In this document: piece after piece, positions 1-39,980 of the stretch | How the letters are laid out: the number at the start of each line of letters is the position of its first letter | Position numbering within the stretch: position 1 is the stretch's first letter | Source: Clostridiales bacterium UBA4039 | GTDB taxonomy: Bacteria; Bacillota; Clostridia; Lachnospirales; Vallitaleaceae | Direction of reading: 5' to 3' | DNA length: 39,980 nucleotides | Assembly (NCBI GenBank): GCA_002382805.1 | Contig: DGAD01000029.1 | Location: forward strand, 1 to 39,980 | The notes under the pieces: model-generated | The model's database searches: none | Told to the model about the DNA's origin: nothing | Seen by the model: the letters and a program-made list of their open reading frames with translations, nothing else | Made by a program: the position numbers and the translations under genes

Positions 1-170
1 TGAATAAGTATCAAAAAGAATATAATGAGTTTCGGAAAGATCAAGATGAAAAAACTGATTAATAATAGGCCAAGTATCTTTTGGAATAATAAATGGATCA
101 GGATAGGCATTAAGAAACCGTGATGCAAAAGCATCTTGATAATCCGAATGAGAAACAAAAACAGGAAACA
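1..170 (-). CDS. Truncated 5' end of an unidentified gene, possibly a transposase
   Basis: Reading the minus strand from 170, an ATG opens a frame of 56 codons that stays open to the window edge. A GGAGGTG ribosome site lies just upstream (minus strand, about 177-183). The visible protein begins MFPVFVSHSDYQDAFASRFL and continues with a Pro- and Trp-containing segment (NAYPDPFIIPKDTWPIINQF). I have a weak memory of similar N-termini on DDE transposases of clostridial insertion sequences, but only the first 56 residues are visible and no catalytic residue can be checked. It is divergent from the next gene. Reality of the coding start is fairly good; identity is a guess. Confidence 0.5.
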
Positions 171-357
171 TAAAAACACCTCCGGGCAATCGAAAATAAA
201 AGTTACATTCAATTGCCTTCGGCGAAAATTTTTGGAGATTTGTCAAGGGTTTTGGCAAAAAAAGTGGAGGTTTTTATAAAAATAAGAATTGAAAGCATTG
301 ATTTTTCAGGCTTTGTAATTCCGAGAGACTATTGATATAATTTAGGAGGAAGTGATT

Positions 358-1674
358 ATGGGAACTTCGCATTCAGTTACATTAGATTGGGAAAAATGTA
401 TTGGATGTACTGACTGTATTAAACGATGTCCGACCGAAGCAATACGTGTTCACAATTCAAAAGCAGAGATAACAGATGCTCGTTGTATTGACTGCGGAAT
501 GTGTATTCGTGTCTGTAAAAGTCATGCCAAAAAAGCCATGACAGATTCTTTTGAAAAAATCTATGACTATAAGTACAAAGTTGCCATACCTGCACCAACG
601 CTTTATACACAATTTAAAAAAATTAGAGACCCGAATGTGATTTTAACCGCCTTAAAAAAATTAGGTTTTGACGAAGTGTATGAAGTGGCACGAGCAGCTG
701 AGATCGTCACTGAATATAGCCGCCATATCATGGAGCAGGAAAAAGTTGTATCTCCAATTATATCAAGTGCTTGTCCGGCAATTGTCAAGCTCGTTGAGAT
801 GCGCTTTCCTTCGTTGATTCCTAATGTATTGCCGGTCATTTCTCCTAAAGAAGCCAGTGCCAGATACGCTCGTCGGCATTTGATTCAAAAGGGCATTCCT
901 GCTGAAGATATTGGAATTTTCTTTATCAGCCCATGCGCGGCTAAAGTAACGGACTCAAGATATCCGGATACCTTTGATCATTCTGAAGTCGATGGAATCA
1001 TATCGATTAAGGATGTGTATAAATTAATGCTTCCAATCATAAAAAACATGCAACCTGATGAAGTAGAAATACTTCAAACCTCAACTAGTCGAGGAATAGG
1101 GTGGGCAGCAACTGGCGGTGAAGGTCTTGCGTCTCAGGTGTATAACCATGTTGCTGTTGATGGTATTGAAAATGTTATAGAGATTCTTGAACGTGTTGAA
1201 AACAACAAGCTGGATGTTGAATTTGTTGAGTGCCTTGCTTGTACCAATGGATGCCTGGGTGGTCCGCTAACTGTTGAAAATTCATTTGTTGCTACTAATC
1301 GTATGGCAAAGGTCAAAAAATATATTAATTCGCTGGGAAAAACACGTGACCTAGATATGTATCGCGACAATATTGAACTTGATTGGCAATATTCATTAAC
1401 CAACAAGCAAGTATTAAAACTTGATGATGATATGGTTGTTGCCTTGGATAAGATGGAACGCCTGGAGAAAATATTTAAGACATTGCCACAGATCGATTGC
1501 GGCTCATGCGGTGCGCCAACATGTCATGCTTTGGCTGAAGATATTGTTCAAGGCAATGCAAATATTGAAGATTGCATTTTCATGTTAAGGGAAAAAGTTC
1601 GTGATGTCGCACAAAATATGGTGAGCCTTGCTGGAAAGATGCCACCATCCATTCGACATATAGATAAACAATAA
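358..1674 (+). CDS. [FeFe]-hydrogenase-like iron-sulfur protein, probable redox sensor
   Basis: A 438-residue protein. Two ferredoxin-type [4Fe-4S] motifs come first (Cys14/17/20/24 and Cys43/46/49/53), then a hydrogenase large-subunit C-terminal domain (about 70-350), then a four-Cys Fe-S domain (Cys381/384/389/406). The four H-cluster Cys ligands appear as Cys139 (SSACPAI), Cys193 (SPCAAK), Cys295 and Cys299 (ECLACTNGC). The Cys that relays protons in catalytic hydrogenases (first Cys of TSCCP) is Ala138. That pattern is known from sensory or uncharacterised hydrogenase groups, so I infer a sensor, not a bulk hydrogenase. ATG 358 is preferred over GTG 352 because the AGGAGG at 344-349 is then 8 bases away. 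It heads a three-gene unit with a DRTGG protein and an ATPase. Confidence 0.85.
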   Translation: MGTSHSVTLDWEKCIGCTDCIKRCPTEAIRVHNSKAEITDARCIDCGMCIRVCKSHAKKAMTDSFEKIYDYKYKVAIPAPTLYTQFKKIRDPNVILTALKKLGFDEVYEVARAAEIVTEYSRHIMEQEKVVSPIISSACPAIVKLVEMRFPSLIPNVLPVISPKEASARYARRHLIQKGIPAEDIGIFFISPCAAKVTDSRYPDTFDHSEVDGIISIKDVYKLMLPIIKNMQPDEVEILQTSTSRGIGWAATGGEGLASQVYNHVAVDGIENVIEILERVENNKLDVEFVECLACTNGCLGGPLTVENSFVATNRMAKVKKYINSLGKTRDLDMYRDNIELDWQYSLTNKQVLKLDDDMVVALDKMERLEKIFKTLPQIDCGSCGAPTCHALAEDIVQGNANIEDCIFMLREKVRDVAQNMVSLAGKMPPSIRHIDKQ

Positions 1675-1689
1675 AATAGGAGGTCCATC

Positions 1690-2022
1690 ATGCAAATAAA
1701 AGATATTATATTCCCACTCAATTTAAAAGTCGTTACAGGAGAGAATGCACTCGACAAAACCATTGAAACAGGTTATATTGGTGACTTGCTCAGTGTTGTC
1801 ATGGGCAAAGCGCCAGAAGGATGTGTCTGGGTTACTGTTCAAAGCCATATTAACATCGTTGCAGTTGCAACATTGGCAGATATTGGTTGTATCATTGTAT
1901 CTGAAGGTTTCGTCATTGATGATGAAGCCATTCAAAAAGCCGTTGAAGAAAATGTTGTTCTCTTATCATCCGAAGAGTCTTCCTATGCGATTGCAAAAAA
2001 ACTTGGACAATTGGGCATATAA
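1690..2022 (+). CDS. DRTGG-domain protein
   Basis: A 110-residue soluble protein resembling the DRTGG domain family, small ligand-binding modules of unknown chemistry often found beside CBS domains or hydrogenase-like proteins in Clostridia. No transmembrane segment and no Cys-rich motif are visible. The start has a strong TAGGAGG site 7 bases upstream. It lies 15 bases after the hydrogenase-like gene and 2 bases before the ATPase gene, so the three are probably co-transcribed and work together, perhaps passing a redox signal. The family call rests on overall resemblance and context; the function is not known. Confidence 0.7.
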   Translation: MQIKDIIFPLNLKVVTGENALDKTIETGYIGDLLSVVMGKAPEGCVWVTVQSHINIVAVATLADIGCIIVSEGFVIDDEAIQKAVEENVVLLSSEESSYAIAKKLGQLGI

Positions 2023-2024
2023 AT

Positions 2025-2573
2025 ATGAAAGAACTTTCATATCATATTTTAGATATTGCCAACAACAGCATACGAGCAAATGCAACAAACATTACCATTA
2101 ATGTCAGCGAAGACTTAGAAAAGGATACCTTAGAATTAACTATTATTGACAATGGAAAGGGGATACCACCCCAGATTTTAAAAGAAATCAAAAATCCATT
2201 CGTTACCAGTCGAACGACAAGAAAGGTTGGTCTTGGCATCCCTTTACTAAATGATACGTGTCAAAATTGTAATGGAAGCCTAACGATTGATAGTGAACCC
2301 GGAAAAGGAACTTGCCTTAAGGCAACAATGGAGCTATCACATATTGATCGACCACCTATGGGAAATCTTGTTTCAACAATTTTAACACTACTTATTTCCC
2401 ATGAGACGATACAGATTCAGTTTTCATACACTGTTGACAATCAGTCCTTTTCATTAAGTACTCAAATGCTAAAAGATATTTTGGGAGATATCCCATTAAG
2501 TACACCTGAAATTTCGCAATGGATACGAGAGTATCTTTCTGAGAACATTTCTGCTTTACATAATAGTGAATGA
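2025..2573 (+). CDS. HATPase_c-type ATP-binding protein (stand-alone kinase-like ATPase)
   Basis: A 182-residue GHKL-fold ATPase without a dimerisation/phospho-acceptor His domain or a membrane segment. Visible boxes: an N-box-like DIANNSIRANA (about 10-20), G1 DNGKGI (about 42-47), an F-box-like FVTSRTTRK and G2 GLGIPLL (about 68-75). The last 70 residues are an extra C-terminal tail without a recognised domain. Such proteins act as anti-sigma-type kinases or as the kinase half of split two-component systems. The placement after a hydrogenase-like sensor and a DRTGG protein suggests a redox-signalling partner (inference). A hairpin terminator follows directly. Confidence 0.8.
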   Translation: MKELSYHILDIANNSIRANATNITINVSEDLEKDTLELTIIDNGKGIPPQILKEIKNPFVTSRTTRKVGLGIPLLNDTCQNCNGSLTIDSEPGKGTCLKATMELSHIDRPPMGNLVSTILTLLISHETIQIQFSYTVDNQSFSLSTQMLKDILGDIPLSTPEISQWIREYLSENISALHNSE

Positions 2574-2583
2574 ATTAACAAAG

Positions 2584-2631
2584 AAGAGTAAAAAACAGGA
2601 TATTCCAAAGTTTTTTTACTCTTTTATTTGA
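2584..2631 (+). terminator. Intrinsic terminator after the hydrogenase-like unit
   Basis: A 12-bp stem pairs AAGAGTAAAAAA (2584-2595) with TTTTTTACTCTT (2612-2623) across a 16-base loop, followed by a short T-rich stretch. It lies 11 bases after the ATPase stop codon. The stem is AT-rich, so termination may be partial. Confidence 0.6.
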
Positions 2632-2694
2632 CGTGAATATTGTATACAATGTGCAAATAGCGGAAAACCTTGATTTTTATTGCTTCTTAGGTAA

Positions 2695-2723
2695 TTGACA
2701 GTTTATTAACACACCTTGTAAAT
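2695..2723 (+). promoter_or_regulatory. Candidate rnf promoter
   Basis: A perfect -35 TTGACA (2695-2700) is followed after 17 bases by GTAAAT (2718-2723), a poor -10 match. A downstream TATGAT (2748-2753) lacks a -35 at normal spacing. A weak -10 behind a perfect -35 may fit an activated or repressed promoter. An inverted repeat covers the spacer and -10 (see 2702-2726). Confidence 0.4.
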
Positions 2724-2726
2724 AAA
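2702..2726. promoter_or_regulatory. Inverted repeat over the rnf promoter, candidate operator
   Basis: Arms TTTATTAACA (2702-2711) and TGTAAATAAA (2717-2726) match in 9 of 10 positions, with a 5-base centre. The repeat sits between the -35 and -10 of the candidate rnf promoter, a usual place for a repressor to bind. It only partly resembles the Rex redox-repressor consensus (TTGTTAA-N4-TTAACAA), so no regulator is assigned. Confidence 0.4.
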
Positions 2727-2785
2727 GGAAAAATGTTTTATTATAAGTATGATAAATTTGAAAAAAATTAGACAGGGGGTCTAGA

Positions 2786-4126
2786 ATGTCCAGTTTAACA
2801 TTTAAAAAAGGGATTCACCCAAAACACGCTAAAAATTTCACGAAAGACAAGGCAATCGAATATGTTCTTCCAGAAGGTGACGTAACGATTATGCTGCAAC
2901 AGCATATTGGTGCGCCATGTTCTGCACTAGTAAAAGTCGGTGATGAAGTACTTGTCGGCCAAAAGATTGGTGATTCGGAAAGTTTTGTTAGCGCTCCGGT
3001 ACACAGTACTGTATCTGGAAAAGTAAAAAAAATTATGGATGTATTACATCCAAACGGCTCAAAAAGCAGTGGAATCATCATTGAAAATGACGGATTGTAC
3101 ACTGAAGTCGACATGACACCAAAAGATCCATATACCATGAGTAAGGATGACATCTTGGCAACAATACGCGAAGCTGGTATTGTAGGAATGGGAGGTGCAG
3201 GATTCCCAACATTTATAAAATTAAATCCACCAAAAGATAAGGTGATTGACTATATTATTGTCAATGGTGCTGAATGTGAACCTTATTTAACATCAGACCA
3301 TCGTGTTATGCTTGAAGAAGCCGATCGTGTCATTATGGGGTTGTCGGTTATCTTGACCTTATACCCTGAGGCAAAGGGAATTATCGGTATCGAAGATAAC
3401 AAACCGGATGCTATTGAAGCAATGAAAAAAGCACTAGCTGCATTTCAAAAAGAATCGAAATTAGAGATTGCTAAAAACATGGAAGTTGCAACTTTGGCAA
3501 CAAAATATCCTCAAGGAGCTGAAAAGCAATTAATTTACTCCGTAACTAAACGCGAAGTTCCTGCTGGTAAGCTTCCCGCCGATGCTGGATGCATCGTACA
3601 AAATATTGATACTGTAGTTGCCATTCATCGTGCCTTCTTTAGAGGTCGACCTTTAATGCGACGCATTGTAACACTTTCTGGCGAAAATGTAAAAAATCCT
3701 GGAAACTATAAAGTTAAAATAGGTACTAGCTATCGTCAACTCATTGAATATGCAGGCGGTGATCTTGAACACACAAAAAAAATCATCTCAGGTGGTCCGA
3801 TGATGGGAATCGCAATCTTTGATATTGATATCCCAATTATAAAAACATCCTCATCCATCTTATTGTTATCGGATCAAGAAATGTATTCAGGCGAGGAAAG
3901 TCCATGTATCCGTTGCGGAAAATGTGTTGATGCATGTCCAATGAACCTGTTGCCACTGGATTTAGATCGATTTGCTCGTAACAACGCCAATGAAGCTTTT
4001 GAAACATATAAAGGTATGAACTGTATTGAGTGTGGTTCATGTTCATTTGTATGTCCTTCAAAGCGTCATATTGTGCAATCCATTCGAACGACACGACGCA
4101 CAATCATGGCTGAGCGTAGAAAGTAG
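2786..4126 (+). CDS. rnfC: Rnf complex subunit C (ferredoxin:NAD+ oxidoreductase)
   Basis: A 446-residue peripheral subunit of the Rnf complex, which carries electrons between reduced ferredoxin and NAD+ and couples this to ion export. The N-terminal part is a barrel-sandwich domain (about 20-110). The flavin/NADH-binding domain with GMGGAGFPTFIK (about 133-144) and the NGAECEPYLTSDH motif follow. Two [4Fe-4S] motifs are near the C-terminus: CIRCGKCVDACP and CIECGSCSFVCPSK. Length is normal for bacterial RnfC. ATG 2786 follows an AGGGGG site. It is the first gene of rnfCDGEAB, the order seen in Clostridia. Confidence 0.97.
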   Translation: MSSLTFKKGIHPKHAKNFTKDKAIEYVLPEGDVTIMLQQHIGAPCSALVKVGDEVLVGQKIGDSESFVSAPVHSTVSGKVKKIMDVLHPNGSKSSGIIIENDGLYTEVDMTPKDPYTMSKDDILATIREAGIVGMGGAGFPTFIKLNPPKDKVIDYIIVNGAECEPYLTSDHRVMLEEADRVIMGLSVILTLYPEAKGIIGIEDNKPDAIEAMKKALAAFQKESKLEIAKNMEVATLATKYPQGAEKQLIYSVTKREVPAGKLPADAGCIVQNIDTVVAIHRAFFRGRPLMRRIVTLSGENVKNPGNYKVKIGTSYRQLIEYAGGDLEHTKKIISGGPMMGIAIFDIDIPIIKTSSSILLLSDQEMYSGEESPCIRCGKCVDACPMNLLPLDLDRFARNNANEAFETYKGMNCIECGSCSFVCPSKRHIVQSIRTTRRTIMAERRK

Positions 4127-4139
4127 AAGGAGGATTATC

Positions 4140-5099
4140 ATGTCAGAACTTACAATTGTTTCATCATCTCCCCATGTGCGCTCAAACGATACAACAAGCC
4201 ACATAATGCGAGATGTTATTATTGCCTTAATTCCAGCAACACTTGTTGGATTTTATGTCTTTGGAGTGGCGGCTGTTTTTACAGTGCTCATCTCAACTGT
4301 ATCAGCGGTATTTTTTGAATATCTATATCAAAAGCTTATGCATGAACCTGTTCGCATCAATGACGGTTCAGCGGCAGTTACAGGATTGTTATTAGGGTTA
4401 AACCTTCCAGCAGCCTTGCCGAATATGCCTTACATGCTAGCAATTGTTGTCCCAATTATCGGAAGTTTATTTGCCATTATTGTCGTAAAACAATTATTTG
4501 GAGGCATCGGAAATAACTTCATGAATCCAGCACTTGCAGCTCGGGCATTTTTAATTATTTCTTTTGCAGAGCATATGACAACCTGGCCAGAAGTTGATAC
4601 AGTAGCATCCGCTACAATTCTTGGTTCTTTAAAAGAAGGTGGAGTTGTTGATCAAAGCGTATTTGAAGCTTTCATTGGGACTGTGTCCGGAAGTATTGGT
4701 GAAGTATCAGCACTTGCCATTTTAATCGGGGGGCTATACTTAATCGCTCGAAAAGTCATCAGCTATAGAATTCCGGTTTTCTACATAGGTACTGTTGGAA
4801 TCTTCGTTCTTTTATATAGCATATTCAACGGCGGTCTCGACTTAAGTTTAGTCGGTTATCATTTATTCGGTGGTGGGTTGATGCTTGGGGCATTTTTTAT
4901 GGCAACAGACTATACAACTTCTCCCATGACAAGTATCGGTCAAATTATTTTTGCCGTAGGATGTGGAATTATAACCGCATTGATTCGATTATTCGGAGCA
5001 TATCCAGAAGGTGTCTCTTTTGCAATTATAATTATGAACCTTGCTGTTCCACTCATAGATCGTTATACGATACCACGAGCTTTTGGGGAGGAGAAGTAA
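4140..5099 (+). CDS. rnfD: Rnf complex subunit D (flavinylated membrane subunit)
   Basis: A 319-residue integral membrane subunit of Rnf/Nqr type with about nine hydrophobic segments. The covalent FMN site is the Thr of SAT in the sequence DTVASATILG, Thr159. Typical RnfD motifs include NDGSAAVTGLLLGLNLP (about 74-90) and NFMNPALAARAF (about 126-137). The start at ATG 4140 is supported by AAGGAGG 8 bases upstream; an in-frame start further upstream would run inside rnfC. It lies 13 bases after rnfC. Confidence 0.96.
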   Translation: MSELTIVSSSPHVRSNDTTSHIMRDVIIALIPATLVGFYVFGVAAVFTVLISTVSAVFFEYLYQKLMHEPVRINDGSAAVTGLLLGLNLPAALPNMPYMLAIVVPIIGSLFAIIVVKQLFGGIGNNFMNPALAARAFLIISFAEHMTTWPEVDTVASATILGSLKEGGVVDQSVFEAFIGTVSGSIGEVSALAILIGGLYLIARKVISYRIPVFYIGTVGIFVLLYSIFNGGLDLSLVGYHLFGGGLMLGAFFMATDYTTSPMTSIGQIIFAVGCGIITALIRLFGAYPEGVSFAIIIMNLAVPLIDRYTIPRAFGEEK

Positions 5100-5100
5100 A

Positions 5101-5673
5101 ATGAAAAAAGATTCGATATTAAAAAATGCACTCATTTTATGTGGAATTACATTGATTGCCGGATTACTTTTAGGTCTTACCTATAATTTTACATTAGACG
5201 CTATTGCAGAACAAACACGTATCAAAACAGAAAACGCATTGGCTGCAGTTATGGAGAACGCTTCTTTTGAAGAAAAAGATATCCAAGGCGATGTGAAGTT
5301 TATTACCAAAGTATATGAAGCTACGGATAAAGATACGAGTGATGTTAAAGGGTATGCTTTTCAACTAGCAACGACAGAAGGTTATGATGGAACGATTAAC
5401 ATGATGGTAGGAATCAATGCCGATGGAACACTTAATGGTATTGATATTATCAGTCATACAGAGACACCGGGCCTCGGAGCAAAAGCTGATGATGCCCCCT
5501 TTAAAAATCAATTTGTTCAAAAAGCAGCGTCCTTGTTAACCCTTGTAAAAGGGAATAGCGACGGTCAAAACATTGATGCTATAGGTGGCGCAACGATTAC
5601 GTCCTCAGCAGTAACTGCCGCTGTGAACGAAGCAATTATCTATTATAATGACATCATTAAGGAGGGGAACTAA
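5101..5673 (+). CDS. rnfG: Rnf complex subunit G (covalent FMN protein)
   Basis: A 190-residue protein with one N-terminal membrane helix (about 9-29) and an extracytoplasmic FMN-binding domain. The flavinylation motif DAIGGAT places covalent FMN on Thr165 (family rule: Asp-x-x-Ser/Gly-Gly-Ala-Thr, modified by ApbE). ATG 5101 is chosen because GGGGAGGAG lies at 5085-5093 and the protein then begins MKKD before the helix. The stop codon overlaps the rnfE start (TAATG), which suggests translational coupling. ApbE itself is not in the window. Confidence 0.95.
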
Positions 5674-6278
5674 TGGCAAAACTAATGAAATTGATTAAAA
5701 ATGGACTTTTTGATGAAAACCCTGTTTTAGTTCAAGTCCTTGGAATGTGTCCGACACTCGCAGTAACATCAAGTGCGACAAATGGTTTAGGTATGGGACT
5801 TGCAACAACCAGTGTTCTTTTTGGTTCAAACCTTGTTATCTCATTACTACGAAAAATCATCCCTGCAAAAGTACGTATCCCAGCATTCATTGTAATTATC
5901 GCAACGTTTGTTACGATTGTTGATTTATTATTACAAGGGTATATACCAGCACTTTATGACTCTCTTGGACTTTTTATTCCACTGATTGTGGTAAACTGTA
6001 TTGTACTTGGTCGTGCAGAAGCATTTGCATCCAAAAATGGTCCTTTACATGCTATCTTTGACGGTGTTGGTATGGGACTTGGCTTTACGTTAGCTTTGAC
6101 TATCCTTGGTGCAATTCGTGAAATCATTGGTGCAGGAAGTATTTTTGGTTTTCAATTATTAAAATTGTCATGGTATCAACCCGTAACAATTTTTATATTA
6201 GCTCCAGGTGCATTCCTTGTTTTAGGGTTCATGTTTGCTGCATTTAATAAGATCAAAGCATCAGGTACGAAAGGGTAG
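5673..6278 (+). CDS. rnfE: Rnf complex subunit E
   Basis: A 201-residue polytopic membrane protein of the RnfA/RnfE/NqrD/NqrE family with about six helices. The family Cys near the N-terminal half-helix is in [14 protein letters not shown] (Cys26), and the second is in [15 protein letters not shown] (about Cys108). In structures of the Rnf and Nqr complexes, RnfA and RnfE together hold a [2Fe-2S] cluster within the membrane with such Cys residues. Start overlaps the rnfG stop by one base; GGAGGGG precedes it. Confidence 0.95.
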
Positions 6279-6287
6279 GAGGCGCAT

Positions 6288-6881
6288 ATGGAATTTGTAT
6301 TATTGTTTATAAGTGCAGTTTTAGTTAATAACGTCGTATTATCGAGATTCTTAGGTATATGTCCTTTCTTAGGTGTTTCAAAAAAAATCGAAACATCTAT
6401 AGGTATGGGCATGGCCGTAACATTTGTTATGACCTTAGCATCTTTGATTTCACATATTGTATTTTATGCAATTTTAAAACCTTTAGAAATCGAATATTTG
6501 TATACTATTGCATTTATTCTAGTTATCGCTTCACTAGTTCAATTGGTTGAGATGGTTATCCAAAAAACAAGCCCATCTTTGTATCAAGCATTAGGTGTGT
6601 TTTTACCACTAATTACAACAAACTGTGCAGTACTTGGTGTTGCTGTAATTAATATGCAAAAAAGTATTCAAACAAACGGTGATTTCGGTTTAATTCATTC
6701 TGTAATTAACGGACTAGGCACAGCTGTTGGTTTTACTCTTGCAATTGTTTTGTTAGCAGGTATTCGTGAGCGTATCGAATATAATCCAATACCAAAACAT
6801 TTTAAGGGATATCCAATTGTTTTAATTACAGCTGGATTGATGGCAATTGCATTTTTAGGTTTTTCCGGAATGATTAAATAG
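6288..6881 (+). CDS. rnfA: Rnf complex subunit A
   Basis: A 197-residue membrane protein paralogous to RnfE, with about six helices. Diagnostic motifs are NNVVLSRFLGICPFLGVSKK (14-33, Cys25 in the half-helix) and LITTNCAVLGVAV (about 106-118). It forms the membrane iron-sulfur core with RnfE. An AGGAGG site lies 9 bases after the rnfE stop. Length is normal for the family. Confidence 0.96.
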   Translation: MEFVLLFISAVLVNNVVLSRFLGICPFLGVSKKIETSIGMGMAVTFVMTLASLISHIVFYAILKPLEIEYLYTIAFILVIASLVQLVEMVIQKTSPSLYQALGVFLPLITTNCAVLGVAVINMQKSIQTNGDFGLIHSVINGLGTAVGFTLAIVLLAGIRERIEYNPIPKHFKGYPIVLITAGLMAIAFLGFSGMIK

Positions 6882-6899
6882 AGAAAGTAGAGGTAGACG

Positions 6900-7697
6900 A
6901 TGGATATATCAAGTATTATTTTTTCTGCTGCAAGCATCGGTGGCTTAGGTCTTGCCTTTGGTCTTGGCTTAGGTTATGCAGCAAAAAAATTCGAAGTTAA
7001 AGTTGACCCACTCATTCCTGTTGTGAGAGATGCATTACCAGGAGCAAACTGCGGGGCATGTGGATTTGCAGGATGCGACGCATTTGCAAAAGGTATTGTT
7101 GAAGGACAGGCTCCGATTAACGGTTGTCCTGTAGGTGGTAGTGACACAGCGGCGGCACTTGGAAAGATTATGGGTGTTGAAGCCAAAGAAACAGCACGCC
7201 AAGTAGCCTATGTTAAATGTAACGGTACCTGTGAACAGGCCAAAGAAAAATATATTTATGCCGGTGTGACGGATTGTAAAAATGCTGCTTTTTTACAAGG
7301 TGGTGGATCAAAGGGCTGTGAATATGGATGTTTAGGATTAGGAAGTTGTGTTGCTGCATGCGAGTTTAACGCAATTGATATAATTGACGGTGTTGCTGTC
7401 ATTAACGACAACTGTGTTGCCTGTGGAAAATGTGTTGATGCATGTCCAAAAGCAATTATTGAAATGGTCCCTAATGATTCAAAAATTCGTGTCGCATGTA
7501 ATTCCGCAGATAAAGGAAAAGATGTTAAATCTAACTGCGCAGTCGGATGTATCGCATGCAGACTTTGCGTAAAAGCATGTGAATTTGACGCCATTCATGT
7601 AACGGATAATCTTGCAAAAATCGATTATGAAAAGTGTACCCAATGTGGTGCATGTGTTGAAAAATGTCCGACAAATGCGATTTCACATTTATCATAA
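6900..7697 (+). CDS. rnfB: Rnf complex subunit B (polyferredoxin)
   Basis: A 265-residue subunit that accepts electrons from ferredoxin. An N-terminal membrane anchor (about 5-27) is followed by the four-Cys Fe-S domain GANCGACGFAGCDAF...GCP (about 49-77). The rest carries several ferredoxin-type motifs, including CVACGKCVDACP, CIACRLCVKACE and CTQCGACVEKCP, plus the extra-Cys segment CEYGCLGLGSCVAACE. Last gene of the rnf operon, as usual in Clostridia. No clear terminator follows; the next gene has its own promoter. Confidence 0.96.
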   Translation: MDISSIIFSAASIGGLGLAFGLGLGYAAKKFEVKVDPLIPVVRDALPGANCGACGFAGCDAFAKGIVEGQAPINGCPVGGSDTAAALGKIMGVEAKETARQVAYVKCNGTCEQAKEKYIYAGVTDCKNAAFLQGGGSKGCEYGCLGLGSCVAACEFNAIDIIDGVAVINDNCVACGKCVDACPKAIIEMVPNDSKIRVACNSADKGKDVKSNCAVGCIACRLCVKACEFDAIHVTDNLAKIDYEKCTQCGACVEKCPTNAISHLS

Positions 7698-7715
7698 GTT
7701 CTTTAAGTTCCTTTA

Positions 7716-7744
7716 TTGATTAACATTAATGATTATGTTAGAAT
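7716..7744 (+). promoter_or_regulatory. Promoter of the maf-mre-pbp2 block
   Basis: A -35 TTGATT (7716-7721), a 17-base spacer and a -10 TAGAAT (7739-7744) lie 33 bases before the DUF4321 start. The hexamers differ from consensus in two and one positions. It is the only sigma-A-like match between rnfB and this block. Confidence 0.6.
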
Positions 7745-7776
7745 AAGATAACATTAAAGGAAGGGAAGGAAAGACA

Positions 7777-8043
7777 GTGGCATATAACTCGCGTAACGGC
7801 AAAAACGGTTGGACTTTATTTTTATTACTTTTAGCAGGTATTGTCATCGGAGGATTAATCGGTGAATTAGCATCAGGCGCTCCTTTTTTAAAATGGTTAA
7901 ATTTAGGATATACTTTTGGCTTAAAAGATGCTATTGCACTTGATTTAAAAATTGTTTCAATTCTATTCAAAATCACCTTTGACATCACCGTTGCCAGTAT
8001 CGTAGGGATAGCAATTGCTATTTTCACGTATAGTCGATTATGA
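7777..8043 (+). CDS. DUF4321 small membrane protein
   Basis: An 88-residue protein with two hydrophobic helices (about 13-31 and 60-85) matching the DUF4321 family found beside maf in Clostridia. Its function is unknown; position at the head of a maf-radC-mre-min cluster suggests a role at the cell envelope. The start is GTG 7777, with the purine-rich GGAAGGGAAGGA upstream and no competing ATG. The last four bases overlap the maf start (ATGA), so the two are probably translationally coupled. Confidence 0.8.
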   Translation: MAYNSRNGKNGWTLFLLLLAGIVIGGLIGELASGAPFLKWLNLGYTFGLKDAIALDLKIVSILFKITFDITVASIVGIAIAIFTYSRL

Positions 8044-8630
8044 AAAGAAAACAAAACATAATTTTAGCATCGCAATCAGAGCGAAGAGCTGATTTACTCC
8101 GACAAATTGGAATAGATTTTACTATAATACCAAGTGAATTTGATGAAAATTCAATATCGAAAACACATGTTGACCCGAAAGAATATGTTCAAACTCTGGC
8201 TTTTAAAAAGGCAGAGTTTCTTTCGTGTCAAGGGATAGACAATCAAATTATCCTTGGAGCTGATACGGTTGTCGTGATTGAGGGGCACATATTAGGCAAG
8301 CCCCAAAATCCACAGCAAGCTTATGAATATCTTAACTTACTCTCTGGAAAAGAACATCAAGTTTATACAGGGGTATGTATCATCGATCAAGTACGTGCAA
8401 AAAAAATGGTGTGTTCTCAAGTGACCACCGTAGTTATGGATACAATGAATGAACACGATTTTGACGAGTATATCAGTACAAAAGAACCATTTGATAAAGC
8501 CGGTGCTTATGGTATACAAGGTATAGGTGCTCGATATATTAAAGAAATCCATGGCGATTATTTTAATATTGTAGGGCTTCCATTAAATCTGACTGTACAT
8601 ATGTTCAAACAAATGCAAATTGATTTGTAA
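8040..8630 (+). CDS. maf: Maf-type nucleoside triphosphate pyrophosphatase
   Basis: A 196-residue Maf/YhdE/YceF family enzyme that hydrolyses non-canonical or modified nucleoside triphosphates to the monophosphate and pyrophosphate. Family motifs: ILASQSERRADLL (about 8-20), the usual LASxSPRR site with Gln and Glu in place of common residues, GADTVVVIEG (about 73-82) with the catalytic Asp, LGKPQNPQQAYEYLNLLSGKEHQVYTG, and DKAGAYGIQG near the C-terminus. Length fits the family. Overlaps DUF4321 by four bases and sits 30 bases before radC. Confidence 0.92.
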   Translation: MKRKQNIILASQSERRADLLRQIGIDFTIIPSEFDENSISKTHVDPKEYVQTLAFKKAEFLSCQGIDNQIILGADTVVVIEGHILGKPQNPQQAYEYLNLLSGKEHQVYTGVCIIDQVRAKKMVCSQVTTVVMDTMNEHDFDEYISTKEPFDKAGAYGIQGIGARYIKEIHGDYFNIVGLPLNLTVHMFKQMQIDL

Positions 8631-8660
8631 TATATGTTATGGTTTCAAAGGAGAAAACCT

Positions 8661-9347
8661 ATGTCCTATAACATAAAAGAATTACCCTTAACAGAAAGAC
8701 CTTATGAAAAGCTAGAAAAATACGGTCCCGCTGCGTTAACCGACGCAGAATTACTTGCAATTATTATTCGAACCGGCTCTAGAAAAGAAGCATCTACGCT
8801 ATTAGCCAGTCGCATCTTAAATCTAGATCAACGTGGCTTAGCTGCTATACATATCTTGGACACGAATCAACTCATGTCGATTAACGGAGTAGGTCGTGTC
8901 AAAGCCTTACAGTTAAAAGCGTTATCGGAAATATCAAAACGCATGGCAAAATCAACCAGTATTGAAAAACTATGCATTAATTCACCATCTTCCATTGCAA
9001 AGATATACATGGAAGAAATGCGTTACCACGAAAGAGAACATTTTAAAGTTATTTTTTTGAACACAAAAAATGCCATCATTGGTGATGAAGATATTTCTAT
9101 TGGAACAGTTAACGCTTCCTTGGTTGACCCGCGTGAAATATTTAAAATGGCCTTAATGTATAAAGCGGTTCATTTAATTTTAATGCATAATCATCCAAGT
9201 GGTATTCCCACGCCAAGTCAAAATGATATCGATGTCACAAAGCGTATGGTAAAGGCAGGTCACGTACTTGGTATTGAAATATTAGACCATATCATTATTG
9301 GAGATGGCAATTATATAAGTCTTAAGGAACAAAGTTTAGGTTTTTAA
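8661..9347 (+). CDS. radC: RadC-family JAB/MPN protein
   Basis: A 228-residue protein with an N-terminal helix-hairpin-helix-like region (GVGRVKALQL, about 76-85) and a JAMM metalloprotease-type domain. The JAMM residues are visible as His176, His178 and Asp189 in HNHPSGIPTPSQND. The biochemical role of RadC is not settled; the old link with DNA repair has not held up. ATG 8661 is chosen over an in-frame start at 8634 because AAAGGAG lies at 8648-8654. The neighbours maf and mreBCD are its common partners in Bacillota. Confidence 0.93.
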   Translation: MSYNIKELPLTERPYEKLEKYGPAALTDAELLAIIIRTGSRKEASTLLASRILNLDQRGLAAIHILDTNQLMSINGVGRVKALQLKALSEISKRMAKSTSIEKLCINSPSSIAKIYMEEMRYHEREHFKVIFLNTKNAIIGDEDISIGTVNASLVDPREIFKMALMYKAVHLILMHNHPSGIPTPSQNDIDVTKRMVKAGHVLGIEILDHIIIGDGNYISLKEQSLGF

Positions 9348-9360
9348 CCTAGGAGGAACG

Positions 9361-10197
9361 ATGAAAAGACAATCACGATTTACAATCAAAAATTTTATGA
9401 TTATATTATTTATCATTTCTGCTATTTCCATGGTATTTACTTGGGAAATGCGCCAATCTACATCTCCTATTGAGCAAAGCATCACTTATATCATTGTTCC
9501 CTTTCAAAAAGGGGCAACCTATTTTGGAGATTGGCTCAAGGACAAAGTCGATTTTGTCAAAAATATCAATGAACTTGAAAAAATGAATGCCTACCTTACA
9601 GAAGAAGTCGATCAGTTACGTTATGAAAACAAACTTTTAGAACTCGACAAGGTTGAACTCGAACGTTTACGTGAACTCTATGAACTGGATCAACAATACG
9701 CTGATTATCCCAAAACCGGAGCAAGAGTTATCGGGAAAGACCCTGGAAATTGGTATGAAGTTTTTATTATTGATAAAGGTAGTGACGATGGACTGGAAGT
9801 TAATATGATTGTAATGGCAGGTAGTGGCTTAGTCGGACGCGTAATAGAAGTCGCACCAAATTACGCAAAAGTTCGTTCAATTATTGATGACACCTCTAGT
9901 GTCAGTGCAAAAATCATTCGTACATCAGACATAGCAACCGTCAGTGGAGATAAAAAATTGGGTGATGATGGGTTGTGTCTCATTGAAGATATTCATGAAG
10001 ATGTAAATATTATTGAAGGTGATGAAATTGTCACATCCCATTTAGGAGAATATTTTCCACCTGGAATCCTTATCGGTTATGTTAAAAGTATTGAGTCTAA
10101 TCCAAATAAACTGACCAAGACGGCAATACTTGAACCTGTCGTCGATTTCAAACATTTAGAAGAAGTCCTTGTCATTAATCTTAAAGCAACAGACTAA
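9361..10197 (+). CDS. mreC: Rod-shape protein MreC
   Basis: A 278-residue extracytoplasmic scaffold of the elongasome. One N-terminal membrane helix (about 10-28), a coiled coil (about 68-115) and the beta-rich MreC core, with VIGKDPGNWYEVFIIDKGSDDGL and GLVGRVIEVAPNYAKVRSIID visible. It links MreB to the RodA-PBP2 synthase pair, which is encoded downstream here. AGGAGG lies 5 bases upstream of ATG 9361. No mreB is present in the window. Confidence 0.95.
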   Translation: MKRQSRFTIKNFMIILFIISAISMVFTWEMRQSTSPIEQSITYIIVPFQKGATYFGDWLKDKVDFVKNINELEKMNAYLTEEVDQLRYENKLLELDKVELERLRELYELDQQYADYPKTGARVIGKDPGNWYEVFIIDKGSDDGLEVNMIVMAGSGLVGRVIEVAPNYAKVRSIIDDTSSVSAKIIRTSDIATVSGDKKLGDDGLCLIEDIHEDVNIIEGDEIVTSHLGEYFPPGILIGYVKSIESNPNKLTKTAILEPVVDFKHLEEVLVINLKATD

Positions 10198-10206
10198 GAG
10201 GTTCTT

Positions 10207-10746
10207 ATGATCAAAAAAATATCAACCGGATTAATTATAATTTTTATTATTATTTTACAGACAACCCTTTTTCAACAATTGAGTATTAATAACACTACAC
10301 CGAACCTATTTATTATTACAATTGTATCGATTAGTGCATTAATGGGAAGAAAGGATGGATTACTCTATGCCATTCTTTTTGGCGTGGTGCAAGATATTCA
10401 ATTTGGTGGTGTCGTTGGATTTTATGTTCTTGTCTATGCGATTATCGCATATGTATCTGGATACCTATACCGAAATTATTATGCTGAAAGTATGATGATA
10501 CCGCTTATTGTTATCGGTTTATCGGATTTATTTTATAATCTGGTTATTTTTATTTTCACCTATTTGCTTCGAGGGCGGCTGGAATTGGGATACTATTTTG
10601 GATTTATTATCGCACCTGAAGTTACCTATACTGTATTTATTGGAGTACTTTTTTACAGACTTTATATCATCTATTTTAACTTTTTACGTATGACACATAC
10701 AAAGAAGCGAAAAGGAGAGGACGCATTTAATGAAGGAGATTTTTAA
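10207..10746 (+). CDS. mreD: Rod-shape protein MreD
   Basis: A 179-residue polytopic membrane protein, about five helices, with the weakly conserved MreD pattern (TPNLFIITIVSISALMGRKDGLLYAILFGVVQDI). It sits between mreC and pbp2, the standard place. The last 17 bases overlap the pbp2 start, so translational coupling is likely. Sequence conservation in MreD is low, so position is an important part of the call. Confidence 0.9.
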   Translation: MIKKISTGLIIIFIIILQTTLFQQLSINNTTPNLFIITIVSISALMGRKDGLLYAILFGVVQDIQFGGVVGFYVLVYAIIAYVSGYLYRNYYAESMMIPLIVIGLSDLFYNLVIFIFTYLLRGRLELGYYFGFIIAPEVTYTVFIGVLFYRLYIIYFNFLRMTHTKKRKGEDAFNEGDF

Positions 10747-13579
10747 ATACATATTTACATTTTTAACCCATCGTCTATTTGTTTTAAGTCTTGTCTTAAT
10801 CTTAATGATATCCATTCTTTTATCTCGCCTTTTTGAATTGCAAATCATTAATGGAAGCAAGTTAGATGAAGAATTTGAACTGAGTATTTTAAGAGAAATT
10901 GATATCAAAGGTCAGCGTGGACTCATATATGATCGAAAAGGCACTCCACTGGCAATTAATGAGATTGCATATACCGTCAAATATGATAATAGCGTATACA
11001 CGGTTGACCGTAATCAACTTCTGTTAACCATGATTCGTATCTTAAAGGATAATAATGATGCCCTTAGTATCGAATTCCCTTTATATATAGACTCTGATAA
11101 TCTGTATCAATTTAAAGACAATACAGGTGCGTTAAATCGTTTTTTAAGGGATATATATGCAAGTCAGCGCGCAAAAGATCCGGATTTTGCTTTGGATCAA
11201 ACACCGGATGAAGTTATTGAATACCTATGTAGTCCGACTTTTTTTGCCATTAGTGAAGAAGAGATTCAAGAAAAAGAAATTACAAAACAGGAACTGGTTG
11301 ACTTGCTCTCTATCCGCTATGCGTTATGGAAAAAAGCATATTATAAATTTATTCCTCAAGAAATTGCGGTAGATATAAGTCTTGAGTCTTTAGCTGAACT
11401 CAAAGAAAACAAGGATATTCTACCTGGAGTAACGATTGTCGAGGACCCGGTTCGCAAATACTTGTACCCTGAACTGATGTCACATATCCTTGGCTATACC
11501 GGGCGTATCAGCGATGAAGCTTTAGAAGAATATAAGCAATTTGGTTACGATCAAAATGATATTATTGGGCGTATCGGCATTGAAAAATCCATGGAGTTAT
11601 ATCTACACGCTCAAGATGGCAAACAGACGGTTGAAGTTGATAATCTTGGACGAACCATGAATGTCATTGAACAGATAGACCCGGTAGCAGGAAAAGATGT
11701 CTATCTTACTTTAGATTTAGAACTTCAAAAGCGTAGTGAAGAACTCCTTGAAAAGCAGTTAGCCCATCTAATTTCACAAAAGCTTGTCATGAAAAAACCT
11801 TCATACGGTGAAACACGTGTGCCTGAATTGTGGGAAGTATACTACTCACTATTTGAAAATAAAACGATCGAACTGGATACATTATTATCTTTTGATGAAT
11901 CGGCTACCGCTACATCTACACAGACTATTTTAGAACAATACTATGCCTATCGTGATCTTCGCGTAGAGGATATACGTGAACAGTTAGAAACAAGTGACGT
12001 ATCTAAGAATGAAAAACTCTCACGTTATAATGACTATATCTTAGCTACACTTATAAGTGATGGTTTATTAAAAGACAACCATACAAGTAGCAGTGGGTTT
12101 TTAGATTACGACAATCAAATCATTAGTTTTCGTGGTTTGCTTAATTATTATATCAAGGAAGAGTATCTCTCCTTTGAAAAATATAGTGATGATACATCTA
12201 TAGATGTTGAACAGCTGACAGATAATGAAGTGTATGCATATTTGGTTAACCAAGTAATTCTAAGCGATTATGTTGATCGCTATCAATTCAAGCTCAACAC
12301 ATTTCTAGAAATGATTGAAAATGAGGAATTCTCATATATTGATTTATCAAAAATGCTCATGGAAATCGATGTGATTACTTTTGATCAAACACGCTATGAT
12401 GCATTGTCCAATCGTCAACAATCGCCACTTGCTTTTATGAAAGAAGTCATTGCCAATATTGAATTGACGCCTCAACAAATAGCGCTTGATCCTTCAACTG
12501 GCGGTATTGTGATTACCGACGTACATACAGGAGAAGTCCTTGCACTAGTTAACTACCCAAGTTATGACAACAACCGTATCTCTGATTATAATTATTATCA
12601 AGATCTGTTGAGAGATCCCAGTCGTCCACTTTATCCTATTGCAACTCAAGGAAAAACCGCACCTGGGTCAACATTTAAAATGGTCTCTGCGGTAGCCGGG
12701 CTTGAAGAAGGAATTATTGACGCACATACACATTTTAACTGTACAGGACATTTTACAAAAATCACACCTTCTGTTGCATGTTGGATCGCAGCAAGTGGCG
12801 GACAGCATGGAAATATTGATGTTGTTACTGCTATAGCCGTAAGTTGCAACTCGTTTTTTAACGAAATCGGGTATCGCATGGGTATGACAGAGGATGGATT
12901 GTATAATCCAAAAATGGGAACAAACAAACTCGCTGAGTATTCAGCTATGTTTGGACTAGACTCTGTTTCTGGAATCGAATTAACAGAATCACCACCATCA
13001 TTACCCGGAAATACAACTACTGGCTATCCAAACCCTGTGACAGCAGCCATGGGACAAGAGTTTAATTCCTATACACCGACCCAAATCGCACGTTTTCTTG
13101 CCACACTTGCGAATGGAGGAACCTTATATGAATTAACGTTGATTGATCGAATTTATAATTCTGATGGTTCTGTATATGAGATCAATGAACCTACCGTAAC
13201 ACAAGTCAATGACTTTGATGAAGAAACGATTGAATTGGTTCATCAGGGAATGATTGACGTAACTTCAGGCTCCCGTGGAACAGCGCGAAGGTTTTATGCG
13301 AATTTTCCAATTTTAGTTGCAGGTAAGACCGGAAGTGCACAGGAAAATAAATCCAGAGCATCCCATGCTGTTTTTGGCTCTTTTGCTCCGGCCAACGACC
13401 CGGAAATAGCCATTGCAGTTGTCATACCTTTTAGCTATACAGCAAACTTTTCTTCTGGATACATTGTTGGAACGTTAACCCGTGATCTTTATGGGGCATA
13501 TTATGACATTTATAAAGAATATCCATCCTATAATTATATGGGAGAATTCGCAGATGAAGGAAATATTGACACAAATTAA
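10730..13579 (+). CDS. mrdA: Elongation-specific transpeptidase PBP2 (class B PBP)
   Basis: A 949-residue class B penicillin-binding protein that cross-links peptidoglycan with RodA. A membrane helix (about 15-37), then the dimerisation domain (GQRGLIYDRKGTPLAIN, and LYPELMSHILGYTGRIS). The active-site motifs are S647-T-F-K650, S705-C-N707 and K866-T-G-S. About 250 residues without recognised motifs lie between the TLDLELQ segment (about 325) and DPSTGGIVITDVHTGEVLALV (about 585). This insertion makes the protein longer than the roughly 600-700 residues usual elsewhere; long forms are known in Clostridia. AAAGGAGAGG precedes the ATG inside mreD. Confidence 0.94.
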   Translation: MKEIFKYIFTFLTHRLFVLSLVLILMISILLSRLFELQIINGSKLDEEFELSILREIDIKGQRGLIYDRKGTPLAINEIAYTVKYDNSVYTVDRNQLLLTMIRILKDNNDALSIEFPLYIDSDNLYQFKDNTGALNRFLRDIYASQRAKDPDFALDQTPDEVIEYLCSPTFFAISEEEIQEKEITKQELVDLLSIRYALWKKAYYKFIPQEIAVDISLESLAELKENKDILPGVTIVEDPVRKYLYPELMSHILGYTGRISDEALEEYKQFGYDQNDIIGRIGIEKSMELYLHAQDGKQTVEVDNLGRTMNVIEQIDPVAGKDVYLTLDLELQKRSEELLEKQLAHLISQKLVMKKPSYGETRVPELWEVYYSLFENKTIELDTLLSFDESATATSTQTILEQYYAYRDLRVEDIREQLETSDVSKNEKLSRYNDYILATLISDGLLKDNHTSSSGFLDYDNQIISFRGLLNYYIKEEYLSFEKYSDDTSIDVEQLTDNEVYAYLVNQVILSDYVDRYQFKLNTFLEMIENEEFSYIDLSKMLMEIDVITFDQTRYDALSNRQQSPLAFMKEVIANIELTPQQIALDPSTGGIVITDVHTGEVLALVNYPSYDNNRISDYNYYQDLLRDPSRPLYPIATQGKTAPGSTFKMVSAVAGLEEGIIDAHTHFNCTGHFTKITPSVACWIAASGGQHGNIDVVTAIAVSCNSFFNEIGYRMGMTEDGLYNPKMGTNKLAEYSAMFGLDSVSGIELTESPPSLPGNTTTGYPNPVTAAMGQEFNSYTPTQIARFLATLANGGTLYELTLIDRIYNSDGSVYEINEPTVTQVNDFDEETIELVHQGMIDVTSGSRGTARRFYANFPILVAGKTGSAQENKSRASHAVFGSFAPANDPEIAIAVVIPFSYTANFSSGYIVGTLTRDLYGAYYDIYKEYPSYNYMGEFADEGNIDTN

Positions 13580-13597
13580 AACATTTTCAGATTTGTC

Positions 13598-13626
13598 TAT
13601 ACATTGTTTTTGTTTTTATGTATAAT
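13598..13626 (+). promoter_or_regulatory. Promoter of the min operon
   Basis: A -10 TATAAT (13621-13626) is preceded at 17 bases by TATACA (13598-13603), which matches four of six -35 positions. It lies 45 bases before minC, so minCDE-rodA-mgsA can be made independently of pbp2. Confidence 0.55.
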
Positions 13627-13632
13627 ATGACA

Positions 13633-13650
13633 TAAGGTATAAATACCTTA
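13633..13650. promoter_or_regulatory. Palindrome at the predicted minC transcript start
   Basis: A perfect 7-bp inverted repeat, TAAGGTA-TAAA-TACCTTA, begins 6 bases after the -10 box, where transcription should start. It could be an operator or a stabilising 5' hairpin of the mRNA. No T-run follows, so it is not a terminator. Confidence 0.5.
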
Positions 13651-13671
13651 GCAAATTAAACGAGGTAATAT

Positions 13672-14430
13672 ATGAAGGATATTATTCTAATTAAGGGGAA
13701 TCAATTCGGTTTGTCGATTCATGTAGATGAGAATGCCAAATTTGATCTTATCTATGAAGAGCTTAAACAAAAATTAATTGATGGAAAAAACTTTTTTGGT
13801 AACAGCAAAGTGGTTTTGTCCTTCGAAGGGAAAACACTCACTTCAAAAGAAATGGACAAACTTACACGATTGGTATCTAGCGAAACCAATCTTCAGATTA
13901 TTTGTTCGCTTCACAAGGAATTTGACTTTGACAGTGTCACAGAGCGCATTGAACGTGTTGCCAACGAATCTGTCGAACCTCAAATCAAAGCATATAAAGA
14001 TTACATCGAACAGTTGGAATCACAGTTGCGTACTCAAGAACAAAAATTTCGAGAACAAGACGAACAAATTGTTTTTCACTTTTCCAATCTTCGTTCAGGT
14101 CAACAGATTATTACCAAAAGTCACGTGGTCATACTGGGCGATGCCAATAACGGATCTAGAATTGAATCTGGTGGCAAAGTTATTGTATTAGGTCGCCTAA
14201 AGGGTGTTGTACATGCCGGACTTGATCCAAGGCAACGCGGCTTTGTATTTGCCTTAGATATGACACCGGTGCAATTGAAAATCGGTAATGCCATTGGGCG
14301 TGCTTCAGATCGAGTGGACAAAGTCTCTAAGTCTGTAGAACCTCAAATTGCCTATGAAGAAGATGGACGAATCGTTATTGAAAACATTCACAATCAAGTC
14401 TATAGAGACTTAATTAACGATACAAATTAG
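13672..14430 (+). CDS. minC: Septum-site inhibitor MinC
   Basis: A 252-residue FtsZ-assembly inhibitor that prevents division at the poles with MinD. An N-terminal MinC domain (about 1-100) is joined to the beta-helical C-terminal domain (about 142-220: HVVILGDANNGSRIESGGKVIVLGRLKGVVHAG). The linker (about 98-138) is rich in Gln, Glu and Lys and looks like a short coiled coil. A weak CGAGGT ribosome site lies upstream. Followed by minD and minE in the standard order. Confidence 0.94.
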   Translation: MKDIILIKGNQFGLSIHVDENAKFDLIYEELKQKLIDGKNFFGNSKVVLSFEGKTLTSKEMDKLTRLVSSETNLQIICSLHKEFDFDSVTERIERVANESVEPQIKAYKDYIEQLESQLRTQEQKFREQDEQIVFHFSNLRSGQQIITKSHVVILGDANNGSRIESGGKVIVLGRLKGVVHAGLDPRQRGFVFALDMTPVQLKIGNAIGRASDRVDKVSKSVEPQIAYEEDGRIVIENIHNQVYRDLINDTN

Positions 14431-14448
14431 ATAAAAGGAGCGAATTAA

Positions 14449-15246
14449 ATGAGTGAAGTTATTGTTGTCACATCAGGAAAAGGCGGGGTTGGTAAAACAA
14501 CAACCAGCGCTAATATTGGAACCGGATTAGCTATGTTAGGGAAAAAAGTAGTTCTTATCGATGCTGATATCGGTTTACGTAATCTTGATGTTGTCATGGG
14601 GCTTGAAAATAGAATTGTATATAATTTGATTGATGTAGTTGAAGGTAACTGCAAATTAAGCCAAGGCTTAATAAAAGATAAAAAAAATCCTACACTTTAT
14701 TTGCTCCCAGCAGCACAAACACGTGACAAAGACGCTGTAACTCCTGAGCAAATGAAGGAGCTTTGTGATACCCTAAAAAAAGACTATGATTATATCATTA
14801 TTGATTGCCCTGCCGGAATTGAGCAAGGGTTTAAAAATGCAATTGCCGCAGCCGATCGAGCACTTGTTGTTACCACTCCAGAAATCTCTGCGATTCGTGA
14901 TGCCGATCGAATTATTGGGTTATTAGAAGCAAATGAAATCCGTGACATTCGTCTTGTGGTTAATCGTATCCGCTTTGATATGGTTAAACGCGGAGATATG
15001 ATGGGAATTGATGATGTTATAGAAATATTAGCTATTGATTTAATTGGTGTGATGCCTGATGATGAAAATATTGTTATTTCAACCAATACAGGCGAACCTA
15101 TCGCAGCCAATGAAAGTACGATTCCAGGAAAAGCCTATATAAATATGTGTAAGCGTATTACTGGCGAAGAAGTGCCCTATTTAGATTTAGATACTCCAAC
15201 TGGATTTTTTGGTAAGTTACGTACAATTATGGGAATGAAAGGTTAG
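14449..15246 (+). CDS. minD: Septum-site ATPase MinD
   Basis: A 265-residue ParA/MinD ATPase. The deviant Walker A motif GKGGVGKTTT (10-19) has the signature Lys, followed by VLIDADIGLRNLDVVMG and IIIDCPAGIEQGF (Walker B). The C-terminus, FFGKLRTIMGMKG, is amphipathic and fits the membrane-targeting helix. It recruits MinC to the membrane and is released by MinE. AAAGGAG lies 9 bases upstream of the start. Confidence 0.97.
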   Translation: MSEVIVVTSGKGGVGKTTTSANIGTGLAMLGKKVVLIDADIGLRNLDVVMGLENRIVYNLIDVVEGNCKLSQGLIKDKKNPTLYLLPAAQTRDKDAVTPEQMKELCDTLKKDYDYIIIDCPAGIEQGFKNAIAAADRALVVTTPEISAIRDADRIIGLLEANEIRDIRLVVNRIRFDMVKRGDMMGIDDVIEILAIDLIGVMPDDENIVISTNTGEPIAANESTIPGKAYINMCKRITGEEVPYLDLDTPTGFFGKLRTIMGMKG

Positions 15247-15258
15247 GAAGGTGGAATA

Positions 15259-15528
15259 ATGGGAATTTTTTCTAGAAAGAAAACCTCTAAAACGGTGGCA
15301 AAAGACCGTTTAAAATTGGTTTTAATTCATGATCGTGTCAATTGTTCAACAGATGTATTAGAAATGATGCGTGCTGATATTATAAAAACCATCAGTAAAT
15401 ATATGGATTTTGATGAAGGTGAATTGGAAGTAAAGGTTGGGTCCACACGTTCTGAGACATCAGGAAATGTTATTCCTGCTCTTTATGCGAATATACCCAT
15501 AACCAATATTAAAAAGCCACGAGAATAG
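15259..15528 (+). CDS. minE: Division-site topological factor MinE
   Basis: An 89-residue protein with the anti-MinCD segment (KDRLKLVLIHDRVNCSTDVLEMM, about 16-38) and a C-terminal beta domain (ELEVKVGSTRSETSGNVIPALYANIPI). It drives MinD ATP hydrolysis. Presence of MinE rather than MinJ as partner means an oscillating-type Min system is possible, although DivIVA is also encoded in the window. AAGGTGG precedes ATG 15259. Confidence 0.95.
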   Translation: MGIFSRKKTSKTVAKDRLKLVLIHDRVNCSTDVLEMMRADIIKTISKYMDFDEGELEVKVGSTRSETSGNVIPALYANIPITNIKKPRE

Positions 15529-15537
15529 AGGCAACAC

Positions 15538-16662
15538 ATGTTTCGAAGTTATAATTATAAACGTTATGATTTCCTGAGTATTATTCTTATGTTTTTACTA
15601 ATTACCATTAGCTATTTTGTAATTGGTAGTGCCACACGTATCAATAGTATTGAAGGAACAGATTATTATGCACAGCGACAATTAATAGGATTTTCAATTG
15701 GATTAGTGTTAATGTTACTGGTATCTTTTTTTGATTATCATCTATTAGGAAAATTAGCAATTCCTATTTATCTTTTAAATGTTGGTCTATTAGTTGCTGT
15801 GCTAATGTTTGGTAAAGAAGTTAATGGTGCAGTACGGTGGATAGAAATGCTAGGGATGACAATACAACCCAGCGAGTTTAGCAAGTTTTTTATGGTCATT
15901 GTATTGGCAAAATATTTTGATCGGTTTCAAAAACACATTAATTCTGTTTTTGTGTGGCTTGGTGCCGGAATACTTATTGTTATACCTATGATGCTTATAC
16001 GAAAGCAGCCGGATTTATCGACTGCACTGGTTTTAGTTTTTTTGTTAGGCATTATGTTATTTGCCGCAGGTATTAAATATCGTTATATTTTTATTTTATT
16101 AGGGATTGCAATTGTAATGATGTTTGGTGTATTATGGTATATACAACAGCCCGACCAAGTATTATTAAGTGATAATCAATTAGGTCGAATTATGGCCATG
16201 ATTAATCCAGAAGAATACGAATTATCGATTGCCCTTCAGACTCAAAACTCTGTTCAAGGAATAGGTTCCGGGCAATTGTTTGGAAAAGGAATATATAACG
16301 GAAAACTTAATCAGTATAATTATTTGCCAGAATCACAAACCGATTTTATTTTCTCGATTATTGGTGAAGAATTTGGATTTATCGGTTGTTCTGTTGTCTT
16401 GCTCCTCATGTTAGCATTAATGCTTCGTGTTTTATATATCGCAAAAGACAGTAAAGACTTAATGGGGCAGCTTTTATGTGCTGGCTTTGTCGCTGTCCTT
16501 GGGTTTCAAACATTTATTAATGTTGGAGTCACAACAAATATTGTTCCAAATACTGGATTGCCTTTACCATTTATTAGTTATGGTTTAAGTGCATTGTGGA
16601 GCAATATGCTCATGTTAGGTCTTGTACTTAACTTAAGTATCCAGCGAAAAACAAACAAATAG
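15538..16662 (+). CDS. rodA: SEDS glycosyltransferase RodA
   Basis: A 374-residue polytopic protein of the SEDS family with about ten helices. Visible family motifs are VNGAVRWIEMLGMTIQPSEFSK, RKQPDLSTALVLVFLLG (with the catalytic-region Asp), LPESQTDFIFSIIGEEFGFIG and GLPLPFISYGLSALWSNM. It polymerises lipid II glycan strands together with the PBP2 encoded upstream. RodA is preferred over FtsW because of its place with mreCD-pbp2-min. Start ATG 15538 is 9 bases after the minE stop. Confidence 0.93.
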   Translation: MFRSYNYKRYDFLSIILMFLLITISYFVIGSATRINSIEGTDYYAQRQLIGFSIGLVLMLLVSFFDYHLLGKLAIPIYLLNVGLLVAVLMFGKEVNGAVRWIEMLGMTIQPSEFSKFFMVIVLAKYFDRFQKHINSVFVWLGAGILIVIPMMLIRKQPDLSTALVLVFLLGIMLFAAGIKYRYIFILLGIAIVMMFGVLWYIQQPDQVLLSDNQLGRIMAMINPEEYELSIALQTQNSVQGIGSGQLFGKGIYNGKLNQYNYLPESQTDFIFSIIGEEFGFIGCSVVLLLMLALMLRVLYIAKDSKDLMGQLLCAGFVAVLGFQTFINVGVTTNIVPNTGLPLPFISYGLSALWSNMLMLGLVLNLSIQRKTNK

Positions 16663-16671
16663 GGGGTTCTT

Positions 16672-17067
16672 ATGAATATCGGACTAGTAGCACACGATAC
16701 CAAAAAAAAATTAATGCAAAATTTTTGCATTGCATATAGGAATATTTTGCATAAGCATGACCTTTATGCAACGGGAACAACAGGAAGATTAATTGAAGAA
16801 GTGACGAATTTAAGTATCCACAAATATCTTACCGGACACTTAGGTGGTGTACAGCAACTTGGTTCACAAATTGCTCATAATCAAATTGATGTGATGATTT
16901 TTTTACGTGATCCTGTATCTCGTCAAGAACATGAACCCGAGATGGGATCGCTCATTCGTTTATGTGATATCCATAATATCCCAGTAGCTACAAATCTAGC
17001 TACTGCCGAGTTATTAATACGTGCGTTAGAACGTGGGGATATTGAATGGCGTGATGTGCTAAGGTGA
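16672..17067 (+). CDS. mgsA: Methylglyoxal synthase homologue lacking the catalytic Asp
   Basis: A 131-residue protein clearly of the methylglyoxal synthase family (dihydroxyacetone phosphate to methylglyoxal and phosphate). AHDTKKKLM, LYATGTTGRLIEE, GHLGGVQQLGSQIA and IFLRDPVSRQEHEPEM are recognisable. Two catalytic positions differ from E. coli MgsA: the base Asp71 is Val60 (GGVQQ instead of GGDQQ) and Asp101 is Glu90. Asp91 (Asp80) and His98 (His87) are retained. Loss of the base should reduce synthase activity strongly, so the gene may have another role. Start has GGGGG 8 bases upstream; a terminator follows. Confidence 0.85.
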   Translation: MNIGLVAHDTKKKLMQNFCIAYRNILHKHDLYATGTTGRLIEEVTNLSIHKYLTGHLGGVQQLGSQIAHNQIDVMIFLRDPVSRQEHEPEMGSLIRLCDIHNIPVATNLATAELLIRALERGDIEWRDVLR

Positions 17068-17106
17068 TTACATTGTATCTTTATTAAGTACATACCAATG
17101 CATAAT

Positions 17107-17138
17107 AAAAGCTGGTGTCACTAGACACCAGCTTTTTT
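17107..17138. terminator. Bidirectional terminator between mgsA and the P-loop gene
   Basis: A perfect 13-bp stem, AAAAGCTGGTGTC (17107-17119) with GACACCAGCTTTT (17124-17136), has a 4-base loop and T-runs on both strands. It ends the convergent mgsA (+) and the minus-strand P-loop gene. Confidence 0.9.
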
Positions 17139-17148
17139 ACAAACAGCA

Positions 17149-17565
17149 TTAAGCCATTGAGAATTCTTGAAGGAAATGAGGTAGAGTACTTTGTTTGCAA
17201 TTAATACCTGCAATAAGTCTTACACCAAACTTATTGGTAATAATTTTTAATTTATTTATTAATTCGTCTGAGTTATCAATTTTATTCAGATGCGCCATTC
17301 GCAAGAGGCCATCAACAAAAATATAATCAATATCATTGTCTTCGGATAAGATACCACACATAAAGCCATAGAATTCATGATAATTGTCAATTGGAAATTC
17401 CGAAATATTTATATAGCGTATTTCATGTTTTAAATCGTACATATGGGTATTGTCTGCATCAATATAAACAATGTTCCCACTTGTTTCCTTTAACTTTGCG
17501 TTGGCTGCTTCAATTAGCTCTTTTGTTTTTCCCTCACCAGTATCACCTGAAATAACTTGTATCAT
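17149..17565 (-). CDS. Small P-loop ATP-binding protein of unknown function
   Basis: A 138-residue soluble protein. A Walker A motif GDTGEGKT (7-14) opens the protein and a Walker B-like YIFVDGLLRM lies near residue 85. Similar small P-loop proteins in Clostridia are sometimes mislabelled as PilT-like; no twitching-motility genes are nearby, so I do not adopt that name. ATG at 17565 is preferred because AAGGAGGAG lies 7 bases upstream on the minus strand, while an earlier in-frame start has no ribosome site. It is the only minus-strand gene in the first 35 kb, apart from the truncated left-edge one. Confidence 0.75.
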   Translation of the reverse strand: MIQVISGDTGEGKTKELIEAANAKLKETSGNIVYIDADNTHMYDLKHEIRYINISEFPIDNYHEFYGFMCGILSEDNDIDYIFVDGLLRMAHLNKIDNSDELINKLKIITNKFGVRLIAGINCKQSTLPHFLQEFSMA

Positions 17566-17633
17566 GATAATCTCCTCCTTAAAAAAATAAATGGGCTGGT
17601 TGATCAATTGATATATATATATATTCTATGAAA

Positions 17634-17662
17634 ATTATACAAATCCTTTTTATTTTTCGAAA
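17634..17662 (-). promoter_or_regulatory. Candidate promoter of the P-loop gene
   Basis: On the minus strand a -10 TATAAT (17639-17634) is preceded at 17 bases by TTTCGA (17662-17657), matching three of six -35 positions. An alternating AT run (17610-17626) lies between it and the gene. Confidence 0.35.
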
Positions 17663-17766
17663 TACTTTCGTTAATTTATTTTACTTTTTTGACAATTATG
17701 CTATTATCAAAGAATAAAAAGGCGATATCTCGTTCCGATAGAAGTCTTTAAGAAAGAAGTGAACTC

Positions 17767-18705
17767 ATGTTAAGCACAAAAATATACGCATATAATGAAT
17801 ATCTTACGCATAAATATGGGGCAAAAACATACAAATGCCCCATTAATATTCCTTCAACCTGTCCAAATCGTGATGGAACATTAGGTCATCACGGCTGTGC
17901 ATTTTGTAGCGCAAAAGGAACGGGATTTGAATCCCATCACAATATGGTGCCTATAGCCGAGCAAATCAATGCAGCCAGAGATAAAATGATAGCCCGCTAT
18001 AAGGCCAAAAAATTTATCGGCTATTTTCAAAATTATACCAATACCTACATGCCGGTAGAGACATTTATCTCCTATGTAGAACAAGCCCTTGAATGTGATT
18101 TGGTAGGAATTGATATTGCTACGCGCCCCGATACCATATCGGATGCATATATTGATGCCCTAAAAAAGATAAAAGCTCAATATGCTATTAATATTACCTT
18201 TGAATTAGGACTGCAAGTCGCAAATGATACTATTTTAAATGCAACGCATCGAGGCCATAGTGTACAGGACTATGAGCAAACCGCTATAAAGCTTAAATCT
18301 CATGGCTTTGATTTATGTACTCATCTTATTTTAAATTTACCCGATTCAACAATGACCGATGTTCTTAATACAGCAAAGCTCATGAACACAGTTAAAACCG
18401 ATGTGGTTAAACTACATTCTTTATATATTGCTAAGGACAGCCTTTATGAAAAACAGTTTTTGGAAGGTAAGATTCATGTTGGAAGCGTAGAAGATTATGT
18501 TGATCGTGTCGTAGCGTTTATAACCCATTTGAATCCTGACATCGCACTTGCACGTTTAGTGTCAAGAATTCCAAAAGAAGATGCAGTTTTTTCAAACTGG
18601 GATACAAGCTGGTGGAAAATATACAATCAAATTATGGACTATCTAGATACCCATAAATTAAGTCAAGGAATATATTATCAAGAGGATAGTTATGGCAAAC
18701 AATAG
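17767..18705 (+). CDS. Radical SAM protein of the YhcC/TIGR01212 family
   Basis: A 312-residue iron-sulfur enzyme that should bind a [4Fe-4S] cluster and S-adenosylmethionine. The cluster Cys residues are Cys32, Cys44 and Cys47 in TCPNRDGTLGHHGCAFCSAKG. The YhcC signature GYFQNYTNTYMP (about 80-91) and the barrel segments GIDIATRPDTIS and TFELGLQVAND are present. The family reaction is not established. A perfect TTGACA (17689-17694) lies upstream but its -10 partner is unclear. The end overlaps the next gene by 14 bases. Confidence 0.88.
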   Translation: MLSTKIYAYNEYLTHKYGAKTYKCPINIPSTCPNRDGTLGHHGCAFCSAKGTGFESHHNMVPIAEQINAARDKMIARYKAKKFIGYFQNYTNTYMPVETFISYVEQALECDLVGIDIATRPDTISDAYIDALKKIKAQYAINITFELGLQVANDTILNATHRGHSVQDYEQTAIKLKSHGFDLCTHLILNLPDSTMTDVLNTAKLMNTVKTDVVKLHSLYIAKDSLYEKQFLEGKIHVGSVEDYVDRVVAFITHLNPDIALARLVSRIPKEDAVFSNWDTSWWKIYNQIMDYLDTHKLSQGIYYQEDSYGKQ

Positions 18706-20179
18706 ATATAAGGCAAGTGCAAAAAAGAAAAAGAGAGAAGAAAAAGCCAATAAGCATATTAACTTCGTTGTTGTTGTTTATGTGATTTTAATGGCCTATT
18801 TACTTTTTATCGTATACCATTCATTAACCAAAGATACCATTCATTATGTGTATGCAGAAGCTGGTGAAATACTAAATGAAGGTTCGTTTGATGGCGTTTT
18901 TATACGCGATGAAACCATTGTATACAGTAATACCAATGGACCGGTAAAATATTTTGTCCCTGAAGGGGATAAAGTTCGCCTAAACACATATGTATGCGTT
19001 ATCAATCAAGATGAAGAAATGGCTCGAATACTTGACGAACAGGTCAATGAACACCTGAGCCAGCTCAATCGTGCCTCGGCTTATACAAATGAAGATTATA
19101 GCATTTTAAAAGATCGAATTCGTTCTTATGTTGTAGAAAAAAAGAAGAACGACCTTAGTTATGCTTCTATTGCTCGGGATAATCTAGAAGCAACGCTATA
19201 TGATATTTCTCAAACAGTTCGTGTCACGGACCAAGACCTCTTTGATCAAATCCAAAAAAAGATCCAAGCCGGTCAAAGTAAAAAACTTCAAAATGGTACA
19301 TACTACAAAATGGCAAAAAGTGGCGTTATCAGTTATACTATTGATGGGTTTGAAGATATTACGATAGACACGTTGACACCACAAGTCTTTGCACAGGAAG
19401 TTACTACTGTTGATATTACCAAAAAACAATCCATCTCGAGTGGAGACCCCTTATATAAAGTGGTGGATAATTATCTATATTATTTAGTCTCCGAGATTGA
19501 TCCCTATAGTGAAAAGCATTTGGAAAACCGTTCCTATGTAAGTTTGTTTTTTCCAACCAAAAATATAAGTGTTGACGTAAAAGTCCACTCAACATTCCGT
19601 GACGGTGATAAGATTTTTGCTGTTTATGAATTTGATCGATACTTCAATTTGTTTTTTTCGGATCGTAAACTCAATTATAAAATTATCTACGATCAATATG
19701 ATGGACTAAAAATACCCAATGAAGCAATGACAACGAAAGACGTATATAAAGTTCCTAAAAGTGCAATACAATACAATAAAGGAAGTTATCAGTTGCAAAA
19801 AAGCCTTTCTTTTGCTGATCAATCAAATAAACAAGAACTTGTTCCCATTGATATCAAAGAATACTATTCTGATGGCGAATTCTCTTATGTTCGAAGTATC
19901 GACTCTGAGACGACATTAAATATACAGGATAAAATTCTTTATGTCCTCGATGAAAATGCAGCCGTTAGTGATATGGGAACCTATACACTCGAGTCGCCGA
20001 TTACGATTGAGGGAGTTTACGTTGTTAATAAAGGCTACACAGATTTTCGTCGTGTAGAAACGATTTATGAGGATAAAGATTTTAGAATTATCACTTCACA
20101 ACTTAAATATAGTGTCGGACTATATGATAAAATTGTGGCAGACAGCCGTGACATTGAAGAATTTACAACATTAAAGTAA
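18692..20179 (+). CDS. HlyD-like membrane protein upstream of the division cluster
   Basis: A 495-residue protein. A Lys-rich cytoplasmic start (about 9-20) and one membrane helix (about 24-46) lead into an extracytoplasmic region with a short helical section (about 110-200) flanked by beta-rich parts, like membrane-fusion (HlyD/biotinyl-lipoyl) proteins. No partner transporter is nearby. In Clostridia similar genes often precede yggS-sepF, so a role in division or the envelope is plausible (inference). AGAGGAT precedes ATG 18692, inside the radical-SAM gene. Confidence 0.7.
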   Translation: MANNRYKASAKKKKREEKANKHINFVVVVYVILMAYLLFIVYHSLTKDTIHYVYAEAGEILNEGSFDGVFIRDETIVYSNTNGPVKYFVPEGDKVRLNTYVCVINQDEEMARILDEQVNEHLSQLNRASAYTNEDYSILKDRIRSYVVEKKKNDLSYASIARDNLEATLYDISQTVRVTDQDLFDQIQKKIQAGQSKKLQNGTYYKMAKSGVISYTIDGFEDITIDTLTPQVFAQEVTTVDITKKQSISSGDPLYKVVDNYLYYLVSEIDPYSEKHLENRSYVSLFFPTKNISVDVKVHSTFRDGDKIFAVYEFDRYFNLFFSDRKLNYKIIYDQYDGLKIPNEAMTTKDVYKVPKSAIQYNKGSYQLQKSLSFADQSNKQELVPIDIKEYYSDGEFSYVRSIDSETTLNIQDKILYVLDENAAVSDMGTYTLESPITIEGVYVVNKGYTDFRRVETIYEDKDFRIITSQLKYSVGLYDKIVADSRDIEEFTTLK

Positions 20180-20193
20180 AGGATGTGTTTTAA

Positions 20194-20898
20194 ATGAATA
20201 AAAAACAAATGGAAGAAAATTATCAATCTGTCTTATGCAATATTGAAAACGCTTGTCAACGTAGTGGACGTAACCCTGAAGATATTACACTCATTGCTGT
20301 ATCAAAAACTAAACCAGTAGAGACCGTCAAGATGGCAATAGATATTGGTATGACTGAATTCGGTGAAAATAAACCTCAAGAAATTCGCGATAAGACCAAT
20401 GAAATTTCGGCTCCTGTAAAATGGCATATGATTGGTCATCTGCAAAGTAATAAAATCAAATATGTCTTAACAACATGCGAACTCATTCATTCTATTGATT
20501 CACTCAAGCTTGCTCAACAACTCAATGAACAAGCAATAAAAAAAGAGTGCCATGTAAATATACTTCTTCAGGTTAATATTAGTAAAGAAACCTCAAAACA
20601 AGGATTTTTAGCTGAAAATCTGGAGCAAATTGTAGGTAAAATCGGAGCCATGAGTCACCTTCATATTCAAGGATTAATGACAATCGCTCCTTATGTAGAA
20701 AATCCTGAAGAAAATCGCCATCTTTTCCGCCAATTAAACGAATTACTTATTGACATAAAAAGTAAAAACATTGATAATGTTAATATGAACATTCTATCTA
20801 TGGGAATGACAGGTGATTATGAAGTTGCCATTGAAGAAGGCGCAACACATATTCGTGTAGGTACAGGACTTTTCGGAGAAAGAAATTATAATACGTAG
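20194..20898 (+). CDS. yggS: YggS-family pyridoxal phosphate homeostasis protein
   Basis: A 234-residue PLP-binding barrel protein (YlmE in Bacillus). The PLP Lys is Lys38 in LIAVSKTKP, followed by FGENKPQEIRDKT, WHMIGHLQSNK, SIDSLKLAQQLN and the C-terminal LSMGMTGDYEVAIEEGATHIRVGTGLFGER. It binds PLP without a known enzymatic reaction and affects vitamin B6 and amino-acid balance. First gene of the ylmE-sepF-yggT-ylmH-divIVA group, 14 bases after the HlyD-like gene. Confidence 0.95.
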   Translation: MNKKQMEENYQSVLCNIENACQRSGRNPEDITLIAVSKTKPVETVKMAIDIGMTEFGENKPQEIRDKTNEISAPVKWHMIGHLQSNKIKYVLTTCELIHSIDSLKLAQQLNEQAIKKECHVNILLQVNISKETSKQGFLAENLEQIVGKIGAMSHLHIQGLMTIAPYVENPEENRHLFRQLNELLIDIKSKNIDNVNMNILSMGMTGDYEVAIEEGATHIRVGTGLFGERNYNT

Positions 20899-20922
20899 AC
20901 GTAAAAATAGAAAGGTGATGTT

Positions 20923-21399
20923 ATGGCAAAACTATTTGATAAAGTAATGGATATTATGAAACTTAGTGATTATGAAGATGAAACCGATGTGGATTTAGAA
21001 GACGATGAATTTAATACATTTACAGGAACCCCACAACCCGTTAGAAAGGAAGAACCTCGTAATTTTAAAGCATATACAGGTGGTAAGTCAAAAGTTATGA
21101 ATTTACAAGCAAGTATACAGATGGAAGTGGTTGTTATGCAGCCAACAACCTATGATGAAGCCCAAGAGATTTGTGATCATATAAAATCAAAAAAGGCATG
21201 CATAATAAATCTTGAAAATGTTGAACATGAAATTGCTCAACGTATTATGGATTTTGTCAGCGGATCATGCTATACATTAGATGGAAACATGCAGCGCGTA
21301 ACCAATAATATTTTCTTGATTGCACCTGAAAATGTTGATATATTGGGAGACTTTCAAGAAGAATTAAAATCGAATGGGATCATACGATGGGACAAGTAA
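20923..21399 (+). CDS. sepF: Cell division protein SepF
   Basis: A 158-residue FtsZ-anchoring protein. The N-terminal amphipathic helix (MAKLFDKVMDIMKLSDY) targets the membrane. An acidic linker (about 18-55) follows, and the folded core (about 68-150) has VVVMQPTTYDEAQEICDHIKSKKACIINLENV and RIMDFVSGSCYTLDGNMQRV. It sits in its usual place downstream of yggS. AAAGGTG lies 8 bases before the ATG. Confidence 0.95.
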   Translation: MAKLFDKVMDIMKLSDYEDETDVDLEDDEFNTFTGTPQPVRKEEPRNFKAYTGGKSKVMNLQASIQMEVVVMQPTTYDEAQEICDHIKSKKACIINLENVEHEIAQRIMDFVSGSCYTLDGNMQRVTNNIFLIAPENVDILGDFQEELKSNGIIRWDK

Positions 21400-21444
21400 T
21401 GCTTAATGTTTGCATAACAATGACAGAAATTTAGGAGGCACAAT

Positions 21445-21726
21445 ATGACCAATTTATTATTAACGGCAATATATTATGCCCTATATATCATGCAAATGAT
21501 ATTATTTTTAAGGGTTATACTGTCTTGGTTTAGATTAAACCCAAACAATGTATTAATTGAATTATTATATACACTGACAGAGCCAATTTTAGCACCTATA
21601 CGAAAGCTAATTGACGCTTCTATTTTTGGTGGGAGAAAAGGTGGAATGATTCTTGACATTTCGCCTTTGATTGCATTTATTTTTCTACAACTGATGCAAT
21701 CGTATGTGTTAAGGTTTATCCGATGA
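21445..21726 (+). CDS. yggT: YggT-family membrane protein
   Basis: A 93-residue protein with two hydrophobic helices (about 4-24 and 68-88) and the YggT signature LRVILSWFRLNP...TEPILAPIRKLI, then GGMILDISPLIAFIFLQL. It is YlmG-like and tied to the division cluster in Gram-positives; the molecular role is unclear. TTAGGAGG lies 7 bases upstream. The stop overlaps the ylmH start by four bases. Confidence 0.92.
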   Translation: MTNLLLTAIYYALYIMQMILFLRVILSWFRLNPNNVLIELLYTLTEPILAPIRKLIDASIFGGRKGGMILDISPLIAFIFLQLMQSYVLRFIR

Positions 21727-22490
21727 ATCAGTTTCTAAATCAGATTGATGATCGGATAACGCGTGCGCAACAGTTTCAGTATCCAGAATTCACGGATTTT
21801 TTAGATTTACATCAATTATCCCTTTATCGTAATACATATAAAACGATAACTACTGATATTATAGCTCTTGAATCTAAGGTTTTTGCAGATGATGAACGTA
21901 GAATGCTTGGCTTTTTTCCAAAGACATTTCTTGAATATATGGATACGAACATCTTAGAGCTGTTTCCAGTATGTGTCATTCAAGTTCGTATGTTCGATAC
22001 AGCACAGATTCTATTTAACCATCGTGACCTATTAGGGGCTCTTTTAGCTCAAGGAATCGATCGTAGACTTTTGGGTGATATGCTTTTTAATGATTCAAGT
22101 GCTTTTTTTGCTTGTCACGAACGTATCCACCAAATGCTTCTTGACGATCTTATACTTATTGGTTCCCATAGGGTAACATGCTCTTTATTTAAAGACTGGG
22201 ATTATTTAGCTACATTAAGGCCAAAAACAAAGGCCACCTCAACAACAATTCCTTCACTTCGATTGGATAATGTCTTAAAAGCCATGCTCAATATATCGCG
22301 AGCAGATTGTCAACAATATATTCTTCGAGGAATGGTTCGCGTCAATCAAGAAGAAGTGACCAAACGGCATTTTATTATTAATGAAAAAGATATTATCTCT
22401 GTTCGTGGTCGAGGTAAATACAAAGTAGAAACGATTGGCAATGCATCAAAAAAAGGAAGAATATGGATAACAACATTACAGTATATATAG
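21723..22490 (+). CDS. ylmH: YlmH-family S4-domain RNA-binding protein
   Basis: A 255-residue protein with the YlmH N-terminal domain and a C-terminal S4 RNA-binding domain (about 180-240: RLDNVLKAMLNISRADCQQYILRGMVRVNQEEV). YlmH is known in Bacillus to bind the 50S subunit with peptidyl-tRNA, as part of an RqcH-type rescue pathway. Overlap ATGA with yggT suggests coupling. Its presence between yggT and divIVA is the standard arrangement. Confidence 0.92.
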   Translation: MNQFLNQIDDRITRAQQFQYPEFTDFLDLHQLSLYRNTYKTITTDIIALESKVFADDERRMLGFFPKTFLEYMDTNILELFPVCVIQVRMFDTAQILFNHRDLLGALLAQGIDRRLLGDMLFNDSSAFFACHERIHQMLLDDLILIGSHRVTCSLFKDWDYLATLRPKTKATSTTIPSLRLDNVLKAMLNISRADCQQYILRGMVRVNQEEVTKRHFIINEKDIISVRGRGKYKVETIGNASKKGRIWITTLQYI

Positions 22491-22500
22491 GAGGTAACAT

Positions 22501-23100
22501 ATGTTAACGCCATTAGATATTGAATCAAAAGAATTTAGTTCATCATTAGGTGGATATAGCAAAGCTGAAGTCAAGCAATTTATGAATGAAATTTTGACGA
22601 GTTATGAAAAAATCTATAAAGAAAATATTGAGATGAAAGATAAAATAAATATGCTCAATGAAGGTATTCAATATTATAAAACGATTGAAAACACTTTACA
22701 AAACACTCTTCTTCTCGCAGAAAAAACAGCCGAAGAAACACGCAGTGCTGCACGTAGCCGTGCAGAAAGTATTGAAAAAGAAGCTGAAATTAATGCCGAA
22801 AAAATTATCAAAGGCGCTAAAGAAGAAATTCATCAAATTGATCAATCCCGCCAATTGTTAATTAAAGCTTATGATGCTTCAAAAATCCAAATTCGTCAAT
22901 TTTTAAAAGCTCAAATGGAAATGGTCGAACGCAATGAACTAGAAATACGCCAAAATGATATTATTTCAAATCAAGCGTTAGAAGATGTACAAAAGATTAA
23001 ATCCGAATTAGAAACTCACGAGCATCAACAGACGCATGAACAAGAAGAAGGAGGATTTGAAGATGACATCACCGAAAATGATGACCGTCAATACGAGTAG
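22501..23100 (+). CDS. divIVA: Cell division protein DivIVA
   Basis: A 199-residue coiled-coil protein. The N-terminal lipid-binding domain is typical: MLTPLDIESKEFSSSLGGYSK with FMNEILTSYEKIYKEN. A long coiled coil (about 30-165) follows, and the C-terminal 30 residues are acidic with many Glu and Gln. It marks curved membrane at poles and septa. The last 38 bases overlap aroB. AGGAGG lies 6 bases upstream of the ATG. Confidence 0.93.
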   Translation: MLTPLDIESKEFSSSLGGYSKAEVKQFMNEILTSYEKIYKENIEMKDKINMLNEGIQYYKTIENTLQNTLLLAEKTAEETRSAARSRAESIEKEAEINAEKIIKGAKEEIHQIDQSRQLLIKAYDASKIQIRQFLKAQMEMVERNELEIRQNDIISNQALEDVQKIKSELETHEHQQTHEQEEGGFEDDITENDDRQYE

Positions 23101-24160
23101 TCGAGATTACCCGATATACTTTACAACGGGATTCGATTTTCTGACAGATGCTATCAAATCGTTAAATAAAACGTATAGCCGCTTTATGATTATTACAGAT
23201 GATCATGTTAATCCTTTGTATACAAAGGATGTGATGAATGCACTGACGTCTTTTGAACGTGAGATAATTGTTGCGTCATTTATACCTGGTGAACATTCAA
23301 AAACTTTGACAACCATTGAAACCTTTTATCAAAATATGATTGAGCATAATTGTGACCGGAGTACTCTTGTTATTGCTTTAGGTGGTGGTGTTACTGGTGA
23401 TATGGCAGGTTTTGCAGCTGCAACATATATGCGTGGTGTCGATTTCATACAAATTCCTACGTCTCTACTAGCACAAGTGGACAGTAGTATCGGCGGAAAA
23501 ACCGGCGTTGATTTTAATAGTTACAAAAATATTGTTGGCGCATTTTACCAACCTATGCTGGTTTATATAAACGTAAATACATTAAGCACTTTGCCAAAAC
23601 GAGAATTTATGTCTGGAATGGCAGAAGTTATAAAACATGCTTTGATCAGCGACATCAAGTACTATGATTTTTTGGTTGACAATGCACAAAAAATTAAAGA
23701 CCTTGATAAAGATTTGCTCATCGACATGATTTATCAATCCTGTGGAATAAAAAAATCTATTGTAGATCAAGACGAAAGGGAAAGTGGTGTTCGTGCACTT
23801 CTAAACTTTGGCCATACCTTTGGTCATAGTATCGAGCGCCTTAAAGATTTTGAATATTTACATGGTGAATGCGTCGCCATAGGTATGCATGGGGCATTAG
23901 AATTATCTAGGCTCTTGAATTTGATTTCTTCAGATGATGTCAAGAAAGGACTTGCACTGATTCAAGCCTATGATTTACCCATATACGCTTCAGGTATTGA
24001 TCCTGATAGTTTATATCAGGAAATGTTCTACGACAAAAAAACAACACATAATCGCATTGTTTTTGCTTTGCTCAATAAGTTAGGGGATAGTTTTTTAAGT
24101 ACAAAAACGATTGATCGCCAAACAATTGATCAAGTGATGGACACAATATTATCTAAATAG
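23063..24160 (+). CDS. aroB: 3-dehydroquinate synthase
   Basis: A 365-residue enzyme that turns DAHP into 3-dehydroquinate, second step of the shikimate pathway. Visible motifs: GEHSKTLTTIETFYQNM, ALGGGVTGDMAGFAAATYMRGVDFIQIPTSLLAQVDSSIGGKTG with NAD- and substrate-binding residues, MAEVIKHALI, RALLNFGHTFGHSIE (metal His) and HGECVAIGM. ATG 23063 is chosen because AAGGAGG lies at 23048-23054, 8 bases away, within divIVA; an earlier in-frame ATG at 23036 has no site. No other aro gene is in the window. Confidence 0.93.
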   Translation: MTSPKMMTVNTSSRDYPIYFTTGFDFLTDAIKSLNKTYSRFMIITDDHVNPLYTKDVMNALTSFEREIIVASFIPGEHSKTLTTIETFYQNMIEHNCDRSTLVIALGGGVTGDMAGFAAATYMRGVDFIQIPTSLLAQVDSSIGGKTGVDFNSYKNIVGAFYQPMLVYINVNTLSTLPKREFMSGMAEVIKHALISDIKYYDFLVDNAQKIKDLDKDLLIDMIYQSCGIKKSIVDQDERESGVRALLNFGHTFGHSIERLKDFEYLHGECVAIGMHGALELSRLLNLISSDDVKKGLALIQAYDLPIYASGIDPDSLYQEMFYDKKTTHNRIVFALLNKLGDSFLSTKTIDRQTIDQVMDTILSK

Positions 24161-24170
24161 AGGAGTTTTT

Positions 24171-24635
24171 ATGATATTTGAAATTATTTTCGTTATAATT
24201 CTTGTTGGTATAGATCAATACACTAAATTATTGGCCGTCCAACATCTTGCCGGCAAAGATTATGCCATTACAGTTATTGACGGGGTCTTTGAGTTAACCT
24301 TTGTTAAAAACCCTGGAGCAGCTTTTGGATCATTTCAAGATGCCACACTTTTGTTGACATTCTTAGTCATTGTCATTTTGATTGCCATCTTGTATTTTAA
24401 ACGCAAGCTTCCGATGACCTCAAAATACAGACCTTTGCATATTTTATCTCTTTTTATTATTGCCGGAGCTATAGGAAACCTTATCGATCGAATTCGATTA
24501 AAATACGTTATCGATATGTTACATTTTATTTGGTTTGAATTTCCTGTATTTAATGTTGCCGACATCTATGTGACGTGTTCGGCAATACTATTGATGATCT
24601 TATTGTTAACAAAGTATAGGGATTTGGAGATATAA
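24171..24635 (+). CDS. lspA: Prolipoprotein signal peptidase (signal peptidase II)
   Basis: A 154-residue membrane aspartic protease with about four helices. The conserved segments are VGIDQYTKLLA (Asp15), FVKNPGAAFGSF, GAIGNLIDRIRLKYVIDMLHF and FNVADIYVT. The catalytic pair should be Asp106 and Asp131. It cleaves lipoprotein signal peptides before the lipidated Cys; the lipoprotein at 27702 would be a substrate. Starts 10 bases after aroB with GAGGAG. Confidence 0.95.
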   Translation: MIFEIIFVIILVGIDQYTKLLAVQHLAGKDYAITVIDGVFELTFVKNPGAAFGSFQDATLLLTFLVIVILIAILYFKRKLPMTSKYRPLHILSLFIIAGAIGNLIDRIRLKYVIDMLHFIWFEFPVFNVADIYVTCSAILLMILLLTKYRDLEI

Positions 24636-24636
24636 T

Positions 24637-25548
24637 ATGGAGATAACATACACTCAAACTAAATCGATGCGAGTTGATAAGTATCTATCGGAGTATTTTG
24701 AAGAATACACCCGTTCATATATCCAAAAAATCATACAAGAGGGTCTCGTGTCTATTGACGGCAAAATTGTAAAGCCAAATTATCAGCTAAAAGAGGGCGT
24801 TATTATTCATGTAGGCAATATTGAGCCAAAATCTATTGACATATTACCTCAAGAAATACCTTTAGACATTATATATGAAGATGATGACCTTTTAGTCGTC
24901 AACAAACAACGGGGATTAGTTGTTCATCCAGCACCCGGTAATTATGATAATACCCTAGTTAATGGTATTATGTATCACTGTAAGGACCGCTTATCAACGA
25001 TTAACGGCGTTATCCGTCCAGGGATAGTGCATCGTATCGATAAGGATACTACTGGACTATTAGTCGTCTGTAAAACGGACCGAGCACATCAAAGTATCGC
25101 AGCGCAGCTTAAAGACCATTCTAGCCATAGATTGTACGAAGCTATTGTCTATAACAATATCCTTGAAGATGAAGGAGTTATTGATGCGCCGATAGGACGT
25201 TCTATTCATGATCGAAAAAAAATGGCTATAAACTATAAGAACGGAAAAGAAGCCAGAACCCATTACACCGTTCTTGAACGCCTGGACCATCATCAGTTCA
25301 CTCATGTAGCTCTTAGGTTAGAAACAGGGCGTACCCATCAAATTAGAGTTCATATGACCAGCATAGGCAATCCTTTGGTCGGAGATCCGACATACGGACC
25401 GTCAAAGACAAGTTTTGCCAAAAAAGGGCAGATGCTCCATGCAAAAGAACTTGGATTTATTCATCCACAGAGCCATGAATTTATGAAATTTTCTGTGGAA
25501 CCTCCCGATGATTTTCAACATGTATTAGATATTTTAAGAAAACGTTAA
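24637..25548 (+). CDS. RluA-family 23S rRNA pseudouridine synthase (RluD-like)
   Basis: A 303-residue enzyme with an N-terminal S4 domain (about 11-60) and the RluA catalytic domain. The catalytic Asp is Asp135 in GIVHRIDKDTTGLLVVCKTD, where most homologues have HRLDKDTSG. GRTHQIRVHMTSIGNPLVGDPTYG is the second signature. It is YlyB-like by its position after lspA. The rRNA target cannot be decided from the sequence. Starts one base after the lspA stop. Confidence 0.92.
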   Translation: MEITYTQTKSMRVDKYLSEYFEEYTRSYIQKIIQEGLVSIDGKIVKPNYQLKEGVIIHVGNIEPKSIDILPQEIPLDIIYEDDDLLVVNKQRGLVVHPAPGNYDNTLVNGIMYHCKDRLSTINGVIRPGIVHRIDKDTTGLLVVCKTDRAHQSIAAQLKDHSSHRLYEAIVYNNILEDEGVIDAPIGRSIHDRKKMAINYKNGKEARTHYTVLERLDHHQFTHVALRLETGRTHQIRVHMTSIGNPLVGDPTYGPSKTSFAKKGQMLHAKELGFIHPQSHEFMKFSVEPPDDFQHVLDILRKR

Positions 25549-25594
25549 TTTATCTTTACAACTGAATTCTTTTATGATATCTTATTATAGAAAT

Positions 25595-25686
25595 CTTTAA
25601 TATAGTACAGAGAGACTATAAAGATTGACATATCTATAGGTTTATTTTGTCAAACTTTATACTTCTCTAAGAGAGGAGTTTTTTTT
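25595..25686 (+). promoter_or_regulatory. PyrR-dependent transcription attenuator
   Basis: Three competing structures are visible. The PyrR-binding hairpin (25595-25623) has lower stem CTT/AAG, a TAA bulge, upper stem TATAGT/ACTATA and loop ACAGAGAG; AGTACAGAGAGACT matches 12 of 14 positions of the known PyrR-site consensus ARUCCNGNGAGGYU. The antiterminator pairs 25609-25623 with CTTTATACTTCTCT (25655-25668). The terminator pairs ACTTCTCT (25661-25668) with AGAGGAGT (25672-25679), then eight T. With UMP or UTP, PyrR should hold the binding hairpin and favour termination. The terminator arm also contains the pyrR ribosome site. A promoter upstream was not clear. Confidence 0.9.
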
Positions 25687-26205
25687 ATGAAAATTTTGAT
25701 GGATAATCAAGCTATGCGTCGTGCAATCACACGAATTTCCCATGAAATTATCGAAAAAAACAAAGGTACACATGATTTAGTTATCATTGGCGTCAAAACT
25801 CGCGGTATCCCATTAGCCTCACGTATCGTTGAACGCATCGAAGAGATTGAAGGGGTAAAGCTACCGATGGGAACCATTGATATCACATTTTACCGCGATG
25901 ATTTGCAAAAAAAATCGGAACGTCCTGTAATACATCAACTCGATCAAATTGATGTTAAAGACAAAACTGTTATCATTGCTGATGATGTTGTTTTTACCGG
26001 GCGTACTTGTCGTGCTGCCATTGATGCTATTATTGATCAAGGTCGCCCTAACAAAATTCAATTTGCAGCTTTAATTGATCGGGGTCACCGTGAATTGCCC
26101 TTAAGACCTGATTTTGTTGGAAAGAATGTTCCAACATCAACCAGTGAAATCGTCCACGTCAATTTTGAAGAAATTGATGGCGAAGACCGAGTAGTATTGC
26201 AATAA
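25687..26205 (+). CDS. pyrR: Pyrimidine operon attenuation protein / uracil phosphoribosyltransferase
   Basis: A 172-residue PRTase-fold protein that binds pyr mRNA when UMP is bound and in many species also has uracil phosphoribosyltransferase activity. The PRPP-binding motif is TVIIADDVVFTGRTCRAAIDA (about 95-115), with Ala where most have Asp or Val before DD. The basic RNA-binding surface lies near GVKTRGIPLASRI and DRGHRELPLRPDFVGKNVPTS. Its own leader is the attenuator at 25595-25686, so it is autoregulated. GGAG in the terminator arm is 8 bases from ATG. Confidence 0.96.
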   Translation: MKILMDNQAMRRAITRISHEIIEKNKGTHDLVIIGVKTRGIPLASRIVERIEEIEGVKLPMGTIDITFYRDDLQKKSERPVIHQLDQIDVKDKTVIIADDVVFTGRTCRAAIDAIIDQGRPNKIQFAALIDRGHRELPLRPDFVGKNVPTSTSEIVHVNFEEIDGEDRVVLQ

Positions 26206-26249
26206 AACAATAGAGTAAAACTAAAAAACGAATTATTAGGAGGATTATC

Positions 26250-27536
26250 ATGACAAGTAACATTTCAACAAACAAAAAATTAATTCTAGGATTACAACAT
26301 GTTTTAGCAATGTTTGGTTCTACAGTACTTGTTCCATTTTTGACTGGACTTGATCCCGCTATCGCTCTTTTAGCTGCTGGTGTGGGTACGCTTCTTTTTC
26401 ATCTATGTGCACAAGGTAAGGTTCCCGTATTTTTAGGCTCAAGCTTTGCATTTATCGGTGCTATTGCTGTTACACTTAATCCTGATGGAATGAATTTAGT
26501 TGCATTAACCAGTCCAGAAAACAGTGCCTATTATTTGGAGAATTTGGCTAATGTTAAGGGTGGAATTATAGCTGCCGGTATTGTTTACTCAGTTATTGCA
26601 TTGATTATTCGTTTTATTGGTGTGGATGCAGTAAAAAAATTATTCCCTCCAATTGTTACCGGACCTATTATTATGGTTATCGGATTAAATCTATCACCTG
26701 TTGCTATTAATAGCGCATTCTATAACGAGGGTGCACTTGATGTCAAATTTATTGTTATTTCATCTATTGTTGTTATTACCATGATTACTGTCTCCATCTT
26801 TTTTAAAGGGTTCTTCAAATTAGTTCCAATCCTTATTTCTGTAATCGTTGGATATGTTGCATCTATTATTCTTGGTGTTTATGATTTTAGCGCATTACAA
26901 AATATTGAATTCTTCTCTTTGGGCGATCCATACTTTAGAGCAAAAATTCTTACACCTCCTAATTTCAATGTTCAGTCTATTATGGCAATCGCTCCGATTG
27001 CACTTGTTGTTTTCATCGAACATATAGGTGATATTACAACCAATGGCGCTGTTGTTGGAAAGAATTTTCTTGTTGATCCAGGTGTACATAGAACAATGCT
27101 TGGTGATGGGGTTGCAACAATCTTTGCAGGTTTCATAGGTGGTCCTGCAAACACAACCTATTCAGAAAATACAGGCGTACTTGCTGTTACCAAAGTATAT
27201 GATCCCAAAATCTTACGAATTGCTGCAGTTTTTGCAATTGTATTTAGTATGATTGGCCATTTGGCTGCCTTATTACGTACCATTCCGGGTCCGGTTATGG
27301 GTGGAGTAAGTATTATCTTGTTTGGTATGATTGCTTCTGTCGGTGTTCGAATTCTAATCAATGCAAACCTTGACTTCTCACACAGTCGTAATCTTATGAT
27401 TTCAGCGGTAATTCTTGTACTAGGTATCGGAATCGGCTCAGCAGGGCTTACTATTGGTAACATCACTATGAGTGGTTTAGCCATTGCAGCCGTTGTTGGA
27501 GTAATTGCTAACAAAATTCTTCCAGAAGAAATATAA
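26250..27536 (+). CDS. pyrP: Uracil permease (NCS2 family)
   Basis: A 428-residue polytopic transporter of the nucleobase:cation symporter-2 family with 12-14 hydrophobic segments. FGSTVLVPFLTGLDPAIALLAAGVGTLLFHL, VPVFLGSSFAFIGAI, FIEHIGDITTNGAVVGKNFL and GGPANTTYSENTGVLAVTKVYDP are the family segments; the Glu in FIEH and in SENTG are substrate-binding positions of UraA-type proteins. It follows pyrR, the standard order. AGGAGG lies 7 bases upstream. Ends at a strong terminator. Confidence 0.94.
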   Translation: MTSNISTNKKLILGLQHVLAMFGSTVLVPFLTGLDPAIALLAAGVGTLLFHLCAQGKVPVFLGSSFAFIGAIAVTLNPDGMNLVALTSPENSAYYLENLANVKGGIIAAGIVYSVIALIIRFIGVDAVKKLFPPIVTGPIIMVIGLNLSPVAINSAFYNEGALDVKFIVISSIVVITMITVSIFFKGFFKLVPILISVIVGYVASIILGVYDFSALQNIEFFSLGDPYFRAKILTPPNFNVQSIMAIAPIALVVFIEHIGDITTNGAVVGKNFLVDPGVHRTMLGDGVATIFAGFIGGPANTTYSENTGVLAVTKVYDPKILRIAAVFAIVFSMIGHLAALLRTIPGPVMGGVSIILFGMIASVGVRILINANLDFSHSRNLMISAVILVLGIGIGSAGLTIGNITMSGLAIAAVVGVIANKILPEEI

Positions 27537-27543
27537 CTTTCCA

Positions 27544-27604
27544 TGCAACATTGTTTTTGTTGCATCTTAAATAAAAAAACTACCTCTATGAGGTAGTTTT
27601 TTTA
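27544..27604 (+). terminator. Two tandem hairpins ending pyrRP
   Basis: First hairpin: ATGCAAC (27543-27549) with GTTGCAT (27559-27565), weak. Second: AAAAACTACCTC (27575-27586) pairs with GAGGTAGTTTTT (27590-27601) across a 3-base loop and is followed by T, a strong intrinsic terminator. It separates pyrRP from the lipoprotein-pyrBC genes. Confidence 0.85.
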
Positions 27605-27639
27605 TCGTTTATTTGATAGAATAACACTAAATAAAGAAC

Positions 27640-27671
27640 ACGAGACTTAAGCCTCGTTATCTCAAAGAGAT
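27640..27671 (+). other. Two small hairpins in the leader of the lipoprotein-pyrBC genes
   Basis: ACGAG (27640-27644) pairs with CTCGT (27653-27657), enclosing a CTTAAG palindrome. ATCTC-AAA-GAGAT (27659-27671) follows directly. There is no T-run and no PyrR consensus site. Role unknown; a -10-like TAGAAT (27617-27622) lies upstream without a convincing -35. Confidence 0.35.
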
Positions 27672-27701
27672 ATTGTTCACCGCAGAAAAAAGGGGGAAAG
27701 C

Positions 27702-28646
27702 GTGTTGAATAAAAAAGTCCTTATATCACTATTACTTATTCTTGTTTTTTTAACAGGATGCTTATCTTCAAATGAAGATCCAACCAATATAGAATTGGAA
27801 GTACTGCGTGCTTCATTACTTGAAAAACAATTGACAATCGATGAGCTACGATCGACAATTGATGAATATGTAGATACCACTAGCACACATTTAAGTGAAA
27901 TCGAGCAGTTGCGTCAAAAATTAGACACTGAAATCTCAATTCGTAAACGTATCGCCTCAGAGTCTAATAAACTCTTAAGAATCAACACCGATTCGAAGCA
28001 CTATTATGAAATAGATGAAGAACTTGTCTTTATGGTGAATAATTATGAAGATGTAGAAAATACCTACTCATTAGAAAAACTATATCTTTATGAAAATGGA
28101 GGACTTCCAAGATTATTATATACTGCTGAAAACATTGCTTTTGATCTAAATCGGGCATCAGAATACTCCATTGTTGTCACTAATGAAGCGCTAGCATTTA
28201 TTCATTATGATACGACCCTTATTCAAGAATTCCCCTTAAACGAGCATGATAGCAATGCATATCTTCAATTATTTGAAGATCAATATATTTATACAGATAA
28301 GCCTGAAAAGTCATGTTCTATTATTGCTTCAATAAATGATGGCACTAAGACACAACTTAATGGTATATATACTGTAGATTACTCAAATCTGGAGGAGGTA
28401 AGCATCGATTTTTATTCGTTTAATAGTACGGATTATTATATTGATGAAGTAGGCGAAAAAGTCTTTTATTCGATTCTTGAAGATGAAGAAAAAATCGTAT
28501 TGTATGAATATAATTTACGTTCAGGTATTGAACATATATTAGCAACGAACACAAACTTACCTTTTAAACTTTACAAAAAGGAGAATCGGGTTTACTATTA
28601 TAGTGAAGTTGTTGAATCCGAAAAAAGTATAATTTTAGCAGAATAA
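27702..28646 (+). CDS. Predicted lipoprotein between pyrP and pyrB
   Basis: A 314-residue protein with a lipoprotein signal: MLNKKVLISLLLILVFLTGC, lipobox LTGC, Cys20. A coiled coil follows (about 30-90: LEVLRASLLEKQLTIDELRSTI and LSEIEQLRQKL). The rest is an acidic, Tyr-rich beta-like region without a domain I recognise. GTG 27702 is the likely start (GGGGG 5 bases upstream); TTG 27705 is an alternative. It ends 17 bases before pyrB, so co-transcription is likely. A link to pyrimidine metabolism is not obvious. Confidence 0.75.
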   Translation: MLNKKVLISLLLILVFLTGCLSSNEDPTNIELEVLRASLLEKQLTIDELRSTIDEYVDTTSTHLSEIEQLRQKLDTEISIRKRIASESNKLLRINTDSKHYYEIDEELVFMVNNYEDVENTYSLEKLYLYENGGLPRLLYTAENIAFDLNRASEYSIVVTNEALAFIHYDTTLIQEFPLNEHDSNAYLQLFEDQYIYTDKPEKSCSIIASINDGTKTQLNGIYTVDYSNLEEVSIDFYSFNSTDYYIDEVGEKVFYSILEDEEKIVLYEYNLRSGIEHILATNTNLPFKLYKKENRVYYYSEVVESEKSIILAE

Positions 28647-28663
28647 ATGAAAAGAGGGATGAA

Positions 28664-29605
28664 ATGTCTTTTTACAAAAAACATTTTTTAGACTTAAAAA
28701 CATTAACAGAAGCCGAGATAAACTATGTTATTAACTCAGCTCAAAAAATGAAGTATATTTTATTATCAAAAAGTGCTTCTCAGCCACTATACCTAAAAGG
28801 TAAAACCGTTGCAACATTATTTGACGAAGAAAGTAGCCGTTCAAAGCTTTCTTATGAGTTAGCTGCCTTAAACCTTGGTGCTAAGGTAATTCATCTACAT
28901 ACAGACAAACATTTTAAAAAAGGCGAATCCCTCAAAGATATTGGGCGATATATTGATCAGATTGGCGCTGACTTTATCGTTATCCGTCATGAAGTTTCAG
29001 GAAGCCCACATCACTTGAGCAAATACGTTAAAGCTTCAATTATTAATGCAGGCGATGGTATGAATGAAAATCCTAGCCAGTCTTTGATTGACTTAATGAC
29101 GATACAAGACCAGAAAAAAAATTTTAAAGATTTAAAGGTGGTTATTATCGGCGATGTTATGCATAATCGTGTAGCAAAAAGTAACATTTGGGCACTAAAA
29201 AAACTAGGCTCACAAGTTGCTGTTGTCGCACCTCCAACATTATTACCTTATGGCATTGAGTCTACAGGTGTCGAAATACACACATCTGTCGCTGATGCCA
29301 TTATTGATGCTGATGTCATTATGACCTTGCGTATGAGCGAAAAAAATGAATATAATCGATTGATTCCTTCCATTAATGAATACAAAAAGTTGTATAAACT
29401 CGATGTTCAACGCTTAAGTTATGCAAAAAAAGATGCCATTGTTATGCATCCTGGTCCTATTAATCGAGGCATTGAGATATCTTCTGAGGTTATCGACGGA
29501 GAAAGCTCTTTAATATCGAAACAGCAGGTCAATGGTGTTGCCATACGCATGGCACTATTTCATCTGCTCAATAAAAAAGGAGGAGGGCATAACATTGTCG
29601 GATAA
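28664..29605 (+). CDS. pyrB: Aspartate carbamoyltransferase catalytic subunit homologue
   Basis: A 313-residue protein of the carbamoyltransferase family, catalysing carbamoyl phosphate plus aspartate to carbamoyl-aspartate. Carbamoyl phosphate-binding residues are altered: STRTR reads SSRSK (57-61), and the His of HPTQ (E. coli His134) is Asn136 in NENPSQ. KKGES, VIRH, IIGDVMHNRVAKSN, LRMSE and the ATCase-type MHPGPINRGIEIS are retained, so the aspartate type is clear. No PyrI subunit is present. The C-terminal segment overlaps the pyrC start by 11 bases. Activity is uncertain. Confidence 0.85.
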   Translation: MSFYKKHFLDLKTLTEAEINYVINSAQKMKYILLSKSASQPLYLKGKTVATLFDEESSRSKLSYELAALNLGAKVIHLHTDKHFKKGESLKDIGRYIDQIGADFIVIRHEVSGSPHHLSKYVKASIINAGDGMNENPSQSLIDLMTIQDQKKNFKDLKVVIIGDVMHNRVAKSNIWALKKLGSQVAVVAPPTLLPYGIESTGVEIHTSVADAIIDADVIMTLRMSEKNEYNRLIPSINEYKKLYKLDVQRLSYAKKDAIVMHPGPINRGIEISSEVIDGESSLISKQQVNGVAIRMALFHLLNKKGGGHNIVG

Positions 29606-30875
29606 GTTATTGATAAAAAATGGGATTATTGTTACAAGCAATAAAACTATTTATAACCAAAGCATATTGATTGAGGATAAAAAAATCATTCAAATGGACA
29701 CAGGTATTGAAGATGATGAAGCTGTTGTCATTGATGCAACTGATTGCTATATTGTTCCTGGATTAATTGACTTACATTGTAACATACAAGATCCTGGATT
29801 TGACTATAAAGAAACGATGCTCACGGTAGGTCAAAGCGCCATAAATGGTGGTTTTACAACATTAACCATTAATCCCAATACAGTTCCGCGAATTGATAAT
29901 AAGGCTATTGTTGAATATATTATTTCTAAAGCAAAAAATGAGTGTCCTGTACAGGTCGTGCCCTATGGTAATCTTACACGTAACGGTGAAGGAAAGGTCA
30001 TGTCTGAAATCGGCGAAATGCAGTTAGCTGGTATAGCCGCTGTATCGGATGGAGACCATGCAATACAAGATACAGATCTTATGCGCAATTTATGCAACTA
30101 TTGCAGCATGTTTGATATTCCTGTCATTGCCCATTGCGAAAATCGATTGATTTCAAACGGAAATGAAATCAACGAAGGTGCTATTTCAACGTATTTGGGA
30201 ATCCAAGGCGCTCCGATTACTGCAGAAACCATCCATTTGGCGCGTAATATTTTACTTGCCAATGAGTTTGGTACAAAATTACATATCACACATGTTTCCA
30301 CTGCACAGTCTGTAGAAATGATACGCCAATTTAAAAAGCAAGGATTTAAATTAACGTGTGAGACGTCACCACAATATTTTACACTAAACGAAGAAGCTGC
30401 CATGGGCTACAATACTCTTGTCAAAGTCAACCCGCCACTGCGAACTGCAGCTGATGTCGAAGCTATTATTAAGGGCTTACGCGACGGTATTATTGATACT
30501 ATTAGCTCGGATCACTGTCCAGATACGATTGACTCAAAGGAAGTGGAATATACATTGGCTTCGTTTGGGATATCAAGTCTAGAAACAGCTTTTTCATTAT
30601 CTTACACATACTTAGTTGAGCAAGGCCATCTAAACATGGAACAATTGATTGATAAAATGTCACACAAGCCGGCACAAATCCTTACCTTAAATAAAGGAAC
30701 CATACAAGTAGGTTCTACCGCTGATTTAACTATTTTTAATCCTAATGAAGATTATTATATTGATGCTTCAAAGTTTAAGTCAAAAGCTAGATATTCTCCC
30801 TATGATGGTCTGGTTATTAAAGGGAGAGTCAAATATACCTTGGTTAACGGAAAATTATATCGAACCGATGGATAA
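29595..30875 (+). CDS. pyrC: Dihydroorotase homologue with an altered metal site
   Basis: A 426-residue amidohydrolase of the class I dihydroorotase family. The metal motif HxH is H61-C-N63 and the substrate Arg after it is Gln65 (HCNIQDPG instead of HxHxRxPG). The other ligand positions look intact: Asp152 (VSDGD), His180 (IAHCEN), His233 (ITHVST) and Asp306 (SSDHCPD). TPHH is SPQY. GGAGGAGGG lies 8 bases before TTG 29595; no ATG fits the site, so a TTG start is inferred. Without HxH it may not be active, like known pseudo-dihydroorotases that support ATCase assembly. Confidence 0.82.
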   Translation: MSDKLLIKNGIIVTSNKTIYNQSILIEDKKIIQMDTGIEDDEAVVIDATDCYIVPGLIDLHCNIQDPGFDYKETMLTVGQSAINGGFTTLTINPNTVPRIDNKAIVEYIISKAKNECPVQVVPYGNLTRNGEGKVMSEIGEMQLAGIAAVSDGDHAIQDTDLMRNLCNYCSMFDIPVIAHCENRLISNGNEINEGAISTYLGIQGAPITAETIHLARNILLANEFGTKLHITHVSTAQSVEMIRQFKKQGFKLTCETSPQYFTLNEEAAMGYNTLVKVNPPLRTAADVEAIIKGLRDGIIDTISSDHCPDTIDSKEVEYTLASFGISSLETAFSLSYTYLVEQGHLNMEQLIDKMSHKPAQILTLNKGTIQVGSTADLTIFNPNEDYYIDASKFKSKARYSPYDGLVIKGRVKYTLVNGKLYRTDG

Positions 30876-30890
30876 TAGTAATATACATTC

Positions 30891-30928
30891 CCCAAAGTCT
30901 TTTTAAATACAGAGACTTTGGGTTTTTT
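30891..30928 (+). terminator. Intrinsic terminator after pyrC
   Basis: CCCAAAGTCT (30891-30900) pairs perfectly with AGACTTTGGG (30913-30922) across a 12-base loop, followed by six T. It lies 15 bases after the pyrC stop. Confidence 0.88.
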
Positions 30929-31040
30929 ATTGGAATTTAGTCATTATTAGTATTATTTATCAAGCTTATTTGGTTGAATTATATATATTGTCTTTTTGAA
31001 TTTATGAATAGAACCCTAGATTTCAGTATAAAAGTTTATT

Positions 31041-31069
31041 TTGACATTTTTTATTACTAATGATATGAT
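31041..31069 (+). promoter_or_regulatory. Distal dhaKL promoter
   Basis: A perfect -35 TTGACA (31041-31046), a 17-base spacer and a -10 TATGAT (31064-31069, five of six). It lies about 180 bases before dhaK, giving a long leader. Confidence 0.7.
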
Positions 31070-31180
31070 AAATATATACTAAATATAACTTATATTTTAC
31101 TAAATAGGAGGTGAATCTATTCGGCTTCACACATTGTAATCGTTACTTTTTATAATTAATAGCTCTATCCAGTCAAAACA

Positions 31181-31189
31181 TGGTATAAT
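31181..31189 (+). promoter_or_regulatory. Proximal extended -10 promoter of dhaKL
   Basis: TGGTATAAT (31181-31189) is a perfect extended -10 element, 60 bases before dhaK. No good -35 is present at 17 bases, as is usual for extended -10 promoters. Regulation by the downstream LacI-family protein is possible. Confidence 0.55.
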
Positions 31190-31249
31190 ATTTCCGAATG
31201 CATTGACTCCAAAGAGCTAAATTCAATCAAAAGCTAAGGAGATACTTCA

Positions 31250-32260
31250 ATGAAAAAAATAATTAATCAACCTAGTAATTATGTACACGAAATGCTTGAA
31301 GGACTTTATATTGCTCACCCTGATTTAATTACCTATACTAACGATGATCTTTGTTGTCTTGTGACTTCGAATAAGAAAGAGGGGAAGGTAGGTATTGCCA
31401 CAGGTGGCGGTTCCGGACACCTACCTTTATTTTTAGGCTATGTCGGAAAAGGAATGTTGGACGGATGTTCTGTCGGGGATGTCTTTCAGTCACCTAGTGC
31501 TGAGCAAATGCATGCAATTACGAAATATATAGACTCTGGTGCTGGCGTATTATATATCTATGGAAATTATAACGGCGATATCTTTAACTTTGATATGGCT
31601 GGAGAAATGGCTGATTTTGAAGATGATATACGTGTCGAATCTGTTGTCTGTGGTGAGGACGTCGCCTCAGCCGGACCATCAAAAGAGGGAGAAAAAAACA
31701 CACGTCGAGGTGTTGCCGGTATCTTTTTCGTATACAAATGTGCCGGAGCCGCAGCAGATCAAATGTTGAGTCTTGACGAAGTGAAGCGTATTGCTCTAAA
31801 AGCATCTCAAAACGTGCGAACTATGGGTGTTGCGTTAACACCATGTATTGTACCGCGTGTTGGTAAAGCTGGTTTTTCTATTGAAGACGATGAAATGGAA
31901 ATCGGTATGGGAATACACGGAGAGACAGGTATTCGCCGTGGAAAGATTGAACCTGCTGATCAAATTGTTGATGAAATGCTGGAACAAATTATACAAGATA
32001 TTCCTTATGTGTCCGGCGATGAAGTAGCAGTTCTTGTTAACGGACTTGGCGCCACACCGCTTGATGAACAATATATTGTTACACGACGAATTGACAAGGT
32101 TTTAGCTGATAAGGGCATCAAAGTTGCCAAATATTATATTGGAGAATATGCAACCTCCCTTGAAATGGCCGGATTTTCAATTTCTTTATTCAAATTAGAC
32201 GATGAACTTAAGCCATTACTCTTTGCAGAAGCTGAGACACCATTTTTCATACAAAAGTAA
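31250..32260 (+). CDS. DhaK-like dihydroxyacetone/ketose kinase subunit
   Basis: A 336-residue DAK1-domain protein. The substrate-binding His is His223 in GMGIHGETG. The loop usually written GSGHEP is GSGHLP (His57, Leu58) within ATGGGSGHLPLFLGYVGKGMLDG. VGDVFQSPSAEQ, YGNYNGDIFNFDMA and CGEDVASAG match DhaK. The Glu to Leu change suggests a paralogue for another small ketose (for example a tetrulose), but this is inference. The ATP- or PTS-linked partner is the DhaL-like protein 12 bases downstream; no DhaM is in the window. AAGGAG precedes ATG 31250. Confidence 0.85.
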   Translation: MKKIINQPSNYVHEMLEGLYIAHPDLITYTNDDLCCLVTSNKKEGKVGIATGGGSGHLPLFLGYVGKGMLDGCSVGDVFQSPSAEQMHAITKYIDSGAGVLYIYGNYNGDIFNFDMAGEMADFEDDIRVESVVCGEDVASAGPSKEGEKNTRRGVAGIFFVYKCAGAAADQMLSLDEVKRIALKASQNVRTMGVALTPCIVPRVGKAGFSIEDDEMEIGMGIHGETGIRRGKIEPADQIVDEMLEQIIQDIPYVSGDEVAVLVNGLGATPLDEQYIVTRRIDKVLADKGIKVAKYYIGEYATSLEMAGFSISLFKLDDELKPLLFAEAETPFFIQK

Positions 32261-32272
32261 AGGAGAGCCGTC

Positions 32273-32896
32273 ATGAATAAAGATATGATTCTACGATATT
32301 TTGAGCAACTTGATCTTATTATGAATGCAAATCGTGACTATTTAATTGAGCTTGACAGCGTTGTTGGTGATGGGGACTTAGGACTAACCATGGGTGATGG
32401 ATTTAAAGAAGCCAATCGGTTTGTTGCCAGCACCGATACCCAGGATATCGGCAAACTCATCTATGGTGCCGGTAAAGCTATGTCCGTAAAAGTTCCTTCA
32501 ACCATGGGAACTCTAATGGCTTCAGGATTTATGCAGGTTGGAAAAACTTTTAAAGGGTATGAAAATTTTGAACCTTCCCAGTGGACTTTATTTTTTGAGA
32601 GCTTTTTTGATGGAGTCGCTAACAGAGGAAAGGCAAAAATAGGTGAAAAAACCTTCTTAGATGGTCTATATCCATCCATACAAGTATTAAAAGAAGCCGA
32701 ACCCATAACTTCAGACAACCTAGTAATTGTAGCCAATACGGCATATCAAGCGGCAAAAGATGGATATGAAAACACTGCAACCATGGTTGCGGTACATGGA
32801 CGCGCTGCAACTCGTGGTGAGGCATCCAGGCGATTAAAAGATCCTGGCGCCTATGTAGCCGCTTTAATGATGCAAGCATTGACCAAATCAATTTAA
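32273..32896 (+). CDS. DhaL-like nucleotide-binding kinase subunit
   Basis: A 207-residue DAK2-domain protein that should hold ADP/ATP and Mg through Asp28, Asp33 and Asp35 in ELDSVVGDGDLG. Usual DhaL has GDGDHG; here Leu36 replaces the His. VPSTMGTLMASGFMQVGKTFKG, GEKTFLDGLYPS and HGRAATRGEASRRLKDPGA follow the family. It would phosphorylate the ketose held by the upstream DhaK-like subunit. AAAGGAGAG lies about 6 bases upstream of the ATG. Confidence 0.85.
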   Translation: MNKDMILRYFEQLDLIMNANRDYLIELDSVVGDGDLGLTMGDGFKEANRFVASTDTQDIGKLIYGAGKAMSVKVPSTMGTLMASGFMQVGKTFKGYENFEPSQWTLFFESFFDGVANRGKAKIGEKTFLDGLYPSIQVLKEAEPITSDNLVIVANTAYQAAKDGYENTATMVAVHGRAATRGEASRRLKDPGAYVAALMMQALTKSI

Positions 32897-32935
32897 TCTA
32901 ATCCTAAATATAATAATAAAGAAGAGGTGTTATCG

Positions 32936-33919
32936 ATGACATTAAAAGAAATTGCAAAAATAGCAGGGGTCTCTCAAGCAGCTGTATCCATCGTTTTAAA
33001 TAACAAAAAAGGTGTAGGGGAAGCCACAAGGGCATCGGTAACACAACTACTTGAACAATATGGCTATCAAGTCAATAAGCCGGTGGAAAAAAATAATATT
33101 CTCTTTATCAAATATTGTACTACCGGCTTTATTGTTGAAGAAAATGCCGGGTTTGTCTCCGTAATTATGGATTCTATTGAACAAGAGTGCAGGAACAAGA
33201 ACTATAATTTGAATGTGTTAAATTCCAATAATCTTAATACTACATTTGAATCCATCCCGTTTGAAGATTATGAAGGTATTATCATTCTAGGAACAGAACT
33301 TGACACAAAAGGCTATACATCTCTAGAAACACTAAAAACACCTTATGTGGTTATTGATAATGAAATCCCTAACATCAACTGTAATGCAGTGACTCTCAAC
33401 AATCAAGAAACTGTTTTTCATGCCATTAGCTACTTAAAAAGCCTTGGTGGCAAACGTATTGCTTATTTTAGAAGCAATTATCCCTGTCATAATTTTAACG
33501 AACGTAAAAAAGCCTTTTATGAGGCTGTAAGTGATTTGGATCTGGATATGACCATGGAATACGATATTGCACCCACATTATTAGGTGCTTATGAGCATAT
33601 GAAACAATATCTTGACCAAAAGAGATTAGACGCCGATTGCGTATTTGCAGATAATGATACGATTGCCTTAGGAGCCATTAAAGCCTTAGTCGAATATGGT
33701 TATAAAATTCCTCAAGATGTAAGCATTATTGGATTTGATGACATACCATATGCAGCGATTGCATCGCCAACATTAACTACAATGAACATCAATAAAAAAC
33801 TCATTGGCGAACTTGCCATGGATCTGTTACAAAAAACCATTCAGAATAAAGACTATCGGAATATAAAAACATATGTATCCGGAACACTTGTAAAGAGAGA
33901 TAGTACAGTCAATGCATAG
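32936..33919 (+). CDS. LacI-family transcription regulator
   Basis: A 327-residue repressor-type protein. The N-terminal helix-turn-helix is typical: LKEIAKIAGVSQAAVSIVLNNKKGVGEATR (about 3-32). A periplasmic-binding-like sugar-sensing domain follows, with DCVFADNDTIALGAIKALVEYGYKIPQDVSIIGFDDI and ASPTLTTMNINKKLIGELA. ATG 32936 is preferred over GTG 32927 because AAGAGG is then 8 bases away. It lies 39 bases after the DhaL-like gene and probably controls these genes; the effector is unknown. Confidence 0.92.
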   Translation: MTLKEIAKIAGVSQAAVSIVLNNKKGVGEATRASVTQLLEQYGYQVNKPVEKNNILFIKYCTTGFIVEENAGFVSVIMDSIEQECRNKNYNLNVLNSNNLNTTFESIPFEDYEGIIILGTELDTKGYTSLETLKTPYVVIDNEIPNINCNAVTLNNQETVFHAISYLKSLGGKRIAYFRSNYPCHNFNERKKAFYEAVSDLDLDMTMEYDIAPTLLGAYEHMKQYLDQKRLDADCVFADNDTIALGAIKALVEYGYKIPQDVSIIGFDDIPYAAIASPTLTTMNINKKLIGELAMDLLQKTIQNKDYRNIKTYVSGTLVKRDSTVNA

Positions 33920-33925
33920 AAGAGC

Positions 33926-33954
33926 TTGACAGTACTATCGCATCATGTTAAACT
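33926..33954 (+). promoter_or_regulatory. Promoter of the tyrosine recombinase gene
   Basis: A perfect -35 TTGACA (33926-33931), a 17-base spacer and TAAACT (33949-33954, four of six) lie 66 bases before the recombinase start, just after the LacI-type gene. Confidence 0.55.
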
Positions 33955-33988
33955 TAACTATGCGCGAAACACAACTTTAACGAAGTGT

Positions 33989-34004
33989 TATAGGAAAACC
34001 TATA
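33989..34004 (+). other. Hairpin in the recombinase leader
   Basis: TATAGG-AAAA-CCTATA is a perfect 6-bp stem with a tetraloop, ending 6 bases before the GGAA ribosome-site region. A second stem, AACAC (33968-33972) with GTGTT (33985-33989), is directly upstream. They could tune translation; there is no T-run. Confidence 0.4.
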
Positions 34005-34019
34005 TGAAAGGAATGGCTT

Positions 34020-35105
34020 ATGGCTAATTATCATGAACAATCTCTACATAATGATACCCTTAAATTGCGACGTTTAATACAAAAACTACCGCCATTTACA
34101 TTTGAATTTTTCCGTGGTATTGAACATACAACCAGTTCTAAAACTCGTATTGCATATGCTTATGATTTGAATGTGTTTTTTACATTTATAACTACTCAGT
34201 TACAGGAATTTAAGGATATATCGATTCAGGCCTTTCCCGTCAAACGCCTTGAAGATGTGACACCAGATCATATTGAATATTACCTGGACTATCTCTCCTA
34301 CTATAATGATACGTCCTCCTCCACCAACGACTCCTCTTTACCGGAAAGAAGCAATAAAGAGCGGGCTAAATTACGCAAATTAGCCTCTTTAAGAAGTTTT
34401 TACAACTATTACTATAAGAAGCAAAAAATAACCTTTAATCCGGTCGTTCTGGTAGACTTACCCAAGATTCACGAGAAGCATATCATTCGTTTAGAAGCTA
34501 ATGAAGTTGCAGACTTTTTAGATATTGTTGAATCCGGTGATGCTTTAACCAAAAAAGAAAAACAGTATCATAAAAAGACTAAAACTAGAGATTTAGCGTT
34601 GATTACCCTTCTTTTAGGCACCGGTCTTCGTGTTAGCGAATGCGTCGGTCTTAATATTGCTGATATTGATTTTTCTAAAAATGGTCTACGAATTATACGA
34701 AAAGGTGGTAATGAAGTCATCATTTACTTTGGTGATGAAGTTGCTGACGCATTAAAAGATTACCTTCAAGAACGCAAAAAAATCATCCCAAACTCCGGTC
34801 ATGAGGACGCTTTATTCCTGTCATTGCAAGATCGGCGCCTAAGCGTTCGCAGTGTACAGAATTTGGTCAAAAAGTATTCCAAACTAGTAACGTCCTTAAA
34901 AAATATCTCTCCTCATAAATTACGCTCCACCTATGGTACCGCCTTGTACCAAGAGACCGGAGATATATACCTTGTCGCCGATGTTCTGGGGCATCAAGAC
35001 GTTAATACAACGAAAAAACACTATGCAGCCATTGAAGATGAACGCCGTAGAAAAGCAGCTAAATCCGTTATCTTACGCCGAGAAAAGTCTTCCGACAAAT
35101 CATAA
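34020..35105 (+). CDS. Tyrosine recombinase (XerC/D-like)
   Basis: A 361-residue site-specific recombinase with an N-terminal SAM-like DNA-binding domain (about 25-135) and a complete catalytic set: Arg204 (GTGLRVSE), Lys228, His299 and Arg302 (HKLR), His325 (LGHQDV) and Tyr335 (HYAAI). It cuts and joins DNA through a phosphotyrosine link. No phage genes, excisionase or flanking repeats are visible, so a chromosomal Xer-type role is more likely than a prophage integrase. GGAATGG lies upstream of ATG. It is about 4 kb from lexA. Confidence 0.9.
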   Translation: MANYHEQSLHNDTLKLRRLIQKLPPFTFEFFRGIEHTTSSKTRIAYAYDLNVFFTFITTQLQEFKDISIQAFPVKRLEDVTPDHIEYYLDYLSYYNDTSSSTNDSSLPERSNKERAKLRKLASLRSFYNYYYKKQKITFNPVVLVDLPKIHEKHIIRLEANEVADFLDIVESGDALTKKEKQYHKKTKTRDLALITLLLGTGLRVSECVGLNIADIDFSKNGLRIIRKGGNEVIIYFGDEVADALKDYLQERKKIIPNSGHEDALFLSLQDRRLSVRSVQNLVKKYSKLVTSLKNISPHKLRSTYGTALYQETGDIYLVADVLGHQDVNTTKKHYAAIEDERRRKAAKSVILRREKSSDKS

Positions 35106-35178
35106 ATGTAGATTTGCCTTATATGCGCGTGCAAGGTCTGTTTATATTGAGCCCGGTTCATCTATTTTACCACTCAAC

Positions 35179-35214
35179 AAGAACGAGCCATCATCAATTT
35201 GATGGCTCGTTCTT
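35179..35214. terminator. Terminator hairpin between the recombinase and fusB-like genes
   Basis: A perfect 15-bp stem, AAGAACGAGCCATCA (35179-35193) with TGATGGCTCGTTCTT (35200-35214), loop TCAATT. It lies between convergent genes. T-runs are short, so it may act mainly as an mRNA 3' end on the plus strand. Confidence 0.75.
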
Positions 35215-35228
35215 TAGATTATATCTTT

Positions 35229-35873
35229 TTAATCTGTTACTTTTAAAAATAGGTTCACCAGATTGATTGTAGATGTAATACGCTCATTGCACTTTTGGCT
35301 ATCTAGACATGCATAAAACCCAATGGAGCGATAACCATCACCTGAGCTTTTGCATACAGGTGAAACAAAAGCTACTTCACTGCTTCCACCAACGTGATTG
35401 CATAACTTACATATATTGGCAGCCGTCGGCTTAGCTGGCTGGATCTTACAGGCCATTCCTAATAGTGTATTGTGATGATAATAAGCCATATATAATTTTT
35501 TATTCGAAGTATCTTGCCATCCCAGATATACCTTTCGAGCCGTTAATATCTCATCTGATGGCAACTTAAGATGTTTTTCCTTTTTAAATAACTTCTTAAG
35601 CTGCATCGGTGTGGTTCCATCCATACCATAGACATATTCATCGAGATTTGCTAAATAGTTTTCGATTTTTTTAACACTATCTATCGATATTAACTCCAAT
35701 TGTTTCATCTGTTGATCATCCAAGTCTTCAAACAAATTAAAAATCTGAAGTTCGCAATGAAGTTTGTTGGACTCAACAACCTGTGTATCTGGACAAAACT
35801 TTAAAACCGAAGCAAGTTCCTTCATATGTTTATTAATTGCATTATATTGTTCTTTTTTTATAAAAGCTTTCAT
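35229..35873 (-). CDS. FusB/FusC-type elongation factor G-binding protein
   Basis: A 214-residue protein matching the FusB family, which binds EF-G and helps release it from the ribosome, giving fusidic acid resistance in staphylococci. The N-terminal half is helical. The C-terminal treble-clef zinc finger shows C155-KL-C158, then Cys189 and Cys195 (CLDSQKC). Length equals FusB. ATG 35873 has AAAGGAG 6 bases upstream. The leader encodes an 18-codon peptide and competing stems. Chromosomal members in Clostridia may have a general translation-recovery role, so resistance is not certain. Confidence 0.87.
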   Translation of the reverse strand: MKAFIKKEQYNAINKHMKELASVLKFCPDTQVVESNKLHCELQIFNLFEDLDDQQMKQLELISIDSVKKIENYLANLDEYVYGMDGTTPMQLKKLFKKEKHLKLPSDEILTARKVYLGWQDTSNKKLYMAYYHHNTLLGMACKIQPAKPTAANICKLCNHVGGSSEVAFVSPVCKSSGDGYRSIGFYACLDSQKCNERITSTINLVNLFLKVTD

Positions 35874-36045
35874 TCTGTACTCCTTTTTATGTATTATTCT
35901 ATTTGCTTGGGCTCAGGCTCAAAGAATACAGACAGTTAACGTATAAATCTGATGTGCTTAGGCTCCGTACAAAGTACGTTCAACTGTTTTACTGTAGCCT
36001 TTGAAAGGAGCCGGTTCCCATAAATAGGAATATATCGTTATTCAT
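35874..36045 (-). promoter_or_regulatory. Attenuator-like leader of the fusB-like gene
   Basis: Read on the minus strand, several stems compete. CTCCTTT (36010-36004) inside the leader ORF is complementary to the fusB ribosome site AAAGGAG (35886-35880). GGCTCC (36012-36007) is complementary to GGAGCC (35966-35961) and to two tandem GAGCC copies (35920-35916 and 35914-35910). CGTAC-TTT-GTACG (35978-35966) is a local hairpin. ACAGTT-g-AACGTA (35987-35975) pairs with TACGTTAACTGT (35943-35932), excluding that hairpin. A ribosome stalled on the leader ORF would free the ribosome site. Confidence 0.7.
35989..36045 (-). CDS. 18-residue leader peptide of the fusB-like gene
   Basis: On the minus strand ATG (36045-36043) opens MNNDIFLFMGTGSFQRLQ and stops at 35989. 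AGGAGG lies 9 bases upstream (36060-36055), as strong as that of a normal gene. The reading frame contains the sequence that can pair with the fusB ribosome site, which is the classic layout of translation attenuation for ribosome-targeting antibiotic resistance genes. Translation of fusB in staphylococci has also been reported to be controlled by a leader. Confidence 0.65.
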   Translation of the reverse strand: MNNDIFLFMGTGSFQRLQ

Positions 36046-36077
36046 CCTTGGATACCTCCTTATATTATATTAGATAT

Positions 36078-36086
36078 AGTATAGCA
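36078..36086 (-). promoter_or_regulatory. Extended -10 promoter of the fusB leader
   Basis: TGCTATACT (36086-36078) on the minus strand is an extended -10 with five of six -10 bases. The -35 position (36106-36101) reads AAGTTA, a poor match. The predicted start lies near 36071, 26 bases before the leader-ORF ATG. It sits just past the copper ATPase stop codon. Confidence 0.55.
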
Positions 36087-36094
36087 CAAATATA

Positions 36095-38116
36095 TTATTT
36101 TAACTTCAATAATTTTGCATTAATCGCCACAATGACAGTACTTAAAGACATAAAGACTGCACCAATCGCAGGCGAAATAACAATCCCAACACTGGATAAT
36201 ACTCCTGCGGCCAAAGGAATTGCCACAATATTATACCCCGTCGCCCAAATAAGATTTTGTATCATTTTGCGATAAGTCGCCTGTCCAAAGTCAATTAAAA
36301 TAGCCACATCTTCGGGATTGGAGTTTACCAAAATAATATCTGCTGTTTCTGCAGCCACATCTGTTCCGGAACCAATGGCAATGCCAACATCTGCTTGCGC
36401 CAGCGCCGGTGCATCATTAACCCCATCACCTGTCATAGCTATAAAGCGTCCCTGTGTCTGAAGCTCTTTAATCTTCTCTTGTTTTTGTTCGGGAAGGACC
36501 TGGGCAAAATATCCATCCAGACCTAATTCTTCAGAAACTTTTTTTGCAGTTGCTTCGTTATCTCCGGTCAACATCCATGTCTTTATACCTTCATCTTTTA
36601 GCCGCTTAATCGCTGCATAAGATTCTTCTCGTATCCCATCTGCCAACCCAATCGCCGCAATTATATTCTCATCGACTAGCAAAAAAACATTTGTAGATAC
36701 GCCTTGATCAGGAAGCTCTTTTGGAAGCGTCAGATTATTCTCTTCTAAGTATCCAGGACTAACTACCATCACTTGATGACCTTCAATAGTACCTTCAATA
36801 CCTTTGCCTTTAATCGCTTGAAAATCTTGACTTTCTAGGTAGGTTAATTCCATCGCATTAAATTTTTCGATAATTCCTTTCGCAATAGGATGTTCAGAAT
36901 GCTGTTCAAGTGTTGCAGCCAAAGTAATAACTCGCTCTTTTGAATAGTTTTCATCAAATACTTCAATAAAGTTTACTTTAAAGTCACCATAGGTCAATGT
37001 ACCCGTTTTATCAAAAACTACAGTATCAATCTTACGGGCATTCTCAAATTGTGTTCGATTCCGAATCAAAAGTCCGCTTTCAGCAGCTTGCGCTGTGGAA
37101 CTAGCTACAACTAGCGGCATTGCTAACCCCAATGCATGGGGACAGGTAATGACCATAACGGTGGCCATTCGAGCGATGGCATATGTAAAATCCTTGGTTA
37201 GCATATACCAAATAATTAGCGTTGCAAATCCAATAGTAAGTGCAACAATTGTTAACCAAAATGCGGCTTTATCCGCCAAGTTTTGTGTTCTGGACTTTGA
37301 TTTTTGGGCACTTGTCACCATAGCAATTACTTTGGATAAATAGGAGTCATCCCCTGTACCTTGGACATCAACCTCTAATGCACCATCTCCATTTAATGAA
37401 CCTCCGATAACTTTGTCCCCTTTATTTTTTTCAATTGGTTTTGATTCTCCTGTTAACATAGATTCGTTTATATAACTTGTTCCCTTTGCAATAATACCAT
37501 CAGCGGGAACTTTTTCTCCTGGCTTGACAAGAATTTTGTCATCCGGTTTTAGTGTATTGACTTTAACATCTGCAATAGTTCCATTATCCATCCGATGTGC
37601 CGTATCCGGCATTAATTCTGCAAGTTTATCTAGTGCTTTTGAAGCACTTAAAACTGATTTCATCTCTATCCAGTGTCCAAGAAGCATAATATCAATAAGC
37701 GTTGCTAGTTCCCAGAAAAAATCCTTTCCATCAAGTCCCAACGTTGTTGCACTACTATAAAAATAGGCAACTGAAATAGCCATGGCTATTAATGTCATCA
37801 TACCAGGATTCTTCTCTTTGAGTTCACTAAACAAACCTTTTAAAAATGGCCATCCACCATAAAAATATATAAAGGTCGCAAGTCCCAGCAATAGATATTG
37901 GCTTCCCTTAAAATCTAGTGTTATATTTGTCCATTCCTGAATCATCGGCGATAAAATTAATACCGGAACTGTGACAATAAGAGATATGTAAAAACGTTTT
38001 TTGAAATCATTAATCATCATCTGATGATGGTTATGATGATTCTCATGGTTATCTTGGTTCTCATGGTTATATTGATTCTCATGGTTATATTGATTCTCAT
38101 GGCTGTGTTGGTTCAT
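36095..38116 (-). CDS. copB: CopB-type copper-transporting P-type ATPase
   Basis: A 673-residue P1B ATPase. The metal-site motif is CPH (VITCPHALGLAMPLV) rather than CPC, which defines the CopB subgroup (Cu+/Ag+ or Cu2+ export). Phosphorylation site DKTGTLTYG, actuator TGES, SEHPIAKG and GDGVNDAPAL are intact. There is no CxxC metal-binding domain; instead the N-terminus has His-rich 6-residue repeats (HENQYN). ATG 38116 follows GGAGGAGA. A terminator lies between this gene and the upstream DUF302 gene. Confidence 0.93.
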   Translation of the reverse strand: MNQHSHENQYNHENQYNHENQDNHENHHNHHQMMINDFKKRFYISLIVTVPVLILSPMIQEWTNITLDFKGSQYLLLGLATFIYFYGGWPFLKGLFSELKEKNPGMMTLIAMAISVAYFYSSATTLGLDGKDFFWELATLIDIMLLGHWIEMKSVLSASKALDKLAELMPDTAHRMDNGTIADVKVNTLKPDDKILVKPGEKVPADGIIAKGTSYINESMLTGESKPIEKNKGDKVIGGSLNGDGALEVDVQGTGDDSYLSKVIAMVTSAQKSKSRTQNLADKAAFWLTIVALTIGFATLIIWYMLTKDFTYAIARMATVMVITCPHALGLAMPLVVASSTAQAAESGLLIRNRTQFENARKIDTVVFDKTGTLTYGDFKVNFIEVFDENYSKERVITLAATLEQHSEHPIAKGIIEKFNAMELTYLESQDFQAIKGKGIEGTIEGHQVMVVSPGYLEENNLTLPKELPDQGVSTNVFLLVDENIIAAIGLADGIREESYAAIKRLKDEGIKTWMLTGDNEATAKKVSEELGLDGYFAQVLPEQKQEKIKELQTQGRFIAMTGDGVNDAPALAQADVGIAIGSGTDVAAETADIILVNSNPEDVAILIDFGQATYRKMIQNLIWATGYNIVAIPLAAGVLSSVGIVISPAIGAVFMSLSTVIVAINAKLLKLK
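38040..38103. repeat. 18-bp tandem repeat encoding the His-rich start of CopB
   Basis: About three and a half copies of an 18-base unit (plus strand ATTCTCATGGTTATATTG with variants) encode HENQYN-type hexapeptides at the CopB N-terminus. Copy number may vary between strains, as is common for in-frame repeats. Confidence 0.8.
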
Positions 38117-38165
38117 ATTTCTCCTCCTTTTTTACAGTCTATTCGCACATCCTTCGTAAAATGAC

Positions 38166-38198
38166 AAAAACCGCCTTAAGATCTTTAAGGCGGTTTTG
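38166..38198 (-). terminator. Terminator of the DUF302 transcript
   Basis: AAAACCGCCTTAA (38167-38179) pairs perfectly with TTAAGGCGGTTTT (38185-38197), loop GATCT. On the minus strand it starts 4 bases after the DUF302 stop and ends in a T-run. It lies before copB, so copB expression may depend on read-through; no clear own promoter was found. Confidence 0.8.
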
Positions 38199-38201
38199 GG
38201 T

Positions 38202-38588
38202 TTAAATAGACGCTTCAATGGCTTTCATTAATGAAGCTTCAACATTTTGTGCAACAGATGTTAATGTCTCTTCATCAAATAGAGCCATTAAGCGCTCAGG
38301 CCGCAACATACCGATATATGTGGTTTTTTTATCGCGTCGAACGACCATTTTACAAGGCAATACATATCCAACATGTATATTTTTCTCTAACACTTCTTTT
38401 GCTTTTTTAGGGTTACATACTTCGAGCACAACAAAGGGATTTTCAAAATCCAGCCCTTTTTCCTGTAACTTATCTTTAAAATTTAATTCCCATAGGACGC
38501 CAAACCCTTCATCTTTTAAGCTGGCTTTTAATGCCTTTAGTGCATCATCTAAAGATTTATCTGTATCTTTTTCATAAATTATATCCAT
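38202..38588 (-). CDS. DUF302 protein, possible copper-stress partner of CopB
   Basis: A 128-residue soluble protein of the DUF302 family (SLDDALKALKASLKDEGFGVLWELNFKDKLQEKGLDF ... NPFVVLEVCNPKKAKEVLEKNIHVGYVLPCKMVVRRDKKTTYIGML). The function is unknown; such proteins are often next to metal or stress genes. Cys residues in EVCNP and LPCKM could bind metal (inference). The start is ATG 38588 with AGGAGG 7 bases upstream; an earlier in-frame start at 38633 has no such site. It precedes copB. Confidence 0.85.
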   Translation of the reverse strand: MDIIYEKDTDKSLDDALKALKASLKDEGFGVLWELNFKDKLQEKGLDFENPFVVLEVCNPKKAKEVLEKNIHVGYVLPCKMVVRRDKKTTYIGMLRPERLMALFDEETLTSVAQNVEASLMKAIEASI

Positions 38589-38648
38589 GATATACCTCCT
38601 AAATCTTGTTTGGGATTTATAGTTTTTGTTCATTTTCTTGGTCTTTTT

Positions 38649-38677
38649 ATCATAACACTAATTCTATTCTCGCGCAA
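38649..38677 (-). promoter_or_regulatory. Promoter of the DUF302-copB unit
   Basis: On the minus strand TTGCGC (38677-38672), a 17-base spacer and TATGAT (38654-38649), preceded by TGT as in an extended -10. It lies about 60 bases before the DUF302 start. Confidence 0.6.
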
Positions 38678-38698
38678 ATTTTCCTATATATAAGCATA

Positions 38699-38736
38699 AA
38701 AGCACTTTAAACGCCTTTATGCGTCTAAAATGCTTT
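38699..38736 (-). terminator. Terminator of the yneA transcript
   Basis: On the minus strand AAAGCATTTTAGACGC (38736-38721) pairs with GCGTTTAAAGTGCTTT (38714-38699), a 16-bp stem with two G-U pairs and a 6-base loop, followed by a T-rich stretch. It lies 28 bases after the yneA stop. Confidence 0.75.
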
Positions 38737-38764
38737 CTTAATCCGTCTTAATAGTCCATACATC

Positions 38765-39103
38765 TTAGTCAGACTTCATTGCAGTATAATTTGGGGTCAC
38801 AGGCAAGGTTAATCGCGAACCTGTATATAATGTTTCTGTTTTCAAATCATTAATCTTAATGACTTGTTCTATATATTCTTCATGCGTATAATACTCCAAG
38901 CAATTATAGGTTGTTGCCAATCCCCACAATGTATCATTCTTTTGAATCTGAACACTTATATATGCCTGCTCGATATCGGGTGTTGCAAGGATTGTATTGC
39001 TAAATAAGCGCATAAGTATTAGGATAAGGAGACTCAGTAGTATTATGCTAAGGATCACTGTTAGTTGTATTCTCTGTCGTTTTTTGGCTATTCGTCTATT
39101 CAT
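38765..39103 (-). CDS. yneA: YneA-like LysM protein, SOS-induced division inhibitor
   Basis: A 112-residue protein with a Lys/Arg-rich start, one membrane helix (about 16-36) and a C-terminal LysM domain (about 50-100: ISVQIQKNDTLWGLATTYN, YIEQVIKINDL, LYTGSRLTLPV). It faces outward to bind peptidoglycan. Divergent from lexA with shared SOS boxes, the arrangement of Bacillus yneA, which blocks division after DNA damage. ATG 39103 is preferred (GAGGTG 6 bases upstream) over GTG 39112. Confidence 0.85.
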   Translation of the reverse strand: MNRRIAKKRQRIQLTVILSIILLSLLILILMRLFSNTILATPDIEQAYISVQIQKNDTLWGLATTYNCLEYYTHEEYIEQVIKINDLKTETLYTGSRLTLPVTPNYTAMKSD

Positions 39104-39114
39104 ATCAATCACCT

Positions 39115-39128
39115 CGAACGTTTGTTTG
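39115..39128. promoter_or_regulatory. LexA box 1 (yneA side)
   Basis: CGAACGTTTGTTTG matches the Bacillota SOS box CGAAC-N4-GTTTG. It lies just upstream of the yneA ribosome site, within the transcribed leader, where LexA would block elongation. Confidence 0.8.
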
Positions 39129-39135
39129 TGTTTTA

Positions 39136-39164
39136 ATTATATACGAACACCTGTTTGTTGTCAA
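39136..39164 (-). promoter_or_regulatory. yneA promoter with LexA box 2 in its spacer
   Basis: On the minus strand TTGACA (39164-39159), 17 bases and TATAAT (39141-39136) are both perfect. LexA box 2 (39144-39157, CGAACACCTGTTTG on the plus strand) sits inside the spacer, so LexA binding should shut the promoter fully. Confidence 0.85.
39144..39157. promoter_or_regulatory. LexA box 2
   Basis: CGAACACCTGTTTG fits CGAAC-N4-GTTTG exactly. It is in the spacer of the yneA promoter. Confidence 0.88.
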
Positions 39165-39182
39165 TAGATTTTATCAAAAAAA

Positions 39183-39196
39183 CGAACAAACGTTTG
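39183..39196. promoter_or_regulatory. LexA box 3 (lexA side)
   Basis: CGAACAAACGTTTG fits the SOS box exactly and overlaps the last three bases of the lexA -35 region, so LexA should repress its own gene. Confidence 0.88.
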
Positions 39197-39222
39197 ATGC
39201 CATTGTGAAAATATGCTATACT
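39194..39222 (+). promoter_or_regulatory. lexA promoter
   Basis: A -35 TTGATG (39194-39199), a 17-base spacer and an extended -10 TGCTATACT (39214-39222). The -35 overlaps LexA box 3. It lies 46 bases before the lexA ATG. Confidence 0.75.
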
Positions 39223-39267
39223 ATAGAAGCAGAAAAATATAATAGTTCTTTTTAAGGGGTGTAAACT

Positions 39268-39885
39268 ATGGCAGATACATTAAGTGATAAACAACGCCGT
39301 ATATTAGATTTTATACGCAACGAACAATTAAATAAAGGCTACCCGCCATCCGTACGAGAAATATGTGAGGCCGTTGGCTTAAAATCAACTTCAACGGTAC
39401 ATGGACATCTAGAACGTCTTGAAAAAAAAGGGTATATTCGCCGTGATCCTACAAAGCCAAGAGCGATTGAAATTATGGAAGATGGGTTTACCCCCATTCG
39501 CCATGAGATGATTAATATTCCCATCGTTGGAAAAGTGGCTGCAGGTGAACCGTTGTTAGCCATTGAACATATTGAAGATTATTTTCCAATTCCTGCCGAT
39601 TATATCTCCGGAAATGATGCAAACCTATTTATGGTTCAAGTTCAAGGAGACAGTATGATTAATGCTGGGATTTTTAATGATGATATGCTTATTGTCCGCC
39701 AACAAGAGGTTGCAGATAATCGCGATATTGTTGTGGCTCTTTTAGATGATTCTGTGACTGTAAAAACATTCTACAAAGAAAAGAATATCATACGCTTACA
39801 ACCAGAAAACGATTCCATGGCACCAATATATGTCCATGATGTCAAGATTCTTGGAAAAGTTGTTGGGCTATACCGTAATTATTAA
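39268..39885 (+). CDS. lexA: SOS repressor LexA
   Basis: A 205-residue repressor with an N-terminal winged helix ([44 protein letters not shown], about 25-68) and a C-terminal peptidase domain. Self-cleavage should occur at Ala92-Gly93 (VAAGEP). The catalytic pair is Ser129 (GDSM) and Lys166 (TVKTF). RecA-DNA filaments trigger cleavage. AAGGGGTG lies upstream of ATG 39268. Three SOS boxes lie between it and yneA. Confidence 0.97.
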
Positions 39886-39921
39886 TTTTGATGAAGTATC
39901 CCTTTAATAAAAAAGATAAAA

Positions 39922-39956
39922 ACTCCGACTATATTTTACATAGTCGGAGTTTTTTT
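39922..39956 (+). terminator. Intrinsic terminator after lexA
   Basis: ACTCCGACTAT (39922-39932) pairs perfectly with ATAGTCGGAGT (39940-39950), loop of 7 bases, followed by T(7). It lies 36 bases after the lexA stop. Beyond it the window ends without another gene start. Confidence 0.9.
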
Positions 39957-39980
39957 ATCTTTTTTGGTTCTATAATAAAT

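Follow-up and report, generated by a model that had tools for sequence, protein, structure and literature searches.

The RNA leader that precedes a fusB-like gene in Clostridiales bacterium UBA4039 (contig DGAD01000029.1, positions 36086–35874, minus strand) is probably a translational attenuator, a divergent and directly wired member of a class of leader RNAs in Bacillota. Positions refer to the window, i.e., the whole stretch of 39,980 nucleotides that was analyzed. Membership in this class, which is found in Clostridia and other Bacillota, was shown by sequence comparison. In the proposed resting state, a segment A formed by leader codons 12–18 would pair with a downstream segment E, an inner hairpin would form, and codons 5–9 would cover the ribosome site of the fusB-like gene. 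In the induced state, a ribosome held at about codons 2–9 would cover codons 5–9, A would keep E, and the site would open; the FusB-like protein would likely be made when translation slows. We infer both the closed state and the ribosome position that opens it from folding.

The leader has the expected parts of an attenuator, including a short ORF that precedes the gene and has a ribosome site of its own. All features that follow are on the minus strand. An extended -10 promoter element (TGCTATACT, 36078–36086) lies directly past the stop codon of the upstream gene, which encodes a 673-aa P-type ATPase and ends at 36095. The original prediction had read this element, and it is present in the sequence; the consensus promoter scan does not list it because the scan demands a -35 match. 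A ribosome site, AAGGAGG (36055–36061), precedes the predicted leader ORF of 18 codons plus stop (MNNDIFLFMGTGSFQRLQ, 35989–36045; ATG at 36045–36043, stop at 35991–35989), both of which are read directly from the sequence. The distance from the start to the conserved core is 42 nt, inside the range of the class. Codons 5–9 carry the predicted anti-ribosome-site segment, TATTCCT A TTTATG (36019–36032), with a pairing probability of about 0.6 on folding. Segment A of the window (GGCTCCTTTCAAAGGCTACAG, 35992–36012), assigned from folding and from homology to the fusB-locus leaders of relatives, can have either B or E as partner.

Past the leader stop follow the 5′ arm of the inner hairpin (ACAGTTGAACGTA, 35975–35987), the first six bases of which fold with a pairing probability of 0.98, and segment B (ACTTTGTACGGAGCCTAA, 35958–35975), the alternative partner of A (CAAAG:CTTTG, GGCTCC:GGAGCC), which was aligned with B of the relatives. 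The 3′ arm of the inner hairpin, also from folding, is TACGTTAACTGT (35932–35943). Segment E (35910–35931), assigned by comparison with E of the relatives, consists of CTGTATTCTTTG, which pairs with A as CAAAG:CTTTG and TACAG:CTGTA, and GAGCCTGAGCC. Mean A:E pairing in the fold of the window is 0.90. The ribosome site of the fusB-like gene, AAAGGAG (35880–35886), is predicted to be mostly closed, and 115 bases separate the leader stop from the fusB-like ATG (35873).

Upstream on the same strand, the region 36095–38633 holds a DUF302 gene and the copper-type P-type ATPase, which has a histidine-rich N terminus and NHENQ repeats. On the other side, the fusB-like gene converges with a XerC/XerS-like integrase gene (34020–35105); a long inverted repeat (AAGAACGAGCCATCA..TGATGGCTCGTTCTT, 35179–35215) between the two may be a two-way terminator.

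The downstream gene (35229–35873, minus strand) encodes a FusB-type EF-G-binding protein of 214 aa, in agreement with the original assignment. It matched Pfam EF-G-binding_N (PF07299, 1.3e-15) and FBP_C (PF16571, 6.6e-11), both over cut-off, and solved FusB/Far1 chains in the PDB at about 3e-17. The protein has the EF-G-binding N-terminal domain and C-terminal treble-clef zinc finger of the FusB type, and C142, C155 and C158 are invariant among 21 aligned FusB-like relatives. Its scores are far under the NCBIfam cut-offs for FusB, FusC, FusD and FusF (79.6 of 435 bits for fusF and less for the rest). The gene is the sole PF07299 match in its genome, and relatives occur in four of 295 same-order genomes, its own counted in. 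By analogy, the protein likely frees ribosomes jammed by fusidic acid; going by this cargo, fusidic acid would be the natural inducer.

Taken alone, the complementary segments of the window are modestly above chance. The leader folds with z-scores of -2.18 over 221 nt and -2.21 over 193 nt, and as good a fold was obtained in 5/200 and 4/200 shuffles, respectively. The top mutually exclusive helix pair scored 13.5 vs 10.5 ± 1.4 and was equaled by 1 of 60 shuffles. By itself the window makes a weak case; support for regulation comes from the comparison with relatives. Searches of Rfam returned no match for the window leader at gathering score or with E up to 5, and tRNA was the sole match on six related loci.

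The pairings originally proposed fared differently in the fold. The pairs GGCTCC/GGAGCC, CGTAC-TTT-GTACG and ACAGTTgAACGTA/TACGTTAACTGT are all present and are mutually incompatible as a full set. The stretch CTCCTTT (36010–36004) is the exact complement of AAAGGAG (35886–35880), but its suggested role as the main partner of the fusB-like ribosome site is not favored: this pairing has a probability of 0.05 and costs 2.6 kcal/mol, and AAAGGAG pairs instead, with a probability of about 0.6, chiefly with TATTCCT and TTTATG of codons 5–9. Pairing of A with B in the naked window has a probability near zero and costs about 3.4 kcal/mol; of two GAGCC copies, the computation took the first where the second was meant.

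Scanning the named genome collection with an alignment of 21 FusB-like proteins yielded 56 loci, mostly in Clostridium. Many of them have a leader of the type MKVYDTFSFKSACSLQRLQQSQLCFVWSLSC upstream, and the typical order is leader, a gene of about 92 aa belonging to the NCBIfam family CD3324, and the FusB gene. The leader stands directly before the FusB gene, with no CD3324 between, in the window and at L003, L028, L036, L047 and L050. A covariance model (R1) built from 24 of the fusB-locus leaders gave a plus-strand match with E of 5.5e-8 or better at 39 of the 56 fusB loci, i.e., the 24 used for model building and 15 independent ones, so the attenuator layout is retained in related genomes. 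The pattern named beforehand as contrary evidence, a fusB-like gene kept with neither leader nor compensatory changes, was not what the relatives displayed; retention of the leader together with compensatory changes favors the attenuator reading. At the same level on the plus strand, 17 of the 56 loci gave no R1 match. At six of these the CD3324 gene is divergent and, judged by eye, preceded by a related leader, and at the remaining R1-negative loci no related leader was found upstream of the fusB gene.

The model R1 does not detect the leader of the window with E up to 1, and its class membership therefore follows from pairwise alignment. Aligned with seven fusB-locus elements (L062, L036, L028, L050, L106, L006 and L040; L106 and L047 are the same place), the window leader scored 18–24, with shuffled maxima of 16–19, and in all seven cases none of 500 shuffles was as good. 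Its alignment to four elements outside fusB loci is weak or absent, the number of shuffles as good out of 500 being 3 for L101, 40 for L112, 246 for L113 and 490 for L128.

For the fusB group, RNAalifold returned one nested structure, the leader codons pairing both to the ribosome site of the next gene and to E around the inner hairpin, with E about 36 nt before the gene. The helix cells of this group pair in 98.5% of cases vs 39–54% for slid versions. The group contains one double change, column shuffles reached its covariation score in 77/500, and the ungapped exclusive-helix scan was not significant for it. The signal within the Clostridium fusB group is conservation, not covariation. In L003, the nearest genome and of the same species, three bases are missing from A relative to the window.

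Some fusB loci are organized in other ways. At L010, L013, L020, L026, L035, L043 and L055 (minus strand), CD3324 is divergent from the fusB-like gene, with starts 546–1164 nt apart; all seven have a strong hairpin and T run right before E, and six have a related leader by eye. This arrangement suggests control in trans with added transcription attenuation. A Listeria fusB-like gene (L145) is preceded, about 145 bases before position 701, by a possible leader (MVIKEMQTKLHCSRLSNNGFRIV) and hairpins unlike those of the present class. The leader of L016 had no similarity to plasmid or phage records.

From the sequences compared across the wider class, one leader segment keeps two mutually exclusive partners with compensatory changes. 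Segment A (GCTCC..GCAAAG..) is complementary both to B (..CTTTG..GGAGC) and to E (..CTTTGC), and both arms vary in sequence with pairing kept, as in GCAAAGACC:GGTCTTTGC, GCAAAGATC:GATCTTTGC, GCAAAGGCCA:TGGCCTTTGC, TGCAAAGCCAGT:ACTGGCTTTGCA and GCAGAGTC:GACTCTGC. Among 42 CD3324 upstream regions outside the Clostridium fusB group, 17 had A:B/A:E exclusive pairs matched by no more than 1 of 60 shuffles, where about 1.4 are expected; the second tier contributed 7 of its 15 regions and the phylum sample 10 of its 27. No shuffle out of 60 scored as high in 14/90 CD3324 upstreams and in 4/56 FusB upstreams, the latter four being other hairpins. Over 36 elements, paired positions exceeded permutation for A:E (87.3% vs 77.0%) and A:B (88.9% vs 79.2%), an excess that is inflated because the permutation did not repeat the selection of well-pairing B and E made for each element. 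The 60-shuffle exclusive-helix test is cleaner because the full search is repeated in each shuffle.

The window has the class layout, with A inside the leader, complementary to B and E, and E about 35–50 nt before the gene. Its homologous A:E is CAAAG..TACAG with CTGTA..CTTTG, and 11/13 A:B and 11/12 A:E positions pair, with partners picked for best fit. The comparison with relatives suggested at the outset thus gave a mixed answer: the stems are compensated across the wider class and hardly within Clostridium, and the peptide is not conserved.

Judged by sequence, relatives of the leader extend far beyond fusB genes. In the family of genome G649, 57/206 genomes gave an R1 match with E up to 0.001. 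At 18 weaker R1 places, the next gene is CD3324 in 15, FusB in one (L106) and, directly, CatA in one (L109); at another, L095, a CD3324-like frame begins but did not pass the filter. At L109, the gene straight after the related leader encodes a type A chloramphenicol acetyltransferase and begins 12 nt after the element, with no CD3324. Past CD3324, L103 has an AAC(3) gene (PF02522, 3.7e-92), and other second-tier loci have genes for GNAT acetyltransferases, an ABC exporter (L112) and metallo-hydrolase-like, MerR-like and SnoaL-like proteins.

In the phylum sample, R1 matched 1/398 genomes, probably because the model is fitted to Clostridium and strict search filters were applied. CD3324, over cut-off in 41/398, was a better handle. 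Thirty phylum CD3324 loci were examined (L117 duplicates L062; L126 and L139 were not recognized), and the leader layout was present upstream of many and absent upstream of others. Genes past CD3324 here encode ABC-F proteins (L115 and L119, both only partial), a Vat-like acetyltransferase (L131), a nucleotidyltransferase-domain protein (L128) and an RsgA-like GTPase (L116, which passes TIGR00157), and some have no drug link. The AAC(3), ABC-F, Vat-like and CatA (90 residues) proteins scored under the NCBIfam cut-offs of named families. CD3324 itself is a Mor-type helix-turn-helix protein (PF08765, 3.1e-8 in one member; 1.7e-4, under cut-off, in the CD3324 of the window's own genome).

A second copy of the class in that genome (L143, about 2370–2570; G000:C35, immediately before 28068) precedes its sole CD3324 gene; the A:B helix of this copy is perfect and its A:E helix almost so. 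Downstream of the CD3324 gene are a weakly RidA-like gene and then a gene that is TetR-like by eye. The leader core pattern also occurs in three IMG/VR contigs (L092, L093 and L094), for which the gene-start script listed neither CD3324 nor FusB. At L129, L135, L141 and L142, CD3324 upstreams have G+C-rich hairpins and T runs in place of the A/B/E layout.

To describe how a ribosome on the leader affects the downstream site, it was modeled as a 29-nt mask, so that mask folding is a proxy for stalling; the scans use just core and gene positions. The test against shuffles covered 39 of 71 elements, with the Clostridium fusB group sampled at every fifth member; the 18 bases next to the gene were left unshuffled. 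The naked ribosome site is unpaired at 0.18 in the elements vs 0.38 in the shuffles. Opening peaked with the P site 18 nt (+0.165) and 15 nt (+0.134) before the core, where shuffles gave +0.01 to +0.06, and exceeded +0.05 at these two positions in 28/39 and 27/39 elements vs 37/156 and 39/156 shuffled ones. Masks in that stretch opened the site in all five groups (+0.07 to +0.31); effect sizes are small. Our reading of the model is that at the peak the mask would cover the anti-ribosome-site part, leaving the core free to hold E.

In the window, masks at codons 2–9 opened the ribosome site by +0.28 to +0.36 and those at other codons by +0.12 or less; its anti-ribosome-site part lies further upstream (codons 5–9) than in the class. 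Masking A hardly opened the site. Folding with and without a ribosome, as had been proposed, thus supports opening by a mask over codons 2–9 but not by one over CTCCTTT. The leader RNA is therefore predicted to sequester the downstream ribosome site and to have alternative pairings, a prediction that is weaker in L003. There the site is less closed (unpaired 0.52 vs 0.31 in the window), opens by +0.11 to +0.18 at codons 2–4, and is closed by masks from codon 8 on. The L003 leader either counts against the model or marks a decaying copy.

The switch could also have the other sign: A:B together with pairing of E to the ribosome site would be the closed state, and A would pull E off that site when a ribosome sits on B. 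Phylum members fit such a scheme: the naked RNA of L113, L128, L121, L124, L134 and L140 folds into A:B and a hairpin that holds the ribosome site, and the phylum group has a larger second peak of opening with the ribosome on B, up to +0.19 on average. The leader of the window, however, stops before B, A:B pairing has near-zero probability there, and single-ribosome masks downstream of A shift the site by 0.06 or less. We consider this sign unlikely for the window.

Arrest by one specific peptide, in which a nascent chain ending in SFQRLQ stalls the ribosome on A in response to a single drug, as happens at erm leaders, also appears rather improbable. A pattern S-[LFM]-Q-[RG]-L-[QH] does recur in many Clostridium leaders, and the window differs from L003 by an in-frame 3 nt. 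Yet all three reading frames of the core occur among 71 elements (LQRL, CSCKDY, LQAK, CAKS, YAKP), even in the Clostridium fusB-group leader L031; the leaders of L101, L102 and L110 end inside A; the R/G alternation preserves pairing and not the residue; and a mask on A scarcely opens the ribosome site. The differing frames and the leaders that stop inside A argue against arrest by one nascent peptide, and the frame changes also ruled out peptide conservation as the main signal, as first suggested by the SLQRLQ pattern. Leader ORFs of the class have 9–38 codons, and the start-to-core distance is 45 nt in 35/71 elements and 42–49 nt in 58/71. These 71 elements are those kept by script from 146 gene starts, with the start mis-picked in L070, L072, L075, L076 and L081 and E in several. 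As far as sequence comparison goes, what the class conserves is the RNA core and how far it lies from the leader start, not the peptide. Because the core and distance are what is conserved, we infer a sensor of slowed translation generally, rather than of one drug via one peptide.

Transcription attenuation, in which a hairpin (the inner one or one near E) would terminate unless a ribosome prevents it, would agree with the B:D hairpin of Clostridium operon leaders, which is often followed by 4–7 T, and with the strong hairpin and terminal run of seven T in L010-type leaders. For the window itself it is improbable, as no intrinsic terminator (G+C-rich hairpin then T run) was found in the leader, no leader hairpin is followed by a T run, and the single terminator-like site listed for 35150–36200 (36171–36157) lies within the upstream gene. 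That there is no regulation, and that a spurious short ORF and chance palindromes in a low-GC intergenic region account for a structure that is about 1 in 40–60 against shuffles in the window alone, is highly improbable given the leader conserved at 39/56 loci, the compensatory changes across the wider class, and the alignment of the window to fusB-locus elements.

Translational attenuation thus being the preferred reading, its logic is by analogy closest to that of the pUB101 fusB leader, toiL and cplR. The staphylococcal fusB leader of pUB101 is a translational attenuator induced by fusidic acid, where stalled ribosomes free the ribosome site (PMC12008383, PMC12493156); it shares with the window the kind of cargo and the proposed logic. 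The regulation of FusB homologs is described as unknown in PMC12493156. As originally anticipated, the present leader differs from the staphylococcal one: upstream of pUB101 fusB there is a candidate 20-codon leader (MLKDITYLKLLDLEYKMLCS) without an A core, with CAAAG only downstream of it, and in that upstream region no leader peptide or RNA related to that of the window was found. The FusB protein of pUB101 is 29% identical to that of the window.

The toiL leader of Escherichia coli topAI, a leader ORF that pairs lengthwise with the downstream ribosome site, is relieved by several classes of ribosome inhibitors (PMC12121999). Such pairing is shared with the window, whereas phylum and cargo differ, and the part of the toiL description seen mentions no fixed-distance A/B/E switch (PMC12121999). 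In Bacillota, Clostridioides difficile cplR, which combines translational and transcriptional attenuation (PMC10201436), Bacillus subtilis vmlR and related ABC-F leaders are likewise cases of leader-controlled resistance genes. The cplR/vmlR-type leaders encode very short consensus peptides (MR[I/M], MIN) and are likely stalled at start codons (PMC12121999), in contrast to the 9–38 codons and the conserved RNA core about 45 nt in of the present class. Leader candidates in the portion seen of PMC8632094 show other motifs. We found no description of the present leader class in the open-licence literature, a search that left subscription papers outside, and the family name CD3324 occurred there in just two papers, on nematodes.

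WhiB7 is a transcription regulator of resistance. The leader before the whiB7 gene in Actinobacteria responds to several ribosome-targeting drugs (PMC12121999). It differs from the present case in phylum and regulator family, CD3324 being Mor-type, and the leader of the window lacks CD3324 and lies directly before fusB. A broader interpretation is possible, and we put it forward tentatively: the window may hold a stripped-down version of an RNA-defined translation-stress sensor of Bacillota, an A:B or A:E switch beside the ribosome site, read by ribosomes paused about ten codons in, with CD3324 as its usual output and the counterpart of WhiB7, and here, as at CatA, wired straight to a resistance gene. 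The usual surroundings of CD3324 would then be FusB, ABC-F, Vat-like, AAC(3) and GNAT genes.

The present leader offers a directly testable case outside staphylococci. Through the wider class, one sensor without a drug-specific peptide could switch diverse ribosome-protecting or drug-modifying genes in many Bacillota, and the CD3324 family would gain a likely role.
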